NCBI RefSeq assembly: GCF_010550675.1
Contig: NZ_JAAGOA010000006.1
Coordinates: forward strand, 1-64,000
Direction: 5' to 3'
Source: Phytoactinopolyspora halotolerans
Lineage (GTDB): Bacteria; Actinomycetota; Actinomycetes; Jiangellales; Jiangellaceae
DNA: 64,000 bases
Below, piece after piece: positions 1 to 64,000 of the stretch. The notes under the pieces are model-generated. The model was not told the origin of the DNA. It searched no databases and saw only the letters and a list, made by a program, of their open reading frames with translations. Every line of letters begins with the position of its first letter. Within the stretch, counting starts at the first letter, position 1. The position numbers were made by a program, and so were the translations under genes.

Positions 1-2
1 AC

Positions 3-121
3 GTCCGGTGGTCATAGCGAAGCGGGAAACGCCCGGTCCCATACCGAACCCGGAAGCTAAGCCCTTCAGCGCCGATGGTACTGCCTTCTAGCGGAGGTGG
101 GAGAGTAGGACACCACCGGAC
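3..121 (+). rRNA. rrf: 5S ribosomal RNA
   Basis: This is a 119-nt 5S rRNA. The terminal helix is visible: GTCCGGTGG at 3-11 pairs perfectly with CCACCGGAC at 113-121. The conserved internal blocks CCGAACCCGGAAGCTAAGC and CGCCGATGGTACTGC, and the 3' GGGAGAGTAGGAC, match the actinobacterial 5S consensus. It is the last gene of an rRNA operon whose 16S and 23S genes must lie upstream of the window. A strong terminator follows 11 nt downstream. Confidence 0.97.
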
Positions 122-132
122 ACACACGTCAG

Positions 133-190
133 GAAGCCCTGGTTGTGTGAAGCTTGTTAACGACGAGCTTCACACAACCAGGGCTTCTTT
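133..190 (+). terminator. Intrinsic terminator of the rRNA operon
   Basis: A perfect 22-bp stem (133-154 with 166-187) with an 11-nt loop is followed by TTT and a T/C-rich tail. It lies 11 nt after the 5S rRNA, so it is the natural end of the rRNA operon. The stem is unusually long for an intrinsic terminator and may fold on both strands. Confidence 0.9.
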
Positions 191-296
191 CGTGTTCGGC
201 ACCCTGTCGTCTGCGTTGCCTGGTCAGATGCGGCGCCGGTGGGGCGTCAATGTGAGGGTGAGCAGCGTTCTGGGGCGCGGGTGAGCCCCTCACGAA

Positions 297-436
297 GTTG
301 CCTGTAACGCATCCCCGGAGATGTGCGGGGGAACCGTCCCTAGGTCGCCCTTAGCGCATCGCCGGAGACTTCCGGGGGGCCTTCCCGAGGTCGCCCGTAA
401 CGCATCCTCGGCGATCAGCCGGCGGTACCGTCCTTG
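297..436. repeat. Three imperfect 46-47 bp tandem repeats
   Basis: Three head-to-tail units (297-343, 344-389, 390-436) share the blocks GTCGCC, TAACGCATC and CCGGAGA, with a G-rich centre and a CCGTCC-like end. The third unit covers the stop codon and last codons of rmuC, which reads on the other strand. The first two are intergenic. The pattern suggests duplication of the 3' end of that gene. No function is apparent. Confidence 0.6.
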
Positions 437-1899
437 GGGTGCGCGTGTTGCTCATTGTGCGAGTCGTCGATGTCCAAGCCGTACCGATGATCGATCCTCT
501 CCAGTGCCATCAGGGACTGGTCAGAAGAGGCGATCAGCTCCGGCGCTTGAAGCTGACGCGCCGTGCGCTCGACTTGACCGGCGTTCTCAAGCTCGTCGTC
601 GACGACCTTGAGCTCAGCCATCTTCCGCGCGGTGACGAGTACGCGGCTCTCCAGGGAGCTCACGGTGCTGTTGTAGGCGCTGACCGCGTTGTCGAGTTGC
701 CGGCCGAGTTTGCCCATGTGACTACCCATGGTCGACAACCTCGCGTGAAGCTCGCGGCCCAGATCGAGCACATGTTGCGCATTCTGCGCCAGCGACTCCT
801 GTCGCCACGTGTAAGCTACGGTGCGGAGAAGGGCGACCAGCGTCGCCGGGGTGGCGAGCACGACGTTCCGTTCGAAGGCGTACTCGTACAGGGTCGGTGT
901 TTGCTCGACCGCAGCGTGCAGAAAGACCTCGGACGGGACGAACATCACCACGAACTCTGGCGCGGGAGTGAACTGCTCCCAGTATTGCTTGGCCGCCAGG
1001 GCATCGATATGGCTCTTCACGTGTCGGGCGTGAGCCGCCAGCCGGGCGTTGCGCGTGGCGTCGTCCCGGGCCTCTTGAGCCTCGAGGAAACCGTTGAAGG
1101 AGACCTTCGCGTCGACGACGACGTGCTTGCCGCCGGCAAGACTGACCACCAGGTCGGGCCTGAGGCGACCGTCGGCGGTCTCCGCCATGGCCTGCTCGGT
1201 GAAGTCGACGTGCTCCAGCATTCCGGCCACCTCTACCACCCGGCGAAGCTGGATCTCACCCCACCGGCCCCGGACCTGTGGCGCACGTAGCGCCGTGACC
1301 AGCTGCTGAGTCTCCTGCCGGAGCTTCTCGGCATCCTGGCCCATGCTCTCCACCTGGGTCCGCAACGCCGCGTACGCCTCAGCACGTTCCTTCTCCAGCC
1401 GTTGCGCGTGTGCCGTCACCTTCTCCAGTTGCTCGTTCAGAGGCTTGACCAGTGCTTCGACGGCGGTGCGCCGTTGATCCAGCTCGCTCTTCGCACGGTC
1501 TTCGGATCCCTTGAAGCGCTCCGCGGCAAGCTGGAGGAACTCATCACGGTTCTGTCGTAGGGCGGCCGCAGACAGCCGCTCGAACTGCTGGCCCAGCTGT
1601 TGCTGCTCCTGGCGGAGCAGGTTGAGCTTCTCCTCCGCGTCGGAACGTGCGTGAGCCAGCTGCGTCTCCAGTCGGGCCATCTCGGCGCCGGCGTCGCGAA
1701 GTTCAAACGTGCACTGCTCGTGTCGTTGAGCAAGCTCGTCGCGCTCACCTCGTACGGCGTCCCGCTCCGCACGGGCGGAGTCGCGCGCAGCGGTCAACGT
1801 CGCCATGCGTGCCGCCGCCCGCACACGAGAGACGAGCAGGCCTAGGACACCGCCCACGGCGAAGGCGAACAAGGTTACGAGGATGCCGGCTCCGTCCAT
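415..1899 (-). CDS. rmuC: DNA recombination protein RmuC
   Basis: RmuC-family protein of 494 residues, a membrane-tethered presumed nuclease that in E. coli limits recombination at inverted repeats. Residues 4-23 form an N-terminal membrane segment. A long charged coiled coil follows (about 30-200), then the RmuC domain opening with RGRWGEIQLRR (210-220) and containing the characteristic VVDAKVSF. The ATG at 1899 was chosen because the membrane segment starts immediately after it; an upstream extension would run antisense through ychF. The gene diverges from ychF with only about 50 bp between the starts. Confidence 0.93.
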   Translation of the reverse strand: MDGAGILVTLFAFAVGGVLGLLVSRVRAAARMATLTAARDSARAERDAVRGERDELAQRHEQCTFELRDAGAEMARLETQLAHARSDAEEKLNLLRQEQQQLGQQFERLSAAALRQNRDEFLQLAAERFKGSEDRAKSELDQRRTAVEALVKPLNEQLEKVTAHAQRLEKERAEAYAALRTQVESMGQDAEKLRQETQQLVTALRAPQVRGRWGEIQLRRVVEVAGMLEHVDFTEQAMAETADGRLRPDLVVSLAGGKHVVVDAKVSFNGFLEAQEARDDATRNARLAAHARHVKSHIDALAAKQYWEQFTPAPEFVVMFVPSEVFLHAAVEQTPTLYEYAFERNVVLATPATLVALLRTVAYTWRQESLAQNAQHVLDLGRELHARLSTMGSHMGKLGRQLDNAVSAYNSTVSSLESRVLVTARKMAELKVVDDELENAGQVERTARQLQAPELIASSDQSLMALERIDHRYGLDIDDSHNEQHAHPKDGTAG

Positions 1900-1950
1900 G
1901 CTTTGTACTCTGCCGCATGCCCCCGACAAAGTTGCGTACCCTAGACCCTC

Positions 1951-3024
1951 GTGAGCCTCACTATCGGAATCGTCGGGCTGCCGAACGTCGGCAAGTCCAC
2001 ACTCTTCAACGCGCTGACCAAGAACGATATCTTGGCGGCGAACTACCCGTTCGCCACCATCGAGCCGAATGTGGGCGTGGTCGGGGTCCCAGACCCCCGC
2101 ATCGCCACGCTGGCGCAGATCTTCGGCTCCGCTCGTCAGATACCGGCCACGGTCGACTTCGTCGACATCGCGGGCATCGTCAAGGGAGCGTCGGAGGGGC
2201 AGGGCCTGGGTAACCAGTTTCTGGCGAACATCCGCGAGGCGGACGCCATCTGTCAGGTGATCCGGGTCTTCAACGATCCCGACGTCGTCCACGTCGAGGG
2301 ACGGATCGATCCGAAGGATGACATCGAGACGATCAATACCGAACTCATTCTGGCGGACCTGCAGACGATCGAGAAGGCGCTGCCGCGGCTGGAGCGCGAG
2401 GTCAAGGGCTCCAAAGACAAGCAGGTCAACGTCGACGCGGCCCGCGAAGCGCAGGCGGTGCTGGAACGCGGGCAGACCGTCTTCACCGCCGGCCTCGATC
2501 AGGAGCCGTTGCGCGAGCTCCACCTGCTGACCGCCAAGCCGTTCCTATACGTGTTCAACATGGACGACGAGGAACTGGGAAACACCGAGCTCCGTGCCCG
2601 GTTGCAGGACCTGGTCGCTCCTGCCGAGGCGATCTTCCTCGACGCCAAGATCGAGTCCGAGCTGGTCGAGCTGGACGACGCGGAGGCGCTCGAGCTGCTG
2701 CAGTCGATCGGCCAGGAGGAGTCCGGCCTGGACATGCTCGCCCGCGTCGGCTTCGACACGCTTGGCCTGCAGACCTATCTCACCGCCGGACCGAAGGAAG
2801 CGCGGGCCTGGACCATCCGCAAGGGCGCCACCGCGCCGGAGGCCGCCGGCGTGATTCACACCGACTTCCAGCGGGGCTTCATCAAGGCCGAGATCGTCTC
2901 GTTCGATGACCTCGTCAGCGTGGGCGGCATGGTCGAGGCCAAGGCCAAAGGCCTGGTGCGCATGGAAGGCAAGGACTACGTGATGCGGGATGGCGACGTC
3001 GTGGAGTTCCGATTCAACGTCTAG
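1951..3024 (+). CDS. ychF: Redox-regulated ATPase YchF (Obg-like)
   Basis: Ribosome-associated P-loop NTPase of 357 residues, the usual family length. The G1 motif GLPNVGKS is at 9-16, the G3 region reads DFVDIAG, and the NKxD position is replaced by NMDD, consistent with the ATP preference known for YchF/OLA1. The C-terminal third is a TGS domain ending in [11 protein letters not shown]. The start is GTG at 1951. Single gene, divergent from rmuC. Confidence 0.96.
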
Positions 3025-3148
3025 CGTTGGTCGGCGATCGTCGTGGGCAGCGCAGCATCCGCGTGAACGCGCAGCGGCGTATCTATGTCGTCTGTGAGAT
3101 GGAGGTGCGGACGATGGCGAACTCGTCGATCACGCCGCTGGAGGCCAC

Positions 3149-3667
3149 GTGACCGGTCACCTGACTGTGGTCTCGGGCCTGCCCGGCGTTGGGAAGACCA
3201 GCGTGGCCGCGATCCTGGCCGCTCGCACAGGAGCGACTCATCTGTCCATCGACGCGGTCGAGGAGTCGATTCTCGGCAGCGGCCTGCCACCCGGTTGGGA
3301 GGTCGGGGTCGCTGCGTATGAGGCGACGCGCGCCATGGCCGAGATGAACCTGCGGCTCGGCCGCGATGTCGTGGTCGATGCTGTCAACGACAGTGAGGAT
3401 GCGAGACAGACCTGGCGCACTGCGACCTCAGCGACCGGTGCGGTCCTCGCTTTCGTCTACCTCATGATCTCTGATGCTCGAGAGCATGAGCGCAGACTTG
3501 TGGGCAGGGATCGAGGTCTTGTTCATGTTGGCGAGCCGACGTGGACAGACGTGCAGCGACGTCGCGTGGAGTACGCGGTCTGGTCGGACGACGTACTCGC
3601 GTTCGACACATCAACTCGCTCCGCGGGTGAGATCGCGGAGATGATCACGGCGCGGATCGGACGATGA
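3149..3667 (+). CDS. Small P-loop kinase-like protein
   Basis: P-loop NTPase of 172 residues of the AAA_33 / zeta-toxin-like kinase type. Walker A is GLPGVGKT at 10-17. The segment THLSIDAVEESIL resembles the acceptor-recognition region of small-molecule kinases, and GRDVVVDAVN resembles the second conserved strand of this fold. Substrate is unknown. GTG start at 3149 with CTGGAGG just upstream. No partner gene (for example an antitoxin) is beside it, so a metabolic or nucleotide kinase is as likely as a toxin. Confidence 0.75.
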   Translation: MTGHLTVVSGLPGVGKTSVAAILAARTGATHLSIDAVEESILGSGLPPGWEVGVAAYEATRAMAEMNLRLGRDVVVDAVNDSEDARQTWRTATSATGAVLAFVYLMISDAREHERRLVGRDRGLVHVGEPTWTDVQRRRVEYAVWSDDVLAFDTSTRSAGEIAEMITARIGR

Positions 3668-3850
3668 CGTCGCCGCATCTCGCAGGTGGCCTCACTGCTG
3701 TACCTTCGCGCGGACCCAGTCATGAGATCCCGCTGCCGTAGGAAGACCGCTGTCGGACCGGCCGACAACCAAAGCCGGCAGGCCTCGACCACGCTGCGTC
3801 CTCGGAGGGTTCGGGTGTGGTGCTCTCCGCTGTCGTCGTCCCTGCCGCGA

Positions 3851-4267
3851 TCAGCGCTTGGACGCGAGGAGTAGAGCGGGGTCGCGGCGCGTCCCCCCCG
3901 ACGAGCGCGTGCCCTCCTCGCGCTCGATGATGGCTTCGAGACGCCCTCGGTGCTCCGCGAGCTGCGCGAGCTTGGCGTCGATGCGGGCCAGCTCCTCCTG
4001 CAGCATCGGGTCGAGGCAGGGCTCGACGTCGCCGGTCCCTCCGCAGACGCAGGCCAGGATCTGCGCGATCACGGTCGTGGAGAGACCGGCGTCGAGCAGT
4101 CGTCGGATTCGCGCCACGCGCTCGACATCGTCGGCCGCGTACAGGCGCTGGCCGGCGGCGGAGCGCTCCGGGGCCAGCAGGCCCTGCTCTTCGTAGTACC
4201 GCAGCAGCCGCGGGCTGACACCCGTCGCGGCCGCCATGTCGCCCACCCGCAATGTGTCGTCCATCAC
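3851..4267 (-). CDS. MerR-family transcriptional regulator
   Basis: MerR regulator of 138 residues: winged helix at about 6-50 (LRVGDMAAATGVSPRLLRYY), then a dimerisation coiled coil. Cysteines at 73, 75 and 84 in the linker (ACVCGG and EPC) could bind a metal or sense oxidation, as in SoxR- or CueR-like members, but the spacing is not an exact match to either. It is divergent from the aldo/keto reductase at 4313 with a 45-bp shared promoter region, so it probably controls that gene and itself. Translation may begin at the second Met (4264). Confidence 0.88.
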   Translation of the reverse strand: MMDDTLRVGDMAAATGVSPRLLRYYEEQGLLAPERSAAGQRLYAADDVERVARIRRLLDAGLSTTVIAQILACVCGGTGDVEPCLDPMLQEELARIDAKLAQLAEHRGRLEAIIEREEGTRSSGGTRRDPALLLASKR

Positions 4268-4312
4268 TCCGCCTTGCCCCTCTCATGCATGTGAGCATCC
4301 AGCATCGGTTCC

Positions 4313-5169
4313 ATGATTGATACGAACTTCCTCATCGGCGGTGATCTTCCCGTTCACCGTATCGGCTTCGGCACCATGCGCTTCGCCGACCACCCGGATG
4401 CCCGTCGCGGGGCGACCGCTCCCGTCTGGGCACCGCCCACGGATCGCGACGCGCTGATCCGGGTCATGCACGCCGCCCTCGACCTGGGCGTGAACCTCTT
4501 CGACACCGCCGACGCCTACGGCCTGGGCTCAGGCGAGGAGTTCGTGGCCGAGGCGCTGGCCGGCGCGTCCGACGTCGTCGTCGCCACCAAGGTCGGCATC
4601 CTCCGGCCTGGCCCCGAGAGTTGGGTGCCGCTAGGCCACCCCGACTACCTGCGCCAGCAGATCGAGCTGAGCCTGCGCCGACTCGGTCGAGAGGCCATCG
4701 ACCTGCTGTACCTGCACCGCATCGACGAGGGCTACCCGATCGCGGACCAGGTCGGTGCTCTCTCGGCCGCGGTCGAGCAGGGCAAGGTCCGGCAGATCGG
4801 GCTGTCCGAGGTGAGCACGGACCAGCTGGACTCGGCTCTGGAGGTCGCGCCGATCGCCGCGGTCCAGAACCTTTACAACATCGCCGCCCGCGACCACGAG
4901 CCCGTCCTCGACCGCACCGCCGACCTCGGGATCGCGTTTGTGCCGTTCTTCCCCTCTCCTTCGACGACTCCAAGATGACGCAGCTGCGGCAGGTCGCCGC
5001 CAGACACGGCGCGACCGCGCGGCAGGTGGCGCTGTCCTGGCTCCTGCACCGGTCCCCGAACATCGTGCCGATCCCCGGAACGACGTCCGTGGAGCATCTC
5101 GCGGCGAATGTTGCCGCCCAGGACCTTGCCCTGTCCGACGAGGATCTGGCAGTGCTCGCCTCCGCGTAG
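4313..5169 (+). pseudogene. Aldo/keto reductase, frameshifted
   Basis: NADPH-dependent aldo/keto reductase. The first frame (4313-4978) holds the catalytic tetrad: D64 and Y69 in NLFDTADAYG, K93 in VATKVG and H135 in LLYLHRID. The frame ends early in SPSTTPR. The missing C-terminal part (ARQVALSWLLHRSPNIVPIP and onward) continues in the -1 frame to 5169. The join falls at the C4 run at 4951-4954; one extra C would restore an open frame of about 285 codons reading FFPLSFDDSKM. Either a genuine inactivating slip or a homopolymer sequencing error. Divergent from the MerR gene. Confidence 0.85.
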
Positions 5170-5222
5170 GCGGCGCGGGCAGGCGTCCGCACGTCCCATC
5201 GCCCGGATATGGGAATCGCCGG

Positions 5223-5864
5223 TCACCGCGCGAACATGTGGAGGCACGCGTCGACGCCCGTGACCACGATGCCGGCGGACGACACGTCGGCCCAGCGTGA
5301 CCGGCGCAGGCGTAGGCGATCGGACGTCAGCACCTCGGTTCCTCTGGCATCACGCGAGATCCCGTCGAACTCGTAACCCAGCTTCCGGGATACGGCCTGC
5401 GAGGCGTGGTTGTCCTGAAAGACCTCGCTTCGCGCCGCCTCCGCGCCGTGATCGAACGCCAGGGTGAGAACGCCAGTGCGAGCCTCGGTGCCGAGTCCGT
5501 GTCCGTGGTGCGGGAGCCCCAGCCACGACGTTGTGGTCACCTCCCGCACCACTGGGAAGTCCTTCGCGCGCAGCGTCACCATGCCGACAGGCTCACCCGT
5601 GGGCATGAACATCCCCAACCCGAGGCTCCAGTCATCGACCGTCCACTCGGCCAGTTCGCTCCAGTAACTCTGCAACACGATCTGTGCTCGCTCGGCCGCG
5701 GAACCATCGGTCCACGGCGTGAGGAATGGGCGCTCCGACGGACGGTGGATGCCACGACCGGCCAGCTCTGCCAGCTGCGCGATCTCCTCTTCGCGTGGCA
5801 GTCGCAACTGCAGACGTGCAGTGGTGATGGCGAGTCGGAATGTCGGCCAGAGATCGTCGATCAT
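5223..5864 (-). CDS. GNAT-family N-acetyltransferase (RimJ/RimL-like)
   Basis: Acetyltransferase of 213 residues with the layout of ribosomal-protein or amino-acid N-acetyltransferases: an early TARLQLRLP strand, a mid-protein GEPVGMVTLRAKD, the acetyl-CoA loop GLPHHGHGLGTEAR, and the terminal DNHASQAVSRKLGYEFDG. The start at 5864 (MIDDLWPTF) was chosen because the N-terminal extension of the longer frame is low-complexity. Substrate unknown. Confidence 0.88.
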   Translation of the reverse strand: MIDDLWPTFRLAITTARLQLRLPREEEIAQLAELAGRGIHRPSERPFLTPWTDGSAAERAQIVLQSYWSELAEWTVDDWSLGLGMFMPTGEPVGMVTLRAKDFPVVREVTTTSWLGLPHHGHGLGTEARTGVLTLAFDHGAEAARSEVFQDNHASQAVSRKLGYEFDGISRDARGTEVLTSDRLRLRRSRWADVSSAGIVVTGVDACLHMFAR

Positions 5865-6078
5865 GCTCGGAATGGTGCTATGAGACGGGTGGATGCGCCA
5901 GTGCTTTTCGACTGCGATCCGGACGTCGGGCTGCTTGGCCACGGATTCGTTGGAGGAGCGGGCACGTGACGTGCTTGGCGTCTGGGGCCGGTCCGCGCGG
6001 TCGCGGGCTCCGCCCATGCGGACCTACACGCGCTGATATGGTCGAGTCCCGGCACCGAACCGCTAGCAGGTGGGATCA

Positions 6079-6540
6079 GTGACAACCACGCCCGGTCATC
6101 GGCACATCTCTGGTATTTCCGATCTCAGGATCCGCGTGGCGCACCGTGGCGATATCCCCGAGATCCTGGATTTCTGGGCAGAGGCCGGCGAGAACCGAGA
6201 TCGGCCACCTGATGGTGCCGCCCTCGTTGAGGCGTTGCTGTCCCGTGATCCGGAGGCACTCATCGTCGCGGATTCGGGCGGGCGCATTGTGGGGACCGTG
6301 ATCGCGGGATGGGACGGCTGGCGAGCGCATCTGTACCGGTTGGCGGTCGCTCCTGGCCTCCGTGGACGAGGCATCGCGCGGCTACTGATGGAGCACGCGG
6401 AGGAACGGCTTCGCGCACTCGGAGCGATCCGGTTCGATGCGATGGTGCTGACCAGCAATGCCACCGGGACGGCTGTCTGGGAGGCGATGGGATATCGACT
6501 GCAGGACGATTGGGCTCGCTGGGTGAAGCCGGTCCCGTAA
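6079..6540 (+). CDS. GNAT-family N-acetyltransferase
   Basis: Single-domain GNAT of about 153 residues. The acetyl-CoA motif is LAVAPGLRGRGIARLLM and the C-terminal strand reads NATGTAVWEAMGYRL. GTG at 6079 follows the purine-rich CAGGTGGG by 4 nt; an in-frame GTG at 6070 would add three residues. It is convergent with the YCII gene. Substrate unknown. Confidence 0.88.
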   Translation: MTTTPGHRHISGISDLRIRVAHRGDIPEILDFWAEAGENRDRPPDGAALVEALLSRDPEALIVADSGGRIVGTVIAGWDGWRAHLYRLAVAPGLRGRGIARLLMEHAEERLRALGAIRFDAMVLTSNATGTAVWEAMGYRLQDDWARWVKPVP

Positions 6541-6592
6541 CGTCAACGCCGGCCGTTCAGTGTACTGCCGACACCGGGCCAGCGCGCTTACC

Positions 6593-6910
6593 TCATGCCA
6601 GGCCATCCCGCACGCTCGCTTCGGTTGCGGCGTTGTACGCGCTGACCTCGATGTTCGTCCACACGCCAGTGCGCCAGTAGACGTCCTGTTCCATCATCGC
6701 GGTGGCGGCGTCCGCGTCGGCGGCCCGGACGACGAGGACGGAGGCGCTCATGTCGGCGAGCGCACCGGCGACGATGAGCCGGCCGTCCGACAGCATCCGC
6801 GCCACGTTGTCCAGGTGTTCGGCCCGGTACGGCTCGCGCTTGGTCGCCGCGTCCTCGACGTACGTCGCGCGGACGAAGAAGGTGGGTTCGAACTCGACGG
6901 TGTGCGCCAT
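6593..6910 (-). CDS. YciI-like (YCII) domain protein
   Basis: Small protein of 105 residues with a dimeric ferredoxin-like YCII fold: a first strand (EPTFFVRATYV), the helix containing the conserved His (RAEHLDNVARML) and the GRLIVAGAL strand. Family members bind small aromatic or chlorinated compounds or have unknown roles. ATG at 6910 (MAHTVEFEP) is preferred over a longer low-complexity frame. Function unassigned. Confidence 0.82.
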   Translation of the reverse strand: MAHTVEFEPTFFVRATYVEDAATKREPYRAEHLDNVARMLSDGRLIVAGALADMSASVLVVRAADADAATAMMEQDVYWRTGVWTNIEVSAYNAATEASVRDGLA

Positions 6911-7068
6911 CTCAGGTGCCTCCCTCAGCGCCGCGACCGGGCACTGTGCTGTCGTTCGGTATGCGGGTGTGCCGTGGGACGCCGGGCATGCCGATCGGGT
7001 GCCGGTGCCCGGCGCGTACCGCCATCCTGCCACCGGTGCCCGGACCGCTCGGGCATAGGGTGAGGCTC

Positions 7069-7680
7069 ATGGCGAAGCCGACGCGCTGGGTGACCGATAC
7101 CAAGGACGGGCATTCCGAGTGGTACGTCGACCGGTTCCGGCGGATGGCCGCTGAGGGCGAGGACTTGGCCGGTGAGGCCCGGCTGGTCGATGCGATGGTG
7201 CCCCGCCGGGCGCGGGTGCTGGACGGCGGCTGCGGCACCGGCCGCGTCGGTGCCGAGCTGCACGCGCGCGGCCACGCCGTCGTCGGGGTCGACGCCGATC
7301 CGGTGCTGATCGAGGCGGCGAAGGCGGACCACCCGGGTCCCGACTGGCAGGTAGTCGACCTGGCGGAGATCGACCTCGCGACGGTCGGGCAGGATGAACC
7401 GTTCGACGCGGCGGTGCTCGCCGGAAACGTGATGGTGTTCGTCGCGCCCGGAACGGAGACCGAGGTCCTGCAACGGGTGGGCCGATGCGTGCGGCCGGAC
7501 GGCTTCGTCATCGTCGGCTTCCACGTCAACCGGGAGCTCGCCCTCGCCGACTTCGACACGTACGTGACCGACGCCGGCCTGCGGGTCGAGCATCGGTTCG
7601 CCACCTGGGATCTGAAGGCGTGGCACGACGACGCCGACTTCGCGGTGAGTGTGCTGCGCCACCAGCCCGCCCCGGCGTAA
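7069..7680 (+). CDS. Class I SAM-dependent methyltransferase
   Basis: Methyltransferase of 203 residues. Motif I is VLDGGCGTGRVGAEL, motif II has the acidic GVDADP, and the post-I region DLAEIDL precedes FDAAVLAGNVMVF (motif IV). It matches small stand-alone methyltransferases of the Methyltransf_11/25 type. ATG at 7069 was chosen because the residues before it are compositionally unlike the fold. Its acceptor cannot be deduced and its neighbours give no hint. Confidence 0.87.
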   Translation: MAKPTRWVTDTKDGHSEWYVDRFRRMAAEGEDLAGEARLVDAMVPRRARVLDGGCGTGRVGAELHARGHAVVGVDADPVLIEAAKADHPGPDWQVVDLAEIDLATVGQDEPFDAAVLAGNVMVFVAPGTETEVLQRVGRCVRPDGFVIVGFHVNRELALADFDTYVTDAGLRVEHRFATWDLKAWHDDADFAVSVLRHQPAPA

Positions 7681-7724
7681 CGCCTCACCTGGTCGAACGC
7701 CTTCGGCGTCGCCCGGGTCGGACG

Positions 7725-8945
7725 CTACGGTATAGCGGCGGGTAGGGCGCAACGCACCACGGGCCAGCGGCCGGAGACGTCGGCGAGGACGACGTCCGCA
7801 CGTAACCCCGGCGCCAGCCGACCGCGGTCGTTCAATCCCGCCGCGTCCGCGGGCCCAGCCGTAAGCAGGGCCACTGCGGCGGGCAATGTCGCGAGGCCGT
7901 TCCGGACCAGTTCGGTTCCGGCCGCCAGCAGCGCCGACGGCAGGTAATCCGACGTCAACGCCGTCACCCATCCCGCCTCCACCAGACGTGCGGCGGAGAC
8001 GTTCCCCGAGTGCGATCGGCCCAGCACCACGTTCGGTGCCCCGGCCACCACGTGCAGGCCGAGCTCCCGGGCCCGTTCGGCCGCTTCCGGCGTCGTCGGG
8101 AACTCCGCCACCGAGCCATGTCTGCGAACGAGTGCGTCGACCTCGTCTTCCGTCGCCGGGTCATGACCGGCCAGGCGTATCCGGCCCCGGCCGGCGAGGC
8201 CGCCCAGCCAGTCCAGCGCGGCGTCGCGGGTGTGCAGCTGCGTGTCCCGTTCGACGCGCAGCCGTTCGACGTGCGACGCGGCCTGCTCGGCGCTCATCTC
8301 CTCCGCCTCGACGAGCCAGCGCCGCATGGTCCCCGGATCCGCGTACTGGCCTTGGCCGGGCGTGTGATCCTCATGTGAGATCAGCGGCGGCGGCCAGGCT
8401 TCCCGCGCCGGGTCGAGCCGTCCGGCGAGCTCGGCCACGCCGGACGGGCAACGTATGTCGAGTCGATGCAGGATGCGGTGGTCCATCCGGGGTGGCGCGC
8501 CGTGGCCCGCTCCGCCCGTGGTCGCCGCCTGGATCGTCTCGTAGACAGCGCCCGCCGTCGGCGACTCGATCGGGATCCCCACCGCCGAGCGTGCCTGGAA
8601 CGCCACCCCGTGGTACGCCGTGGTGATCCCGGCGCCGAGCAACTCCGCCTCCACCGCCTGGAACGCCAGGTCCGCCGGGACCGACGCGCCGGGCCGCGGA
8701 CGGCACGCCCGCACCAACCGGTCGTTGTGCACGTCCACCAGGCCCGGCAGGCAGAGCAGGCCGGCGCCGTCAACGTCGGCTCCGCGGCCGGCCGGGTGCG
8801 GCCCGACCTCCTCGATCACGCCGTCGCGGACGACGAGGCGTGCGTCGTCGACGATGCGCCCGCCGACGACCGCGCGGACGTGGCCGAGCACGAACCGGCC
8901 GGGCGCGTGGGCGGCGTGCCGGCTCTCGAGTCCCATCGCTCGCAT
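7725..8945 (-). CDS. phnM: PhnM-like amidohydrolase
   Basis: Amidohydrolase-superfamily protein of 406 residues, resembling ribose 1-methylphosphonate 5-triphosphate diphosphatase. Family marks: LCLPGLVDVHND near the first metal site, the RPRPG segment, LISHEDHTPGQGQY, and the C-terminal TSDYLPSALLAAG. The usual PhnM motif around HTDNLE is here VHNDRLV, so it is a divergent member. In C-P lyase operons PhnM acts together with PhnGHIJ, none of which is present. It diverges from the HAD hydrolase. Start at ATG 8945 or 8936. Confidence 0.8.
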   Translation of the reverse strand: MRAMGLESRHAAHAPGRFVLGHVRAVVGGRIVDDARLVVRDGVIEEVGPHPAGRGADVDGAGLLCLPGLVDVHNDRLVRACRPRPGASVPADLAFQAVEAELLGAGITTAYHGVAFQARSAVGIPIESPTAGAVYETIQAATTGGAGHGAPPRMDHRILHRLDIRCPSGVAELAGRLDPAREAWPPPLISHEDHTPGQGQYADPGTMRRWLVEAEEMSAEQAASHVERLRVERDTQLHTRDAALDWLGGLAGRGRIRLAGHDPATEDEVDALVRRHGSVAEFPTTPEAAERARELGLHVVAGAPNVVLGRSHSGNVSAARLVEAGWVTALTSDYLPSALLAAGTELVRNGLATLPAAVALLTAGPADAAGLNDRGRLAPGLRADVVLADVSGRWPVVRCALPAAIP

Positions 8946-8965
8946 CCGTCCAGCTTCGCAGTCGT

Positions 8966-9048
8966 CCGAACAACAGGTAGCGGGTTGAACCGGTTGTTCA
9001 CCGAACCGGCACGCGATACGCACGACCAGTTCGGTCTGTTGTCGAACC
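8966..9048. promoter_or_regulatory. Dyad-rich shared promoter of the phosphonate genes
   Basis: The divergent region between phnM and the HAD hydrolase contains several short symmetrical elements: GAACAAC (8968-8974) facing GTTGTTC (8993-8999), a palindromic AACCGGTT (8988-8995), and GTTCG (9029-9033) facing CGAAC (9043-9047). The clustering of GAAC/GTTC half-sites suits one or more operators for the PhnF-like GntR regulator encoded at 16174. This assignment is inference. Confidence 0.4.
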
Positions 9049-9125
9049 ATGGTCACCGTCAGCTGATCGACCAGGCCTCGGGGGCATCCGGGGCCGGGCG
9101 ACGCGAGCGAGGCATCGGAGGAACC

Positions 9126-9800
9126 GTGCAGATCGAGCTTGTCTGTCTGGACATGGCCGGCACGACGGTCCGCGACGACGGCGCGGTACTGGCCGCGTTC
9201 GACGAGGCGCTGGCGGCCATGGGTCTGGAGCCGGACTCGTCGGAACTGGCCGCGGCGCGCGACTACGCCCGTCGCACCATGGGACAGTCGAAGATCGAGG
9301 TCTTCCGTGCGATCGCCGGCGGCGACGAGCGGCGCGCCGGCGCGGCCAACAAGGCGTTCGAGCGTGCCTACGTCGCCGGTTTGGACCGCGTCGTCGCAGT
9401 CCCCGGCGCCGAGACGGCGATCGCGCGGTTGCGTTCCGCGGGTGTGAAGACGGTCTTCACCACCGGGTTCTCCCCGTCCACCAGGGATGCCCTGATCGAC
9501 GCCCTGGGCTGGGCGGGATTGTGCGACCTGGCGCTGTCGCCGGACGACGCCGGGCGCGGGCGCCCGTTCCCGGACATGCTGCTCAGCGCCCTGATCCGGC
9601 TGGAGATCGACGACGTGCGGGCGATCGCCGCCGTCGGTGACACGACCAGCGACCTGCTGGCCGGCACCCGGGCCGGTGCATCCATCGTCGCCGGGGTGCT
9701 CACCGGCGCGCACGATGCCGATGAACTCGGCGCGGCCCCGCACACCCACCTGGTGCCGTCCGTCGCCGACCTCCCGCAGGTCGTGGGCCGGTCCGGCTGA
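9126..9800 (+). CDS. Phosphonatase-like HAD hydrolase (PhnX-like)
   Basis: HAD-superfamily hydrolase of 224 residues. The N-terminal motif is LDMAGTTV, with nucleophile D9; the DxAGT form marks the phosphonoacetaldehyde hydrolase group rather than generic HAD phosphatases. A cap-domain MGQSK (52-56) places a Lys where PhnX has its Schiff-base Lys in an MGxxK context, though alignment is needed to confirm this. The C-terminal acidic motif is VGDTTSDLLAG. GTG start with GGAGG 4 nt upstream. First gene of the rightward phosphonate operon. Expected role: release of phosphate from a phosphonoaldehyde. Confidence 0.86.
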   Translation: MQIELVCLDMAGTTVRDDGAVLAAFDEALAAMGLEPDSSELAAARDYARRTMGQSKIEVFRAIAGGDERRAGAANKAFERAYVAGLDRVVAVPGAETAIARLRSAGVKTVFTTGFSPSTRDALIDALGWAGLCDLALSPDDAGRGRPFPDMLLSALIRLEIDDVRAIAAVGDTTSDLLAGTRAGASIVAGVLTGAHDADELGAAPHTHLVPSVADLPQVVGRSG

Positions 9801-9892
9801 ACAGCAGACCTTACGGCGGTCGCCGTGCCCCATGACGACAGCCACACCGGCCCATCACGAGTCAACCGACGGACACAGACTTGGAGATTCCC

Positions 9893-10861
9893 GTGACCAC
9901 GAAGAGGAACCGTTCGACCGCCTTGGTCGCGCTGGCGTCGGGGGCGGTGCTGCTCGGCGCGTGCGGTGGAGACGCCGGCGACGACGCCGGCACCACCAGC
10001 CAGGGCTACCCCGAGCGCATCGTGCTCGGCGCGGTACCGGCGGAGAACTCCGCGGACCTCGCCGCCAGTTACGAGCCGCTGATCGCGCTGCTGGAGGAGG
10101 AGACCGGCGCCACGGTGGAGTTCAGCCAGGCCAGCGACTACGCGGGCGTGATCGAAGGGATGATCGCCGGCAACGTCGACATCGCCTTCTTCGGGTCCTT
10201 CGCGTACGTGATCGCCACCCACAACGACGCCGACATCCAACCGTTGGGTGCGGTGACCAAGGCGGAAGGGGAACCCGCCGGATACCGGTCATACGGGCTG
10301 GCCCGCTCGGACAACGACGAGATCGCTGAGCTGGCTGATTTCGCCGGCCGCGACGTCTGCTTCGTCGATCCCGGCTCGACCTCGGGCTTTCTGTATCCGG
10401 CCGCGGGCCTGATCGAAGCGGGCGTGATCGACTCGGCGACGGAAGACGCGGTCAGCGCCGGCCTCACCCCGATCTATGCCGGTGGGCATGATGCATCGGC
10501 GCTGGCGATCAAGAACGGGGACTGCGAGGCCGGCTTCGCCTTCGACACGATGGTGGAGAAGACCATGATCGAAAGCGGCGATCTGGCCGAAGGGGACCTG
10601 AAGAAGGTCTGGGAGTCCGAGCTCATCTCCGGCTCCGTCTTCGCCGCCCGCACCGACCTCGGCGACGACGTCGTCGAGCGGCTGACCGAGCTATTCACGG
10701 AGAAGGCCAACGCCGACCACATGCTCGCCGCGGGCCTCTGCGAAGGCGAATGCCTGATCACCGACGAGGACGCCTGGGGTGTGGTGCCGGCACAGGACTC
10801 GGACTACGACGGCGTCCGTCAGGTCTGCGAGCTCACCCGATCCGACAAGTGCGAAGGCTAG
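9893..10861 (+). CDS. phnD: Phosphonate ABC transporter, substrate-binding lipoprotein
   Basis: PhnD-family binding protein of 322 residues. A lipoprotein signal with lipobox LLGAC (Cys24) is followed by the mature start, then by YPERIVLGAVPAENSADL, GNVDIAFFGSFAYV and the FVDPGSTSGFLYPAAGL phosphonate/phosphite-binding segment. GTG at 9893 has GGAGA 5 nt upstream, so it is preferred over the TTG at 9881. It sits between the HAD hydrolase and phnC in one operon and acts outside the membrane to deliver phosphonates to PhnCE. Confidence 0.93.
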   Translation: MTTKRNRSTALVALASGAVLLGACGGDAGDDAGTTSQGYPERIVLGAVPAENSADLAASYEPLIALLEEETGATVEFSQASDYAGVIEGMIAGNVDIAFFGSFAYVIATHNDADIQPLGAVTKAEGEPAGYRSYGLARSDNDEIAELADFAGRDVCFVDPGSTSGFLYPAAGLIEAGVIDSATEDAVSAGLTPIYAGGHDASALAIKNGDCEAGFAFDTMVEKTMIESGDLAEGDLKKVWESELISGSVFAARTDLGDDVVERLTELFTEKANADHMLAAGLCEGECLITDEDAWGVVPAQDSDYDGVRQVCELTRSDKCEG

Positions 10862-10878
10862 GACGGAGGCGAGCGCAC

Positions 10879-11712
10879 ATGGCAGGAACGGCGACGGTGC
10901 CCGCCGGCGACCCGCGGCCGGTGATCGGCGTGCGTGGCTTGACCAAGCGGTTCGCCGGTACGCCGGCGGTGGACGACGTCGATCTCGAGGTCCGCGGCGG
11001 CGAGCTGGTGGTTCTGCTCGGCCTGTCCGGTTCGGGCAAGTCGACCCTGCTGCGCTGTCTGAACGGCCTGCACCGGCCGTCCTCCGGTGAGGTGGACGTG
11101 CTCGGTTGCCGGGTGGACCTGGCGCGGGAGGGGCGGCTGCGGCGGCTGCGCACCCGGATCGGGTTCGTCTTCCAGCAGTTCAACCTGGTCGGGCGGCTCA
11201 GTTGCATGGAGAACGTCCTGATCGGAGCGCTCGGCCGGGTGCGCGGTCCGCGTTACGGTGTGCTGAGCTACCCGAAGTCGATGCGCCGGGAGGCGTTGGA
11301 GCACCTGGACCGCGTCGGCCTGGCTGACCGTGCCTTTCAGCGGGCCGACACCCTCTCCGGCGGACAGCAGCAGCGCGTCGCCATCGCCCGCACGCTGATG
11401 CATCGCCCGGCCCTGCTGCTCGCCGACGAACCGGTCGCCTCGCTGGATCCGGAGAACGCGGCCGTCGTCATGGAATTGCTCTTCCAGGTGTGTCTGGAAG
11501 AGCGACTCACCGTGGTCTGCTCGCTGCACCAGGTGGACCTCGCTCTGGGCTGGGCACACCGCCTGGTCGGGCTGCGGGAGGGGAGGAAAGTGCTGGACCA
11601 GCCGGCGGCGGGCATGAGCCGGCACGACGTGATGCGGGTCTACGAACGGGTTGCGCAGCCACAGCCGGAGCAGCCGACGCCGCCCCGGGCGCAGTCTGAG
11701 GCCGTGGCGTGA
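10879..11712 (+). CDS. phnC: Phosphonate ABC transporter, ATP-binding protein
   Basis: ABC ATPase of 277 residues. Walker A GLSGSGKST is at 48-56, the Q-loop region FVFQQFNLVGRLS is typical of PhnC, the signature is LSGGQQQR, and Walker B is LLLADEPVASLDP with an H-loop Cys-Ser-Leu-His. ATG at 10879 lies 10 nt after CGGAGG. The stop overlaps the GTG of phnE. It energises PhnE import. Confidence 0.95.
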   Translation: MAGTATVPAGDPRPVIGVRGLTKRFAGTPAVDDVDLEVRGGELVVLLGLSGSGKSTLLRCLNGLHRPSSGEVDVLGCRVDLAREGRLRRLRTRIGFVFQQFNLVGRLSCMENVLIGALGRVRGPRYGVLSYPKSMRREALEHLDRVGLADRAFQRADTLSGGQQQRVAIARTLMHRPALLLADEPVASLDPENAAVVMELLFQVCLEERLTVVCSLHQVDLALGWAHRLVGLREGRKVLDQPAAGMSRHDVMRVYERVAQPQPEQPTPPRAQSEAVA

Positions 11713-13379
11713 CACGTACCCGCACCGGAAACGCCGGCGGCGACAGCCGCGTCGGCAGTGGTCCTATGGACGACCCCGTGCTGCGTCCCCCGCTCACCCG
11801 GCCGGTGGTCACCCTCTGGGGCGTCGGGCTGGCGGCCGTGGCGCTGACCGTGATCGCCGTGATCTCGATCGACTTCGGTCTGGGTGCGCTGGTTGACGGG
11901 TTCGACGACGTGGTCAGCCTGGCCGAGCGGATGCTGCCGCCGAGGATGCCGGACCCGCCGCGGATCGCCTCGCTGGCCGTGGAGACGCTGCTGATCGCCC
12001 TGCTCGGGACGGTCATCGCGACTGTGCTGTCCGCTCCGCTGGCGTTCCTCGCGGCCCGCAACACCACGCCGCACCGGGCGGTCCACGCGGCCGCGCGCGG
12101 CCTCATCACGTTCTGCCGGGCCGTGCCCGACCTCGTCTTCGCCGTGCTGTTCGTGCGCGCCATGGGTATCGGTGTGCTGCCCGGTGTGCTGGCGCTCGCC
12201 CTGCATTCCGTCGGCATGCTCGGCAAGCTGTTCGCCGACGCGATCGAACAGAGCGACCCCGGGCCGCGGGAGGCGGTGCGTGCCACCGGCGCCGGGCCGG
12301 TGCGCGAGCTGGTCAACGGGGTGCTGCCGCAGGTGGTGCCGGCCTGGATCGGCACCTTCGTGTACCGGATCGACATCAATCTGCGGACCTCCGTGGTACT
12401 GGGCTTCGTCGGCGCCGGTGGCATCGGCTTCGCTCTGCAGGATGCGTTGCGTGGCCTGGTCTATCCGCGTGCGCTGGGAATCGTGCTGGTGATCGTGGTG
12501 ATCATCGCGGCGCTGGAGCTGGCGTCGATCGCGATCCGGCGACTGCTGCTGAACCCGGAGTCGTCCGGGCCGAAGCGGCCCTCGGCAGGACCCGGGCCAC
12601 GGCTGAGCCCGCCGTGGACGGTGCAGCGGCTGTCCACCACCATCGCCGCCGCGGCGGTGGCGCTGGCGACCGGATACGCGCTGGTGTCGCTGCGGATCAA
12701 CCCGCTCGACGTCCTCTGGTCTTTCGGCGACGTGGTCGAGGTGGCTGGACGGTTGCTGCCGCCGGACTTCGGCATGGTGGGCGACCGGCTCGGCGCGGCC
12801 ATCGTCGAGACGCTCGCCATCGGCATGGTCGCGACGGCGATCGGTGTGCTGCTGTCGGTCCCGATCGGACTGCTGGCGGCGCGTAACGTGGCCCCGCATC
12901 CGGCCGTGTACTGGGCGGCGCGTTCGGTGGTCCTGGTGGTGCGCGCCATTCCCGAACTGATCCTCGCCGTGGTGTTCGTAGCCGCGATCGGCCTCGGACC
13001 GATCGCCGGTGCCTGCGCGCTGGGTCTCGGTTCGATCGGACTCCTCGGCAAACTTGTCGCCGACGCTGCTGAGGAGGTCGATCCCGGTCCGCGTGCGGCG
13101 GTCCGGTCCGTGGGAGGCGGCTGGTGGCAGGAGCTGTTCTCCGCCGTACTGCCGCAGACCGTGCCGAGCGTGGTGGGCTCCAGCCTCTACCTGCTCGACG
13201 TCAATATCCGGACCTCGACAGTGCTGGGCATCGTCGGCGCCGGCGGTGTGGGATTCCTGCTCTTCGAAGCGGTACGGACGCTGAACTTCGAGTTCGCCGG
13301 CGCGATCATCGCGATCATCTTCGTCATCGTCTATCTGATCGAAAGGCTCTCCGGGTGGATCCGCGCACAGGTGATGTAG
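11709..13379 (+). CDS. phnE: Phosphonate ABC transporter permease, PhnE-PhnE fusion
   Basis: Permease of 556 residues, about twice the length of a single PhnE, with two complete binding-protein-dependent permease domains (about 65-280 and 325-553). Each has a cytoplasmic coupling loop: EQSDPGPREAVRATGAG in the first and EEVDPGPRAAVRSVGGG in the second. Each also has a following NLRTS or NIRTS helix. The two PhnE subunits found separately in many genomes are therefore made as one chain. GTG at 11709 overlaps the phnC stop, indicating coupled translation. Confidence 0.94.
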   Translation: MTRTRTGNAGGDSRVGSGPMDDPVLRPPLTRPVVTLWGVGLAAVALTVIAVISIDFGLGALVDGFDDVVSLAERMLPPRMPDPPRIASLAVETLLIALLGTVIATVLSAPLAFLAARNTTPHRAVHAAARGLITFCRAVPDLVFAVLFVRAMGIGVLPGVLALALHSVGMLGKLFADAIEQSDPGPREAVRATGAGPVRELVNGVLPQVVPAWIGTFVYRIDINLRTSVVLGFVGAGGIGFALQDALRGLVYPRALGIVLVIVVIIAALELASIAIRRLLLNPESSGPKRPSAGPGPRLSPPWTVQRLSTTIAAAAVALATGYALVSLRINPLDVLWSFGDVVEVAGRLLPPDFGMVGDRLGAAIVETLAIGMVATAIGVLLSVPIGLLAARNVAPHPAVYWAARSVVLVVRAIPELILAVVFVAAIGLGPIAGACALGLGSIGLLGKLVADAAEEVDPGPRAAVRSVGGGWWQELFSAVLPQTVPSVVGSSLYLLDVNIRTSTVLGIVGAGGVGFLLFEAVRTLNFEFAGAIIAIIFVIVYLIERLSGWIRAQVM

Positions 13380-14509
13380 AGGCCGCGCCGGCCACGACCC
13401 AGCGTCTCCGATCGACCGGTACGGCCAGCGTGCAGCTGTGGACAGGTGGCACCACCGTCGAGCGCACCGCGGTCGCCCTGCCGGCGCTGACCACCGGCGA
13501 GGCGCTGGTGAAGGTGCGGCTCGCCACCGTGTGCGGGAGCGATCTGCACACGGTCGCCGGGCGGCGCCGGTCACCCTGCCCGGGTGTGCTCGGGCACGAG
13601 GCCGTCGGCGAGATCGTGGCGACCGGGCCTGGCGGTGTGCATGACGTCTCCGGGCGTCGGCTGCGAGTAGGTGACCGGGTGGTGTGGAGCGTCATCGTCA
13701 GCTGCGGCTCCTGCGACCGGTGCCGTTCCGGCCGCAGCGCCAAGTGCCGAGCGGTCCGCAAGATCGGCCACGAGCCGTTCGGCGACGGCGGCTGGAAGCT
13801 GTCCGGCTGCTACGCCACGCACGTTCACCTGCCCAGCGGTGCACATCTGGTGCGGGTGCCGGATGTCCTCGCGGATGCGGTCGCCGCGCCCGCAGCATGC
13901 GCCACGGCGACCGTCGTGGCCACCGTGGACCGTTCGGGCGGGCTCACCGGGCGGCGGGTGCTGATCAGCGGTGCGGGCATGCTCGGCATCACGGCGACGG
14001 CGATGGCCGCGGCGGAGGGTGCGGCCGAGATCACCGTCGTCGATGTGGACCCCGGGCGGCTGGAACTGGCCGGCGCCTTCGGCGCGAGCAGGGTGATAGG
14101 GGCCGGCGCCGCCGAGCGCGACCGGCGTGGCGTGCCTGACGTCGCGGCGGATGGGGAGGTGGACGTCGCACTGGACTTCTCCGGTGCGCCCGAGGCGATC
14201 GAGCGGGCGTTCGGTGCGCTCGACGTCGAGGGTGTGCTGGTACTGGCGGGTTCGGTCGCCCCTGGGCCTGCGGTCGGGCTGGATCCGGAACGGACGGTCC
14301 GTCGGTGGCTGACGGTGCGCGGCGTACACAACTACGAACCGCACCACCTGGTCAGCGCCGTCGAGATGCTGCACCGGACGGCTGAGATCTACCCGTGGTC
14401 GGACCTGATCGGTGCCGTTCGGCCGCTCTCCGAGCTGCCCGATCTGTTCTCCCGGCGGACGAACGGCACCGCCCGGCCGCCCCGGTTCGCCCTGCACCCG
14501 GATGAGTGA
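13355..14509 (+). CDS. Zinc alcohol dehydrogenase of phosphonate clusters (HpnZ-like)
   Basis: Medium-chain zinc dehydrogenase of about 384 residues. Catalytic zinc residues lie in VCGSDLHTV and GVLGHEAVGE, and the structural-zinc lobe is CGSCDRCRSGRSAKC. The Rossmann motif is ISGAGMLGI. It fits the proposed phosphonate-catabolism-associated dehydrogenase family (TIGR03366), which recurs beside PhnCDE. A GTG at 13355 lies inside the end of phnE; a GTG at 13430 is an alternative. Likely handles the aldehyde released by the phosphonatase-like enzyme. The substrate is inferred. Confidence 0.85.
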   Translation: MDPRTGDVEAAPATTQRLRSTGTASVQLWTGGTTVERTAVALPALTTGEALVKVRLATVCGSDLHTVAGRRRSPCPGVLGHEAVGEIVATGPGGVHDVSGRRLRVGDRVVWSVIVSCGSCDRCRSGRSAKCRAVRKIGHEPFGDGGWKLSGCYATHVHLPSGAHLVRVPDVLADAVAAPAACATATVVATVDRSGGLTGRRVLISGAGMLGITATAMAAAEGAAEITVVDVDPGRLELAGAFGASRVIGAGAAERDRRGVPDVAADGEVDVALDFSGAPEAIERAFGALDVEGVLVLAGSVAPGPAVGLDPERTVRRWLTVRGVHNYEPHHLVSAVEMLHRTAEIYPWSDLIGAVRPLSELPDLFSRRTNGTARPPRFALHPDE

Positions 14510-14645
14510 AGGCGCGGAACCGTCTGTGCTGCCACGTGACGTGCGCCGGCGCCCGAACCGGCGGCCGCATCGACCCGGCGGTGTCGACGCGGGGATGTTC
14601 GGGCGCATGCGATGACGGTGAACTGAAAGGTGGTGTGCGACGCGG

Positions 14646-15866
14646 ATGGCACGACTTGTGGTGGTCGGCGGCGGCGTGCTGGGCTCGATGCACGCGTGGA
14701 TGGCGGTCGAGGCAGGACACGATGTGGTGCACCTGGAACGCGAGGCCGGCGCGCGCGGCGCGAGCGTGCGGAACTTCGGCCTGGTCTGGGTGTCCGGGCG
14801 CGCCCGCGGTGCCGAGCTGGAACTGGCGGTGCGCGCGCGTGAGCTCTGGGAACGCGTGGCCGGACGCATCCCCGCCATCGGATTCCGGGCGAACGGCTCG
14901 ATCACGGTGATCACCCGAGACGACGAGCTCGCCGTGATCAGCGAGGTGTGCGCGCGTGCCGACGCCGTCGACCGTGGCCTCCGGCTGCTGGACGGCGACG
15001 AGGTGACAGCGATGAACCCGGCATTGCGCGGCCTGGCGCTGGCGGGGTTGTACGCGAGCCGGGACGCCGCGGTGGAACCACGGCTGGTGCCGGCAGCGGT
15101 GCGGGACTCACTCGCGGGCACCGGCCGCTACCGATTCCTTCCCGGCCGCGAGGTGGTGGACGTGCAGGACTCCGGCGGCGTCCGGGTGACCGACGCGACG
15201 GGGGATGTCTGGGACGCCGACCGGGCCGTGCTGTGCACCGGCGCCTGGCACGCGGGTGTGGCCGGGCGGTGGCTGGCCGACGCGCCGCTGCGCCGGGTCC
15301 GCCTGCACATGATGCAGACGGCACCGCTCGGGGAGACGTTGACGACGTCGGTAGCCGACGCGGACTCGCTGCGCTACTACCCCGCGTACGAGGGGCCGGC
15401 CCTGCGGCGGCTCGCGCCGCCCGATCCGGCGGGCGCGGCCTGGGGGATGCAGCTGCTCATGGTGCAACGGTTGGACGGCGGGCTGACCATCGGCGACACC
15501 CACCTCTACACGGAGCCGTTCGGGTTCGATCTGGAGGAGGAGCCGTACCGGCTGCTCACCCGGCGGGTGGAGCACCTGCTGGGGCGGCCGCTGCCCGCGG
15601 TCCAACGACGCTGGACGGGTGTCTACAGCCAACTGGCGCCGGCGGCGGCCGGGACGGCCGACCACGATCGCTTGGGCAACACCGCCGGGATGGGCGAGTC
15701 GACCGCCGGCACCGATCGCGGCTTGGGCATCTACCTGCATCGTGAGGTGCTCCCCGGTGTGCACCTGGTGACCGGCCCCGGTGGCCGCGGGATGACATTG
15801 GCGCCGGTGATCGCGGAGCGGACGCTCGTCGCCGCCGGACTGCTGGACTCAGCGCCGACCTCCTGA
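14646..15866 (+). CDS. FAD-dependent amine oxidoreductase of phosphonate clusters (HpnW-like)
   Basis: DAO-fold flavoprotein of 406 residues. The dinucleotide-binding motif is VVVGGGVLGSMHAW, the second FAD contact region is EREAGARGASVRNFG, and the C-terminal FAD segment is HLVTGPGGRGMTLAP. It fits the phosphonate-associated FAD oxidoreductase group (TIGR03364). As I recall, related enzymes (PbfC) oxidise N-methyl-2-aminoethylphosphonate. In this operon it would turn an aminophosphonate into the aldehyde used by the HAD hydrolase. ATG at 14646, last gene of the operon. Confidence 0.85.
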   Translation: MARLVVVGGGVLGSMHAWMAVEAGHDVVHLEREAGARGASVRNFGLVWVSGRARGAELELAVRARELWERVAGRIPAIGFRANGSITVITRDDELAVISEVCARADAVDRGLRLLDGDEVTAMNPALRGLALAGLYASRDAAVEPRLVPAAVRDSLAGTGRYRFLPGREVVDVQDSGGVRVTDATGDVWDADRAVLCTGAWHAGVAGRWLADAPLRRVRLHMMQTAPLGETLTTSVADADSLRYYPAYEGPALRRLAPPDPAGAAWGMQLLMVQRLDGGLTIGDTHLYTEPFGFDLEEEPYRLLTRRVEHLLGRPLPAVQRRWTGVYSQLAPAAAGTADHDRLGNTAGMGESTAGTDRGLGIYLHREVLPGVHLVTGPGGRGMTLAPVIAERTLVAAGLLDSAPTS

Positions 15867-15934
15867 CTGTCCCACCGTCGGGCATGGTGCGGTGAATGCT
15901 CGTTGGAAGGCGATTTCCACGCGGGATCAGCCTG

Positions 15935-15978
15935 CACTCGGCGCACCATGCGGGTGCACTCAGCGCACCATGCACGAG
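15935..15978. repeat. Two 22-bp direct repeats
   Basis: Two adjacent 22-bp units (15935-15956 and 15957-15978) share CACTC.GCGCACCATGC. They differ in sequence from the array at 16011 but have the same 22-bp period. They lie in the 307-bp convergent gap (15867-16173) between the FAD oxidoreductase and the GntR gene. Confidence 0.6.
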
Positions 15979-16010
15979 CCCGGACCGGCCATCGGGGGCC
16001 GGGCACAGCC

Positions 16011-16120
16011 GAGGGCATGTTGCGCAGCTACCGAAGGCATGTTGCGCAGCTACCGAGGGCATGTTGCGCAGCTACCGAGGGCATGTTGCGCACCTGCCGA
16101 GGGCATGTTGCGCGCCTGCC
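16011..16120. repeat. Five tandem 22-bp repeats
   Basis: Units start at 16011, 16033, 16055, 16077 and 16099. The core GGCATGTTGCGC is identical in all five. The first three differ at only one base; the last two carry CACCTGCC and CGCCTGCC endings. Each unit contains TGCGCA or a variant. The period is not a multiple of three and no reading frame is sustained as a plausible protein, so this is non-coding DNA. It ends 54 bp before the 3' end of the GntR gene. Confidence 0.9.
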
Positions 16121-16173
16121 GAGTGCTCTCGGTCGAGGCGCGAGCGCAGTAGCTGGGTGCAGTAGCGAGGGAC

Positions 16174-16929
16174 TTAAGGACCCGGCGGCTCGGTGGCCGA
16201 GCGCAGCGGCGGCGCCGGCGTCGTCCCGCTCTCGATGATGAGCCGCACCGCGTCGGCGCGCATCCAGCGCCGGGTGAGGCAGAGCAGCCGTCCCGTGCGC
16301 GCGTCATGGTTGAGGCTCTCGACCAGCCACGCGGCATCGCCCGGAGCGCATCCCAACTCCGTCGCCACATCGGCCTCGGTAGTCTCCAGGCTAGCTCGGG
16401 ACCAGGCACGTTGTGGCTCGGCGCCGGCCATGTCTCGCAGGATGACGTGCAGCGAGCCGAAGTGCTGGACGGCGACGGCCAGCTCCCCGACGACGTCGGT
16501 CGGCACCCACTCCAGCCCCCACGCCGCCGGCAGGTCGTCGGTGAACGAGCGCCGCCGGAGCAGGTGACACGGTGCACCGGGCGGGTAGCCGAGCAGCCCG
16601 GCGACGTCGTCCGGCATAGGCGTGATCTCACAGGAGCGCACCACGGTGCTGGGCACCGAGCCACTCTCCCGGACGGTCTGGCTCCATGACGGTGCATGGT
16701 TCGGCGAGATCAGGTAGTCGATCCGTCGCGCGGTGAACGTGCCGACGCCCTGCACCCGACGGACCAGCATCCGTCGTTGCAGCTCGAGCAGCGCGGCGCG
16801 CGCGGCGGCTCGGCCGACGCCGAACCGCTCGCCGATCTCGCTCTCTCCGGCGATGCGGGTGCCGGGTGGAAGGCCGGCGATCTCAGCCGCGACACGGTCG
16901 GCGATCTCCCGAAACTTGCGCGCTGCCAC
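16174..16929 (-). CDS. GntR-family regulator with UTRA domain (PhnF-like)
   Basis: HutC/PhnF-type regulator of 251 residues. An N-terminal winged helix (about 5-70, containing GESEIGERFGVGRAAARAAL) is followed by a UTRA ligand-binding domain, with PGAPCHLLRRRSFTDD and GDAAWLVESLNHD. Members of this group next to phosphonate genes usually repress them and respond to a phosphonate or phosphate compound. It lies convergent to the operon. Its targets are probably the promoter region at 8946-9125 and its own promoter. Confidence 0.87.
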   Translation of the reverse strand: MAARKFREIADRVAAEIAGLPPGTRIAGESEIGERFGVGRAAARAALLELQRRMLVRRVQGVGTFTARRIDYLISPNHAPSWSQTVRESGSVPSTVVRSCEITPMPDDVAGLLGYPPGAPCHLLRRRSFTDDLPAAWGLEWVPTDVVGELAVAVQHFGSLHVILRDMAGAEPQRAWSRASLETTEADVATELGCAPGDAAWLVESLNHDARTGRLLCLTRRWMRADAVRLIIESGTTPAPPLRSATEPPGP

Positions 16930-16988
16930 GGCCCCTCAGCGTAGTGCCCACACCGGGCGGATACCGTGTGAACGGCCGCCCGCGCCGC

Positions 16989-17750
16989 TCAGGCGTTCTC
17001 GCGGCGGAACGTGCGGGCGCCGACGACGGCCAGCAGCACTGCGACCGCGATACTCACGACGCTGCCGACAACGACCTCGGAGTCGCCGAAGTCGCCTGCG
17101 AACAGCGCTCGGGCCGCGTCGACCGTGTGCGACAGCGGGTTCACCGTCGCCAGTGTCTCCAGCCACCGCGGTGCAAGCGTCATCGGCAGCAGAATCCCGG
17201 AGAGTAGCAGAAGCGGCACCGAGAACGTGTTCAGCAGGGACGCGAGCGAGCCCTCCGACCGGGTGCGCAGCGCCAGCGCGTACGACGCCGAAGACATGCC
17301 CGCGGCCACCAGCGCGACGAGTAGCAGCGCCAGCACCAGACCCGCCGGGTCCGGTCGTAGCCCGAATGCCAGCACGGCGACGACGGTGAGTAACGACGCC
17401 TGCACGAGGAGCACCACCATGTCCTTGCCGACACGGCCGAGCAGCAGTGCGCCGCGGCTCGCTGGTGTGACCCGTTGCCGCTCGATGATGCCCGCACGCA
17501 ACTCCACGATCATGTTGAACCCGACGAATGCGGACCCGAATAGCGCGATCATCGTCAGCATCCCTGGGGTGAACACCAGCCAGGGGTCGTCGCCGCCGCC
17601 GAACTCGTCGCCGAGGTTCTCCAACAGCGGACCGAAAAGGACGAGATAGAGCACGGGTTGCATCAGACCGATGATCACCCACAGCGGATTCCGCAGGTTG
17701 TCGCGGAGTTGTGCGGCGAAGACCAACGCCGTGTCGCGGAGAAATGTCAT
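16989..17750 (-). CDS. DrrB-type ABC-2 exporter permease
   Basis: ABC-2 type membrane protein of 253 residues with about six hydrophobic segments: near 20-45 (LWVIIGLMQPVLYLVLFGPL), 60-80, 110-130, 140-160, 175-195 (SVPLLLLSGILLPMTL) and 225-245. RAGIIERQRVTP is the conserved cytoplasmic segment of daunorubicin-resistance (DrrB) permeases. It is 21 bp downstream of its ATPase, so the pair forms an exporter for a hydrophobic compound not identifiable here. Confidence 0.92.
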   Translation of the reverse strand: MTFLRDTALVFAAQLRDNLRNPLWVIIGLMQPVLYLVLFGPLLENLGDEFGGGDDPWLVFTPGMLTMIALFGSAFVGFNMIVELRAGIIERQRVTPASRGALLLGRVGKDMVVLLVQASLLTVVAVLAFGLRPDPAGLVLALLLVALVAAGMSSASYALALRTRSEGSLASLLNTFSVPLLLLSGILLPMTLAPRWLETLATVNPLSHTVDAARALFAGDFGDSEVVVGSVVSIAVAVLLAVVGARTFRRENA

Positions 17751-17771
17751 GGTCAGGCTCCAGATGTGTGG

Positions 17772-18812
17772 TCAGTGGTTCGGTGATGAGGTGGCGGCCG
17801 CACCGGCTTCGGTCGGCTCCGTCTGGGCCGGATCTGTCCGGGCGGGGTCCGGATGCTGCTCGGCGTCCCTCAGGCTGCGCCCGGTGATGGCGAGGAAGAC
17901 GTCGTCCAGGCTGGGGCGTTTGACGGTGAGCGCTCCGGGCGTGACGCCGGCACCGTCCAGGGCGCGCAGCAACGGGATCACGGACTGGTCACCGTGTTCG
18001 ACGGTGAGGTGGATCCGGCCGTGCTCGGCGATCGAGGACCGCACGGCTACCGCCTTCTCGGCCACGCGTACGACGGTCTCGGCATCGCCGGCGTCGGCAT
18101 GATCGAGGTCGAGCGTGATGATGTCGCCGGAGATGCGGCGCTTGAGCTCGTCCGGCGTGCCCTCGGCGACGACGGTGCCGTGGTCCATCACCAGGATGCG
18201 GTCGCACAGTGCGTCGGCTTCGTCGAGGTAATGCGTGGTGATGACGATGGTGGTTCCGCGGGCGCGCAGGTCGCGAATGTGGTCCCACAGGTTGGCCCGG
18301 CTCTGCGGGTCGAGGCCCGTGGTGGGCTCGTCGAGGAAGACCAGTCCGGGCCGGTGCACCAGGCCGAGTGCGATGTCGACCCGGCGGCGTTGACCTCCGG
18401 AGAGCTGTTTGCAGGTGCGCTCATCCAGACCGTTGAGATCGAGCGAGCCGAGCAGCTCGGTCGCGCTACGTCTCGCGTCGGCCTTGCTGAGCCGGAACAG
18501 GCGTGCCTGCAGGATGAGTTCGTCCATGACGACGCCGTCGTCGCCGGTGGATCCACCCTGCGGGACGTAGCCGATGCCGGAGCGGACGCCCCGCGGATCC
18601 AGCCGGAGGTCGTGTCCGGCGATGGTCGCGTCGCCCGCGGTGGGTGTGATCAGCGTCGTCAGCATGCGCAGGGTGGTGGTTTTGCCGGCGCCGTTCGGGC
18701 CGAGCAGGCCGACGATCTCACCGTCAGCGACGTCGATGTCGACGCCACGGACAGCCTCGACCGGGCCGGTCCTGGTCTGAAATGTGCGGGCCAGGCCGCG
18801 AGCTGTGATCAT
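17772..18812 (-). CDS. DrrA-type ABC exporter ATPase
   Basis: ATPase of 346 residues of the daunorubicin-resistance family. Walker A is GPNGAGKTTTLRML, the signature LSGGQRRRVDIALG, Walker B LVFLDEPTTGLDP, and the H-loop ITTHYLDEAD. The C-terminal 100 residues form the DUF4162-like extension seen in DrrA. The last 30 residues are rich in D, P, T and E. First gene of a two-gene operon read from the promoter and operator at 18851-18889. Confidence 0.94.
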   Translation of the reverse strand: MITARGLARTFQTRTGPVEAVRGVDIDVADGEIVGLLGPNGAGKTTTLRMLTTLITPTAGDATIAGHDLRLDPRGVRSGIGYVPQGGSTGDDGVVMDELILQARLFRLSKADARRSATELLGSLDLNGLDERTCKQLSGGQRRRVDIALGLVHRPGLVFLDEPTTGLDPQSRANLWDHIRDLRARGTTIVITTHYLDEADALCDRILVMDHGTVVAEGTPDELKRRISGDIITLDLDHADAGDAETVVRVAEKAVAVRSSIAEHGRIHLTVEHGDQSVIPLLRALDGAGVTPGALTVKRPSLDDVFLAITGRSLRDAEQHPDPARTDPAQTEPTEAGAAATSSPNH

Positions 18813-18850
18813 CTTCCGTCTCTTCTTCCTGTGTCGCCCTTCGCCAAGCT

Positions 18851-18889
18851 AGACTATTCAAGCTTGAGTATCTTAGTCAAGCTTGAATA
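18851..18889 (-). promoter_or_regulatory. Promoter and PadR-type operator of the DrrAB operon
   Basis: A perfect 13-bp inverted repeat (18855-18867 and 18877-18889) is built from two copies of the 10-bp palindrome TCAAGCTTGA at 18858-18867 and 18877-18886, spaced 19 bp centre to centre. On the minus strand a -35 TTGACT (18880-18875) and a -10 TAGTCT (18856-18851) are separated by 18 bp and lie within this dyad, so a bound repressor would block RNA polymerase. The nearby PadR protein is the obvious candidate. The 61-residue gene at 19015 reads away on the other side. Confidence 0.75.
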
Positions 18890-19014
18890 TGGCATTCGCG
18901 TCTACCGGCGCATTCAGCGGCGCGGGCCCGTGGGAAGAACCTGTGCGAGGCCGGAGACCGTTGCGGTTCTCTCGACCGCCAGTCATGGTTGACATGGGTC
19001 GAGAAGGAGGCATC

Positions 19015-19200
19015 ATGGCGCGCAGTCAGCGAGCGAACATGGAGACCGGAAGTGGCGCCATTTACGGGCTCGGGCTGATCGGGGCGCTCGTGTACTTCTG
19101 GGGTGAGGCAGACTCATTCGGTGAGCACGTCGTCGCCGTGCTGAAGGCCATCGTGTGGCCGGCGCCGATGGTGTACGAGATCTTCCAGGCGCTGGATTGA
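19015..19200 (+). CDS. Small membrane protein of unknown function (61 aa)
   Basis: A 61-residue protein starting at ATG 19015, 4 nt after a near-ideal AAGGAGG (19004-19010). One hydrophobic segment is visible (AIYGLGLIGALVYFWG, about 15-30), and the C-terminal half contains WPAPMVYEIFQAL. Not recognised as a named family. It diverges from the DrrAB exporter across the palindromic operator and faces the PadR gene, so PadR may control both. The excellent ribosome binding site argues that it is real. Confidence 0.7.
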   Translation: MARSQRANMETGSGAIYGLGLIGALVYFWGEADSFGEHVVAVLKAIVWPAPMVYEIFQALD

Positions 19201-19261
19201 CGGACGGCGGTGTGCCGGGGAACGGTACGGGTGACGGGCGCGGCGCCTGCGTGGCGCCTGG

Positions 19262-19981
19262 TCAGCCGAGCGGGGCGTCGTCGGGGCCGTCACCCGGGTC
19301 GTCTGCCGGGCCGCCACGTTCGATGCTGGTCACCGGTGTGCGGTGTGCCGTCGCGTACTCGGCCTGCTGCGCGGCGAGCGATTCTTGCGCGCGGCTGGGC
19401 AGATTCCAGACGTCGAGGTCACCCGACTCGATCCGTTGCGTCAGCATCAGTGCCCACGCGTACTCGGCCTCGGCCAGCCCGAGCTGTAAGCGCATCATCT
19501 CCGCAACGTGGTGTGGTTCTTCCTTCAACGGATCTCCGCCGCCCGCCTCGACACGCTCGATGTCGCGTCGTGTCATCATGATCTCGGCCTCGAGCCGGTG
19601 CGCACGCGCCTTGAGTGCGGCGATCACGTCGTCCCGATTGCTGAACGGCAGCTGGCTGATCGCCGGCAGGAGCGGATGGGCCGGCGCGTTCGACTCCCAC
19701 AAGGAGCTACGGAGCAGGGCGTGGTATTCCTTCTCACCCTCGTCCGTCAGTCGATACGTGCGGCGGGCCGGACGCGAACCCCGTTGGCCGGAGTCGACCA
19801 GCTCGATCCACTGATCACGTTCGAGCGTCTTCAACGCCTGGTAGATCGAGCCCGGCGCCACGTTGGCCCATCTGTCGGCCCGCCAAGAGAGGAGCTCCCG
19901 ACGGACGTCGTACCCGTGTACCGGCTGCAACATCCGCACGATCCCGAGCACCAGGAGACGAGTCGACGACGGAGTAGCCAT
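19262..19981 (-). CDS. PadR-family transcriptional regulator
   Basis: PadR regulator of 239 residues. The N-terminal winged helix reads LLVLGIVRMLQPVHGYDVRR then APGSIYQALKTLERDQWIE, with the wing TYRLTDEGEKEYHALL. The C-terminal helical domain (about 100-200) is of the Vir_act_alpha_C type used for dimerisation. PadR proteins often repress neighbouring multidrug exporters, which fits DrrAB at 16989-18812. The tail is rich in D, G and P. Confidence 0.93.
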   Translation of the reverse strand: MATPSSTRLLVLGIVRMLQPVHGYDVRRELLSWRADRWANVAPGSIYQALKTLERDQWIELVDSGQRGSRPARRTYRLTDEGEKEYHALLRSSLWESNAPAHPLLPAISQLPFSNRDDVIAALKARAHRLEAEIMMTRRDIERVEAGGGDPLKEEPHHVAEMMRLQLGLAEAEYAWALMLTQRIESGDLDVWNLPSRAQESLAAQQAEYATAHRTPVTSIERGGPADDPGDGPDDAPLG

Positions 19982-20044
19982 GCGGTCCAGGATATGCGCC
20001 GACGTCGCCGGCTGACGGAACGTGTGCCCGGGCCGGCCGACCGA

Positions 20045-20344
20045 TTACTCGGTGGTGTCCCGACCGTTGACGATGGCGTCGATGGTGCGCGCCATATCCA
20101 CATCGGCACTGGTGACGCCGCCGGCTGAATGCGTGGAGAGGGTGAACGTCAACGTCCGGTAACGGATGTCGATATCCGGGTGGTGGTCGGCTTCTTCGGC
20201 CGCGTCGGCGACGTCGTCGACGATCGAGATGGCGGTCCGGAAGTCCCGTGCCTGGACCGTACGGCTGATCGCCTTGGTATCGCCCGACCATTGAGGGATG
20301 GCCGCCAACATCGCATGCAGTGCATCGTCATCGAAAACCGTCAT
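20045..20344 (-). CDS. 4a-hydroxytetrahydrobiopterin dehydratase (pterin carbinolamine dehydratase)
   Basis: A 99-residue member of the PCD/DCoH family. The signature EADHHPDIDIRY contains the pterin-binding His-His-Pro. The N-terminal helix DALHAMLAAIPQW and the C-terminal DVDMARTIDAIV complete the fold. It recycles oxidised pterin cofactors. No aromatic amino acid hydroxylase is nearby, so its partner must lie elsewhere. ATG at 20344. Confidence 0.92.
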   Translation of the reverse strand: MTVFDDDALHAMLAAIPQWSGDTKAISRTVQARDFRTAISIVDDVADAAEEADHHPDIDIRYRTLTFTLSTHSAGGVTSADVDMARTIDAIVNGRDTTE

Positions 20345-20480
20345 GGTCAGCACTCTCCTTCCCGAGCATCTCTCGGCGCCCGTGCCTGACGGCGCCGGAC
20401 GCACGTCGCTCGCGTTTCGGAAAGCGTAAGGGCCATCCGATCGCCCGTGCCACCAACTCCGTGATCGTGGTGCGGTATGT

Positions 20481-21239
20481 CTAGTCCGTGGACGACCGGC
20501 GGAAGATCTTCGAACCCAGCCAGACCAGCGGATCGTAACGGCGGTCGACGACGCGTTCCTTGACCGGAATGATTGCGTTGTCGGTGATCTTGATGCCCTC
20601 CGGGCACACCTCGGTGCAGCACTTGGTGATGTTGCACAGGCCGACCCCGGCCTCGTCCCGCGCCGCCTCGCGATGGTCGTTCGTGTCCAGCGGATGCATC
20701 TCCAGCTCGGCGTAGCGCAGGAAGAACCGCGGGCCGGAGAACGCCCGCTTGTTGTCGTCGTGATCGCGGACCACATGGCAGACGGTCTGGCACAGATAGC
20801 ACTCGATGCACTTGCGGAACTCCTGACCGCGCTCCACATCCTCCTGCTGCATCCGGTACGTGCCGTCCGGCCGGCGAGGCTCGGGCGCGAACGCCGGCAC
20901 CTGTTTCGCCTTCTCGTAGTTGTACGAGACGTCGGTGACCAGATCGCGGATGACCGGGAACGTCCGCAGCGGGGTCACCGTCACGGTCTCGTCCGGGTCG
21001 AAGATGGACAGCCGCGTCATGCAGGTCAGCCGTGGCTTGCCGTTGATCTCGGCGCTACACGAACCACACTTGCCCGCCTTGCAGTTCCAGCGCACGGCCA
21101 GATCGCCGGCCTGGGTGGCCTGCAGACGATGCAACGCGTCCAAGACCACCTCGCCTTCCTCGACCGGCACGACGTAGTCGGCCAGGTCACCACCGGACTC
21201 GTCGCCTCGCCAGACTCGCATCTTCAGGTCATAACCCAT
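20481..21239 (-). CDS. sdhB: Succinate dehydrogenase Sdh1, iron-sulfur subunit
   Basis: SdhB of 252 residues with three cluster sites: [2Fe-2S] at C53, C58, C61 and C73, and the two ferredoxin-like sets at C144/C147/C150/C154 and C202/C207 or C208/C212. It passes electrons from the flavoprotein to the membrane subunit. Last gene of the 98-aa / sdhC / sdhA / sdhB operon, the same order as the recalled mycobacterial Sdh1 locus (Rv0250c to Rv0247c). Confidence 0.95.
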   Translation of the reverse strand: MGYDLKMRVWRGDESGGDLADYVVPVEEGEVVLDALHRLQATQAGDLAVRWNCKAGKCGSCSAEINGKPRLTCMTRLSIFDPDETVTVTPLRTFPVIRDLVTDVSYNYEKAKQVPAFAPEPRRPDGTYRMQQEDVERGQEFRKCIECYLCQTVCHVVRDHDDNKRAFSGPRFFLRYAELEMHPLDTNDHREAARDEAGVGLCNITKCCTEVCPEGIKITDNAIIPVKERVVDRRYDPLVWLGSKIFRRSSTD

Positions 21240-21326
21240 ATGTCACTTCTCCTCGGCGGTTCGCCACCATGAGCCCGGCCGCGCCCCAGCACAGCCGTAC
21301 CGGAGCACCGGGCTCGTGGTTACGCC

Positions 21327-23135
21327 TCATTTCTGCTCGAACAGTTCCTGCAAGTCGTCGGGCATGGTCGGTAATGCCTCGCGGCGGATCGAGACCGCTT
21401 CGCCGGTCTCGTCCAGCACACAGTGCAGATTCACGGTGGCCCACGAATCATCGGTGGCCGGGAAGTCGTCGCGGGTATGCCCGCCGCGGCTCTCGGTCCG
21501 TTCCAGAGCGGCCTTCGCGATGCACTCGGACACCAGCAGCATGTTGCTCAGATCCAGGGCCAGATGCCAGCCCGGGTTGTACTGCCGGTGACCCTCCACA
21601 CTGAGCTGGGCAGTCCGCCCGCGCAACCGCACCAGCTCTTCGAGCGCCTTCTGCATCTCGTCCGCGTTGCGGATGATGCCCACCAGGTTGTGCATGACGT
21701 CCTGCAGGTCCTGCTGCACGGCGTACGCGTTCTCGCCACCCTCCCGCTCGAACGGGGCGAGTGCGGCCTCTCCGGCGGCGCGGATGTCGTCGTCGGAAAT
21801 GGCCGGGCGCTGTTCCATCGCCGTCGCTGCCTCGGCCGCCGCGGCCCCTGCCCGTCGGCCGAAGACCAACAGGTCGGACAGCGAGTTGCCGCCCAGCCGG
21901 TTGGCGCCGTGCATGCCGCCGGCGACCTCGCCGGCCGCGTACAGCCCGGATACGGAGGACTCCGCCGTGTCCGGCTCGACGGCTACCCCGCCCATCACGT
22001 AATGGCAGGTGGGGCCGACCTCCATCGGCTCGGCGGTGATGTCGACGTCGGCGAGTTCCTTGAACTGGTGGTACATGGAAGGCAGCCGGCGCTGGATGTA
22101 CTCGGCCGGATGCCGGGACGCGATGTCCAGGAAGACACCGCCGTGCGGAGACCCCCGGCCCGCCTTGACCTCGGCGTTGATGGCGCGCGCCACCTCGTCA
22201 CGGGGGAGTAGCTCGGGCGGGCGGCGGTTGTTCGTCTTGTCGGTGTACCAGCGGTCGGCCTCCTCCTCGGAGTCCGCCGTCTCCGCCTTGAAGAACTCCG
22301 GGATGTAGTCGAACATGAACCGCTTGCCCTCGCTGTTGCGGAGCACACCGCCGTCACCGCGGACCGACTCGGTGACCAGGATGCCCTTCACCGACGGCGG
22401 CCAGACCATACCGGTCGGGTGGAACTGGACGAACTCCATGTTCACCAGCGACGCGCCGGCCTTCAGCGCGAGCGCGTGACCGTCGCCGGTGTACTCCCAG
22501 GAGTTGGAGGTCACCTTGTAGGACTTGCCGATACCTCCGGTGGCCAGCACCACCGAGGGTGCCTCGAAGGCGATGAACCTGCCGGACTCCCGCCAGTAAC
22601 CGAAAGCGCCCGCGATCCGGCCCCCGTTCTGGAGCAACTCGGTGATCGTGCACTCCATGTAGACATCGATGCCGAGTGCGACGGTGCGCTGCTGCAGGGT
22701 CCGGATCAGCTCCAGGCCGGTGCGGTCACCGACGTGGGCCAGCCGGGCGTACCGGTGGCCGCCGAAGTCACGCTGGGAGATCAGCCCGTCCGGTGTGCGG
22801 TCGAACAGGGCACCCCATTCCTCCAGCTCATGGATGCGGTCCGGTGCCTCCTGCGCATGCAGCTGCGCCATCCGCCAGTGGTTGAGCATCTTGCCGCCGC
22901 GCATCGTGTCGCGGAAATGCACCTGCCAGCTGTCTTCGGAGTAGACGTTGCCCATCGCGGCAGCGGCGCCGCCCTCGGCCATCACCGTGTGCGCCTTGCC
23001 GAGCAGTGACTTGCAGACGACGGCCACCCGGGCTCCGGCGTCACGAGCGGCGATCGCGGCGCGCAAGCCGGCACCGCCCGCTCCTACCACCAGCACGTCA
23101 TACTGATGACGCTCGATTGTGCTGGGATCGGTCAT
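21327..23135 (-). CDS. sdhA: Succinate dehydrogenase/fumarate reductase Sdh1, flavoprotein subunit
   Basis: SdhA-type flavoprotein of 602 residues. The FAD-binding N-terminus is VLVVGAGGAGLRAAIAA. KAHTVMAEGGAAAAMGN is the FAD-linkage segment, carrying the His that is normally covalently linked to FAD. The later GGMHGANRLGGNSLSD completes the active site. HPTGMV and the substrate-binding Arg region are intact. 87 bp separate it from sdhB. It oxidises succinate to fumarate. Confidence 0.96.
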   Translation of the reverse strand: MTDPSTIERHQYDVLVVGAGGAGLRAAIAARDAGARVAVVCKSLLGKAHTVMAEGGAAAAMGNVYSEDSWQVHFRDTMRGGKMLNHWRMAQLHAQEAPDRIHELEEWGALFDRTPDGLISQRDFGGHRYARLAHVGDRTGLELIRTLQQRTVALGIDVYMECTITELLQNGGRIAGAFGYWRESGRFIAFEAPSVVLATGGIGKSYKVTSNSWEYTGDGHALALKAGASLVNMEFVQFHPTGMVWPPSVKGILVTESVRGDGGVLRNSEGKRFMFDYIPEFFKAETADSEEEADRWYTDKTNNRRPPELLPRDEVARAINAEVKAGRGSPHGGVFLDIASRHPAEYIQRRLPSMYHQFKELADVDITAEPMEVGPTCHYVMGGVAVEPDTAESSVSGLYAAGEVAGGMHGANRLGGNSLSDLLVFGRRAGAAAAEAATAMEQRPAISDDDIRAAGEAALAPFEREGGENAYAVQQDLQDVMHNLVGIIRNADEMQKALEELVRLRGRTAQLSVEGHRQYNPGWHLALDLSNMLLVSECIAKAALERTESRGGHTRDDFPATDDSWATVNLHCVLDETGEAVSIRREALPTMPDDLQELFEQK

Positions 23136-23244
23136 CTCAGAGCCGTCTCCTTCGTTGCTGCCGGACGTGGTCGAAGAGGTGAGCCGGACCTCTGCGGGGT
23201 CTCAACCCCGCGGAGGCGGCGCTGCTGTGGCATCGTGACTGTTC

Positions 23245-24111
23245 CTAGTTAATGAAACGTAGGTCGTCGAACCACCCGGCTGCCAGCGCCATGATGTAAA
23301 AGTCGGTGAGCGCCAAAGTGCCCAGCGTGATCCACGCATATTGCATGTGCCGGGTGTTGAGCCGGGAGACGAAGGTCCACCACCGGTACCGGATCGGATT
23401 CTTGGAGAAGTTCCGCAGCCGGCCCCCGGTCACGTGGCGGCAGGAGTGGCAGGAGAGCGTGTAGCCCCACAGCATGACCACGTTGCCGATCAGGATCAGG
23501 TTGCCCAGGCCGATGCCGAAGCCGTCCTCGCCGCTGAACGCGAGAATCGCGTCGTAGGTGTTGATCAGCGTGATGATGAACGCGGCGTAGAAGAAGTAAC
23601 GGTGCGAGTTCTGCAGGATCAGCGGGAACTTGGTCTCGCCCGTGTAGGACTTGTGCCGGTCGGGCACCGCACACGCGGGCGGGGACAGCCAGAAGCTGCG
23701 GTAATACGCCTTGCGGTAGTAGTAGCAGGTCAGCCGGAACAGCAGCAGGAACGGCAGGCTGAACGCGGCATACGGGATGATGGGGTTGTCCACGAGCACC
23801 CGGCCGAAGTGCGCGGACTCCGGTATGCAGCCGTTCGAGACACATGGCGAGTAGAACGGCGTCAGGTAGTGGTGCTCGGCTACCCAATAGTTGTTCTGCA
23901 GGAACACCCGGACGGTCGCGTAGATGACCCAGGCGCTCAGGCCGATCACGGTGAACGTCGGGACCACCCAGTAGCGATCCTTGCGCAGCGTGCGCAGGCC
24001 GATCCGGGCGCGGTGAGGGGCGTCGACGCCGCCGGGGTGGGTGGCGGTCGCGGTGGCCGCCGTCCCGGTCGGGCGTTCGGGTTCGGATGCTTCGGTTCCG
24101 GTACTTGTCAT
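23245..24111 (-). CDS. sdhC: Succinate dehydrogenase Sdh1, membrane subunit
   Basis: Membrane protein of 288 residues with a 40-residue polar N-terminus followed by about five hydrophobic segments (near 50-70, 105-125, 155-175, 190-210 and 255-280). Conserved features are PFYSPCVS and TLSCHSCRHVTGG. It matches the large single membrane anchor of mycobacterial-type Sdh1 (Rv0249c-like) rather than a short SdhC/SdhD pair. ATG at 24111 overlaps the stop of the 98-aa gene as ATGA. Confidence 0.88.
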   Translation of the reverse strand: MTSTGTEASEPERPTGTAATATATHPGGVDAPHRARIGLRTLRKDRYWVVPTFTVIGLSAWVIYATVRVFLQNNYWVAEHHYLTPFYSPCVSNGCIPESAHFGRVLVDNPIIPYAAFSLPFLLLFRLTCYYYRKAYYRSFWLSPPACAVPDRHKSYTGETKFPLILQNSHRYFFYAAFIITLINTYDAILAFSGEDGFGIGLGNLILIGNVVMLWGYTLSCHSCRHVTGGRLRNFSKNPIRYRWWTFVSRLNTRHMQYAWITLGTLALTDFYIMALAAGWFDDLRFIN

Positions 24112-24407
24112 CAGGGTGCGTGCCGATCCGGGGCGCCGAGACCTTCGTCTTCGGCTCCAGCCCACATGCTGGGGTCGTATGGGGTGTCGGGAATTGACTC
24201 GAGTGGCCCGTCGATGCGACCGCGGCGGCCGGGTTCCGGCTCGCCCAACTCCTCGAGGTCGGTTGCGAGCCGTGCGACATCACTGGTCAGGCGGCGGACA
24301 CCGAGTGTGTCGCCATACGCCTGGCGCAGCCGGGAGACGGCGGACTCCAGTGTCGTGACGGCAGCCGCCACCGCGTCCCGGCATTCCGGTGCGCTTCTGA
24401 TGTCCAA
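24111..24407 (-). CDS. Conserved small protein of the Sdh1 operon (98 aa)
   Basis: A 98-residue soluble protein beginning at TTG 24407, with GGGAGG 7 nt upstream. It has a helical, heptad-like N-terminal half (VTTLESAVSRLRQAYG) and a proline- and aspartate-rich tail (PDTPYDPSMWAG). It overlaps sdhC by ATGA and occupies the position of Rv0250c in the recalled M. tuberculosis locus. Function is unknown; the translational coupling suggests a role tied to Sdh1. Confidence 0.75.
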   Translation of the reverse strand: MDIRSAPECRDAVAAAVTTLESAVSRLRQAYGDTLGVRRLTSDVARLATDLEELGEPEPGRRGRIDGPLESIPDTPYDPSMWAGAEDEGLGAPDRHAP

Positions 24408-24971
24408 TTCGGCCTCCCTGCGAACGTCGACGGTCGCTGGTGGATGGTGATCATAGCGCGCCTACGCGGCCTGATCACGTCGCAGCTTCCCATGGACCGG
24501 CGATCGAAATCCAGAGCTTGCCGGGATTGCGCGCGCCGGTGAACAGGTGCGCCGAACGTGCCGGCACGGCCGCCACCAGCCGTGGCGAGACCGTGGCAGC
24601 GGGAGCCGCAGGAGCCGGGCGCCGTCCGGCGGATCTGGAATGTGACCAACGTAACGCCGAAATTGTGCGTAGGCTGCGGCGTGCCGGTATTGAAGCAACG
24701 GTCTCGAGGGCATGAGGTTGGTCATTACAACGATTGCGGGTCACCGGCCGAGGGTGTGCGCCGGTCCTCCGGCCGGATATGCAGGCTGCGGGAGGATTTG
24801 CGGGGGTCCGCGTGGTCAAACTGTTACATTTCGTGTTTGTCCGCCGGAAATGGATTGCAGCTCAGTAACTTCTGTCGCGCTGGCTTGTGCGCCGCTGCAG
24901 CAAATGATGATGTGTGTCAAGTGTTTTGTTGGGATCCGAATCGGAGCCCATGACGAACTGAGGAGTCCAAG
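24408..24971. other. 564-bp intergenic region, divergent promoters
   Basis: This stretch separates the Sdh1 operon (leftward) from the peptide ABC operon (rightward) and must hold both promoters. From about 24800 it becomes relatively A/T-rich (for example CAAACTGTTACATTTCGTG), as expected upstream of a transcript. No convincing gene, riboswitch or long hairpin is seen. A Cys-rich 131-residue frame at 24558-24953 has no ribosome binding site and no recognisable motif. Confidence 0.5.
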
Positions 24972-26822
24972 TTGACATTCAAGCGCAGAGGTGGGGCGGT
25001 CCTGGCCGTCGCTGCGGCGAGCGCGCTCGTCCTCGCCGCGTGCGGCGGTGACGACGACGAGGAGCCGACCGGCGACAGTGGCCAGGCGGAGGAGGACCAG
25101 GGGTCCGACTCGGACTCGGACTCGGATTCGGACTCCGAGGCCAGTGGCGACGTCTGTCGGGAGGATCTCGGCGACCTGGAGACCCAGGACGACACGATCT
25201 TCTACTCGACTGGCGAGTCCGAGTGGAGCGGCTACAACAGCGACACGCCGAGCACGTACTCGACGTACAACAACGTGATCAACAGCCGGATGAGCCAGAG
25301 CTTCTGGTACTGGGGCACCGACGGCTCGTTCTGTGAGGACACGGACTTCGGCACCATCGAGGTCCTCGAGGAAGAGCCGCTGACGGTTCAGTACACCATC
25401 AACGACGAGGTCAGCTGGTCGGACGGCACGCCGGTGACGGCCGCCGACTTCATCCTCGAATGGGGTAGCGAGAGCCCGACGATGGTCAACGCCGACGGCG
25501 AGCCGCTCTTCGACCATGTGAGCGGTACCGACTACGGCGAGTACGCCCCGGACGGCCCGCAGGGTGACCCGACGGGCAAGCAGTTCACGGTCACCTTCGA
25601 GACGACCTACGCCGACTGGAATCTGCTGGTCGGCAAGATGTACCCGGCACACGTGGTGGCCGAGCAGGCCGGCATGAGCATCGAAGAGCTCAGCCAGGCG
25701 ATCCTGGACGGGGACACCGAGGCTGTCGAGCCGGCCGCCGAGTTCTGGAACACCGGCTGGCTCTCGCCCAACCCGGGTGAGCTGCCGGATCCCGAGCTGG
25801 TCCCGGTCACCGGCCCGTACCGGCTGAAGGAAGGCGGCTGGGAAGGCGGCCAGTACATCACGCTGGAGGCGTACGACGAGTACTGGGGGCCCGCGCCGGG
25901 CACACAGGAGATCGTCTTCCGGTTCGCCGCAGCCGACACCCACGTGCAGGCGCTGCAGAACGGTGACCTGAACGCGATCGAGCCGCAGGCCACGGTGGAC
26001 ACCCTCGCCCAGCTGGAGGGATTGGCACCGGACATCACCACCGAGACGTACCCGACGCTGATCTGGGAGCACCTGGACTTCAACTTCATGGAGGGCAGCC
26101 CGTTCGCCGACGATCTCGCCCTGCGGGAGGCGTTCGCGATGTGCGTGCCGCGGCAGCAGATCGTCGACAGCCTGATCACGCCGATCGACCCCGAAGCCGT
26201 GGTGATGAACGCCCGCGAGGTGTTCCCGTTCCATGACGAGTACGACGAAGTGGTGGAAGCCGCATACGACGGCCGTTACGACCAGCCCGACCTGGAAGGC
26301 GCGGAGGCGAAGATCGCCGAGTCCGGTGCGGAGACCCCGATCGATGTGCGGATCGGCTACTCCGCGCCCAACCCGCGCCGCACCGACGAGGTGTCGCTGA
26401 TCAAGGCCAGCTGTGACGAGGTCGGATTCAACATCATCGACGTCGGCAGCGAGGACTTCTTCCAGCCGGGCGGCACCCAGGAGAGCGGGGACTACGAGGT
26501 CGCACTGTTCGCCTGGTCCGGCTCCGGCCAGATCGCCTCCGGCCAGAACATCTACGCCACCGGGCAGCCGCAGAACTACGGTGAGTACTCCAACGAGGAG
26601 GTCGACGCCGAGTGGCAGACGCTGGCGACGTCGGCGGATCCGGAGGTTCACCTGGAGCAGACGAAGAAGATCGAGAAGCTGCTCTGGGACGACCTGTTCG
26701 GCATCCCGCTCTTCGCCCACCCGGGCGTCGTCGGATACGACTCCACGCTGCAGAACGTGCGGCCGATGTCGGCTCAGGACGGCCTGGTCTGGAACGAGGA
26801 GCAGTGGTACCGAGCAGAGTGA
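24972..26822 (+). CDS. Peptide-type ABC transporter, substrate-binding lipoprotein (family 5)
   Basis: SBP_bac_5 protein of 616 residues. The lipobox LVLAAC (Cys24) is followed by an acidic linker containing a Ser-Asp repeat (about 45-55). The domain starts near VCREDLGDLE and shows the family block EVSWSDGTPVTAADFILEW. The TTG start at 24972 follows GAGGAG. It binds oligopeptides or another solute outside the membrane. First gene of a complete four-gene operon. Confidence 0.92.
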   Translation: MTFKRRGGAVLAVAAASALVLAACGGDDDEEPTGDSGQAEEDQGSDSDSDSDSDSEASGDVCREDLGDLETQDDTIFYSTGESEWSGYNSDTPSTYSTYNNVINSRMSQSFWYWGTDGSFCEDTDFGTIEVLEEEPLTVQYTINDEVSWSDGTPVTAADFILEWGSESPTMVNADGEPLFDHVSGTDYGEYAPDGPQGDPTGKQFTVTFETTYADWNLLVGKMYPAHVVAEQAGMSIEELSQAILDGDTEAVEPAAEFWNTGWLSPNPGELPDPELVPVTGPYRLKEGGWEGGQYITLEAYDEYWGPAPGTQEIVFRFAAADTHVQALQNGDLNAIEPQATVDTLAQLEGLAPDITTETYPTLIWEHLDFNFMEGSPFADDLALREAFAMCVPRQQIVDSLITPIDPEAVVMNAREVFPFHDEYDEVVEAAYDGRYDQPDLEGAEAKIAESGAETPIDVRIGYSAPNPRRTDEVSLIKASCDEVGFNIIDVGSEDFFQPGGTQESGDYEVALFAWSGSGQIASGQNIYATGQPQNYGEYSNEEVDAEWQTLATSADPEVHLEQTKKIEKLLWDDLFGIPLFAHPGVVGYDSTLQNVRPMSAQDGLVWNEEQWYRAE

Positions 26823-26849
26823 GGTGAGCTAGGAATCACCGACTCTGCA

Positions 26850-26888
26850 GGGGCCGGCCGGGTGTCATACCGCCACCCGGCCGGCCCC
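26850..26888 (+). terminator. Strong hairpin between the binding-protein and permease genes
   Basis: A perfect 15-bp GC-rich stem (26850-26864 with 26874-26888), a 9-nt loop and TTG after it. It lies between the binding-protein gene and the first permease. Such hairpins typically act as partial terminators or 3' stabilisers, giving more binding protein than permease. There is no T run, so full termination is unlikely. Confidence 0.7.
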
Positions 26889-26982
26889 TTGTCGGACCGG
26901 ACGCGTCGGTGGACGCGTCGCGACGCGCCGTGCCGCGTCCGGTCCGGCCACGAGTCGTGGCATCCGTGTGAAGGGCTGATAC

Positions 26983-28506
26983 GTGCTCAGATATATCTTT
27001 CGGCGGTTGGGGATCTCCGTCCTCGTCCTATTCGGTGCGGCCACCCTCGTCTTCGTTCTGACGATCAACTCGGGCGACCCGCTCGCCGACCTGCGCGAGA
27101 CGTCGGCGGACAATCGGGACGAGTTGATCGAGGCCCGCATCAGGACCATGGGGCTGGACAAGCCGTGGTACGAGCGGTACGCGGAATGGCTGCGCGGTGC
27201 GGTCGGCTGCGTGGTGCCCGGGATGCAATGCGATCTCGGTGTCACCAACCAGGGGCAGGACGTGCTCGCGCTGACCGAGTCCGCGATGTCGGCGACGCTG
27301 CGGCTGGTGATCGGCGCGACGGTGCTGGCCATCATCGTCGGTGTGGCCGTGGGTATCCTCAGCGCGGTCCGGAAGTACTCCGGGTTCGACTACGTCATCA
27401 CCTTCGGTGCCTTCATCTTCTTCTCTCTCCCGGTCTTCTGGGCGGCCGTGCTGCTCAAGGAGTACGGTGCCATCCGGTTCAACGACTGGATCGCCGATCC
27501 GCGGATGAGCGTGACGCAGATGATCATCATTGCGTTGATCACCGGCTTGGTGTTGCAGTTCGCGCTGGGCGGTGATCCTCGTCGGCGGCTGCTGACCGCC
27601 GGCGCGGCGTTCGCCGTGGTCCTTGCGGCGCTGGCGTACTTCGACGCGGACAACTGGTTCCGCGACCCGTCGATGGGGCTCGGGGTGGTGATCCTGGTCT
27701 CGGCCGGGGCGGGCGTGTTGGTGACGTCGCTGGTCACCGGCTTCAGCGAGCGACGGGTGCTGTACGCGGCACTGACCACCGTCGGCGCCGGAGCCGTGAT
27801 CACCTTCGCGCTGCAAGACGTGCTCGAGGACGGTGGATACGCCCTGCTCGCCGGCTTGTTCGTGCTGACCGTCGCCGTCAGCGTCGCCATCGGAGCGGCA
27901 TGGGGCGGCCACATGCGTCGGCAGGCGATGCTGGTCGCCTGGGTCACCGGCGTGATCATGAGCGTCGTGGTGGTGATGGACTACGCGGTCTCGCATTGGT
28001 CCGCCATGCTGGAGCTGAAACCACGCCCGGTGCTGACCATCGGCGCGCTGTCGCCGAACTTCGAGGGCGACTTCTGGGAGCGGTTCCTGGATACCGGCAC
28101 CCAGCTTCTGTTGCCCACGGTGCTGCTGACGCTGATCTCGGTGGCCAGCTACAGCCGATACACCCGGTCCTCGATGCTCGAGGTGATGGAGCAGGACTAC
28201 ATCCGTACCGCCCGGGCCAAGGGCGTCTCGGAACGTGCCGTGATCACCAAACACGCATTCCGTAACGCCCTCATCCCGCTCACCACGATCGTCGCCTTCG
28301 ACTTCGCCAGCCTGATCTCCGGCGCGGTCGTCACGGAGCAGGTCTTCGGATGGCGAGGAATGGGGCAGATGTTCATCAACGGCCTGCGTGCCGTCGACCC
28401 GATGCCGGTGATGTCTTTCGTCTTGGTCACCGGCGCTGCCGCGGTGCTGATGAACCTGGCCGCGGACATCATGTACGGATATCTCGACCCGCGGATTCGG
28501 CGGTGA
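26983..28506 (+). CDS. Peptide-type ABC permease (DppB/OppB family) with a large central insert
   Basis: Permease of 507 residues, about 180 longer than standard DppB. The ends are standard: YIFRRLGISVLVLFGAATLVF at the N-terminus and, near the C-terminus, EQDYIRTARAKGVSERAVI (the EAA coupling loop) and DPRIRR. Between about residues 170 and 330 is an extra region with four or more hydrophobic segments (including LLTAGAAFAVVLAALAYF and LLAGLFVLTVAVSVAIGAAW), so the topology differs from the usual six helices. GTG start with AAGGG upstream. Confidence 0.9.
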   Translation: MLRYIFRRLGISVLVLFGAATLVFVLTINSGDPLADLRETSADNRDELIEARIRTMGLDKPWYERYAEWLRGAVGCVVPGMQCDLGVTNQGQDVLALTESAMSATLRLVIGATVLAIIVGVAVGILSAVRKYSGFDYVITFGAFIFFSLPVFWAAVLLKEYGAIRFNDWIADPRMSVTQMIIIALITGLVLQFALGGDPRRRLLTAGAAFAVVLAALAYFDADNWFRDPSMGLGVVILVSAGAGVLVTSLVTGFSERRVLYAALTTVGAGAVITFALQDVLEDGGYALLAGLFVLTVAVSVAIGAAWGGHMRRQAMLVAWVTGVIMSVVVVMDYAVSHWSAMLELKPRPVLTIGALSPNFEGDFWERFLDTGTQLLLPTVLLTLISVASYSRYTRSSMLEVMEQDYIRTARAKGVSERAVITKHAFRNALIPLTTIVAFDFASLISGAVVTEQVFGWRGMGQMFINGLRAVDPMPVMSFVLVTGAAAVLMNLAADIMYGYLDPRIRR

Positions 28507-28512
28507 TGCACG

Positions 28513-29451
28513 GTGGTTCAGATCAATGAGGCGCTGGAGACGGTCAAAGGCGAGGACCGGTCCTACAGCCAGGGACAGCTGATCCGCCGCCGGTTCCTCC
28601 GGCACAAGGTGGCGATGTCCGCGCTGATCGTCTTCTTCATCGCGATCGTGTTGGCCTACACCTCGATCGGCTTCGGGCCGATACCCGGGTGGTGGGGCAA
28701 GGACTACGCTTCGACGTATCCGAAGGTCGGCAACGGTGAGCCGACCATCTCGCTGACCGAGTTCACCATCGGCGAGCATCCGTTCGGTCAGGACACCATC
28801 GGCAAGGACTACTTCGCCCTGGTGATGCGGGGCATGCAGAGATCGCTGATGATCGCGTTCGGGATCGGCATCATCAGCACGATCATCGGCACGATCGTCG
28901 GCCTGCTCGCCGGTTACTACCGGGGCTGGGTCGAGGCGGTGCTGATGCGGCTGACCGACTTCGTCATCGTGGTGCCGACGCTGGTGTTCGCGGCGATCCT
29001 GTCCCAGATGGCCGGCGGTGTCGTCGGCATGACCCTGGTGCTCCCGCTGGTGCTGTGGACGTCACTGGCTCGACTGGTGCGCGGCGAGGTGTTGTCGCTA
29101 CGTGAGCGGGAGTTCGTCGTTGCGGCCAGGGTGAGCGGTGCGAGCGATCTGCGGGTGATCGTCCGGCACATCCTGCCCGGTACCGTCGGCGTCATCGTGG
29201 TGGCCATCACGCTGGCTATCGGCGCGGCGATTCTGCTGGAGTCGACGCTGACGTTCCTCGGCTTCGGGGTGAGCCCACCGGACACGTCACTGGGGCTGCT
29301 GATCTCCGACTATCAGAACGCGTTCACCACCCGGCCGTGGCTGTTCTGGTTCCCCGGCCTGGCGATCCTGACGATCGTGCTGTGCGTGAACTTCATCGGG
29401 GACGGGCTGCGGGACGCGTTCGATCCGCGGCAGACAAGGAGCAAGGACTGA
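28513..29451 (+). CDS. Peptide-type ABC permease (DppC/OppC family)
   Basis: Second permease, 312 residues, 6 bp after the first. An OppC_N-like start (LIRRRFLRHKVAMSALIVFF) is followed by GEHPFGQDTIGKDYFALVMRG and the coupling loop REREFVVAARVSGASDLRVI. It ends AFDPRQTRSKD. GTG start. The stop TGA shares its A with the ATG of the ATPase gene, indicating coupled translation. Confidence 0.94.
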   Translation: MVQINEALETVKGEDRSYSQGQLIRRRFLRHKVAMSALIVFFIAIVLAYTSIGFGPIPGWWGKDYASTYPKVGNGEPTISLTEFTIGEHPFGQDTIGKDYFALVMRGMQRSLMIAFGIGIISTIIGTIVGLLAGYYRGWVEAVLMRLTDFVIVVPTLVFAAILSQMAGGVVGMTLVLPLVLWTSLARLVRGEVLSLREREFVVAARVSGASDLRVIVRHILPGTVGVIVVAITLAIGAAILLESTLTFLGFGVSPPDTSLGLLISDYQNAFTTRPWLFWFPGLAILTIVLCVNFIGDGLRDAFDPRQTRSKD

Positions 29452-31208
29452 TGACGATCCCCACCGACGCCACCCCGTCCGGCCTCGGCGGGTCGGAACC
29501 GGCCGTGCTGTCCTTCCAGGACCTGGAGGTCCAGTTCGCCACCGACCTCGGTGAGGTCAGGGCGGTCAACGGCATCTCCATGGAGGTGCACCCCGGCGAG
29601 GTGCTGGCCGTCGTGGGCGAATCCGGTTCCGGCAAGTCGGTCACGTCGATGACGGCCCTCGGCCTCCTGCCCAAGAACGCCCGGATCGGCGGCGTGGTCC
29701 GGGTGACGGAGAAAGACGTACGCCAACTGGACGCCCGGCGGTTGCGGCAGATGCGCGGCAAGGACGTCGCGATGGTGTTCCAGGAGCCGCAGACGGCGCT
29801 GAACCCGGTGTTGACCATCGGCGACCAACTGGTCGAGGCTCTCCAGCTGCACGGCGTCGCCTACGGCAACGCGGCCAAACGCCGTGCGGCCGACCTGCTC
29901 GCCGCCGTCGGCATCCCGGAGCCCGCGCGCCGGCTCAAACAGTATCCGCACGAGCTCTCCGGCGGTCAGCGGCAGCGCGTCGTCATCGCGATGGCGCTGT
30001 CCTGTGATCCGAAGGTGATCATCGCCGACGAGCCGACCACGGCGCTCGACGTCACCGTCCAGGCCGACATCCTGGATCTGCTGCGCTCTCTGAAGGAGAA
30101 GCTGAACACCGGCATCCTGCTCATCACGCACAACATGGGCGTGGTGGCGGACATGGCGGACCGGGTGGCGGTGATGTACCAGGGCGACGTGGTCGAGGTC
30201 GGCAGCGCCGAGCAGGTCCTGGTCTACCCTCAGCACGAGTACACGCGCCGGCTGCTGGACGCGGTGCCGCGGCTGGGCGCCGGCCGTGCGCAGCTGGGTA
30301 TCGCGGCGGAGGCGCCGCCGATCATCACCGACGAGGTGCCCGCGCTCGAGGTGAAGAACGCCGTCGTCGAATATCACCGGCTGGGCAAGCCGTCGTTCCG
30401 CGCTGCGGAGGACGTCTCGTTCACCGTGCACCAGGGTGAGATCGTCGGCCTGGTGGGAGAGTCGGGCTCGGGGAAGTCGACGATGGCGAAGTGCGCGTTG
30501 GGCATACTCCCACCGACCAGCGGAACGGTGGCGGTCTACGGCGAGGACTTCAACCGGCTCAAGCGCAAGGACCGCAAGGCGCTGCAGAAGCGGATCGGCG
30601 TGGTGTTCCAGGATCCCGCGGCGTCGCTCAATCCACGGGTGCCGGTCGGCGACATCATCGCCGAGCCGATGGTCATCCACAAGGTGGGAACCAAGACGGA
30701 ACGGCAACGCCGGGTCTATGAGCTGCTTGAGGCCGTCGAGTTGCCGAGGGCGGCGTTCAACCGGTTCCCGCACGAGCTCTCCGGTGGGCAGCGGCAGCGG
30801 GTGAGCATCGCCCGCGCGCTCTCGCTCGATCCGGAACTGCTGGTGGCCGACGAGCCGACGTCCGCGCTCGATGTATCGGTGCAGGCCAGCGTGTTGAAGA
30901 TGTTCATGACGCTGCAGGCCGAGTTCCGGTTCGCCTGCCTGTTCGTCAGCCATGACCTCGCGGTGATCGACATGCTCGCGCATCACGTCGTGGTGATGGA
31001 GAACGGCCGGGTGGTGGAGCAGGGGCTGCGTGAGCAGGTGCTGCACGAACCACGTGAGGAGTACACCAAGCGGCTGCTGGCCGCTGCCCCGGTCCCGAAT
31101 CCAGAGGAACAGCGGCGCCGTCGTGAGCAGCGACACGCCATGCTGGCCGCGTTCGGCGACAAGGTCGTGGAGATCGGCGACGTGCCGCACGGGCCGGAAG
31201 GTCCCTAG
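29451..31208 (+). CDS. Fused dual ABC ATPase (DppD-DppF type)
   Basis: A 585-residue chain with two complete nucleotide-binding domains. The first has Walker A GESGSGKS (56-63), signature LSGGQRQRVVIAMA and DEPTTALD. The second, from about 300, has GESGSGKST, LSGGQRQRVSIARA and DEPTSALD. Both end in the oligopeptide-type C-terminal extension (YPQHEYTRRLLDAVP and EPREEYTKRLLAAAP). It drives the permease pair just upstream, and it is the only peptide-type ATPase in the window. Confidence 0.96.
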   Translation: MTIPTDATPSGLGGSEPAVLSFQDLEVQFATDLGEVRAVNGISMEVHPGEVLAVVGESGSGKSVTSMTALGLLPKNARIGGVVRVTEKDVRQLDARRLRQMRGKDVAMVFQEPQTALNPVLTIGDQLVEALQLHGVAYGNAAKRRAADLLAAVGIPEPARRLKQYPHELSGGQRQRVVIAMALSCDPKVIIADEPTTALDVTVQADILDLLRSLKEKLNTGILLITHNMGVVADMADRVAVMYQGDVVEVGSAEQVLVYPQHEYTRRLLDAVPRLGAGRAQLGIAAEAPPIITDEVPALEVKNAVVEYHRLGKPSFRAAEDVSFTVHQGEIVGLVGESGSGKSTMAKCALGILPPTSGTVAVYGEDFNRLKRKDRKALQKRIGVVFQDPAASLNPRVPVGDIIAEPMVIHKVGTKTERQRRVYELLEAVELPRAAFNRFPHELSGGQRQRVSIARALSLDPELLVADEPTSALDVSVQASVLKMFMTLQAEFRFACLFVSHDLAVIDMLAHHVVVMENGRVVEQGLREQVLHEPREEYTKRLLAAAPVPNPEEQRRRREQRHAMLAAFGDKVVEIGDVPHGPEGP

Positions 31209-31301
31209 ACGGCGCACCACCACGCGGCCCGCAGCCGGCGGAGAACCGACCGGGGAAAGATGTGCCGGGTCGGCACGTAAGGGACGGCCCGTTGGGTACC
31301 T

Positions 31302-31336
31302 CCACTCGACAGACGGATGCGTCTATCGAGTGGAGG
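31302..31336 (+). promoter_or_regulatory. Hairpin overlapping the BCCT-1 ribosome binding site
   Basis: CCACTCGACAGACG (31302-31315) and CGTCTATCGAGTGG (31320-31333) form a 14-bp stem with one mismatch and a 4-nt loop. The right arm ends inside the Shine-Dalgarno TGGAGG (31331-31336) of the gene starting at 31344. The loop contains an in-frame ATG (31317). The fold could hide the ribosome binding site and make translation depend on unfolding. A second 6-bp hairpin (31262-31276) lies upstream. Confidence 0.5.
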
Positions 31337-31343
31337 CGAACTC

Positions 31344-33083
31344 ATGAGTGGGTCGTCCCAGAACGGCGAAACCCGGACCAACAATCAGCGCCATCTCTCA
31401 AGTTACGTACCCCGCCTCGGGCCGGGCGGCGTGTCGTTGTGGGTGTTCTACCCATCGATCATCCTGATCGTCGCGGTCTGCGTGCTGACGATGGCCTTTC
31501 CCGATCGGGCGGGCGAGTTCTTGAGCACCATCCAGGAGAACGTCGTCGGCACATTCGGCTGGTACTACGTGGTGCTCGTCATCCTGTTCATGATCTTCGC
31601 GATCTGGATGGGGGTCAGCCGGTTCGGTGACATCACGCTCGGCAAGGACGGTGAGCCGGCCCAATTCAGCCTGGTGGCGTGGTTCGCGATGCTGTTCGCC
31701 GCCGGGATGGGCATCGGCCTCGTCTTCTTCGGCGTAGCAGAGCCGCTGATGCACTACGACTCGCCCCGCCCGGGCGAAGGCGCCGGCCCGGCGGCGGACG
31801 AGAACGGCTTCGGCGCGGAGGGCATCGGCTCCGAGGGCGCCGATCTGGCCCAGTACGCCATGGCTCAGACCTTCATCCACTGGGGAATCCACGCGTGGGC
31901 GATCTACGTGGTGGTCGGGCTGGCGCTGGCGTATGCGATCCACCGCAAGGGCCGGCCCGTGTCGATCCGGTGGGCGCTGGAACCGTTGCTGGGTGCGGAG
32001 CGTGTCCGGGGCTGGCTCGGTGATGTCATCGACACCGCCGCCATCATCGGGACGCTGTTCGGCGTGGCCACGTCGCTCGGGCTCGGCGTCGAGCAGATCG
32101 GCGCGGGCCTGGAGTCACTCGGCGCCATCGATGACGCGAACACCGGCGTATCCGTGCTGCTGATCGCCGTGATCACCTCCGTCGCGGTGGTCTCCGTCGT
32201 GACCGGCGTGGAGCGCGGCATCAAATGGCTGTCCAACGTGAACCTCGGACTGGCCGGTGCCTTCCTGATCGCCATGCTGCTGCTCGGGCCGACGCTCTTC
32301 TTGGTGCGCGAACTGGTCCAGTCGATCGGTGTGTACATCCAGAACCTGGTCCCGCTGACCTTCGATACGAGTGCATACGCCGGTGCGGAGGGCGAAGCGT
32401 GGCAGGGGTCGTGGACGACGTTCTACTGGGGCTGGTGGATCTCGTGGGCGCCGTTCGTCGGCGTCTTCATCGCCCGCATCTCCAAGGGCCGCACCATCCG
32501 GGAGTTCGTCGCCGGTGTGCTGATCGTGCCGACGCTGGTGACTTTCCTGTGGTTCTCGGTGCTGGGCGGCAGCGCGTTGCATCGGCAGCTCTACGGCGAG
32601 GGCGGCCTGGTCAACCGGGACTCGCTGGATCCATTCGAGCGGGTGATCCCGGAGAACGCGTTGTTCGAGCTGCTGTCGGACGTGCGGTTCGGCACAATCT
32701 TGAGCGGGGTCGCCATCATCATGGTGACCATCTTCTTCGTCACCTCATCGGATTCCGGCTCGCTGGTGGTCGACATGCTGGCCTCCGGGGGTGAGCAGGA
32801 ACCGCCGACCTGGAGCCGGGTGATGTTCGCCGTGCTGGAGGGCGCCGTCGCTGCCGGGCTGTTGCTGGCCGGAGGCCTGCAGGCGCTGCGTACCGGCGCC
32901 ATTCTCACCGCCTTGCCGTTCAGTCTGGTGATGATCGCGATGATGTGGGCCACGTACCGGTCACTGCGCGCAGAGCACCACGTGCGACGCGCCACGCAGG
33001 AACGAGAGAGTCGGCAAGAGCTCGAACAGAACGTCCGGCGCAGCGTGACCGACGAGCTCAGCGAGATGACGGATAGACGATAG
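31344..33083 (+). CDS. BCCT-family osmolyte transporter 1
   Basis: Betaine/choline/carnitine transporter of 579 residues with about 12 membrane helices. The Gly-rich sodium-site stretch [16 protein letters not shown] and the aromatic-box motif [20 protein letters not shown] are intact, as is the [14 protein letters not shown] loop. It imports compatible solutes such as glycine betaine with sodium. The start at 31344 uses TGGAGG within a hairpin; the ATG at 31317 is an in-frame alternative. It is a close paralogue of the next gene. Confidence 0.94.
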   Translation: MSGSSQNGETRTNNQRHLSSYVPRLGPGGVSLWVFYPSIILIVAVCVLTMAFPDRAGEFLSTIQENVVGTFGWYYVVLVILFMIFAIWMGVSRFGDITLGKDGEPAQFSLVAWFAMLFAAGMGIGLVFFGVAEPLMHYDSPRPGEGAGPAADENGFGAEGIGSEGADLAQYAMAQTFIHWGIHAWAIYVVVGLALAYAIHRKGRPVSIRWALEPLLGAERVRGWLGDVIDTAAIIGTLFGVATSLGLGVEQIGAGLESLGAIDDANTGVSVLLIAVITSVAVVSVVTGVERGIKWLSNVNLGLAGAFLIAMLLLGPTLFLVRELVQSIGVYIQNLVPLTFDTSAYAGAEGEAWQGSWTTFYWGWWISWAPFVGVFIARISKGRTIREFVAGVLIVPTLVTFLWFSVLGGSALHRQLYGEGGLVNRDSLDPFERVIPENALFELLSDVRFGTILSGVAIIMVTIFFVTSSDSGSLVVDMLASGGEQEPPTWSRVMFAVLEGAVAAGLLLAGGLQALRTGAILTALPFSLVMIAMMWATYRSLRAEHHVRRATQERESRQELEQNVRRSVTDELSEMTDRR

Positions 33084-33108
33084 CCGGCTTCACTGGTAGT
33101 CGCCGGCT
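33082..33108 (+). terminator. Hairpin after BCCT-1
   Basis: AGCCGGC (33082-33088) pairs with GCCGGCT (33102-33108) across a 13-nt loop, starting within the stop codon of BCCT-1. The stem is short and no T run follows, so it is a weak terminator candidate. Confidence 0.35.
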
Positions 33109-33122
33109 TGTCGAGCGGCGCC

Positions 33123-33155
33123 GATATGGCGCGGATATGGCGCTGATATGGTGTC
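33123..33155. repeat. Three 11-bp direct repeats upstream of BCCT-2
   Basis: GATATGGCGCG (33123-33133), GATATGGCGCT (33134-33144) and GATATGGTGTC (33145-33155) sit head to tail. The 11-bp period is about one DNA turn, so proteins bound to the three copies would lie on one face. They lie 130 bp before the BCCT-2 start, a plausible operator position. Confidence 0.6.
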
Positions 33156-33284
33156 ACCGCTCCGGCTACCGCGGGCGCGCGACGGCGCATGGCCGACACG
33201 CCACTGGACTCGTGAGCTTGACGATTCACGTTTCTCCCGTAACGGTGGTACGGCACCTGTGGGCGACGTACGGAAGGTGAAGCC

Positions 33285-35192
33285 ATGAGTTCTCCGTCAG
33301 AGACACAGCGGTCGCGCCGCTCACCCGAAATATCGCAATATGAGCCCAAAATCGCCCGCGGTGGCGTCACGCCGGGGGTTTTCTATCCGTCACTCATCGT
33401 CATCGGTCTCGCCGTCATCGTGGCGATGATCTGGCCGGACGACGTCGGCGAGGCGCTGGGCACCATCCAGGAGAACATCGTCGGCGGGTTCGGCTGGTAC
33501 TACGTGCTCGTCGTCGCCATCTTCGTGGTCTTCTCGATCTGGATGGGTGTGAGCCGGTTCGGTGACATCAAGCTCGGCAAGGACGACGATCCGCCGGACT
33601 TCAGCCTGGTGGCCTGGTTCGCCATGCTGTTTGCCGCGGGCATGGGCATCGGCCTCGTGTTCTGGGGTGCGGCCGAGCCGCTGCGGCACTACGACTCGCC
33701 GAAGCCGGGCACCGACGGCGGCGGTGCCATCGGCGGCGCCGACGCGGCGGCCGGAGACGTCGGCAAAGGGCTGGAGGGCATCGGGCCCGACGGGGCCGAC
33801 CTGGCCGAGCAGGCCATGGCCCAGACGTTCCTGCACTGGGGCTTCCACGCGTGGGGCATCTACGTGGTGGTCGGGCTGGCGCTGGCGTATGCGATCCACC
33901 GCAAGGGCCGGCCGGTGTCGATCCGGTGGGCGCTGGAGCCGCTGCTGGGTGCGGAGCGGGTCAAGGGATGGGTCGGTGATGTCATCGACACCGTCGCCGT
34001 CGTAGGAACGGTCTTCGGCGTCGCGACGTCGCTCGGATTCGGCGTCAACCAGATCGCGGCCGGCCTGGTCTCGATGGGGCTGATCGACAGCGCGACCGAC
34101 GGCGTCGCGATCACACTGATCATCGTCATCACCGCCATCGCCACGGTGTCGGTCGTCTCCGGAGTCGGCAAGGGCATCAAGTGGCTGTCCAACGGCAACC
34201 TCGCGCTGGCGGCCATCTTCCTCGTGGTGCTGCTGATCGTCGGCCCGTCGCTGTTCTTCCTCCGCGACTTCGTGCAGTCCCTCGGTACATACATGCAGAA
34301 CGTGCTGCCGATGACGTTCGACACCAGTACCTACACCGAGGACGCCGGCCAGGCATGGCAGGGGTCGTGGACGACGTTCTACTGGGGCTGGTGGATCTCC
34401 TGGGCACCGTTCGTCGGCGTCTTCATCGCCCGCATCTCCAAGGGCCGGACCATCCGGGAGTTCGTCGCCGGTGTGCTGATCGTGCCGACCACCGTCACGT
34501 TCCTGTGGTTCGCCGTGCTGGGCGGCAGCTCGCTGTACCGGCATCTGTTCGGCGCGGGCGGGCTGGTCGACCGGGTCGACGCGAACGGCGACCAGATCGA
34601 CGAGGCGAGCGAACGCGTCGTCGCGGAGAACGTGCTCTTCCAGCTCGTCGAAGATCTCCCGCTCGGCGGCATCCTCACCGTCGTCGTGGTGATCCTGGTC
34701 GCCGTGTTCTTCATCACGTCATCGGACTCCGGCTCGTTGGTCGTCGACATGCTGGCGTCCGGCGGAAATCCGGAGCCGCCGATGTGGAGCCGGGTCCTGT
34801 TCTGTGCGTTGGAGGGCGCGGTCGCCGCAGCGCTGCTGCTGGCCGGTGGCCTCGGTGCGCTGCAGACCGGTGCGGTGATCATGGCGTTGCCGTTCAGCGT
34901 GATCATGCTGGCCATGTGTCTGTCCACCTACCGCTCGCTGAAGGCGGAGTACCGGGTGCTGCAGGCGGCCGAGCGGCGGGCCCGCCGGGAGGAGATGCAG
35001 CGGCACGTCAGCACGCACGTCACCGGTCAGCTGACGGAGAACTTCGACGACCACTTCGGCGAGCAGGTCGACTCGAGGATCGACAACGCGCTGGTGGAGA
35101 TCGGCGTCGGTGGCGAGGGCAACGGGAGGCGCGCGTCGTCGTCCGAGATTCCGGACGACGACGACCGGCGACCCACCCCGGAGCCGACCTGA
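33285..35192 (+). CDS. BCCT-family osmolyte transporter 2
   Basis: BCCT carrier of 635 residues with the same core as its neighbour ([16 protein letters not shown] and [20 protein letters not shown]). It differs by an insert near residue 140 ([16 protein letters not shown]) and by a longer cytosolic tail of about 100 residues, first basic and helical ([15 protein letters not shown]), then acidic (EIPDDDD). In BetP-type carriers such tails sense osmotic stress, so this copy may be the regulated one. ATG at 33285. Confidence 0.94.
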
Positions 35193-35247
35193 GCGGCCGG
35201 TAGCGCGTCCCCGCCGGGCGGGGGCGCCGGGTTGCCGGAGTGACGGC

Positions 35248-35283
35248 GGAGGGTTTGACCGGCTCAGTCCGGTCAAACCCTCC
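35248..35283. terminator. Perfect 15-bp hairpin after BCCT-2
   Basis: GGAGGGTTTGACCGG (35248-35262) pairs perfectly with 35269-35283 across the 6-nt loop CTCAGT. It lies 56 bp after the BCCT-2 stop and 150 bp before typA. No T run follows. Probably a terminator or 3' stabiliser separating the two transcripts. Confidence 0.7.
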
Positions 35284-35433
35284 ACTCATGTCTGGACGAT
35301 CGTCCACACGTTGACGTCGTCTGGAGTTCGGCGTGTGACGCAGCTGAATGCTCGTGCCCGTATCATGGGAAGGTCGGTTCCGCATCACCTGGGGCTCGAC
35401 CCGACTCCCACCTCACGAAACGAGTACATCCGC

Positions 35434-37311
35434 ATGCCCATGCGCAGACGCGACGACCTCCGGAACGTCGCCATCGTCGCCCACGTCGATCACGGGAAGA
35501 CCACCCTGGTCGACGCCCTGCTCTGGCAGTCCGGCGTCTTCCGGGCCAACCAGGACGTCGCTGAGCGGGTCATGGACTCGGGCGATCTGGAGCGGGAGAA
35601 GGGCATCACGATCCTCGCCAAGAACACGGCGGTCCGGTGGGGTGAGACGACGATCAACATCATCGACACCCCCGGGCACGCGGACTTCGGCGGGGAGGTC
35701 GAGCGCGGGCTGTCCATGGTGGACGGCGTGGTATTGCTGGTCGACGCGAGCGAGGGGCCGCTGCCGCAGACCCGGTTCGTGCTGCGTAAGGCGCTGGCGG
35801 CGAAGTTGCCGATCGTGCTGGTGGTGAACAAGACCGACCGGCCGGATGCGCGGATCGGTGAGGTCGTGGACGAGACGTACGACCTGTTCCTCGACCTTGT
35901 CGAGTCCGACGACGGCGCCGGCGGGGGTTCGCTGGATGCGCTCGACTTTCCGGTGGTGTACGCGTGCGCCGTCGACGGCAAGGCATCACTGGAGCGGCCG
36001 GACGACGGGTCCGCGCCGGATTCCGAGGATCTGGCTCCGTTGGTGCAGACCATCCTCGATACCATCCCGCCGCCGGAGTACACCGAAGGTGCCCCGCTGC
36101 AGGCGCACGTGACCAACCTGGATGCTTCTCCGTTCCTGGGACGGCTCGCACTGTGCCGGGTGCGTGAGGGCGAGATCATCAAGGGATCGCAGGTGGCCTG
36201 GTGCCGTAAGGATGGCAGCATCGAGCCGGTGAAGATCACCGAGCTGCTGATCACACAGGCGCTGGACCGGGTCTCCGCGGACTCCGCCGGCCCCGGTGAC
36301 ATCATCGCGGTCGCGGGTATCCCGGAGATCACCATCGGCGAGACACTGGCGGATCCCGACGATCCGCGGCCGCTGCCGCTGATCACGGTCGATGAGCCGG
36401 CGCTGTCGATGAACATCGGCGCGAACACGTCACCGTTGGTCGGTCGGTCCGGCGGCAGCAAGGTCACGGCGCGGCTGGTGAAGGACCGGCTGGACGCCGA
36501 GTTGATCGGCAACGTGTCGCTGCGCGTGCTGCCGACCGAACGCCCGGACGCCTGGGAAGTGCAGGGCCGTGGCGAGCTGGCGCTGGCCGTTCTGGTGGAG
36601 ACGATGCGGCGGGAGGGCTACGAGCTCACGGTCGGTAAGCCGGACGTGGTGACCAAGGAGGTGGACGGCAAGCTACACGAGCCGGTGGAGCGGCTGACCA
36701 TCGACTGCCCGGAGGAGTTTCTGGGTGCGGTGACCCAACTGCTGGCCGGCCGCAAGGGCCGGATGGAGCAGATGACCAACCACGGTTCCGGCTGGATCCG
36801 GATGGAGTTCGTGGTGCCGGCACGCGGGCTGATCGGATTCCGGACCGATTTCCTCACCGAGACCCGGGGCACCGGGCTGGCACACCATGTCTTCGAGCGC
36901 TACGAGCCGTGGACCGGCGAGCTGCGCACCCGTCGTACGGGTTCCCTGGTCGCCGACCGCAGTGGGGTGGCGACGTCGTACGCGATGTTCAACCTGCAGG
37001 AGCGCGGCACCTTGTTCGTGGAGCCGGGCACGGACGTCTACGAGGGGATGATCGTCGGCGAGAACTCCCGCCCTGACGACATGGACGTCAATATCACCAA
37101 AGAGAAGAAGCTCACCAATATCCGTTCGTCTACCGCGGAAGAGCTGGAACGGCTGATTCCGCCGCGAAAGCTGTCCCTCGAGCAGGCGCTGGAGTTCTGC
37201 CGGGATGACGAATGTGTAGAGGTCACCCCGTCGGCGGTGCGGCTGCGAAAGGTCACTCTGGACGCGACCGAGCGTGCGCGAGCGGCGGCACGGCGGAAGC
37301 ATCAGAACTGA
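35434..37311 (+). CDS. typA: Ribosome-associated GTPase TypA/BipA
   Basis: Translational GTPase of 625 residues. G1 is [12 protein letters not shown]2 and G3 lie in EREKGITI and [15 protein letters not shown]4 is NKTDRPDA, and the domain III/V and C-terminal domains end in an RRKH-rich tail. It acts on the ribosome during assembly and stress. ATG at 35434, with an alternative ATG two codons later. In M. tuberculosis typA (Rv1165) is followed by lpqW; here it is also followed by a family-5 binding lipoprotein. Confidence 0.96.
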
Positions 37312-37402
37312 CCGGACGTCGAAGAATGCCCGAATGGCCCATAGGGGGCCATATTTGTGGAGCATCCACAATCCCGTAATGTGTGCACTTGTGGAGGTGC
37401 AC

Positions 37403-39034
37403 GTGAGGCGGTCTGCTCGTGGCGTCGTTCAGGTCGCCTGTGGTGTGGCGCTCATGCTGGCCGCGTGTGGCACGGACGAGCCGACGGGCGGCCGGGCGGA
37501 CGCGATCACCGTTCGCGGCTGCAAGCCGGAGAACCCGCTGGTGCCGAGTATGACGATGGAGTCGTGCGGTGGCCAGGTCGTTGACCAGCTGTTTTCGAAG
37601 CTGGTCCGGTACGACCCGGACACCGCCGAGCCGGAGTACGAGATAGCCGAGTCCATCGAGTCGACGGACAACCAGACCTGGACGGTCACCCTGGAGGACG
37701 GCTGGACATTCCACAACGGCGATCCCATCACCGCGCAGAGTTTCGTCGACGCGTGGAACTGGGCCGCCTACGCCCCCAACGGATCGCCGAACTCGCACTT
37801 CTTCCGGCGAATCGAGGGTTACCAGGACCTCCAGCCGGAAGGCGAGAACGGATCCGGAGAGCGGGCGATCACGCCGGACATGGTGGCGAGTACGGAAATG
37901 TCCGGCCTGCGGATTGTTGATGAACTGACGTTTACCGTGACTCTTTCTCAGCCGGAGGCGTCATTTCCGAAACGTGTGGGATATGCGGCGTTTGCGCCAT
38001 TGCCCGATGAATTCTACGAGGATCCGGAGAGATTTGGAGAGAATCCGATAGGCTCGGGCCCGTTCGAGTTCGTCGAGTGGATAAGGAATTCCGAGATCAA
38101 GCTCCGCAGATATGACGGCTATCAGGGCGACACCGAACCGCAGATCGACGAGGTGACGTTCCGGATCTACCAGGATGAAGGTGCCGCCTATAGCGATCTG
38201 CAGGCCGACAACCTTGATCTGGTACCGCAGCTGCCGACGTCGGCGCTCGCCGACGACGCCTACCGGGACGATCTGGGGGAGCGCTACGTCGAGAAGGAAG
38301 CACTGGCGGTCAGCACGATCTCGTTTCCGCCGGAGTCGGTCGATGACTCCTATGCTGACCCGCGGCTACGGCAGGCGATATCGATGGCGATCGACCGGGA
38401 GACGATCACCGAGTCGATATTCCACGGAAGCCGCGAACCGGCCACCGGGTGGGTGGCGCCCGGCGTGGCGGGATACGAGCCCGGAGTGTGCGGTGACAAC
38501 TGCACCTATGATCCCGAGCGAGCCCGTGAGCTGTTCGATGAGGCGGGCGGTTACGACGGTACGATGACCCTGTCCTACAACAGTGACGGGGACAACAAGC
38601 CGTGGGTGGACGCCGTCTGCAACAGCATCAAGAACACGCTGGGTGTTGACTGCGTGGGTGTGCCGGTCGCCGACTTCAGTACGTTTCGGTCGCAGATCAA
38701 CAACCGCGAGATGACCGGGATGTTTCGCAACCTGTGGCAGGCGGACTACCCGAGCATCGAAAGCTTCCTGGCCGAGGTCTACGTGACCGGAGCGTCCGGG
38801 AACGATACCGGATACAGCAACCCGGAGTTCGATGAGCTGATCAAGGACGCCGCATCACTGCCGGAGGAGCAGGCGATGGCCGCGTACCATGAGGCCGAGT
38901 CGCTGCTCGTGGACGACATGCCGTCGGTGCCGCTGTGGTACACCACGACCATCGCCGGTTACTCCACCAAGGTGGACAACGTCAAGATCACACCGTTCCA
39001 GACGATCGACCTGCTCAGCGTGGTCATCAAATAG
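37403..39034 (+). CDS. Second peptide-type ABC substrate-binding lipoprotein (family 5)
   Basis: SBP_bac_5 protein of 543 residues. GTG at 37403 follows GGAGG by 5 nt and yields a signal with lipobox LMLAAC (Cys22). The domain includes VTLEDGWTFHNGDPITAQSFVDAWNW (read as two blocks) and PLPDEFYEDPERFGENPIGS. It starts a three-gene unit with two permeases but no ATPase. Its place after typA is that of lpqW in mycobacteria. A 7-bp hairpin (37355-37371) precedes it. Confidence 0.9.
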   Translation: MRRSARGVVQVACGVALMLAACGTDEPTGGRADAITVRGCKPENPLVPSMTMESCGGQVVDQLFSKLVRYDPDTAEPEYEIAESIESTDNQTWTVTLEDGWTFHNGDPITAQSFVDAWNWAAYAPNGSPNSHFFRRIEGYQDLQPEGENGSGERAITPDMVASTEMSGLRIVDELTFTVTLSQPEASFPKRVGYAAFAPLPDEFYEDPERFGENPIGSGPFEFVEWIRNSEIKLRRYDGYQGDTEPQIDEVTFRIYQDEGAAYSDLQADNLDLVPQLPTSALADDAYRDDLGERYVEKEALAVSTISFPPESVDDSYADPRLRQAISMAIDRETITESIFHGSREPATGWVAPGVAGYEPGVCGDNCTYDPERARELFDEAGGYDGTMTLSYNSDGDNKPWVDAVCNSIKNTLGVDCVGVPVADFSTFRSQINNREMTGMFRNLWQADYPSIESFLAEVYVTGASGNDTGYSNPEFDELIKDAASLPEEQAMAAYHEAESLLVDDMPSVPLWYTTTIAGYSTKVDNVKITPFQTIDLLSVVIK

Positions 39035-39052
39035 ACGCGGACGGGGTTCACG

Positions 39053-39973
39053 ATGGGCCGGTATGTGCTGCGGCGGGTCCTGCACATGGTGCCGGTGTTG
39101 CTCGGCACCACCTTCGCCATCTACGCGATGATGTGGTGGCTTCCGGCCGATCCGCTCGCCGGACGGTGCGGCGGGAGAGTGTGTCCGGACAGTTATGTCG
39201 CGCGGATGACCGAGGCGTATCACCTCGATGATCCGTTGCCGGTCCAGTACGCGAGGTACATGCTCGACCTGGTGACCGGTGACTTCGGCACGACCTTCTC
39301 CGGTGCTCCGGTCGCCGACGAGCTCCTGCAACGGTTCCCGGTGACGCTGCAACTGGCCGGGTTGGCCGTCGTCGTCGAGATCGTCATCGGCATCATCGCC
39401 GGGGTACTGGCCGGACGGCGGCCGGGTGGCTTCGTCGACAACCTGGTGCTGGTGAGCACGCTGGCGGTGCTGGCCGTGCCGGTGTTCGTGCTGGCGCTGA
39501 CGGCACAGTCGGTGTTCGGCGTGCAGCTCGGCTGGTTCCCGGTCACGTCCGACGGCGGGTTCGGGTCGTTGATCCTGCCGGCCGTCGTGCTGGGCGCGGT
39601 GCCGTTGGCATTCGTCGCCCGGATGATGCGCGCGACCCTGATCGAGAATCTCACCGCCGACCACGTCCGCACCGCGCTCGCGAAGGGGGCCTCGGAACGC
39701 CGGGCCGTGCTGGTGCACGGGGTGCGCAACTCCCTGATCCCGGTGGCGACGCTGGCGGCGGCGGACTTCGGAGCGCTGGTGGCGGGCTCCGTCGTCGTGG
39801 AGACGGTGTTCAATATCGACGGCGTCGGCGGTCTGCTGGTGCGCAGCGTGCGCGACGGTGAGATCGGGATCGTGACGACCGCGGTGACCCTGCTGGTCTT
39901 GCTCTTCCTTGCGGTGAACCTGATGGCCGACATGCTCTATCCGATTCTCGACCCGAGGATCCGTCATGCGTAG
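39053..39973 (+). CDS. Peptide-type ABC permease (DppB/OppB family)
   Basis: Permease of 306 residues, the normal DppB length: YVLRRVLHMVPVLLGTTFAIY at the N-terminus, DDPLPVQYARYMLDLVTGDFG in the periplasmic loop, the coupling loop ENLTADHVRTALAKGASERR, and the terminal YPILDPRIRHA. It overlaps the next permease by 8 bp (39966-39973). Confidence 0.93.
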   Translation: MGRYVLRRVLHMVPVLLGTTFAIYAMMWWLPADPLAGRCGGRVCPDSYVARMTEAYHLDDPLPVQYARYMLDLVTGDFGTTFSGAPVADELLQRFPVTLQLAGLAVVVEIVIGIIAGVLAGRRPGGFVDNLVLVSTLAVLAVPVFVLALTAQSVFGVQLGWFPVTSDGGFGSLILPAVVLGAVPLAFVARMMRATLIENLTADHVRTALAKGASERRAVLVHGVRNSLIPVATLAAADFGALVAGSVVVETVFNIDGVGGLLVRSVRDGEIGIVTTAVTLLVLLFLAVNLMADMLYPILDPRIRHA

Positions 39974-41012
39974 CCCGGAATCGATGCGCTCGCGGCGCTC
40001 CGGCGCCGGTGGCGGAGAGGCGCTGCAGGTACCGGCGCGGGGCCGGGCCGGGCTGCGGATCCGGCGCGGGCTGTGGGGCCCGGGCGGGACGGGCGACCGG
40101 GGCGGGGCAGGTGACCGGGGCGGGGCAGGTGACCGGGGCGGGGCGCGGGTGTGGATGCGGCTGCGCAGACGCCCGGCGTTCTGGATCGGGTGCGGGTTGC
40201 TCGTCCTGCTGGTCCTGGTCGCGATCGTTCCGGGACTGTTCACCGGGCGGGATCCGGCCTACTGTGACCTCGCACTCTCCCGGCGCGGTCCCGGGGACGA
40301 CGCCGTCTTCGGGTACAACCTGCAGGGGTGCGACGTCTATGCGCGCACGATCTACGGAGCGCGTGCCTCTGTCCTGGTCGGCGTCTTCGCCACGGCGGCC
40401 GTCGTCGTCATCGGCGGCCTGATCGGAACGGCGGCCGGCTACGCAGGAGGCCGGCTCGACTCCGTGCTCTCCCGGTTGACCGACGTGTTCTTCGGGATCC
40501 CGCTGCTGCTCGGCGCCCTGGTGGCGTTGGTGGCCTTTCCGTCCGACGAGTCCACCCCGGGCTGGCAGACGACCGCCAAGGTGGTGCTGGCGCTGGGCAT
40601 ACTCGGGTGGACCACGGTGGCCCGGATCGCGCGTGCGGCGGCGATCCAGGTGCGGCACATCGACTATGTGGTGGTGGCGCAGGCTATGGGCGGCGGCCAC
40701 CTGCAGGTGATCCGCCGGCATGTGCTGCCCAGCGTTCTTCCGCCCGTGCTGGCGTGGTCGACGATGGCCGTCGGCGGGTTCATCGCCGTGGAGGCGACGC
40801 TGTCCTTCATCGGCATCGGGCTGCAGCCGCCGGTGATCTCGTGGGGTGTGGAGATCAGCGAGGCTCAGGCGTACCTGCGGCAGTCACCGCATATGTTGAT
40901 CGTTCCGAGCGCGGCGCTGTCCCTCACGGTGTTCGCGTTCATGACCCTCGGCGAAACTCTCCGCGCCGCGCTCGACCCCCGCACGCCCCACCTAAATGAT
41001 CATGTGAAGTAG
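39966..41012 (+). CDS. Peptide-type ABC permease (DppC/OppC family), unusual termini
   Basis: Permease of 348 residues. The first 60 are basic and Gly-rich with three DRGGAG-like repeats; helices start near LRRRPAFWIGCGLLVLLVLV. The coupling loop is HIDYVVVAQAMGGGHLQVI. The core ends at ALDPRTPH, and the last residues LNDHVK plus the stop are encoded by the left arm of the 99-bp inverted-repeat element at 40991, so the original C-terminus may have been altered. No ATPase gene follows. Confidence 0.9.
   Translation: MRSPESMRSRRSGAGGGEALQVPARGRAGLRIRRGLWGPGGTGDRGGAGDRGGAGDRGGARVWMRLRRRPAFWIGCGLLVLLVLVAIVPGLFTGRDPAYCDLALSRRGPGDDAVFGYNLQGCDVYARTIYGARASVLVGVFATAAVVVIGGLIGTAAGYAGGRLDSVLSRLTDVFFGIPLLLGALVALVAFPSDESTPGWQTTAKVVLALGILGWTTVARIARAAAIQVRHIDYVVVAQAMGGGHLQVIRRHVLPSVLPPVLAWSTMAVGGFIAVEATLSFIGIGLQPPVISWGVEISEAQAYLRQSPHMLIVPSAALSLTVFAFMTLGETLRAALDPRTPHLNDHVK
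40095..40148. repeat. Three in-frame 18-bp repeats in the permease N-terminus
   Basis: Units at 40095, 40113 and 40131 share GACCGGGGCGGGGC. The first two are identical over 18 bp and the third differs at its end. They encode Asp-Arg-Gly-Gly-Ala-Gly in the cytoplasmic N-terminal extension. The unit length is a multiple of three, so copy number could vary without breaking the frame. Confidence 0.8.
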
Positions 41013-41089
41013 GTTTTCTCGTGCTTCAACAGGTCTGCAGACATGGTAGTGCTGGAGAAAACCCACTTCACATGATCATTTGGAGGTGG
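40991..41089. repeat. 99-bp inverted-repeat element, copy 1
   Basis: Begins CCTAAATGATCATGTGAAGT and ends with the near-complementary arm ACTTCACATGATCATTT. The loop holds the internal palindrome GTCTGCAGAC. By eye it matches copy 2 (53749-53847) at 89 of 99 positions without gaps. The left arm contains the stop codon of the upstream permease. There is no open frame of its own and no flanking gene for a transposase, so it resembles a REP/MITE-type intergenic element. Confidence 0.88.
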
Positions 41090-41091
41090 AA

Positions 41092-41138
41092 CGTGGCGTG
41101 CTGAAGAAAAGGGGGGCTTTAAGCTTCAGCACGCCACG
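41092..41138. terminator. Perfect 15-bp hairpin with a G/C-run loop
   Basis: CGTGGCGTGCTGAAG (41092-41106) pairs with 41124-41138. The 17-nt loop contains AAAAGGGGGG. It lies directly after the 99-bp element in the convergent gap between the permease and the GAF regulator, so it can end transcription from either side. Confidence 0.65.
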
Positions 41139-41157
41139 GGTCTGTGGGTAGACGCGA

Positions 41158-41200
41158 CCGGACGGGCCGATGGGGCGTGACATTGGTCTGGCCCGTCCGG
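41158..41200. terminator. 11-bp hairpin in the convergent gap
   Basis: CCGGACGGGCC (41158-41168) pairs with GGCCCGTCCGG (41190-41200) across a 21-nt loop. It is the third stem-loop in 210 bp and the closest to the 3' end of the GAF regulator gene, which reads toward it. Confidence 0.5.
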
Positions 41201-41251
41201 CCCGGTGTCAACGACGTTAGCGCACGCACCGTTGCATCCACGTTGCGAACG

Positions 41252-42673
41252 TCACGGCCGGCCCCGCAGCGAGCTGTCCAGCGCATCGAGCGCGGCGCCG
41301 ACCTCTTCGCGTCGCCGCGAACCGTACGGGAGACGGGCGAGGCAGGCCTGCCACAGCTCGGCGTCGTCCTGCCCGGCCGGCGACCGGGCGAAGCGCAGCA
41401 GGACGTCCGCACGCGCGTGCCGGAGCAGCGACGTACGCAGCCAGCTGTGCAACTGCCGCCGGTAGGTGATCACGCCGGGTGCGTCCGACCGAGGAAGCAC
41501 CGGCGCCCGGTACAGGTCGACGGCCCGCCGGTGGGCGCCGCGCTGCAGGCAGTCGGCCACCTCGGCCGCGTCGGTGCGCAGCGCCACCCGCAACCGGTAT
41601 GGGCGTCCCGGGGTCAGCAGCTGTGGCCACGCCTTGCGCAGCCGGGACAACTCGGCGCGGACGGTGACCTCGGCCGCGTCGTGCTCGTACATCAGCTCGG
41701 CGAGTTCCGCGGCGGTGAGGCCGTCGGGGTTGAGCGTCAGCAGCATCAGGAGCTCGGTGTGCCTCAGACTGAGCTCGGCGACACGGCCGGAGAAGGTGAG
41801 CTCGCCGCGATCGCGACCCAGGACGCGGAGCGAGGCCGCATCGGGAGGGGCGAGCTGGGTGGGCACATGCAGACGGAGCTCGGCTTCGACGGCGGCCACC
41901 GCGGAGCGGATGAGCAGCGCGGATTGCGGCGACGCCACGTCGTCGCGGCCGGCGATGGCGAGTGTGCCGTGGACACGTCCGCTGTGCGGGTCACGGATCG
42001 GCGCGGCTGTACAGCTCCACGGGTGGACCGCTTTGGCGAAGTGCTCGCTGCCGAAGATCTGGACCAGCTCGCCGACGACCAGCGCGGTGCCGACCGCGTT
42101 GGTGCCGGCGGCGCTCTCGCTCCATACCGCCCCATGGGCGATGTGGATCCGCTCCGCGCCTCGGAGTAGCGACTGATCACCGTCGGCCCACAGCAGCCTG
42201 GCCTCGGCATCGGTGACCGCCACGATCACTCCGGCTTCCGATGCGTCACGGACGAGCAGGTCCTGCACGACCGGCATGACATGGCGCAGGGGATTGGCCT
42301 CCCGGGCCTCAGTGAGGGCGTCGTCGGTGAGCACGATCGGCGGACCGGCCGCATCGGGGTTCACCTCGAGCCGGTGCGAGCGTTCCCACGACTCGAGGAC
42401 GACGGGCCGGACGGATTCGGGCGGCTTCCCTAGATTCCCCCGGCCGACGAACCGCTCATGCGCCTCTGCTGTGTGCCGCCATCGCTGCGCCGCGTCGATG
42501 CCGAGCGGCAAGGCAAGCGATGGCGTGGAGCGCCCCCACGCTCGGTCCAGAAGATCCCCCCGTTCCGTGTCCCCGGCGCCCAGAATCTTGTGCCGTGTCC
42601 GCGGTCGTTTCGCTCCAGTGTAGACGGTGCGTGCGGATCCGCTGTGGTGCGCGGGTGCCGCTGTCGGTGTCAC
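41252..42673 (-). CDS. GAF-domain transcriptional regulator
   Basis: Regulator of up to 473 residues. The central part has an AcoR-like sensor region (VRPVVLESWERSHRL, then a GAF domain with GAVWSESAAGTNAVGTAL and HPWSCTAAPIRDP). The C-terminal half has a winged-helix segment with LSLRHTELLMLLTLNPDGLT and a helical tail. Such proteins often control alcohol or aldehyde metabolism genes. The start is uncertain: ATG 42673 lies only 17 bp from the mshB start, and an in-frame TTG at 42511 would drop 54 residues of low similarity. Confidence 0.8.
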   Translation of the reverse strand: MTPTAAPAHHSGSARTVYTGAKRPRTRHKILGAGDTERGDLLDRAWGRSTPSLALPLGIDAAQRWRHTAEAHERFVGRGNLGKPPESVRPVVLESWERSHRLEVNPDAAGPPIVLTDDALTEAREANPLRHVMPVVQDLLVRDASEAGVIVAVTDAEARLLWADGDQSLLRGAERIHIAHGAVWSESAAGTNAVGTALVVGELVQIFGSEHFAKAVHPWSCTAAPIRDPHSGRVHGTLAIAGRDDVASPQSALLIRSAVAAVEAELRLHVPTQLAPPDAASLRVLGRDRGELTFSGRVAELSLRHTELLMLLTLNPDGLTAAELAELMYEHDAAEVTVRAELSRLRKAWPQLLTPGRPYRLRVALRTDAAEVADCLQRGAHRRAVDLYRAPVLPRSDAPGVITYRRQLHSWLRTSLLRHARADVLLRFARSPAGQDDAELWQACLARLPYGSRRREEVGAALDALDSSLRGRP

Positions 42674-42690
42674 TGACTATCGTTGCGGTC

Positions 42691-43614
42691 ATGGTCGACA
42701 TCAACTCTCAGCGCCGGATGCTGCTGGTGCACGCGCATCCCGACGACGAGACCATCGGCACCGGGGCCACGATGGCCCGTTACGTGGACGAGGGCGCACA
42801 CGTGACCTTGGTCACATGCACCCAAGGAGAGCAGGGTGAGATCTTGGTGCCAGAGCTGGCGCATCTCGCTCCAGAGCGAGATGACGCGCTCGGTGAGCAC
42901 CGTGCCAAGGAGCTGGCGGCGGCGATGGCTGAGCTGGGTGTGACCGACTACCGCTTCTTAGGCGGGCCGGGACGCTACCGGGATTCGGGCATGGTCTGGG
43001 GTGATGAGGGGCGTCGGGCAGTGGCACCGGAGTCGGTGCGGCCGGACAGCTTCTGGGCCGCGGATCTGCTGCGGGCGGCGGACCACCTGGTCGAGGTCAT
43101 CCGAGAGGTGCGTCCGCATGTGATGGTCACGTACGACGAGAACGGCGGGTACGGCCATCCGGACCACATACAGGCGCATCGCGTGGCGATGTATGCGCTG
43201 CTCCTCGCCGGGGTCGACAGCTATCGGCGAGACCTGGGCGAGGCCTGGCCGGTGCCGAAGGTGTACTGGACCGCCATGCCGCGCAGCGTCATCCAGCAGA
43301 GCATCGAGATGTACAAGGACCATCCGGACAGCCCGTTCGGTGAGGCCAAGTCCGCCGACGATTTCGGTTTCGTGGTCGACGACGCGGACGTCACCGCCGT
43401 CGTGGACGGATCCTCCTGGCTGGGACGCAAGGCGGCGGCGATGCGTGCACACCGGACCCAGATCGACGTCGACGGCCCCTTCTTCGCCCTCTCCGACAAC
43501 ATGGGGCAGGAGATCTGGGGTAAGGAGCACTTCCGGCTGGTGCACGGCACGCCAGGCGATGTGGACCCGGAGACCGGTTGGGAGACCGACCTGTTCGCCG
43601 GCCTCGAACCTTGA
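42691..43614 (+). CDS. mshB: Mycothiol biosynthesis deacetylase MshB
   Basis: Zinc deacetylase of 307 residues that converts GlcNAc-inositol to GlcN-inositol in mycothiol synthesis. The metal site is HAHPDDE (H16 and D19) with GHPDH (H159), matching the H13/D16/H147 set recalled for the M. tuberculosis enzyme. ATG at 42691 has no clear ribosome binding site; a TATCGT 7 bp upstream could be a -10 box, which would make the message leaderless (inference). It overlaps the next gene. Confidence 0.93.
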   Translation: MVDINSQRRMLLVHAHPDDETIGTGATMARYVDEGAHVTLVTCTQGEQGEILVPELAHLAPERDDALGEHRAKELAAAMAELGVTDYRFLGGPGRYRDSGMVWGDEGRRAVAPESVRPDSFWAADLLRAADHLVEVIREVRPHVMVTYDENGGYGHPDHIQAHRVAMYALLLAGVDSYRRDLGEAWPVPKVYWTAMPRSVIQQSIEMYKDHPDSPFGEAKSADDFGFVVDDADVTAVVDGSSWLGRKAAAMRAHRTQIDVDGPFFALSDNMGQEIWGKEHFRLVHGTPGDVDPETGWETDLFAGLEP

Positions 43615-44054
43615 CGACTCAGGGCCTGCTGAGCACTCTCCTGCGAGGTGCGATGCTGCTCGCTCTGGCCGGGATAGCCGTGGTCACCGCGGTGGCGGGC
43701 GCGTTCGTCCACCGGTGGTCGGCGGGGATCGGGCTTTTCCTGGCCATCGGAGCGGCGGTCGGCGTATGCGTGCTCTCGCGCAGGGTCGCGCGTTCCCGGC
43801 TGGGAATCGGAGTGGTGGGGCTGTCTTGGCTGGTGCCTGTGTTGATTCTGGCGCAGCAGCGGCCGGCCGGCGACGTCGTCATCGCCTCCGACGCGACAGG
43901 GCTCGTGTTCCTGTTCGGCGGTGCGATCGGTGTCGCCGTGACGCTCGGCATGGGAGCGAACAGAGCGCCCGTCGCTGAGATGGAGACACGCGGAAAGGCA
44001 GAGCATGGATCAAGATCGAGTAACGGCGTCATAAAGGGGGACGATTCGCCATAG
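43611..44054 (+). CDS. Small membrane protein coupled to mshB
   Basis: A 147-residue protein with about four hydrophobic helices (AMLLALAGIAVVTAVAGAFV, GLFLAIGAAVGVCVL, a third around VVGLSWLVPVLIL, and VFLFGGAIGVAVTLG), then a polar tail. TTG at 43611 overlaps the mshB stop (TTGA), so translation is coupled. A membrane protein at this place is also found next to mshB in mycobacteria (Rv1171, recalled) and in Streptomyces. Function unknown. Confidence 0.8.
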   Translation: MTTQGLLSTLLRGAMLLALAGIAVVTAVAGAFVHRWSAGIGLFLAIGAAVGVCVLSRRVARSRLGIGVVGLSWLVPVLILAQQRPAGDVVIASDATGLVFLFGGAIGVAVTLGMGANRAPVAEMETRGKAEHGSRSSNGVIKGDDSP

Positions 44055-44130
44055 CTCGAGTAAGATGCGCTCGGCAGACTGTCGTGTCTGTTCTTCACAT
44101 GGATATGTCGCGTGTTAGGTATGCCCAAAG

Positions 44131-46515
44131 GTGACCGACAAACAAACCAATGCGAGCGGCTCGCCTGCGCACGCGGACGGCGCCAGTCGTCCGGCAGGTG
44201 CTGTCTCCTCTGATGATGCAGATGCGTTGACCGATGCCGAGGCCGCCGCGTCAGCCGGGTCGTCGTCCGACGACGCGGCTAACGAGGCCTCCCCGGCTGA
44301 CGGTCCTCCGCCGGCCGAGCCCTCCGCAGCCGACGGTCCTGGCGGTGAGACCCCCGCGACCGACCGTCCATCCGGTGACGCTCAGCCGCCACAACCTCCT
44401 CCCGCCGGGGCTTCGTCCGCCGGGGTCTCGTCCGCCGGGGCTTGGTCGGCTGGAGCTTCGAATTCTGGGGTGTCGAACGGAGACGTTCCGCCGCCCAACG
44501 GCCGGCCGGCTGCGAACACCGCCACCGGTGCGCCGACTGCAGGCGCCCCGACGGCCGGTTCGCTGGGCGACGCCGTCAGACCACGCAGCGCGTCGTTTCC
44601 ACCACCGGTGGCCCCACCACCGGCCGCCCAGCCGCCGGCTCCAGGCGCGAACGCGCCGAGTCAGCACCCCGAGCCGGCGACCCAGGAGATCGCGGTGCCG
44701 GTCCTCGATCCGTCCGGTGGAGACACCTCGGACGGCGGGTCCGGCGCGGGCGACGACGAGTCGGACCGGCCCCGCCGCCGAGGCCGGACGGTGGCGATCG
44801 TCGCGGGCGTCGTCATCGCGGTACTGGTTGTGGCGTACGGCGTCATTTACCTCATGTTCGGTGGAAAACTGGCGCAGAATGCCACGGTCGCCGGGATCGA
44901 CGTCGGCGGCCTCACGCCGGCTGAGGCCGAGGCCAAGCTGGAAGCCGAGCTGCCCGCCGTCGTCGATGATCCCATCCGTGTGCAGTTGGGGGAGACCGAG
45001 AGCGCGTACGACGTGGTGCCGTCCGAGGCCGGCATGCAGATCGACGTGCCCGCCACGGTAGGTGCGGTGCCGGGCGGCAGCGCGAATCCGATCTCGCTGA
45101 TGCAGGCTTTGTTCGGCGGCGACGAGGTGGAGCCGCGGCCGGTGATCGACACCGACCGGTTGCGCAGCACACTGGAAGGCATCGCCGAGCAATCGAACAC
45201 CGAGCCGGTGAACGGGTCGGTCGCGTTCGACGGAGGCGAGGTGGTGACCAGCGAGCCGCAGATCGGGACGGAGCTGGACGTGGACGGCGCGATGGAGGTG
45301 CTGTCCGGCGCCTTCTACGGCAGCGACGCGCGGGATATGCCGATCGGCGAGCTGACCGTTCCGGTCGACGAGGTGCAGCCGAACGTGACCGGAGACAAGG
45401 TCGAGGCAGCGGTGGACGAGTTCGCCGCGCCGGCCATGTCCGCCCCGGTCACGGTGGTCGCGGGTGATGAGAGCGTCCAACTGTCGCCTGAGCTGATCGG
45501 CCAGACGCTGAAGCTGACCGCGAATGAGAACGGCGACCTGCAGCCCGAGCTGAACGGCGACAAGCTGGTCGAGCTGGCCTCGGACGAACTCGAGGAGCTG
45601 GGTCAGGAAGGCAAGGACGCATCGATCACGATCCAGAACGGCGAACCGGTCGTCGTGCCGGCCGAGGCCGGGAAGGGGATCGAGAAGGGCTCGCTCGGTG
45701 ACGCGGTCTTGCTGGCGCTGACCGAGGAGGGCGACAGCCGCCGTGCGGAGGTCGAACTGGTAGACGTCGAACCGGAACTGACCACCGAGGCCGCGGAGGA
45801 ACTCGGCGTCAAGGAAGTCGTCTCGGAGTTCACGACGTACTTCCCGCCGGCGGAGTACCGGGACGTCAACATCGGCCGGGCCGCCGAGCTGATCGACAAC
45901 ACATTCCTCGAACCGGGAGATGAGTTCAGCCTCAACGGCATCGTCGGTGAGCGCACCGAGGCCAACGGCTTCACCTCCGGGACCATCATCAACGGTGGGC
46001 GTCTGGAGGATGCCATGGGCGGCGGCGTCTCGCAGGTTGCGACGACGACGTTCCACGCGGCGTTCCAGGCCGGCCTGGACGACGTCGAGCACTGGCCGCA
46101 TTCCATCTACTTCGACCGGTACCCGATCGCGCAGGAGGCGACGGTGGCCTGGGGCGCGAAGGACATGCGATTCGCGAACGACACGCCGTACGGTGTGCTC
46201 GTGGACACGGAGTTCACCCCGAGTGCCGGCCGTGACCAGGGTGTCCTCACGGTCCGGATCTGGAGCACCGAGCATTACAAGGTGGAGACGTCGGTCTCCG
46301 AGCGCGGCAATTTCACGTCGCCGCAGACGATCTACGACAACGGTCCCAACTGCGCCGCGCAGTCCGGGAGCCAGGGATTCGACATCACGTCCTACCGCAA
46401 GGTGTGGACGCTCGACGGCGAACTGGTCAAGGACGAGGCCGACCCCTGGACCTACAACCCGAACCACCAGGTGATCTGCGGGCCGGACCCGGACGAGGGC
46501 GGCGGCGACGACTGA
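44131..46515 (+). CDS. VanW-family protein with peptidoglycan-binding-like repeats
   Basis: Membrane-anchored protein of 794 residues. Residues 1-215 form a cytosolic tail rich in Ala, Pro, Ser and Asp. One membrane helix follows (TVAIVAGVVIAVLVVAYGVI). The extracellular part has two YoaR-like putative peptidoglycan-binding domains (about 260-520) and a C-terminal VanW domain (EPGDEFSLNGIVGERT and GGGVSQVATTTFHAAFQAGL). The family is linked to glycopeptide resistance loci and the cell wall but is biochemically undefined. GTG at 44131. The region before it holds the end of the mshB operon. Confidence 0.9.
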   Translation: MTDKQTNASGSPAHADGASRPAGAVSSDDADALTDAEAAASAGSSSDDAANEASPADGPPPAEPSAADGPGGETPATDRPSGDAQPPQPPPAGASSAGVSSAGAWSAGASNSGVSNGDVPPPNGRPAANTATGAPTAGAPTAGSLGDAVRPRSASFPPPVAPPPAAQPPAPGANAPSQHPEPATQEIAVPVLDPSGGDTSDGGSGAGDDESDRPRRRGRTVAIVAGVVIAVLVVAYGVIYLMFGGKLAQNATVAGIDVGGLTPAEAEAKLEAELPAVVDDPIRVQLGETESAYDVVPSEAGMQIDVPATVGAVPGGSANPISLMQALFGGDEVEPRPVIDTDRLRSTLEGIAEQSNTEPVNGSVAFDGGEVVTSEPQIGTELDVDGAMEVLSGAFYGSDARDMPIGELTVPVDEVQPNVTGDKVEAAVDEFAAPAMSAPVTVVAGDESVQLSPELIGQTLKLTANENGDLQPELNGDKLVELASDELEELGQEGKDASITIQNGEPVVVPAEAGKGIEKGSLGDAVLLALTEEGDSRRAEVELVDVEPELTTEAAEELGVKEVVSEFTTYFPPAEYRDVNIGRAAELIDNTFLEPGDEFSLNGIVGERTEANGFTSGTIINGGRLEDAMGGGVSQVATTTFHAAFQAGLDDVEHWPHSIYFDRYPIAQEATVAWGAKDMRFANDTPYGVLVDTEFTPSAGRDQGVLTVRIWSTEHYKVETSVSERGNFTSPQTIYDNGPNCAAQSGSQGFDITSYRKVWTLDGELVKDEADPWTYNPNHQVICGPDPDEGGGDD

Positions 46516-46523
46516 CCTCGCCC

Positions 46524-46576
46524 GTGATCATCGATGGTGAGACCGGTCATCACCGGTTCAACGGTCGATGATCATG
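46524..46576. terminator. Convergent hairpin between the VanW and GNAT genes
   Basis: GATCATCGA (46526-46534) pairs with TCGATGATC (46565-46573). A nested GGTGA..TCACC stem lies inside. The right arm includes the stop codon of the leftward GNAT gene, so the element serves both genes. It shares CCCGTGATCATCG with the hairpin after pepA at 62370. Confidence 0.6.
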
Positions 46577-47570
46577 GCGAGCGGTAGTGGTAACTGTGGT
46601 GGTCGGCGAAGCCGAGCTTCCGGTATGCGGCCTGGGCAGCCGTGTTGGTCTCCTCGACCTGGAGGTAGGCGTGGGTGGCCGCGAGCCGGGCCGCCCACGC
46701 CGCCAGGCCGGCCACCACGTGGCTGCCGAGGCCGCGTCGCCGCGCCGTCGGCGCCACCTCCACCGCTGTGACGCCCAGCCAACGACGGCCGCTGGGGGCG
46801 TCGGTGACGGCGCCTCGTGCGATGGCGACGCGCTGCCCCGCGTCATCCACGGACGCGAAGCCGACCTGGTCCGCGTTGGTCAGGACATGGATCGCGTGCT
46901 CGGGAAGCTCGTCGCCGCGGTAGTGGTAGCAGCCCAGCCACGCGTCGTCCGGCCGATCGTCGATGCGCACGGCCGGCAGGTCATCCCGGGCGCCCGCCCG
47001 CACGTCATCGACATCCGCGGTGAGCACCAGCACGTCTTCGCTTCGTGACCATCCCCGGGCGTCCAACGCGGGCCCCAGGGCCAGCTCGAGCGGGCCGGGG
47101 ACCTGGAAGCACGGAGGCAATCCGCGCTCGGCGTACCAGTCGCGCACCGCGGCGATGGCGTCGTCGAGGGCCATCCCGGGATCGTCGAGGGGCATACAGG
47201 AGTTGGCCCGGCGGGTGAAGCCGTCCGCCGCCCTGAGCAGCCAGCCCCCGATCCGGTCGGTCTGCAGCGCCCGCCAGCCGCGCGCCGCTGCGGCCTCCAG
47301 ATCGCGTACCGCACGCCTGGTCACCGGTTGGGCGGGAATCGCCTTGATCGCCATGACGTCGCCCTCGGCCACCACCACGATCTCGCCCTCTGGGCGTGAC
47401 GACCGGCCGGAACCGCTGGTGCGACGCAGCTGCAGCCGGCCGCCGGACCAGGATTCGAGAGTGCCCAGCACATCCGTCGCGGACTGCTCGGCGTCGTGCA
47501 ATCGGTGCCGGACGACGACACGGCGGCCCACAAGCCGATCCCGTGCACCGCCAGAGGGAAGGTGTCTCAT
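46572..47570 (-). CDS. GNAT acetyltransferase of the Rv0428c/CG3035 type
   Basis: Protein of 332 residues. An N-terminal small domain (VGRRVVVRHRLHDAEQSATD..LES) is followed by a degenerate and then a canonical GNAT domain, with the acetyl-CoA loop VEVAPTARRRGLGSHVV and the terminal NTAAQAAYRKLGFADHHSYHY. It resembles actinobacterial proteins annotated as N-acetylglutamate synthase of the CG3035 family, but the reaction is not proven by sequence. ATG at 47570, divergent from fdxA. Confidence 0.85.
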   Translation of the reverse strand: MRHLPSGGARDRLVGRRVVVRHRLHDAEQSATDVLGTLESWSGGRLQLRRTSGSGRSSRPEGEIVVVAEGDVMAIKAIPAQPVTRRAVRDLEAAAARGWRALQTDRIGGWLLRAADGFTRRANSCMPLDDPGMALDDAIAAVRDWYAERGLPPCFQVPGPLELALGPALDARGWSRSEDVLVLTADVDDVRAGARDDLPAVRIDDRPDDAWLGCYHYRGDELPEHAIHVLTNADQVGFASVDDAGQRVAIARGAVTDAPSGRRWLGVTAVEVAPTARRRGLGSHVVAGLAAWAARLAATHAYLQVEETNTAAQAAYRKLGFADHHSYHYRSP

Positions 47571-47665
47571 AGGCTGACCTCTGTTGCAAAGCGGAGTGGG
47601 TGCACCGCGATACTAGGTGGTGCAAGGCGCTCAACGGCGCCACGACCCGTCTGGAGGAGACCGTC

Positions 47666-47995
47666 GTGACATACGTCATCGCGCAGCCGTGCGTGGATCT
47701 CAAGGATCTGGCTTGCGTCGAGGAATGCCCGGTTGACTGCATCTATGAAGGGGAACGGATGCTCTACATCCACCCCGACGAGTGTGTCGACTGTGGTGCG
47801 TGTGAGCCGGTCTGCCCGGTGGAAGCGATCTTCTACGAAGACGACCTTCCCGAGCAGTGGAAGGACTACTACCAGGCGAACGTCGAGTTCTTCGATGACC
47901 TCGGCTCGCCCGGTGGAGCCGCAAAGCTCGGCGCGATCGACAAGGACCACTCACTGATCGCAGCGCTGCCGCCACAGGACACCGGGGAGCACTGA
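47666..47995 (+). CDS. fdxA: Seven-iron ferredoxin
   Basis: A 109-residue FdxA-type ferredoxin. C9, C17 and C50 suit a [3Fe-4S] cluster, and C21, C40, C43 and C46 a [4Fe-4S] cluster; C25 is extra. The motifs are CVEECPVDCI and CVDCGACEPVCPVEAI. GTG at 47666 with GGAGGAG upstream. It is 39 bp before dapC, a pairing conserved in actinobacteria (Rv1177-Rv1178 recalled). Confidence 0.95.
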   Translation: MTYVIAQPCVDLKDLACVEECPVDCIYEGERMLYIHPDECVDCGACEPVCPVEAIFYEDDLPEQWKDYYQANVEFFDDLGSPGGAAKLGAIDKDHSLIAALPPQDTGEH

Positions 47996-48034
47996 CCGGC
48001 CCACGCGAGGTGAGCGCTAAGAGCGTGACGATCC

Positions 48035-49153
48035 ATGGGTGATGTCGCCGGAACGGCCGGTCCGCTGAACCTGCCGGCGTTCCCGTGGGATTCGCTGGTG
48101 CCGTACCGGGAACGGGCGCATGCCCACCCGGACGGCCTGGTGGACCTCTCGGTGGGGACGCCGGTGGACCCGACGCCGCAGGTAGCCCGTGAGGCGTTGG
48201 CGGCTGCGGCTGATGCTCCCGGCTATCCGACGACGCAGGGGACGGCTGCGGTACGTGCGGCCGCTGCGGGCTGGCTGCGGCGACGGTTCGGCATCGGCAC
48301 GGTGGACCCGGACGGCGGCGTGTTGCCGAGCATCGGCTCGAAGGAGCTGGTGGCCTGGCTGCCGACGCTGCTGGGGCTGGGTGCCGGCGACGTGGTCGTC
48401 CACCCCGAGCTGGCGTATCCGACCTATGACATCGGTGCGCGACTGGCTGGTGCGCGGCCGGTGGCGGCCGACTCGTCGGTGGCGCTGGGACCGGAGCGGC
48501 CGGCGTTGGTCTGGCTGAACTCTCCGGCCAATCCGCACGGTGCGGTGCTGCCCGCCGAACACCTGGCGAAGATGGTGGCGTGGGCACGGGAACGTGGCGC
48601 GATCGTCGCCGCGGACGAGTGTTATCTGGAGTTCTGCTGGGAAGCCGAGCCGGTGTCGGTGCTGGACCCCGCGGTGAACGGCGGCTCGTTGGACGGCATC
48701 CTGGCCGTCCATTCGTTGTCCAAGCGCTCCAATCTCGCCGGCTACCGCGCCGGGTTCGTCGCCGGAGACCCAGTACTGCTGGACAAGCTGCTGCAGGTTC
48801 GCCGGCACGCCGGAATGATGATGCCGGCACCGGTGCAGGCGGCGATGGCGGCCGCTCTCGACGACGACCGGCACGTCGACGAGCAGCGGGAGCGATACCT
48901 GCGCCGACGGACGACGCTGCACGCCGCTCTGACGTCGGCCGGTTTCCGGATCGACCACTCCGCAGGTTCCCTCTATCTCTGGGCGAGCCGGGACGAGCCA
49001 TGCTGGGACACCGTCGGTTGGCTTGCCGATCGGGGCATACTGGTGGCGCCCGGCGAGTACTACGGTCCGCCCGGCCGATCCCACGTACGAGTGGCGCTGA
49101 CCGCCACGGACGATCAGATCACCGCCGCCGCGGAGCGTCTGCGCGGCGTGTGA
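48035..49153 (+). CDS. dapC: Succinyldiaminopimelate transaminase
   Basis: Fold-type I PLP aminotransferase of 372 residues. The PLP lysine lies in HSLSKRSNLAGYRAGF, the aspartate that binds the pyridine nitrogen in AADECYLEF, and the carboxylate-binding Arg near SHVRVALT. The fdxA-linked position identifies it as DapC rather than a generic aspartate aminotransferase. It makes N-succinyl-diaminopimelate, the substrate of DapE encoded at 55870. Confidence 0.9.
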   Translation: MGDVAGTAGPLNLPAFPWDSLVPYRERAHAHPDGLVDLSVGTPVDPTPQVAREALAAAADAPGYPTTQGTAAVRAAAAGWLRRRFGIGTVDPDGGVLPSIGSKELVAWLPTLLGLGAGDVVVHPELAYPTYDIGARLAGARPVAADSSVALGPERPALVWLNSPANPHGAVLPAEHLAKMVAWARERGAIVAADECYLEFCWEAEPVSVLDPAVNGGSLDGILAVHSLSKRSNLAGYRAGFVAGDPVLLDKLLQVRRHAGMMMPAPVQAAMAAALDDDRHVDEQRERYLRRRTTLHAALTSAGFRIDHSAGSLYLWASRDEPCWDTVGWLADRGILVAPGEYYGPPGRSHVRVALTATDDQITAAAERLRGV

Positions 49154-49176
49154 TCGACATCTCCGGCTAGGACTGG

Positions 49177-50799
49177 CTAGCGAGCCGTATCGGCCTCGCC
49201 GGCGGGCACGTCGATGGCCGCGGACGCGATGTCGATGTCCGGGCCGATGCCCAGCGCCACCTCGTCGATTCCGTCGCAGGCGATCACCGCTGACTGGCTC
49301 GGGCCGTCGAACACGTGGCGTCCGTCGTCCTCGGCGGTCGAGGCGGCATCCGGGAAGGCCGCGCCGTAGTACTCCCGGACGGTGTCGCACAGGTCCGTAC
49401 CGTCCGGGTGCTCGGCCAACACCACGCCGACGGCCGTGTCGCCGGAGCGGTCCCAGACGGTGACCTCGCCGCCCGCCCAAGCCTCGGTACGGCCGAGCGC
49501 ATCGTCGAGCGCCGCGTTCTCGTCTCCGCCGGGCGCCTCCAACAGGAAGAGCAGGTCGGCCGCGCCGAACGTGTCGCGGTGGACCTCCTGCCAGCCGTCC
49601 GGGCCGTCGAGATCACGGACGTCCTGTGCCTCCTCACCGGACGCGTACCGCTCTGGGAACAGGATCTGCGCGCTCGTCGTGGGAACCTGCGCGTACAGGT
49701 CGTCGATCGCGGCCCAGTCGCCGTCGAGGTAGGCGTGGCAGGCGAACGACATCCCTTCCAGATACGGGAAGGACAGACTGCGCTCGACGTAGTGCGGCAA
49801 CGCGTCCAGGCTCGCGGTCGTGCCGGACGACTCCAGCTCCAGGGTCAGCAGATCGGTCAGCGATAGATGCGTGGTGATCATCATCTGGCCGTAGAGGGTG
49901 GCGTCTCCCTCCAGCGCGCTGAGCGCGGCCAGCGCGGCGTCGCTGCCCTCGTCGGAGGCGAGGGTGTCCAGGTCGGGCAGGCCGAAGGTGGCGTCGGCGA
50001 GCGCGTGCACCATCTCGTGCGCGGTGACGTAGGTGCCCATCGGATCCATCTGTTCCGAGCCGATCACCAGCTCCTGGGTGTCCGGGTTGTAGAAACCCGC
50101 CACACCCTCGCCGAGCGCGTCGAGCTGGGCTTGTGCAAGATCGAGGTCCGGTTCGACGGCGCCGAGTGTGGCCAGCATGCGGGACTCGACGGCGATCGCC
50201 TCCGCGTCGAGGTCTTCCTCGCTCATCTCGACGACGCGCCGCTGCAACTCATCGGCCGGGACGAACTCGATGTCGAGCTCGCCGTCGGCGGACAGGCCGC
50301 GTTCGGACTCCACGATCTCGCGCACCGCACGGACCTGCTCCTCGATCTCGGTGTCCGGGATGGAGTCGCTGTTCAGATCGGTCATACCGGGCGCGAGACA
50401 TTCGAAGACAGCGGTGTCGACACCGAGATCCTCGGTACCGAGACCGCCGCCGTCGCCGAGGCCTTCATCGCCCAGTGCGTCGGCACCGTCGTCGAGCAAT
50501 TCGCCGAGGTCCAATCCCTCCATCAGGTCGAGAAGATCACCCAGGTCAGTACGAGACTCGGCGGCGGCGAGATCGTCCTCCAAGTTCTCGACCCTGCGGT
50601 CCATCACCAGGTAGACGGTGCCGGACAAGGCCAGCCCCAGCGCTGCGGTGAGTGCGGTGGCGACCCTCCATCGCCGGACGGCGCCCGGACGATCCGCCGT
50701 TACCGGTGCATGGCTGGGATGGACCTCGGCAGGCCGACTGCTCTGGCTGGAGGGCGGGTCGGGTCGTTGCGGCGGCGGAGGCGGTGGTGGCTCGCTCAT
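49177..50799 (-). CDS. Membrane-anchored zinc metallopeptidase-like protein
   Basis: Protein of 540 residues: a Pro-rich cytosolic start, one membrane helix (about 45-65), an acidic Leu/Asp/Gly-rich stalk (DLGDLLDLMEGLDLGELL), then an extracellular domain. THEMVHALAD carries HExxH, and ALEGDATLYGQ downstream offers the third zinc ligand. No characterised family is recognised with certainty. It may process envelope proteins or be a degenerate peptidase. The C-terminal part (about 430-530) is a separate small domain. Confidence 0.75.
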   Translation of the reverse strand: MSEPPPPPPPQRPDPPSSQSSRPAEVHPSHAPVTADRPGAVRRWRVATALTAALGLALSGTVYLVMDRRVENLEDDLAAAESRTDLGDLLDLMEGLDLGELLDDGADALGDEGLGDGGGLGTEDLGVDTAVFECLAPGMTDLNSDSIPDTEIEEQVRAVREIVESERGLSADGELDIEFVPADELQRRVVEMSEEDLDAEAIAVESRMLATLGAVEPDLDLAQAQLDALGEGVAGFYNPDTQELVIGSEQMDPMGTYVTAHEMVHALADATFGLPDLDTLASDEGSDAALAALSALEGDATLYGQMMITTHLSLTDLLTLELESSGTTASLDALPHYVERSLSFPYLEGMSFACHAYLDGDWAAIDDLYAQVPTTSAQILFPERYASGEEAQDVRDLDGPDGWQEVHRDTFGAADLLFLLEAPGGDENAALDDALGRTEAWAGGEVTVWDRSGDTAVGVVLAEHPDGTDLCDTVREYYGAAFPDAASTAEDDGRHVFDGPSQSAVIACDGIDEVALGIGPDIDIASAAIDVPAGEADTAR

Positions 50800-50912
50800 G
50801 ATGTGGCCACCCTATCGAGACGGTGCGCTCAGCGAATGGCGGCGTATGCCGTGGCTGCGTGGATGTGCGCGTCAGGGCGGGTGGTCGGCGCTAGCCTCGG
50901 CGCAGGCGAGGC

Positions 50913-51932
50913 CTAACTCCGGCCTTCGACGACGTCGATGTGGATGTGGTCGAGATGGCGAAGCGTCGGGTTCTCGGTGTCTCCCGACGGGTGTTCATAC
51001 GGGCGCCAGCCTTCACTCGACCGGCGCGCGGTCCAGATCATGTCGTCGTAGATGACCGTTGCTATGCCGAGACGCTGCGCATGGGCGACAGCCCAGTGGG
51101 CGACCGCCCACCCGTAGCGGTTGACGTCACCGTTCTCGTAGTCGCGGAACATCACGTCGATCGCCCGGCCGTCGTAGTGCGCCGAGCCCTCGATATGGCC
51201 GGAGCTGACTCCACCCGGCTGGAAACCGCCCATGTCCAGGTCACCGAAGCGCTCGAGCAATTCGTCATGGACGGTGCGCGCTCGCGGGGTCAGCCCGCCG
51301 TCGTCTATCTGCTGCACCCTGTGTCCGTCGAACGCGTCCATGGAGAACTGGCAGTGAAAGGCGGCCCCGGAATGCCCGGCGAACGAGGAGGCCAGCGCCC
51401 GGGCCTTCTCTTCGTGTTGCGCGTACGCGTCCGGAAAGGCGCTGCGCTGAACGGTCTGCGCGGCCACGGTGATCTCCATCTCCCGGTAGCCGTCGACCTG
51501 GACCAGCGCGTCGTAGAAGGCCCCGGCGGCATAGACCGGGTCCTGAACCTGCTCCTCGGTGCCCCACCCTTGGGACGGACGCTGCTGGAACAACCCGAGC
51601 GAGTCCCGGTCGCCGTAGTTCAGGTTGTACAGGTCGGACTCCTGATATGCGGTGGCCAGCGCGATGGTCACCGCTCGAGCCGGCAACCCTCGCTGCACGG
51701 CGATGGCGCTGATCGTCGCGGCATTCTCAGCCTGCTGCGTCGTCAGCTCCGCCTCATAGCCGCCGGCGTTGGCTATGCACCGCTCCCGAGTGCCGAGCAA
51801 ACCGCCGTCGTTCTCCAGCCGCCAGATGAGCAGGAGCATCAGTCCCACGCCGAGAACGACCAGAACCGCCACCGTGCGCAACAGCCGGGCGGCACGCCCC
51901 ATCGGCCTCGGTGTTTGGCTATAGCGGCTCAT
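50913..51932 (-). CDS. Membrane-anchored envelope hydrolase-like protein (ARB-07466-like C-terminal domain)
   Basis: Protein of 339 residues. A membrane helix at about 18-38 (VAVLVVLGVGLMLLLIW) is followed by a lysozyme/transglycosylase-like region (AVTIALATAYQESDLYNLNYG and SLGLFQQRPSQGWG). The C-terminal domain (HIEGSAHYDGRAIDVMFRD and HIDVVEG) looks like the D-Ala-D-Ala carboxypeptidase-related ARB-07466 fold, with His/Asp ligands for zinc. Likely acts on peptidoglycan outside the cell. The gene lies between two other leftward genes. Confidence 0.78.
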   Translation of the reverse strand: MSRYSQTPRPMGRAARLLRTVAVLVVLGVGLMLLLIWRLENDGGLLGTRERCIANAGGYEAELTTQQAENAATISAIAVQRGLPARAVTIALATAYQESDLYNLNYGDRDSLGLFQQRPSQGWGTEEQVQDPVYAAGAFYDALVQVDGYREMEITVAAQTVQRSAFPDAYAQHEEKARALASSFAGHSGAAFHCQFSMDAFDGHRVQQIDDGGLTPRARTVHDELLERFGDLDMGGFQPGGVSSGHIEGSAHYDGRAIDVMFRDYENGDVNRYGWAVAHWAVAHAQRLGIATVIYDDMIWTARRSSEGWRPYEHPSGDTENPTLRHLDHIHIDVVEGRS

Positions 51933-51992
51933 CTTTGGCTGTAACGGCTCATCTATGCCTGCGAGTTCCAGTCACCCACCCGGCGACGCGCG

Positions 51993-52922
51993 TCAGTTCG
52001 CGTGCAGGGCGGCGTTCAGGCCGCCCCAGTCGCCCGATCTCGCCAGTGCCTCGATGGCGCCGGAGACGCTGTTGCGCCGGAACAGCAGACCGCCCTGGCC
52101 GGAGAGCTCGCGTGCCTTGACCACCCGGCTGTCGGGGAGGCTGACTTTCGTCCCGGCGGTGATGTAGCAGCCGGCTTCGACGACACATCCGTCGCCGAGT
52201 GAGATCCCGACGCCGGCGTTCGCGCCCACCAGGCATCCCTCGCCGATGGTGATGACCTCCTTGCCGCCGCCGGAGAGCGTGCCCATGATGGACGCGCCGC
52301 CGCCGATGTCGGAGCCGTCGCCGACGACGACGCCCGCGGAGATCCTGCCTTCCACCATCGAGGCTCCGAGCGTACCCGCGTTGTAGTTGACGAACCCTTC
52401 GTGCATGACGGTGGTACCGGCGGCGAGATGCGCACCGAGGCGTACCCGGTCGGCGTCGGCGATCCGCACTCCGGACGGCACGACGTAGTCGACCATGCGC
52501 GGGAACTTGTCGATGCCGAGTACCGCGACCGGCCCTCGTTGCGCGAGGCGGAGCCTGGTCTGCTCGAAATCCTCCACCGCGCAGGGGCCGTGGTTGGTCC
52601 AGACGACGTTCGACAGCACGCCGAAGATACCGTCCAGATTCTGTTCGCGCGGCGCCACGAGGCGGTGCGAGAGCAGATGGAGCCGCAGATAGGCGTCGGC
52701 GGCGTCGACGGGCGGTGTGTCGAGGTCGGCCACGGTCTGCACCACGCGACGACGTACCTGGCGATCGGGGTCATCGGTCTCGAGATTGCGCAGCTCAACG
52801 AGGGCATCCGAGCCTACCGGCGGTTTGCCGAGCTCAGGCGACGGGTACCACACATCCAGGATGGTGCCGTCGAGCGTCGTGGTCGTCAGGCCAAATCCCC
52901 AGGCGGGTCGTGCGTCGGGCAT
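51993..52922 (-). CDS. dapD: Tetrahydrodipicolinate N-succinyltransferase
   Basis: DapD of 309 residues of the actinobacterial type (as Rv1201c). The C-terminal half is a left-handed beta-helix of hexapeptide repeats ([40 protein letters not shown] and [20 protein letters not shown]). It transfers succinate from succinyl-CoA to tetrahydrodipicolinate, the step before DapC. It is read opposite to dapC and dapE. Confidence 0.94.
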
Positions 52923-53026
52923 ACCGCCAGCTTAAGGGGAGCGGCACCGATCGCTGCGCTGCGGGGTCGCCCCGCATGACCTACCCTCCTGGCGAAGGAT
53001 CCATGCACCGGCACGAGGAGAGACGC

Positions 53027-53731
53027 ATGCTCGACAGACTCAGCGCTCGGATGAAGCGAGGCACCGTGGGAGCGTTGGGAGCAGCCGCATTGCTGGCGGC
53101 TCCTTTCATGGCCGGACAGGCCAGTCCGGACAACGGCACCGCGCACAGCGGCACCGCGCCCAGCGGCCCGCTCGCGGAGGAGATGGCCGAACTTCTGGAG
53201 CTTCAGCCGGGTGGTGTCCAGATATCCGACAATGCGTTGGCCTGGGACGACGGCGCAACCGTGGTGGTGTGGCCCAGCCCCGGGGAAACCGTGGCGCCGG
53301 CTGGGCTCGGGGAGAACGTGCGGGCCGATGTGGTCGAGGAACTCGGTTCCGAGACGCTGCAGGAGCAGTCGGAGACGGGGAACGCCGCAGCGGTGGAGGG
53401 TGATGCGGCCGGCGCCGCGTCGTCGGATCTTCAGCCGGCCGGGAGTTACACGTCATGCCCGTACTCCTACTACTGCTTCTACACCGGATCGAACTACGAC
53501 GGCACCCGGTACCAGTTCTCCAGCACGTGCTCGTCGTACGCGTCCAACTGGGGATTCAACAACCAGACCACGTCGTGGGTGAACCGTGGCGGCAGCGGGA
53601 AGGCCATCTACGCCTTCGACTACCAGGGCAGCTCGCGGCTGTGGTACGAGGCGGTGGGTACTCAGGATTCGTACGTGGGCTCCAGCGACAACAACCGGAT
53701 GAGCTACTGGACCTGCACGTACACCGGCTGA
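53027..53731 (+). CDS. Secreted peptidase inhibitor-like protein (family I36)
   Basis: Exported protein of 234 residues. ATG at 53027 follows GAGGAG by 7 nt and gives a signal peptide (GALGAAALLAAPFMAGQA). An acidic propeptide-like region precedes a Cys- and Tyr-rich domain (SCPYSYYCFYTGSNYDG, TCSSYASNWGFNN and NNRMSYWTCTYTG) of the crystallin-like I36 inhibitor type. The upstream ATG at 53003 has poor spacing. Followed closely by the 99-bp repeat element. Confidence 0.85.
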   Translation: MLDRLSARMKRGTVGALGAAALLAAPFMAGQASPDNGTAHSGTAPSGPLAEEMAELLELQPGGVQISDNALAWDDGATVVVWPSPGETVAPAGLGENVRADVVEELGSETLQEQSETGNAAAVEGDAAGAASSDLQPAGSYTSCPYSYYCFYTGSNYDGTRYQFSSTCSSYASNWGFNNQTTSWVNRGGSGKAIYAFDYQGSSRLWYEAVGTQDSYVGSSDNNRMSYWTCTYTG

Positions 53732-53748
53732 CCAACCCGCGGGCCCGA

Positions 53749-53847
53749 CCTAAATGATCATGTGAAGTGGGGTTTCTCGCGCCTCAACAGGTCTGCAGAC
53801 ATGGTAGGGCACGAGAAAACCCACTTCACATGATCATTTAGGAGTGG
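53749..53847. repeat. 99-bp inverted-repeat element, copy 2
   Basis: Left arm 53749-53779 and right arm 53812-53842 are complementary at 30 of 31 positions. The 32-nt loop carries AACAGGTCTGCAGACATGG. It lies entirely in the convergent gap between the I36 gene and the CU044_5270-type gene, 8 bp from the latter's stop, and would form a strong hairpin in RNA from either strand. Same length as copy 1, with no indels. Confidence 0.9.
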
Positions 53848-53854
53848 TGGTGGG

Positions 53855-55072
53855 TCAGAGGAAGAGGGTGTAGTCGATGACCGCCGGAGCGGCGGCGTCG
53901 AACTGCTCGACGTCGTCCAGCAGCACTTGCTCGTAGCCGAGGAGTCGACCGTCGTCGCGGTCGATGAGCAGGACGTGGCGAATCGGCCAGCCGCTCCCGT
54001 CCGAATCTGTGGCGAACGCCTGGACCGTGCGACCGGCGCGGTCCGTCGTCTCGCCGAGGGACTCGACGTCCGGTGCGTCGGCGAGCAGGCGGAGGATCGC
54101 GGCCCGGACAGCGGAGTCCGGAACCTGCTCGAGGTGGACATCGCGGACGGCGCGGAACAACTCGGCGCTGTCGTCGGCGAGCGCGGGTCGCTCGGTCGCG
54201 AGCACATCGCGCAGCTCCGCGGGCTGCGTCGGCAGGTCGTCCGGGTACATCGTGGCCCAGGCGCCGGCCTCGAGCGTCTCGTCGCGCAGCACCTCGCCGG
54301 CGGGGCCGGGACGGCCATCCTCGGTCCATGCCCGCCGGTATGCCTCGCTCGGGAACTGTGGTTCGCCGCCCACCTCGCGCACGGAGACGGTGCCGTTCGC
54401 GTGCCGGATCAGATCGCGCCGAATCGGGATGACCGCCGTGCTGACGTTGCTGCTCGTCGCCGCGTCACCGGTTGACGCGGTGGCGCCGTCATCCGCCCGG
54501 CCTTCTGGGGCCGCATCCGGTGCGGCACCTTCCGGCGGCGCGTCGCCCTCGGCTGCCTTCGGGCCGCTCTCGGTGATCTCGAGCGACCACCGTTCGGTAC
54601 GGATCGCGAGGCCACCGCCGCTTGCCGTCGCCCCGTCGAGACCCTCTGAGTCCGCGCCCACGTCCGAGTCCGCACCCGGGTCCGAGTCCGCGCCCGCGTC
54701 CAGCTCCGCGTCCGTGGCGACGCGCGTAGCCAGGGCGGTGAGCTCGGCCGAAGCCGGGTCGCCTGCGGACGTCTCGTGTCCGATCAGCGCCGGTGTGGCA
54801 GCGTGCGCGACGCCCATGTCGGAGCGGAACACGTCTGCGGCGACCAATGAGACCGCTACCAGCACCCCGGCTGTGGCCGTCGCCAGCGCCATTCGGGCCA
54901 GCTGTATCCGCGGCCGCCACGCCGGCTTGCGGCGCTTTGATCCGGCCGATGCCTCCAACGTCTCCCGCGCGATCGACTCGAGCAGGTCGCGGATGGCGCG
55001 TTCGCGGTCCTCGGGGAGCTCACCGGAAGGAGGACGCTCGACGCTGCCGAACTGAAGTGTCGGTGAGTTCAT
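53855..55072 (-). CDS. CU044_5270-type membrane protein, partner of the sigma factor
   Basis: Protein of 405 residues with one membrane helix (about 62-82, ALATATAGVLVAVSLVAADV). The cytosolic N-terminus is about 60 residues and could bind the sigma factor. Outside are a DSDPGAD-like repeat, an Ala/Pro-rich linker and a folded C-terminal domain (PTQPAELRDVLA and VRAAILRLLADAPDV). It overlaps the sigma gene by ATGA, the layout of sigma/anti-sigma or sigma/sensor pairs. Anti-sigma activity is inferred. Confidence 0.8.
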   Translation of the reverse strand: MNSPTLQFGSVERPPSGELPEDRERAIRDLLESIARETLEASAGSKRRKPAWRPRIQLARMALATATAGVLVAVSLVAADVFRSDMGVAHAATPALIGHETSAGDPASAELTALATRVATDAELDAGADSDPGADSDVGADSEGLDGATASGGGLAIRTERWSLEITESGPKAAEGDAPPEGAAPDAAPEGRADDGATASTGDAATSSNVSTAVIPIRRDLIRHANGTVSVREVGGEPQFPSEAYRRAWTEDGRPGPAGEVLRDETLEAGAWATMYPDDLPTQPAELRDVLATERPALADDSAELFRAVRDVHLEQVPDSAVRAAILRLLADAPDVESLGETTDRAGRTVQAFATDSDGSGWPIRHVLLIDRDDGRLLGYEQVLLDDVEQFDAAAPAVIDYTLFL

Positions 55073-55713
55073 GGTGCTACGTGGCCTCCCGGGTCGGGTT
55101 GAGCATGCACAGCCGGCCGGGACGTCGTTGGTCGGGCGGCACCCTCCACCAGGCGGCGGAGATGTTCGTGGGCACGGGCCAACCGGGAACGGACCGTACC
55201 CACCGGGATTCCGAGCGCCACCGCTGCCTCGGCGGCGGTGCGCTCACCCCAGACGCACAACGCGAGCACCTCTTGCTCACGCTGGGGGAGTCGTCTGAAG
55301 ACACGCAGGATCTCCTGCATCTGCTGCTCGGCCTCGACACGGGCAGCGTGGTTCTCGTCGCCGCGTTCCTCGATGATCGCCGGCGGCAGCTTGGCCAGTA
55401 GTCTGCGGTGTCGTTTCACCGCTCGGGTGCTGTTCCGCGCGGCCTGCGACGCGATGCCCAGCAACCAGGCCATGAGCGTGTCGCCGTCGGCGGTGAACCG
55501 GGCCCGCTGGCGCCAGGCTTCCAGGAACACCACCGTGGTGAGGTCTTCGGCGATGTCCCAGCTGCCGGTCAGCCGGAAACAGAACGTGTAGACGGCGTGT
55601 GAGTGCCGGGTGAACAGGTCACCGAAGGCCGCGGGATCGCCCCGGCGAGCGCGCGACCACAGCTGTTCATCGCTGGGTCCGCCCTCGGTGGTCCCGGGCT
55701 CTACCACACTCAT
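55069..55713 (-). CDS. ECF-type RNA polymerase sigma factor
   Basis: Sigma factor of 214 residues. Region 2 reads FGDLFTRHSHAVYTFCFRLTG then AEDLTTVVFLEAWRQR, and region 4 reads LRVFRRLPQREQEVLALCVW then AAEAAVALGIPVGTVRSRLARA. The spacing and short linker are those of ECF factors paired with CU044_5270 proteins. ATG at 55713 was chosen because region 2 starts soon after. Divergent from dapE. Confidence 0.93.
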   Translation of the reverse strand: MSVVEPGTTEGGPSDEQLWSRARRGDPAAFGDLFTRHSHAVYTFCFRLTGSWDIAEDLTTVVFLEAWRQRARFTADGDTLMAWLLGIASQAARNSTRAVKRHRRLLAKLPPAIIEERGDENHAARVEAEQQMQEILRVFRRLPQREQEVLALCVWGERTAAEAAVALGIPVGTVRSRLARAHEHLRRLVEGAARPTTSRPAVHAQPDPGGHVAP

Positions 55714-55869
55714 CGCCTCAATGGTGTACCACCCGCCGGATAAAACCAAACCGGACGCCGTGTACGTGCAGGTCACGTCGCATTCTGCGGCATTCTGGAA
55801 AGCCTTGGCTGCGGTGTGTGCGGCGCAGCGGTCCGGCGTCAGCGCCGGAGTAGTCCTAAGGTGGCGGGC

Positions 55870-56943
55870 GTGGACACAGGACTCGATCTGAACCAGCCCG
55901 CTCCGGAGTTGACCGCCGCGATCTGCGATATCGCCTCGGTCAGCGGTGCCGAACGCCCGCTCGCCGATGCCGTCGAGCAGGCGCTGCGTGCCCATCCGCA
56001 CCTCAGCGTCGATCGGGACGGCGACGCCGTGGTCGCTCGCGCCGGCGAGGGCCGCGTCGGCCGGGTCGTCGTCGCCGGCCATTTGGACACGGTGCCGATC
56101 GCCGGGAACCTTCCCACCAAGCGAGACGGCGACGTGCTCTGGGGTCGCGGCACCGTGGACATGAAGGGCGGCGTCGCCGTCATGCTCCGGCTCGCGGCGC
56201 AGATCGCGTCGCCGGTTCGGCCGGTGACCTACATCTTCTACGACAACGAAGAGGTCGAGGCGGAGCGGAACGGGCTGGGCCGGATCAGCCGGACCCGTCC
56301 TGAGCTGCTGGAGGGCGACTTCGCGGTGCTGATGGAGCCGACCTCGGCGATGGTCGAGGGCGGATGCAACGGAACGCTCCGCGCTCGGGTTACGGTCCGG
56401 GGCACGGCCGCGCACAGCGCACGCTGGTGGATGGGGAGTAACGCGATCCACGACGCGGCTCCGGTGCTCGAGCGGCTGGGCGCCTACCAGCCGGCAAAGG
56501 TGGAGGTGGACGGGCTCGTCTACCGCGAAGGGCTGAACGCGGTGGCGATCGAGGGCGGCATCGCCGGCAACGTCATCCCGGACCGGTGTGTGATCGCCGT
56601 GAACTATCGGTTCGCGCCGGACAAGACCGAGCAGGCCGCGTTCGACCACGTCTGCGAGGTGTTCCGTGGCTGGGACGTGGACTTGGCGGACAGCGCCCCC
56701 GCCGCCCGCCCGGGCTTGGACCGGCCGGCCGCGCGGGAGTTCGTCGCGGCGGCCGGTGGGGAGGTGCGGGCGAAGGAAGGCTGGACCGACGTGGCCCGCT
56801 TCGCCGGTCTCGGCGTTCCCGCCGTCAACTTCGGACCGGGAGATCCGCAGCTGGCGCACGCCGACGACGAGCGGGTGAACATCACGGAGATCGTGGAGTG
56901 CGAGAATCGGATGCGTGCCTGGCTGGCTCCGGACGAGGGCTGA
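55870..56943 (+). CDS. dapE: Succinyl-diaminopimelate desuccinylase
   Basis: M20-family dizinc amidohydrolase of about 357 residues. Metal ligands are in VVAGHLDTVP, GTVDMKGG, DNEEVEAERNGLG and LMEPTS, with a dimerisation insert (GTAAHSARWWMGSNAIH) between the two halves. It releases succinate from N-succinyl-diaminopimelate. GTG at 55870 is preferred; GTG at 55861 is possible. Third DAP-pathway gene in the window. Confidence 0.93.
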   Translation: MDTGLDLNQPAPELTAAICDIASVSGAERPLADAVEQALRAHPHLSVDRDGDAVVARAGEGRVGRVVVAGHLDTVPIAGNLPTKRDGDVLWGRGTVDMKGGVAVMLRLAAQIASPVRPVTYIFYDNEEVEAERNGLGRISRTRPELLEGDFAVLMEPTSAMVEGGCNGTLRARVTVRGTAAHSARWWMGSNAIHDAAPVLERLGAYQPAKVEVDGLVYREGLNAVAIEGGIAGNVIPDRCVIAVNYRFAPDKTEQAAFDHVCEVFRGWDVDLADSAPAARPGLDRPAAREFVAAAGGEVRAKEGWTDVARFAGLGVPAVNFGPGDPQLAHADDERVNITEIVECENRMRAWLAPDEG

Positions 56944-56974
56944 TCCGCCCGGAGCCAGTACGCGGACGCGACCG

Positions 56975-58039
56975 CTACCACACGTGGCTCTGCAGGTGGT
57001 CGAGGACGAGGAACCTGGTCCGTGGACTCGCCTCGGCCACCGCCTGCCGGAGCGTATCCAGGCCACCCCAGTCTTTCGCCGGCTCGTCCAAGGGGTAGTC
57101 GAAATCGTCCCAGTGGGTCGGTACGACGTATCGCGGCTTCCCCAGCGCGGACAGCAGCCGGGGCACGTACTCGTGGACCGACGCACCGCCCGGCGGCACC
57201 AGCGCGACGTCCGGCTGCACATCAGCGAGCTCTGACTCGATGTAGTTCGATCCACCGAAGTCGATCACCGAGAACCCGGAGTCGGCGGTCACCAGGTATG
57301 CGAGTGTTCCTCCCTCGACCAGGTCCTTGATGACGGCGGGCGTCTCCGGCGGCGCTGCCGGCCGAGTGCCCGGATAGGCGACGCGAGCCCGCGGCCCCGT
57401 CGCGGAATGCAGCGAGCGCAGCACCCGGATCGTGTACCCGTCGAAGCTCAGATACTCACCGCCGGTTGCGACGGACAGCTGGTCGGTGGGAGCGCCGAGC
57501 GCCCGCATCAGGTTCACGTGCGTCTCGGTCCCGATCACCGTCGCGCCCGTTCGCTCGGCGAGGTATGGGACGTCGGTCAGATGGTCGTAGTGTCCGTGGG
57601 TGACGAGAATGTGGTCCGCTCGCAGCTCGCCGCTGTCGACGTAGCGGTCGATCAGCTCCTTGTCGACCGTGATCGGGGTGTCCGGGTTCGCGCCGCCGGG
57701 TGCGTAGGTCCCGGTCTCGAAGCGGGTCACCCAGGGGTCGATCAGGATCGTCCGGGTCGCCGATTCGTCGTCGCCCCCATCGTCCTGGTCGGGCACACGG
57801 ATCCGGATCTCCCAGCTGTTGTTGCCCCACCAACGCAGCGTCACACCGGCTCTGCCGGGACGACGACGTTCGGGCTGGGTGTTAGCACGCCGCGGTTCCT
57901 CCCGTCCAGCGCCGGCGATGGTCGGGAAGGTGCTGCCGGCCAGACCGGCTCCGGCGACGGCGCCGAGCAGTCCGCGCCTGCTCCACCGGCCTCCGTCCCG
58001 CGTCGTTGTGTTGACATTCGTTCGTCTTGTGGTGGTCAT
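56975..58039 (-). CDS. Tat-exported metallo-beta-lactamase fold hydrolase
   Basis: Protein of 354 residues. The N-terminus carries a twin-arginine signal (SRRGLLGAVAGAGLAGS). The metal-binding motif is THGHYDHLTD, with later LRSLHSA, DSGFSVIDFGG and VPTHWDDFDY. It belongs to the UlaG/RomA-like branch of the MBL fold; the substrate is unknown. ATG at 58039 (MTTTRR). It lies downstream of folP on the same strand with a 150-bp gap. Confidence 0.85.
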   Translation of the reverse strand: MTTTRRTNVNTTTRDGGRWSRRGLLGAVAGAGLAGSTFPTIAGAGREEPRRANTQPERRRPGRAGVTLRWWGNNSWEIRIRVPDQDDGGDDESATRTILIDPWVTRFETGTYAPGGANPDTPITVDKELIDRYVDSGELRADHILVTHGHYDHLTDVPYLAERTGATVIGTETHVNLMRALGAPTDQLSVATGGEYLSFDGYTIRVLRSLHSATGPRARVAYPGTRPAAPPETPAVIKDLVEGGTLAYLVTADSGFSVIDFGGSNYIESELADVQPDVALVPPGGASVHEYVPRLLSALGKPRYVVPTHWDDFDYPLDEPAKDWGGLDTLRQAVAEASPRTRFLVLDHLQSHVW

Positions 58040-58188
58040 TGCGTTCCGCCTCACATGTCCGGTCCGTCTGGAGAGCGATCACCGAACCACGTCGAGCGAC
58101 CTACCGTCCAAGATCCGGATTTGTCCGCAGGGCGGCCAGAACGGATATCGTCGCATGTCGCGTCCGCGGGGGAGAGCGGCCTCGTGAG

Positions 58189-59076
58189 TCAGATCAGTCC
58201 TCGCGACGGTGCGCGGGGCGGCAGGTCTCCCTTGATCGCGGCCACCATGTCCAGTACCTGACGGGTGGCCGCGACGTCGTGCGCGCGGAACACCCGGGCG
58301 CCCTGCCACGCGGCGACGGCGGTGGCGGCCAGCGTGCCGTTCAGCCGCTCCGCCACCGGGAGGTCGAGCGTCTCTCCGACGAAGTCCTTGCGGGAGAGGC
58401 TGACCAGCACCGGCCAACCGGTGTCGATCAGCTCGCCCAGCCGTCGGCTGACCTCCAGCGAGTGGTAGGTGTTCTTGCCGAAGTCGTGGGTGGGATCGAC
58501 GACGATGCCGTCCGGACGGACACCGAGTTCGACGGCGTGCCGCGCCAGGCCGGTGGTGCCCGCGATCACGTCCGCCATGACGTCGTCGTAGGTCACGCCG
58601 TGTGGATCGGTACGGGGAGCGTGCCCGCCCGTATGGCTGCAGACCAGTCCGGCGCCATGCCGCGCGGCGACGGCGGCGAGGTCCGGATCGGCGGCGGCCC
58701 AGGCGTCGTTGATCAGGTGTGCACCGGACTCGCACAGCACATCCGCCACTCCGGCGCGGTAGGTGTCGACGCTGATCACGGCCTGCGGAAGCTGGCGGTG
58801 GATCTCGGCGACCAGTCCGGCGGTGCGATCGATCTCCTCGGCTTCGCTGACCGGCGGCCCGACCCCCGCCTTCACCCCGCCGATATCGATGATGTCCGCG
58901 CCTTCGGAGATCACCTGCTCGACCCGGCGCCACGCTCGGTCGAACTCGAACGTGGCGCCCTTGTCGTAGAAGGAGTCCGGGGTGCGGTTCACGATCGCCA
59001 TGACGGCGAAGGTTCCGGGGCTGAAGGTCGCCGACCCGAGCCGCAGGACGGAGGCGTCACATGGCACGATCAGCAT
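58189..59076 (-). CDS. folP: Dihydropteroate synthase family protein (FolP2-like)
   Basis: TIM-barrel protein of about 295 residues. AIVNRTPDSFYDKG is the DHPS signature, followed by GADIIDIGGVKA, VISVDTYRAGVA, LINDAWA and LSRKDFVG. Its place next to the DivIVA-like gene and tag matches the mycobacterial FolP2 locus (Rv1207, recalled), whose protein is thought not to be the main DHPS. The start is uncertain: ATG 59076 lies one base from the opposing DivIVA start; GTG 59067 is an alternative. Confidence 0.88.
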   Translation of the reverse strand: MLIVPCDASVLRLGSATFSPGTFAVMAIVNRTPDSFYDKGATFEFDRAWRRVEQVISEGADIIDIGGVKAGVGPPVSEAEEIDRTAGLVAEIHRQLPQAVISVDTYRAGVADVLCESGAHLINDAWAAADPDLAAVAARHGAGLVCSHTGGHAPRTDPHGVTYDDVMADVIAGTTGLARHAVELGVRPDGIVVDPTHDFGKNTYHSLEVSRRLGELIDTGWPVLVSLSRKDFVGETLDLPVAERLNGTLAATAVAAWQGARVFRAHDVAATRQVLDMVAAIKGDLPPRAPSRGLI

Positions 59077-59077
59077 T

Positions 59078-59473
59078 ATGTACGTCGTCTTCGTCATCGT
59101 CGCGGCCGCGGTGCTCTTCGCGGTCGTGGCGGTCACGTTGGGGCGAGGCGACCTGATGGAGGCCGAGCCTCCGGCGGTGGCGGGGCCGGAGCTGAGCCCG
59201 GATGCGCTGCACGCCGAAGATCTCGATGAGCTGCGGTTCTCGGTTGCGGTGCGTGGCTACCGGATGGACCAGGTCGAGGTCGTGCTGGACCGCCTCGCCA
59301 CGGAACTCGCCCAGCGAGACCGGCACATCGCCGAACTCAGGGAGCAGCTGGACCGGTTGGCGGCCGCCGCGCCCCGCCAGCCGCGTCCGCCGTGGACACC
59401 GGGAACACCGGGAACACCGGAGACTCGGAGGCCACCGGGAACACCGGGCACGCCAGGGACGCCGGGGATCTGA
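59078..59473 (+). CDS. DivIVA-domain membrane protein with TPG-repeat tail
   Basis: Protein of 131 residues: an N-terminal membrane helix (VVFVIVAAAVLFAVVAVTL), a DivIVA-like segment (LDELRFSVAVRGYRMDQVEV), a short coiled coil (LAQRDRHIAELREQLDRLAA) and a tail of PGT/TPG repeats. It is the counterpart of Rv1209 by position. It may help place cell-wall or lipid-linked enzymes at poles or septa (inference). ATG 59078 is separated from the folP ATG by one base. Confidence 0.82.
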   Translation: MYVVFVIVAAAVLFAVVAVTLGRGDLMEAEPPAVAGPELSPDALHAEDLDELRFSVAVRGYRMDQVEVVLDRLATELAQRDRHIAELREQLDRLAAAAPRQPRPPWTPGTPGTPETRRPPGTPGTPGTPGI

Positions 59474-59479
59474 ACTCGG

Positions 59480-60067
59480 CTAACGGTGGGCACATCCGGC
59501 CAGGTGATCGTTGACCAGCCCGGCCGCTTGCATGGTGGCATACGCCGTGGTCGGCCCGACGAACACGAATCCGCGCCGCTTCAGGGCCCGGGCCAGTGCG
59601 GTCGACTCGGGCGTGAGAGCGGGGACGTCGTCGAGCGTCCGCGGTGCGGGACGGCCGTCGTCGTCCGGGGCGAACGACCAGATCAAGCGGTCCAACGCGC
59701 CGTCGCCCTCCTCCTCCCGCAGCCTGCTCAGCGCCCGTGCGTTGGTGATCGCCGCGTTGACCTTGGCCCGGTTACGCACGATGGCGGTGTCGTCCAGCAG
59801 CCGGGCGACGTCTGACTCGTCGTACTCCGCCACTACGGACGGCTCGAAGCCGGCGAACGCCCGCCGGAACCCATCGCGCTTGCGGAGAATGGTCAGCCAT
59901 GACAGACCGGACTGGAACCCTTCCAGGGTCAGCCGCTCGTACAGGGCGACGTCTCCGTGCACCGGTCTGCCCCACTCGGAGTCGTGATAGACGATGTAGT
60001 CCGCCGACCCCAACGCCCACGGGCAACGCGGGGTGCCGTCAGGCCCGTGTGCTGCTTCCCGGCTCAT
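59480..60067 (-). CDS. tag: DNA-3-methyladenine glycosylase I
   Basis: Tag-family base-excision glycosylase of 195 residues. The zinc ligands of the family appear as C15, H28, H188 and C192 (CPWALG, YHDSEWG and NDHLAGC). The helix-hairpin region and LTLEGFQSGLSWLTILRKR are intact. It removes 3-methyladenine from alkylated DNA. Its stop is 6 bp from that of the DivIVA-like gene, so the two are tightly convergent. Confidence 0.94.
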   Translation of the reverse strand: MSREAAHGPDGTPRCPWALGSADYIVYHDSEWGRPVHGDVALYERLTLEGFQSGLSWLTILRKRDGFRRAFAGFEPSVVAEYDESDVARLLDDTAIVRNRAKVNAAITNARALSRLREEEGDGALDRLIWSFAPDDDGRPAPRTLDDVPALTPESTALARALKRRGFVFVGPTTAYATMQAAGLVNDHLAGCAHR

Positions 60068-60354
60068 CCGTTCCGGCGCCTCCTCCTCGGCCGATCGGTC
60101 CCGACATCGTCATCGAAACGGCCGCGACGACGTCGATCTTCGAACGAGTGTACGGCACTCCATGCGGTGATCGAATCGGCACCCGAGCGCTGCCCGGTTC
60201 CCCGTTGTGGCGAGGTTTTCCACATCAGATCTCGGCTGACTCCCCGTGTCGCCGTTCCATGCGGGATAATGTGACGGTTCGTGACGTGCACAGGTATCGC
60301 CTTCTGGACCAGTCAGAGGGCGTCGTGCATGCCTGATGAGGAAGGAGTGCGCGG

Positions 60355-60522
60355 ATGGCGGCGATGAAGCCGCGGACTGGCGACGGGCCACTTGAGGTCA
60401 CGAAGGAAGGGCGCGGAATCATCATGCGCGTCCCCCTCGAAGGTGGTGGACGTCTCGTCGTCGAGATCTCGCTGGACGAGGCTCACGCGCTCAGCGATGC
60501 GCTGAAGGACGTCACCGGCTGA
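60355..60522 (+). CDS. DUF3117 small protein (Rv1211-like)
   Basis: A 55-residue protein recognisable by MKPRTGDGPLEVTKEGRG, MRVPLEGGGRLVVEISLDEA and the terminal ALSDALKDVTG. It is nearly invariant across actinobacteria. The M. tuberculosis relative Rv1211 has been described as a calmodulin-like protein, but the motif basis is weak. AAGGAG lies 8 nt before the ATG. The 287 bp upstream (60068-60354) hold a GATAAT at 60265-60270 that could be a -10 element. A terminator follows. Confidence 0.9.
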   Translation: MAAMKPRTGDGPLEVTKEGRGIIMRVPLEGGGRLVVEISLDEAHALSDALKDVTG

Positions 60523-60574
60523 CGGGCATGACGGTCCAACGTCGGCCCGCATGCTGCTGACATAGATACTCTGC

Positions 60575-60611
60575 GCCCCGTCCGATGTCAGTCGGCATCG
60601 GACGGGGCTTT
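60575..60611 (+). terminator. Intrinsic terminator after the DUF3117 gene
   Basis: GCCCCGTCCGATG (60575-60587) pairs perfectly with 60596-60608 across an 8-nt loop, and TTT follows. It lies 52 bp after the DUF3117 stop and 90 bp before pepA, so the small gene is transcribed alone. Confidence 0.85.
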
Positions 60612-60700
60612 AGAGTGTCGGCAACGAGGCCGGTGCCGCCGGCCGAGCCGTCGTCCGGCGTGCCACCCGGATGAGCGCAGTGTGTGGATGGAGAGAGTTC

Positions 60701-62362
60701 GTGTTGGACGAGAACCGGGTCAAGCCCACCGCTGTGGTGACCGATGTCCGGGGCATCCTGGACGTGGACGCCGGTGTGCTGGCCCTGCCGGTATGGCCCA
60801 GTTCGGCCGAAGCGGCGACGGCGGACGAGGCCGGCGAGAGCGACGTCGAGGAGGGCGTCGCGGGCACGGACACCGGCGCGGACGTCGAGACGGCTGGGAC
60901 TCTGGACGACACACCTGGCGACGGTGCGTCGAGCCCGTGGATCGGCCCCGGTGGTGCGGAGGTCATGGACGCCCTCGGCATCGACCTGCTGGCACTGCTC
61001 GAACGTGAGCGCGCCACCGGCAAGGCCGGCGAGGTGGTCTCCATGCCGGTGCTCAGCGAGGGCCGAGGCGCCGGCAGCGTCGACGGTGAGGTCGACGTGG
61101 AGCGTGTCGTGCTGGTCGGTCTCGGCGACGGGTCGGCGCGGGCGCACCGCAAGGCGGGCGCTGCCCTGGCCCGCAAGGTCCGCGGCGTCGACAGATTGGC
61201 CAGCACCGTCACGACGGCCTCCGGCGACGAGGGGATGCGCGCCTTCATCGAAGGTGTGGTGCTGGCGACGTTCGGTCTGAACCTCGAACGCGGCGCGCCG
61301 GTCAAGCCGGCCGAGCTGCCGCTGCACACGCTGGTGCTGGCGGGAGAGGGCGATGACCGGGAGCCGGTGGCCGGTTCGGCCGTGGCCGTGGCGCGCGCCG
61401 CATGGTTCGCGCGTGAACTGGTGCACATGCCGTCCAACGTCAAGGACCCGGCCTGGCTGGCCGAGCGCGCCCGGGACGTGGCCCGTGCGGCGCAGCTGGA
61501 CGTGCACGTCCGGGACGAGAAGAAGCTCGCCGCCGAGGGGTTCGGCGGCCTGGTCGCGGTCGGCATGGGTTCGTCCCGGCCGCCTCGGCTGGTGGCATTG
61601 CGCTATGAACCGGCCGATGCCGGTGCACGGACGCCGCACGTCGTCATCGTCGGCAAGGGCATCACGTTCGACACCGGCGGTCTTTCGCTGAAGCCGCGCA
61701 CGTCGATGGCGCAGATGAAGACCGACATGTCGGGCGCCGCCGTGGTACTCGGTGTGCTGTCCGCGGTGCGGGAACTGAACGTCGGCGTGCGCGTGACCGG
61801 TCTGGTGGCGGCGGCGGAGAACATGCCGGGTGCGTCGGCACAGCGCCCGGGAGATGTCATCCGGCAGTACGACGGCACGACGGTCGAGGTGCTCAACACC
61901 GACGCCGAAGGCCGCCTGGTCCTGGCGGACGCGATGGCCTATGCGGTGGCGGAGCTGGAGCCGACCGCCGTCGTCGATGTCGCGACGCTGACCGGGCACG
62001 CCACGCAGGGGCTCGGCCGGACCCACGCCGCCCTGTTCGCCAACGACGACGCGCTGGCGCGGGCGCTGACGGACGCGGGGGAGAGTGCCGGAGAGCGGAT
62101 GTGGCGGATGCCGCTGGTCGAGGAGTACCGCCAGACGCTGGAATCGCCGGTAGCCGACGTGGCGAACATCGATCGCTCGCGGCGTGGTGGCGGATCGATC
62201 ACGGCCGCGCTGTTCCTGGAACGGTTCGTACGGGAGGTGCCGTGGGCGCACCTGGACATCGCGGGGGCCGGCCGCGCGGACAAGGACTCCGCCGAACTGG
62301 TCAAGGGCGGCACCGCGTTCGGCGTCCGCGCCCTGCTCAGATACCTCGAGTCCTATGCATGA
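60701..62362 (+). CDS. pepA: Leucyl aminopeptidase (M17)
   Basis: M17 aminopeptidase of about 553 residues. The dimetal site is intact: GKGITFDTGGLSLKP, MKTDMSGAA and NTDAEGRLVLADA. An acidic insert of about 45 residues (starting EAATADEAGESDVEEGV) interrupts the N-terminal domain and makes the protein longer than the roughly 500 usual. GTG at 60701 follows GGAGAGAG; ATG at 60671 is a weaker alternative. Cleaves N-terminal residues from peptides in the cytosol. Confidence 0.94.
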   Translation: MLDENRVKPTAVVTDVRGILDVDAGVLALPVWPSSAEAATADEAGESDVEEGVAGTDTGADVETAGTLDDTPGDGASSPWIGPGGAEVMDALGIDLLALLERERATGKAGEVVSMPVLSEGRGAGSVDGEVDVERVVLVGLGDGSARAHRKAGAALARKVRGVDRLASTVTTASGDEGMRAFIEGVVLATFGLNLERGAPVKPAELPLHTLVLAGEGDDREPVAGSAVAVARAAWFARELVHMPSNVKDPAWLAERARDVARAAQLDVHVRDEKKLAAEGFGGLVAVGMGSSRPPRLVALRYEPADAGARTPHVVIVGKGITFDTGGLSLKPRTSMAQMKTDMSGAAVVLGVLSAVRELNVGVRVTGLVAAAENMPGASAQRPGDVIRQYDGTTVEVLNTDAEGRLVLADAMAYAVAELEPTAVVDVATLTGHATQGLGRTHAALFANDDALARALTDAGESAGERMWRMPLVEEYRQTLESPVADVANIDRSRRGGGSITAALFLERFVREVPWAHLDIAGAGRADKDSAELVKGGTAFGVRALLRYLESYA

Positions 62363-62370
62363 GCCCCGGC

Positions 62371-62470
62371 CCGTGATCATCGGCGGTTGAGCCGGTGATC
62401 ATCGGTCTGCTCGAGCCGGACGATCACGGCGACGCCGTGGTGGCGGCGGTCTGCTCGAGCCGGACGATCA
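62371..62470. repeat. Hairpin and 24-bp direct repeat at the convergent gene ends
   Basis: CCGTGATC (62371-62378) can pair with GATCACGG (62422-62429), a terminator-like fold after pepA. A 24-bp sequence beginning CGGTCTGCTCGAGCCGGACG occurs at 62403-62426 and again at 62447-62470. The second copy encodes the last codons (VRLEQT) of the molybdopterin oxidoreductase, so the first is probably a duplicated fragment of that gene's 3' end. Confidence 0.65.
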
Positions 62471-64000
62471 GCGACTTCGACGCGGGTGTGTTGCTGATCT
62501 CCGCCGTGTGGTCCAGTGGCACCAGCGCATTGGTCTCCGGGTAATACGCGGCCGCGCACCCACGGGCGGTGGGATAGGCCACCACCCGGAACGCCGGCGC
62601 GCGACGTTCGCCGTCCGGCCATTCGCTGACCAGGTCGACCGGTGCACCGTCGGCGATGCCGAGGGTGGCCAGATCGTCGGCGTTGACGAAGACGACGCGA
62701 CGGCCGGCGTACACGCCGCGGTACCGGTCGTCCAAGCCGTAGATGGTGGTGTTGAACTGGTCGTGGGACCGGATGGTCTGTAGCAGCAGCCGCCCGTCCG
62801 GCACCGAGATCACGTCGAGTTCGTTCGCCGTGAACCGGGCATGCCCGTCCGAGGTAGGGAACCGGCGCTCGTCCCGCGGCGGGTGCGGAAGGACGAATCC
62901 GCCTGGGTGGGCGATGCGTCGTTCGAAATCCTCGAAGCCGGGCACCACCCGGGAGATGCGCTCCCGGATCCGGCTGTAGTCCGCCGCGAACTCCTCCCAC
63001 GGCGTGGCGTCGTCACCGCCGAGCACGCGCCGGGCCAGGCGGGCGATGATCGCGACCTCACTGCGCAGCTCGGCGGAGGCTGGGCGGAGGTTGCCGCTGG
63101 ACGCATGCACCATGCTCATCGAGTCTTCGACGGTGACGAACTGCGCACGCCCGGCCTGCATGTCACGCTCGGTGCGTCCCAGGCACGGCAGGATGAGTGA
63201 GCGCCGTCCGGGCACCACATGCGAACGGTTCAGCTTGGTGGAGACGTGCACGGTCAGCGGGACCGAGCGCAAAGCGTCGGCGGTGCGCTCGCTGTCCGGC
63301 GTAGCGGCGGCGAAATTGCCGCCCAGAGCCATGAACACCCGGATCCGTCCGTCCACCATCGCCCGGATCGTGTCCACCGTGTCGTAGCCGTGCCGCCGGG
63401 GCGGCTGGAATCCGAACTCGGCGGCGAGGCGGTCCAGAAACGCCTCCGGCATCTTCTCCCAGATTCCCATGGTCCGGTCGCCCTGCACGTTGCTGTGACC
63501 CCGCACTGGGCACGCTCCCGCCCCCGGCCGGCCGATGTTGCCGCGCAGGAGCAGGAAGTTGACGATCTCCCGGATGGTGGGAACGGACTTCTTGTGCTGG
63601 GTGAGTCCCATGGCCCAGCAGACCACGACGCTGCGCGCGGAGATCACCTCGTCCACGAACGAATCGATCTGGCGCGACGTGAGCCCGGTGGCGGCGGCGA
63701 CCTCGGCCGGGTCCAGTTTCCGCCACACCTCGGCCGCCTCGGACAGGCCGCTGGTGAACTGGTCGATGAACGCATGGTCGACGACGTCGCCGGTGCGTTC
63801 GTCGGCCTCCATCAGGGCTCGGTTGACCGCCTGGAAGAACGCCAGGTCGCCGCCGACCCGGATCGGCAGGAACAGGTCGGCCAGCGGCGTCCCCGCACCG
63901 ACGACACCGCGGACGGTCTGCGGGTTCTTGAAGGTGCGCAGGCCCGCCTCCGGCAACGGATTGATGGCGACGATCCGCGCCCCGCGCCGCTTGGCCGTCT
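62424..64000 (-). CDS. FdhF/YdeP-type molybdopterin oxidoreductase, truncated by the window edge
   Basis: C-terminal 525 or so residues of a bis-MGD oxidoreductase; the reading frame is still open at 64000, so the N-terminus (including any iron-sulfur site) lies outside the window. Visible features: VVVCWAMGLTQHKKSV, RPGAGACPVRGHSNVQGDRT (typical of the FdhF/YdeP group), FMALGGNFAAATPD, and the C-terminal molydop-binding domain (IRSHDQFNTTIYGLDDRYRG). YdeP relatives are linked to acid tolerance or formate oxidation; the substrate is unproven. Confidence 0.9.
   Translation of the reverse strand, partial: TAKRRGARIVAINPLPEAGLRTFKNPQTVRGVVGAGTPLADLFLPIRVGGDLAFFQAVNRALMEADERTGDVVDHAFIDQFTSGLSEAAEVWRKLDPAEVAAATGLTSRQIDSFVDEVISARSVVVCWAMGLTQHKKSVPTIREIVNFLLLRGNIGRPGAGACPVRGHSNVQGDRTMGIWEKMPEAFLDRLAAEFGFQPPRRHGYDTVDTIRAMVDGRIRVFMALGGNFAAATPDSERTADALRSVPLTVHVSTKLNRSHVVPGRRSLILPCLGRTERDMQAGRAQFVTVEDSMSMVHASSGNLRPASAELRSEVAIIARLARRVLGGDDATPWEEFAADYSRIRERISRVVPGFEDFERRIAHPGGFVLPHPPRDERRFPTSDGHARFTANELDVISVPDGRLLLQTIRSHDQFNTTIYGLDDRYRGVYAGRRVVFVNADDLATLGIADGAPVDLVSEWPDGERRAPAFRVVAYPTARGCAAAYYPETNALVPLDHTAEISNTPASKSLIVRLEQTAATTASP

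Follow-up and report, generated by a model that had tools for sequence, protein, structure and literature searches.

We propose that two inverted repeats in the DNA analysed here, a window of 64,000 nucleotides from Phytoactinopolyspora halotolerans, belong to a REP-like family of dispersed and amplified hairpins located at gene ends. We think it probable that this family carries a new kind of tag and that its mobiliser is something other than a RAYT transposase. About 90 dispersed copies of the long palindrome are present in the genome from which the window comes (G000; 7.3 Mb in 65 contigs). An arm pattern with up to three mismatches matched this genome 85 times in the forward and 84 times in the reverse orientation (reversed control, 0), and a core pattern matched 88 places, or 93 when it was loosened (control, 0). 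BLAST of the same genome gave at least 97 candidates, 40 of which were scored. The preliminary description, made from the window alone, had suggested a mobile or amplified intergenic family of the REP/MITE kind and had called for a genome-wide count. That count did not stop at two copies without relatives. The suggestion is supported by the roughly 90 copies, by differences between species in the sites occupied, and by the placement at gene 3' ends with stop codons supplied by the element.

The two window copies, at 40991-41089 and 53749-53847, are as first described: they agree at 89 of 99 positions, their arms are complementary over 31 bp (30/31 in copy 2 and 27/31 in copy 1), and both have GTCTGCAGAC at the centre. 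The element proper is 94 bp long, CCTAAATG...CATTTAGG (40991..41084 and 53749..53842; the palindromes and their parts are given without strand), and the final five of the 99 bases are flank. Over these 94 bp the copies are AT-rich, with a G+C content of 0.44 for copy 1 and 0.49 for copy 2 in a window of 0.68. The + strand RNA is predicted to fold with -49.8 kcal/mol for copy 1 (z -7.3) and -63.2 kcal/mol for copy 2 (z -11.5), stabilities that none of 200 shuffles matched for either copy, and both strands of both copies give a single long hairpin (-48.8 to -63.6 kcal/mol, again matched by none of 200 shuffles). The palindrome may act as an RNA hairpin; a 94-bp copy transcribed from either neighbour would fold as a long hairpin at the 3' end of the mRNA.

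Copy 1 is entered by an ABC transporter permease gene on the + strand (39966..41012; label from the preliminary description and by eye). The reading frame ends ...HLNDHVK, followed by TAG at 41010-41012. The left arm encodes the last six residues, LNDHVK, and the stop, and the earlier claim that the element provides the stop codon of the permease is thus confirmed. The left outer box ATGATCAT (40996..41003) contains TGA on both strands and has its partner at 41072-41079; a species-specific 8-bp block, GAAGTAGG, lies in the left arm at 41006..41013. A regulator-like ORF, labelled by eye, converges from the other side (41252..42511, - strand), and copy 1 is placed between the permease and a separate hairpin, CGTGGCGTGCTGA..TCAGCACGCCACG (41092..41138). 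Copy 2 is flanked by two convergent genes, one on the + strand (53108..53731) that ends 17 bp upstream of it and one on the - strand (53855..55072). Between two other convergent genes lies a shorter relative of 52 bp (46524..46575), which has TGATCAT near both ends and is palindromic at 19 of 26 positions. Rfam at gathering scores found only 5S rRNA in the 64-kb window, and the 99-mer of copy 2 had no match in plasmid and phage collections. The window also holds other repeats: two adjacent genes at 31431-35192 with roughly 80% identity across several hundred bases (D1, D2), probably a tandem duplication, and tandem 22-bp direct repeats at 16009-16126 (D3).

The long palindrome is not confined to P. 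halotolerans. Among 22 Jiangellaceae genomes, an arm pattern neutral with respect to the 8-bp block matched five, namely G000, G001, P. endophytica (G002), P. alkaliphila (G004) and P. halophila (G005), with a control of 0 throughout. The core pattern matched 11 of the 22: 93 places in G000, 63 in G001, 64 in G004, 31 in G005 and 9 in G002, and one to six places in each of six further genomes of the family. Among the matches listed, a single one lies outside the Jiangellaceae, in Mesobacillus; it lacks a second arm, and we take it as chance. A literature search yielded, among the matches listed, no description of this palindrome family, and we claim no wider absence from print; in excerpts of the paper on the J. 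gansuensis genome (PMC5292007), CRISPR repeats are the only ones named.

A gap-free alignment of the 86-bp core from 45 distinct symmetric copies of five species, picked for good arms, shows how the element is built. The outer AATGATCATGT is invariant or nearly so; inward from it come the 8-bp block, then TTTTCTCG, and finally a core that varies round CTGCAG. The outer box itself reads A-TGA-TCA-T and is strongly conserved. AATGATCATGT is paired at both ends, and 9 of its 11 pairs are identical in all 45 copies, which had been picked for good arms. The preliminary description had proposed that a conserved loop, and not only the arms, points to recognition by a protein or a structured RNA. This is partly borne out, as the CTGCAG centre is well kept; however, its surroundings vary, and the part best conserved across species is the outer AATGATCATGT.

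Over 41 nested pairs, 89.4% of the cells in this alignment pair. The covariation score was 0.250, whereas shuffles gave 0.128 and none of 500 reached the observed value; with the partners slid, the score was at most 0.076. Two other statistics lend no or weak support: 19 pairs changed on both sides, a number reached by 18 of 500 shuffles, and there were 44 further pair types, below the shuffled mean of 48.4. All of these values include the relatedness among the copies. The two-sided changes lie mostly in the 8-bp block and the variable core. One outer arm is missing from 31 of the 149 copies, in five species, that have both neighbours called, and 17 of these one-sided copies are in G005. A larger autonomous element between two one-sided copies was considered and rejected: in the pair inspected in detail (G001, gene pair 54/55), the small gene between them is also there in G003, G004 and G005. 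Likewise, we dropped the idea that the arm retained by a one-sided copy is the one facing the 3' end of a gene: with provisional locus assignment, this held for 13 of 21 tandem cases (p 0.38).

The palindromes are strongly associated with gene 3' ends. With neighbours called by a purpose-made codon-usage gene caller, 117 symmetric long copies had both neighbours called: 53 between convergent, 57 between tandem and 7 between divergent genes. The comparison set, 850 intergenic gaps in G000 and G002 contigs, each 20 bp or longer, contained 152 convergent, 518 tandem and 180 divergent gaps (p 7e-12). Thus, 110 of the 117 are convergent or tandem. They adjoin 163 gene 3' ends at a median distance of 12 bp, and 55 of these genes have their stop within the palindrome (29 as TGA of AATGA, 20 as TAA of CCTAA and 6 later), stops in the third frame being rare (p 0.0007). 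None of 71 gene starts falls inside a long copy, and 50 of the 57 tandem copies are closer to the upstream stop. A-TGA-TCA-T is identical whichever strand is read, and a single palindrome can therefore accommodate the ends of two convergent genes. Short copies behave similarly: 53 of 55 (one at an edge and one inside a gene call were left out) comprise 25 convergent, 24 tandem and 4 divergent placements (p 7e-7), with 32 of 74 stops and 3 of 32 starts inside the element.

Such placement, together with a palindromic form maintained through sequence change and the occurrence of some sites in several species, would also be expected if the palindromes were vertically inherited bidirectional terminators or 3'-processing hairpins, selected and immobile, with a co-evolving protein that reads the boxes and the block. 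We regard this explanation as unlikely. Neither window copy is followed by a T-run, so the U-tract is absent, and neither has the GC-rich hairpin with U-tract of an intrinsic terminator. A terminator scan of the window listed five other sites and neither copy. Copy 1 need not be the terminator of the permease, since another conserved hairpin (41092-41138) follows it.

Comparison of orthologous sites speaks further against immobile terminators. Across 82 kb surrounding the two window copies, copy 2, which separates genes 46 and 47, is absent at the orthologous gene pair in all five relatives, G001-G005, which is most simply explained by gain of copy 2. Copy 1 is absent from G001-G004; in G005 a one-sided copy lies behind the same gene, and the next gene is missing. 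The hairpin at 41092-41138 is found behind the same gene in G001-G004 as well. In G002 it stands directly after the reading frame, whereas in G000 the palindrome is in between. Sixteen of 69 G000 copies examined had both flanks in 1.27 Mb of G002, the nearest relative: 4 of these sites are filled in both genomes, 11 have no listed copy in G002 (emptiness being scored by position against the arm- and core-pattern places of G002) and 1 is unreadable because of a run of N. No clear target-site duplication of the palindrome was seen in the portions inspected of the empty orthologous sites, which are too diverged to fix the junction. Further, the G000 copies are on average 86% alike although their places are unrelated, and G003, of the same genus, has 129 matches to the short class described below but no match to the long core pattern; a different search gave one weak hit of 47 bases there. 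We infer that absence in the relatives reflects gain and that the palindromes spread by transposition.

Sites without the 94-bp element sometimes carry shorter palindromes that also end in ATGATCAT. These short elements are about 50-54 bp long and share the ATGATCAT ends of the long class, but have other stems. The pattern ATGATCAT-N24..54-ATGATCAT was found in 20 of the 22 Jiangellaceae genomes, with 11-133 matches in 19 of them and a control of 0 in all 22; a few of the matches, among them the single one in G009, look like coding DNA. It was absent from G007 and G008, which are 81% and 75% complete. Across 393 genomes of the class, 37 had matches, 20 of them Jiangellaceae and 17 outside, and the control hit one genome. 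Twelve of the 17 had one match; the others had 13 (G234), 6 (G026), 5 (G065), 3 (G259) and 2 (G034), and those of G026 and G034 were palindromic on inspection. Examples from these two genomes, which represent two other actinomycete families, are ATGATCAT-ended palindromes of 52 bp (L283, G026) and 59 bp (L282, G034). Among 43 distinct elements of 48-54 bp, 41 measure 51-52 bp, and 33 carry the same five inner letters on both arms. Among these 33 there are 11 different five-letter stems; thus, the box and the length are kept and the stem differs. The long family is therefore one of several Jiangellaceae subfamilies that share the ATGATCAT ends and the palindromic form, but not the stem.

The 8-bp block inside the outer box is nearly fixed within a species, on both arms. 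Among the arms with a recognisable outer box in 151 copies, the block was GAAGT(G/A)GG in 122/134 arms of G000 (many of whose copies were retrieved with GAAGT-bearing queries), TTGGT(G/A)GG in 23/23 arms of G001, AAACCATG in 56/61 arms of G004 and TTGGTACG in 35/38 arms of G005. A block-neutral search that listed 40 G000 places found the GAAGT block in 37 and TTGGTAGG in 3. G002 is mixed, with GAAGTAGG in 7/12 arms, and this counts against a uniform block per species.

In 32 cases, two species each have a copy between the same two genes, and 31 of these copy pairs were compared (a second pairing with one G004 copy was excluded). When G000-G002 pairs were set aside, the orthologue was less similar than the nearest copy of the same genome in 25 of 25 pairs; this was so in 4 of 6 G000-G002 pairs. 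Ranked among random cross-species pairs, the orthologue had a median of 0.44 in the 25 pairs and 0.23 in the G000-G002 pairs. In the sufC-sufS spacer, five species have an element at the same place, with blocks that differ, and two g3 genomes, which we take to be Jiangella, also have a variant there. A survey of 21 of the 22 genomes (one had no sufC match) found the element in 7; it was absent from G003 and 13 others (loci L364-L384). This distribution, like the 7 divergent placements among 117, would be odd for a strong terminator.

The likeness of copies within a genome could have another source than conversion: the same gene ends may have been hit independently in each species. Such hot spots are a rival for the within-genome likeness and not for the family itself, and we consider them possible, though they would not be our first choice. 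The sufC-sufS element occurs in more than one genus, and, with a median percentile of 0.44, orthologues from the more distant species show no greater likeness than random cross-species pairs. Against hot spots, 6 of 7 examined G002 copies are at sites that are filled in G000 also, and the sufC-sufS copies of G000 and G002 share a one-sided form and core letters. Shared sites could nevertheless be hot spots rather than the result of descent. Because the sufC-sufS variant is in g3 genomes and missing from G003 and 13 others, we give repeated insertion at a favoured gene end the same weight as conversion of an old copy.

What moved the palindromes? The preliminary description had proposed a search for a REP-associated tyrosine transposase, and the answer is negative: PF01797 (Y1_Tnp, the RAYT domain) was found in none of the 22 Jiangellaceae genomes and in 5 of 14 control genomes. 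In addition, clustering of 760 flanking proteins gave no mobiliser-like cluster among the 25 largest, which were mostly transporters and orthologues. We thus see hardly any case for classical REP elements moved by RAYT. These have the same habit, with placement at 3' ends and a stop from the end of the element (excerpts of PMC3733652), but the unpaired GTAG/CGTC tag is absent here and the lengths are 94 or about 50-54 bp, not 20-40 bp.

Insertion sequences do adjoin the palindromes. Contigs break beside several copies, and at 11 contig ends the end of an ISL3-family IS abuts the outer box at an 8-bp step, CNAAATGA (L385, L387, L388, L390 and L391 in G000; L398-L403 in G004). This step is a landing site of the ISL3 element common to at least two species. 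One G004 end contributes a transposase C-terminus, which hits PF01610 (DDE_Tnp_ISL3, E 2e-8). The peptide encoded at the G000 ends is, as judged by eye, almost the same, and non-coding ends were assigned through the inverted repeat. The opposite junction was found at 15 places in 4 of 5 genomes, with AAATGA directly before the IS in all, the search pattern itself requiring AAATG. The 8-bp steps CTAAATGA, CCAAATGA and CAAAATGA account for 13 of 14 left and 10 of 11 right junctions (L387 has one extra A); left and right ends come mostly from different insertions, and the ends had been chosen for adjoining palindromes. L410 (G001) holds a complete element, roughly 0.8 kb in length and with no transposase called in it, that has the repeated step on both sides. 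A second IS lies within the palindrome core at six G004 contig ends (starts, L392-L397); its C-terminus we take to be IS30-like, and its 39 residues had no Pfam match. In two further cases the palindrome interior seems to have been exchanged: at L405 (G002), AAATGA and TCATT enclose an ISL3-like inverted repeat of 40 bp, and at L407 (G001), IS-related DNA reaches from the left end of the palindrome to CCATTTAGG of the right end.

These junctions raise the question whether the palindromes are MITEs, that is, non-autonomous relatives of the ISL3 elements that abut so many of them. This would fit the 11 abutting ends, which come from G000 and G004, and the similar left junctions of G000, G001 and G004. 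However, the IS has GGCTCT..TCCGTGGGT as its inverted repeat, which does not resemble the CCTAAATGATCATG at the end of the palindrome. Moreover, the 8 bp that are repeated (CTAAATGA and similar steps) are inside the palindrome, as if the IS had inserted into it. We consider this origin very improbable.

Our preferred reading remains that of a REP-like, amplified gene-end family with a mobiliser other than RAYT, and we propose the following model. Separate Phytoactinopolyspora lineages would have acquired new copies, placed on a stop codon or directly after it; we deduce this gain from orthologous gene pairs that lack the element. A gene may tolerate such an insertion into its final codons because A-TGA-TCA-T and the preceding CC-TAA, whose stops are used by the genes counted above, offer stops in two frames. 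Copies within a genome, the 8-bp block included, would then be kept alike through gene conversion or repeated insertion. Effects on the host are likely and may consist of protection of the mRNA 3' end or partial termination. Finally, the palindromes would probably serve as landing sites for the ISL3-family IS and another IS. A bolder version, which we put forward tentatively and hold to be doubtful as a whole, is that of a new Jiangellaceae super-family with A-TGA-TCA-T tags at both ends that let either neighbouring gene terminate its frame within the element, spread without RAYT and evolving in concert, in which the block, specific to each species on both arms of almost every copy, is the address of a species-specific factor.

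Compared with known systems, the palindromes come closest to REP elements. According to excerpts of PMC3733652, REPs measure 20-40 bp, tagged REPs are known mainly from gamma- and alphaproteobacteria, and the GTAG kind is associated with RAYT transposases; the word Actinobacteria is absent from that article. Like the GTAG/CGTC REPs, the family described here is a high-copy extragenic palindrome (93 core matches, control 0) that lies at gene 3' ends between convergent or tandem genes and may supply the stop from its end. As in REPs, there are several families per genome, and as in the CGTC kind, which these excerpts describe as without a dedicated transposase, none was found. Unlike REPs, which have an unpaired GTAG or CGTC at one end, these elements have a paired ATGATCAT at both ends; they are 94 bp long, or mostly 51-52 bp in the short class; PF01797 is found in 0 of 22 genomes; the host is an actinobacterium; and an 8-bp block varies by species. 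Since length, tag and transposase all differ, we call the family REP-like and not REP.

There is also a likeness to bacterial MITEs and other small mobile sequences such as RUP, Correia and RU, which are short, non-coding inverted repeats between genes (excerpts of PMC2229807, PMC2759123 and PMC2817692). For the palindromes, no clear target-site duplication was seen at the diverged sites that lack them, and no IS with the same ends was found: no such gene is in the 25 largest flank clusters, and the adjoining ISL3 ends differ. Lastly, REP/BIME sequences are targets of IS1397 and ISPpu10 (Tobes and Pareja, 2006, as cited in excerpts of PMC2817692), and in both systems the palindromes are landing sites; here, however, the ISL3-family IS enters the outer box at a single, exact step of 8 bp. 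Taken together, these comparisons describe a REP-like system in actinomycetes in which RAYT was not found. Its tag is a different one, it comprises several subfamilies, and related species have amplified it separately. Its species-differing 8-bp block offers a direct handle on how repeats stay alike (through conversion, through repeated insertion or through a factor that recognises them) and on the role of such hairpins at 3' ends in high-GC bacteria.
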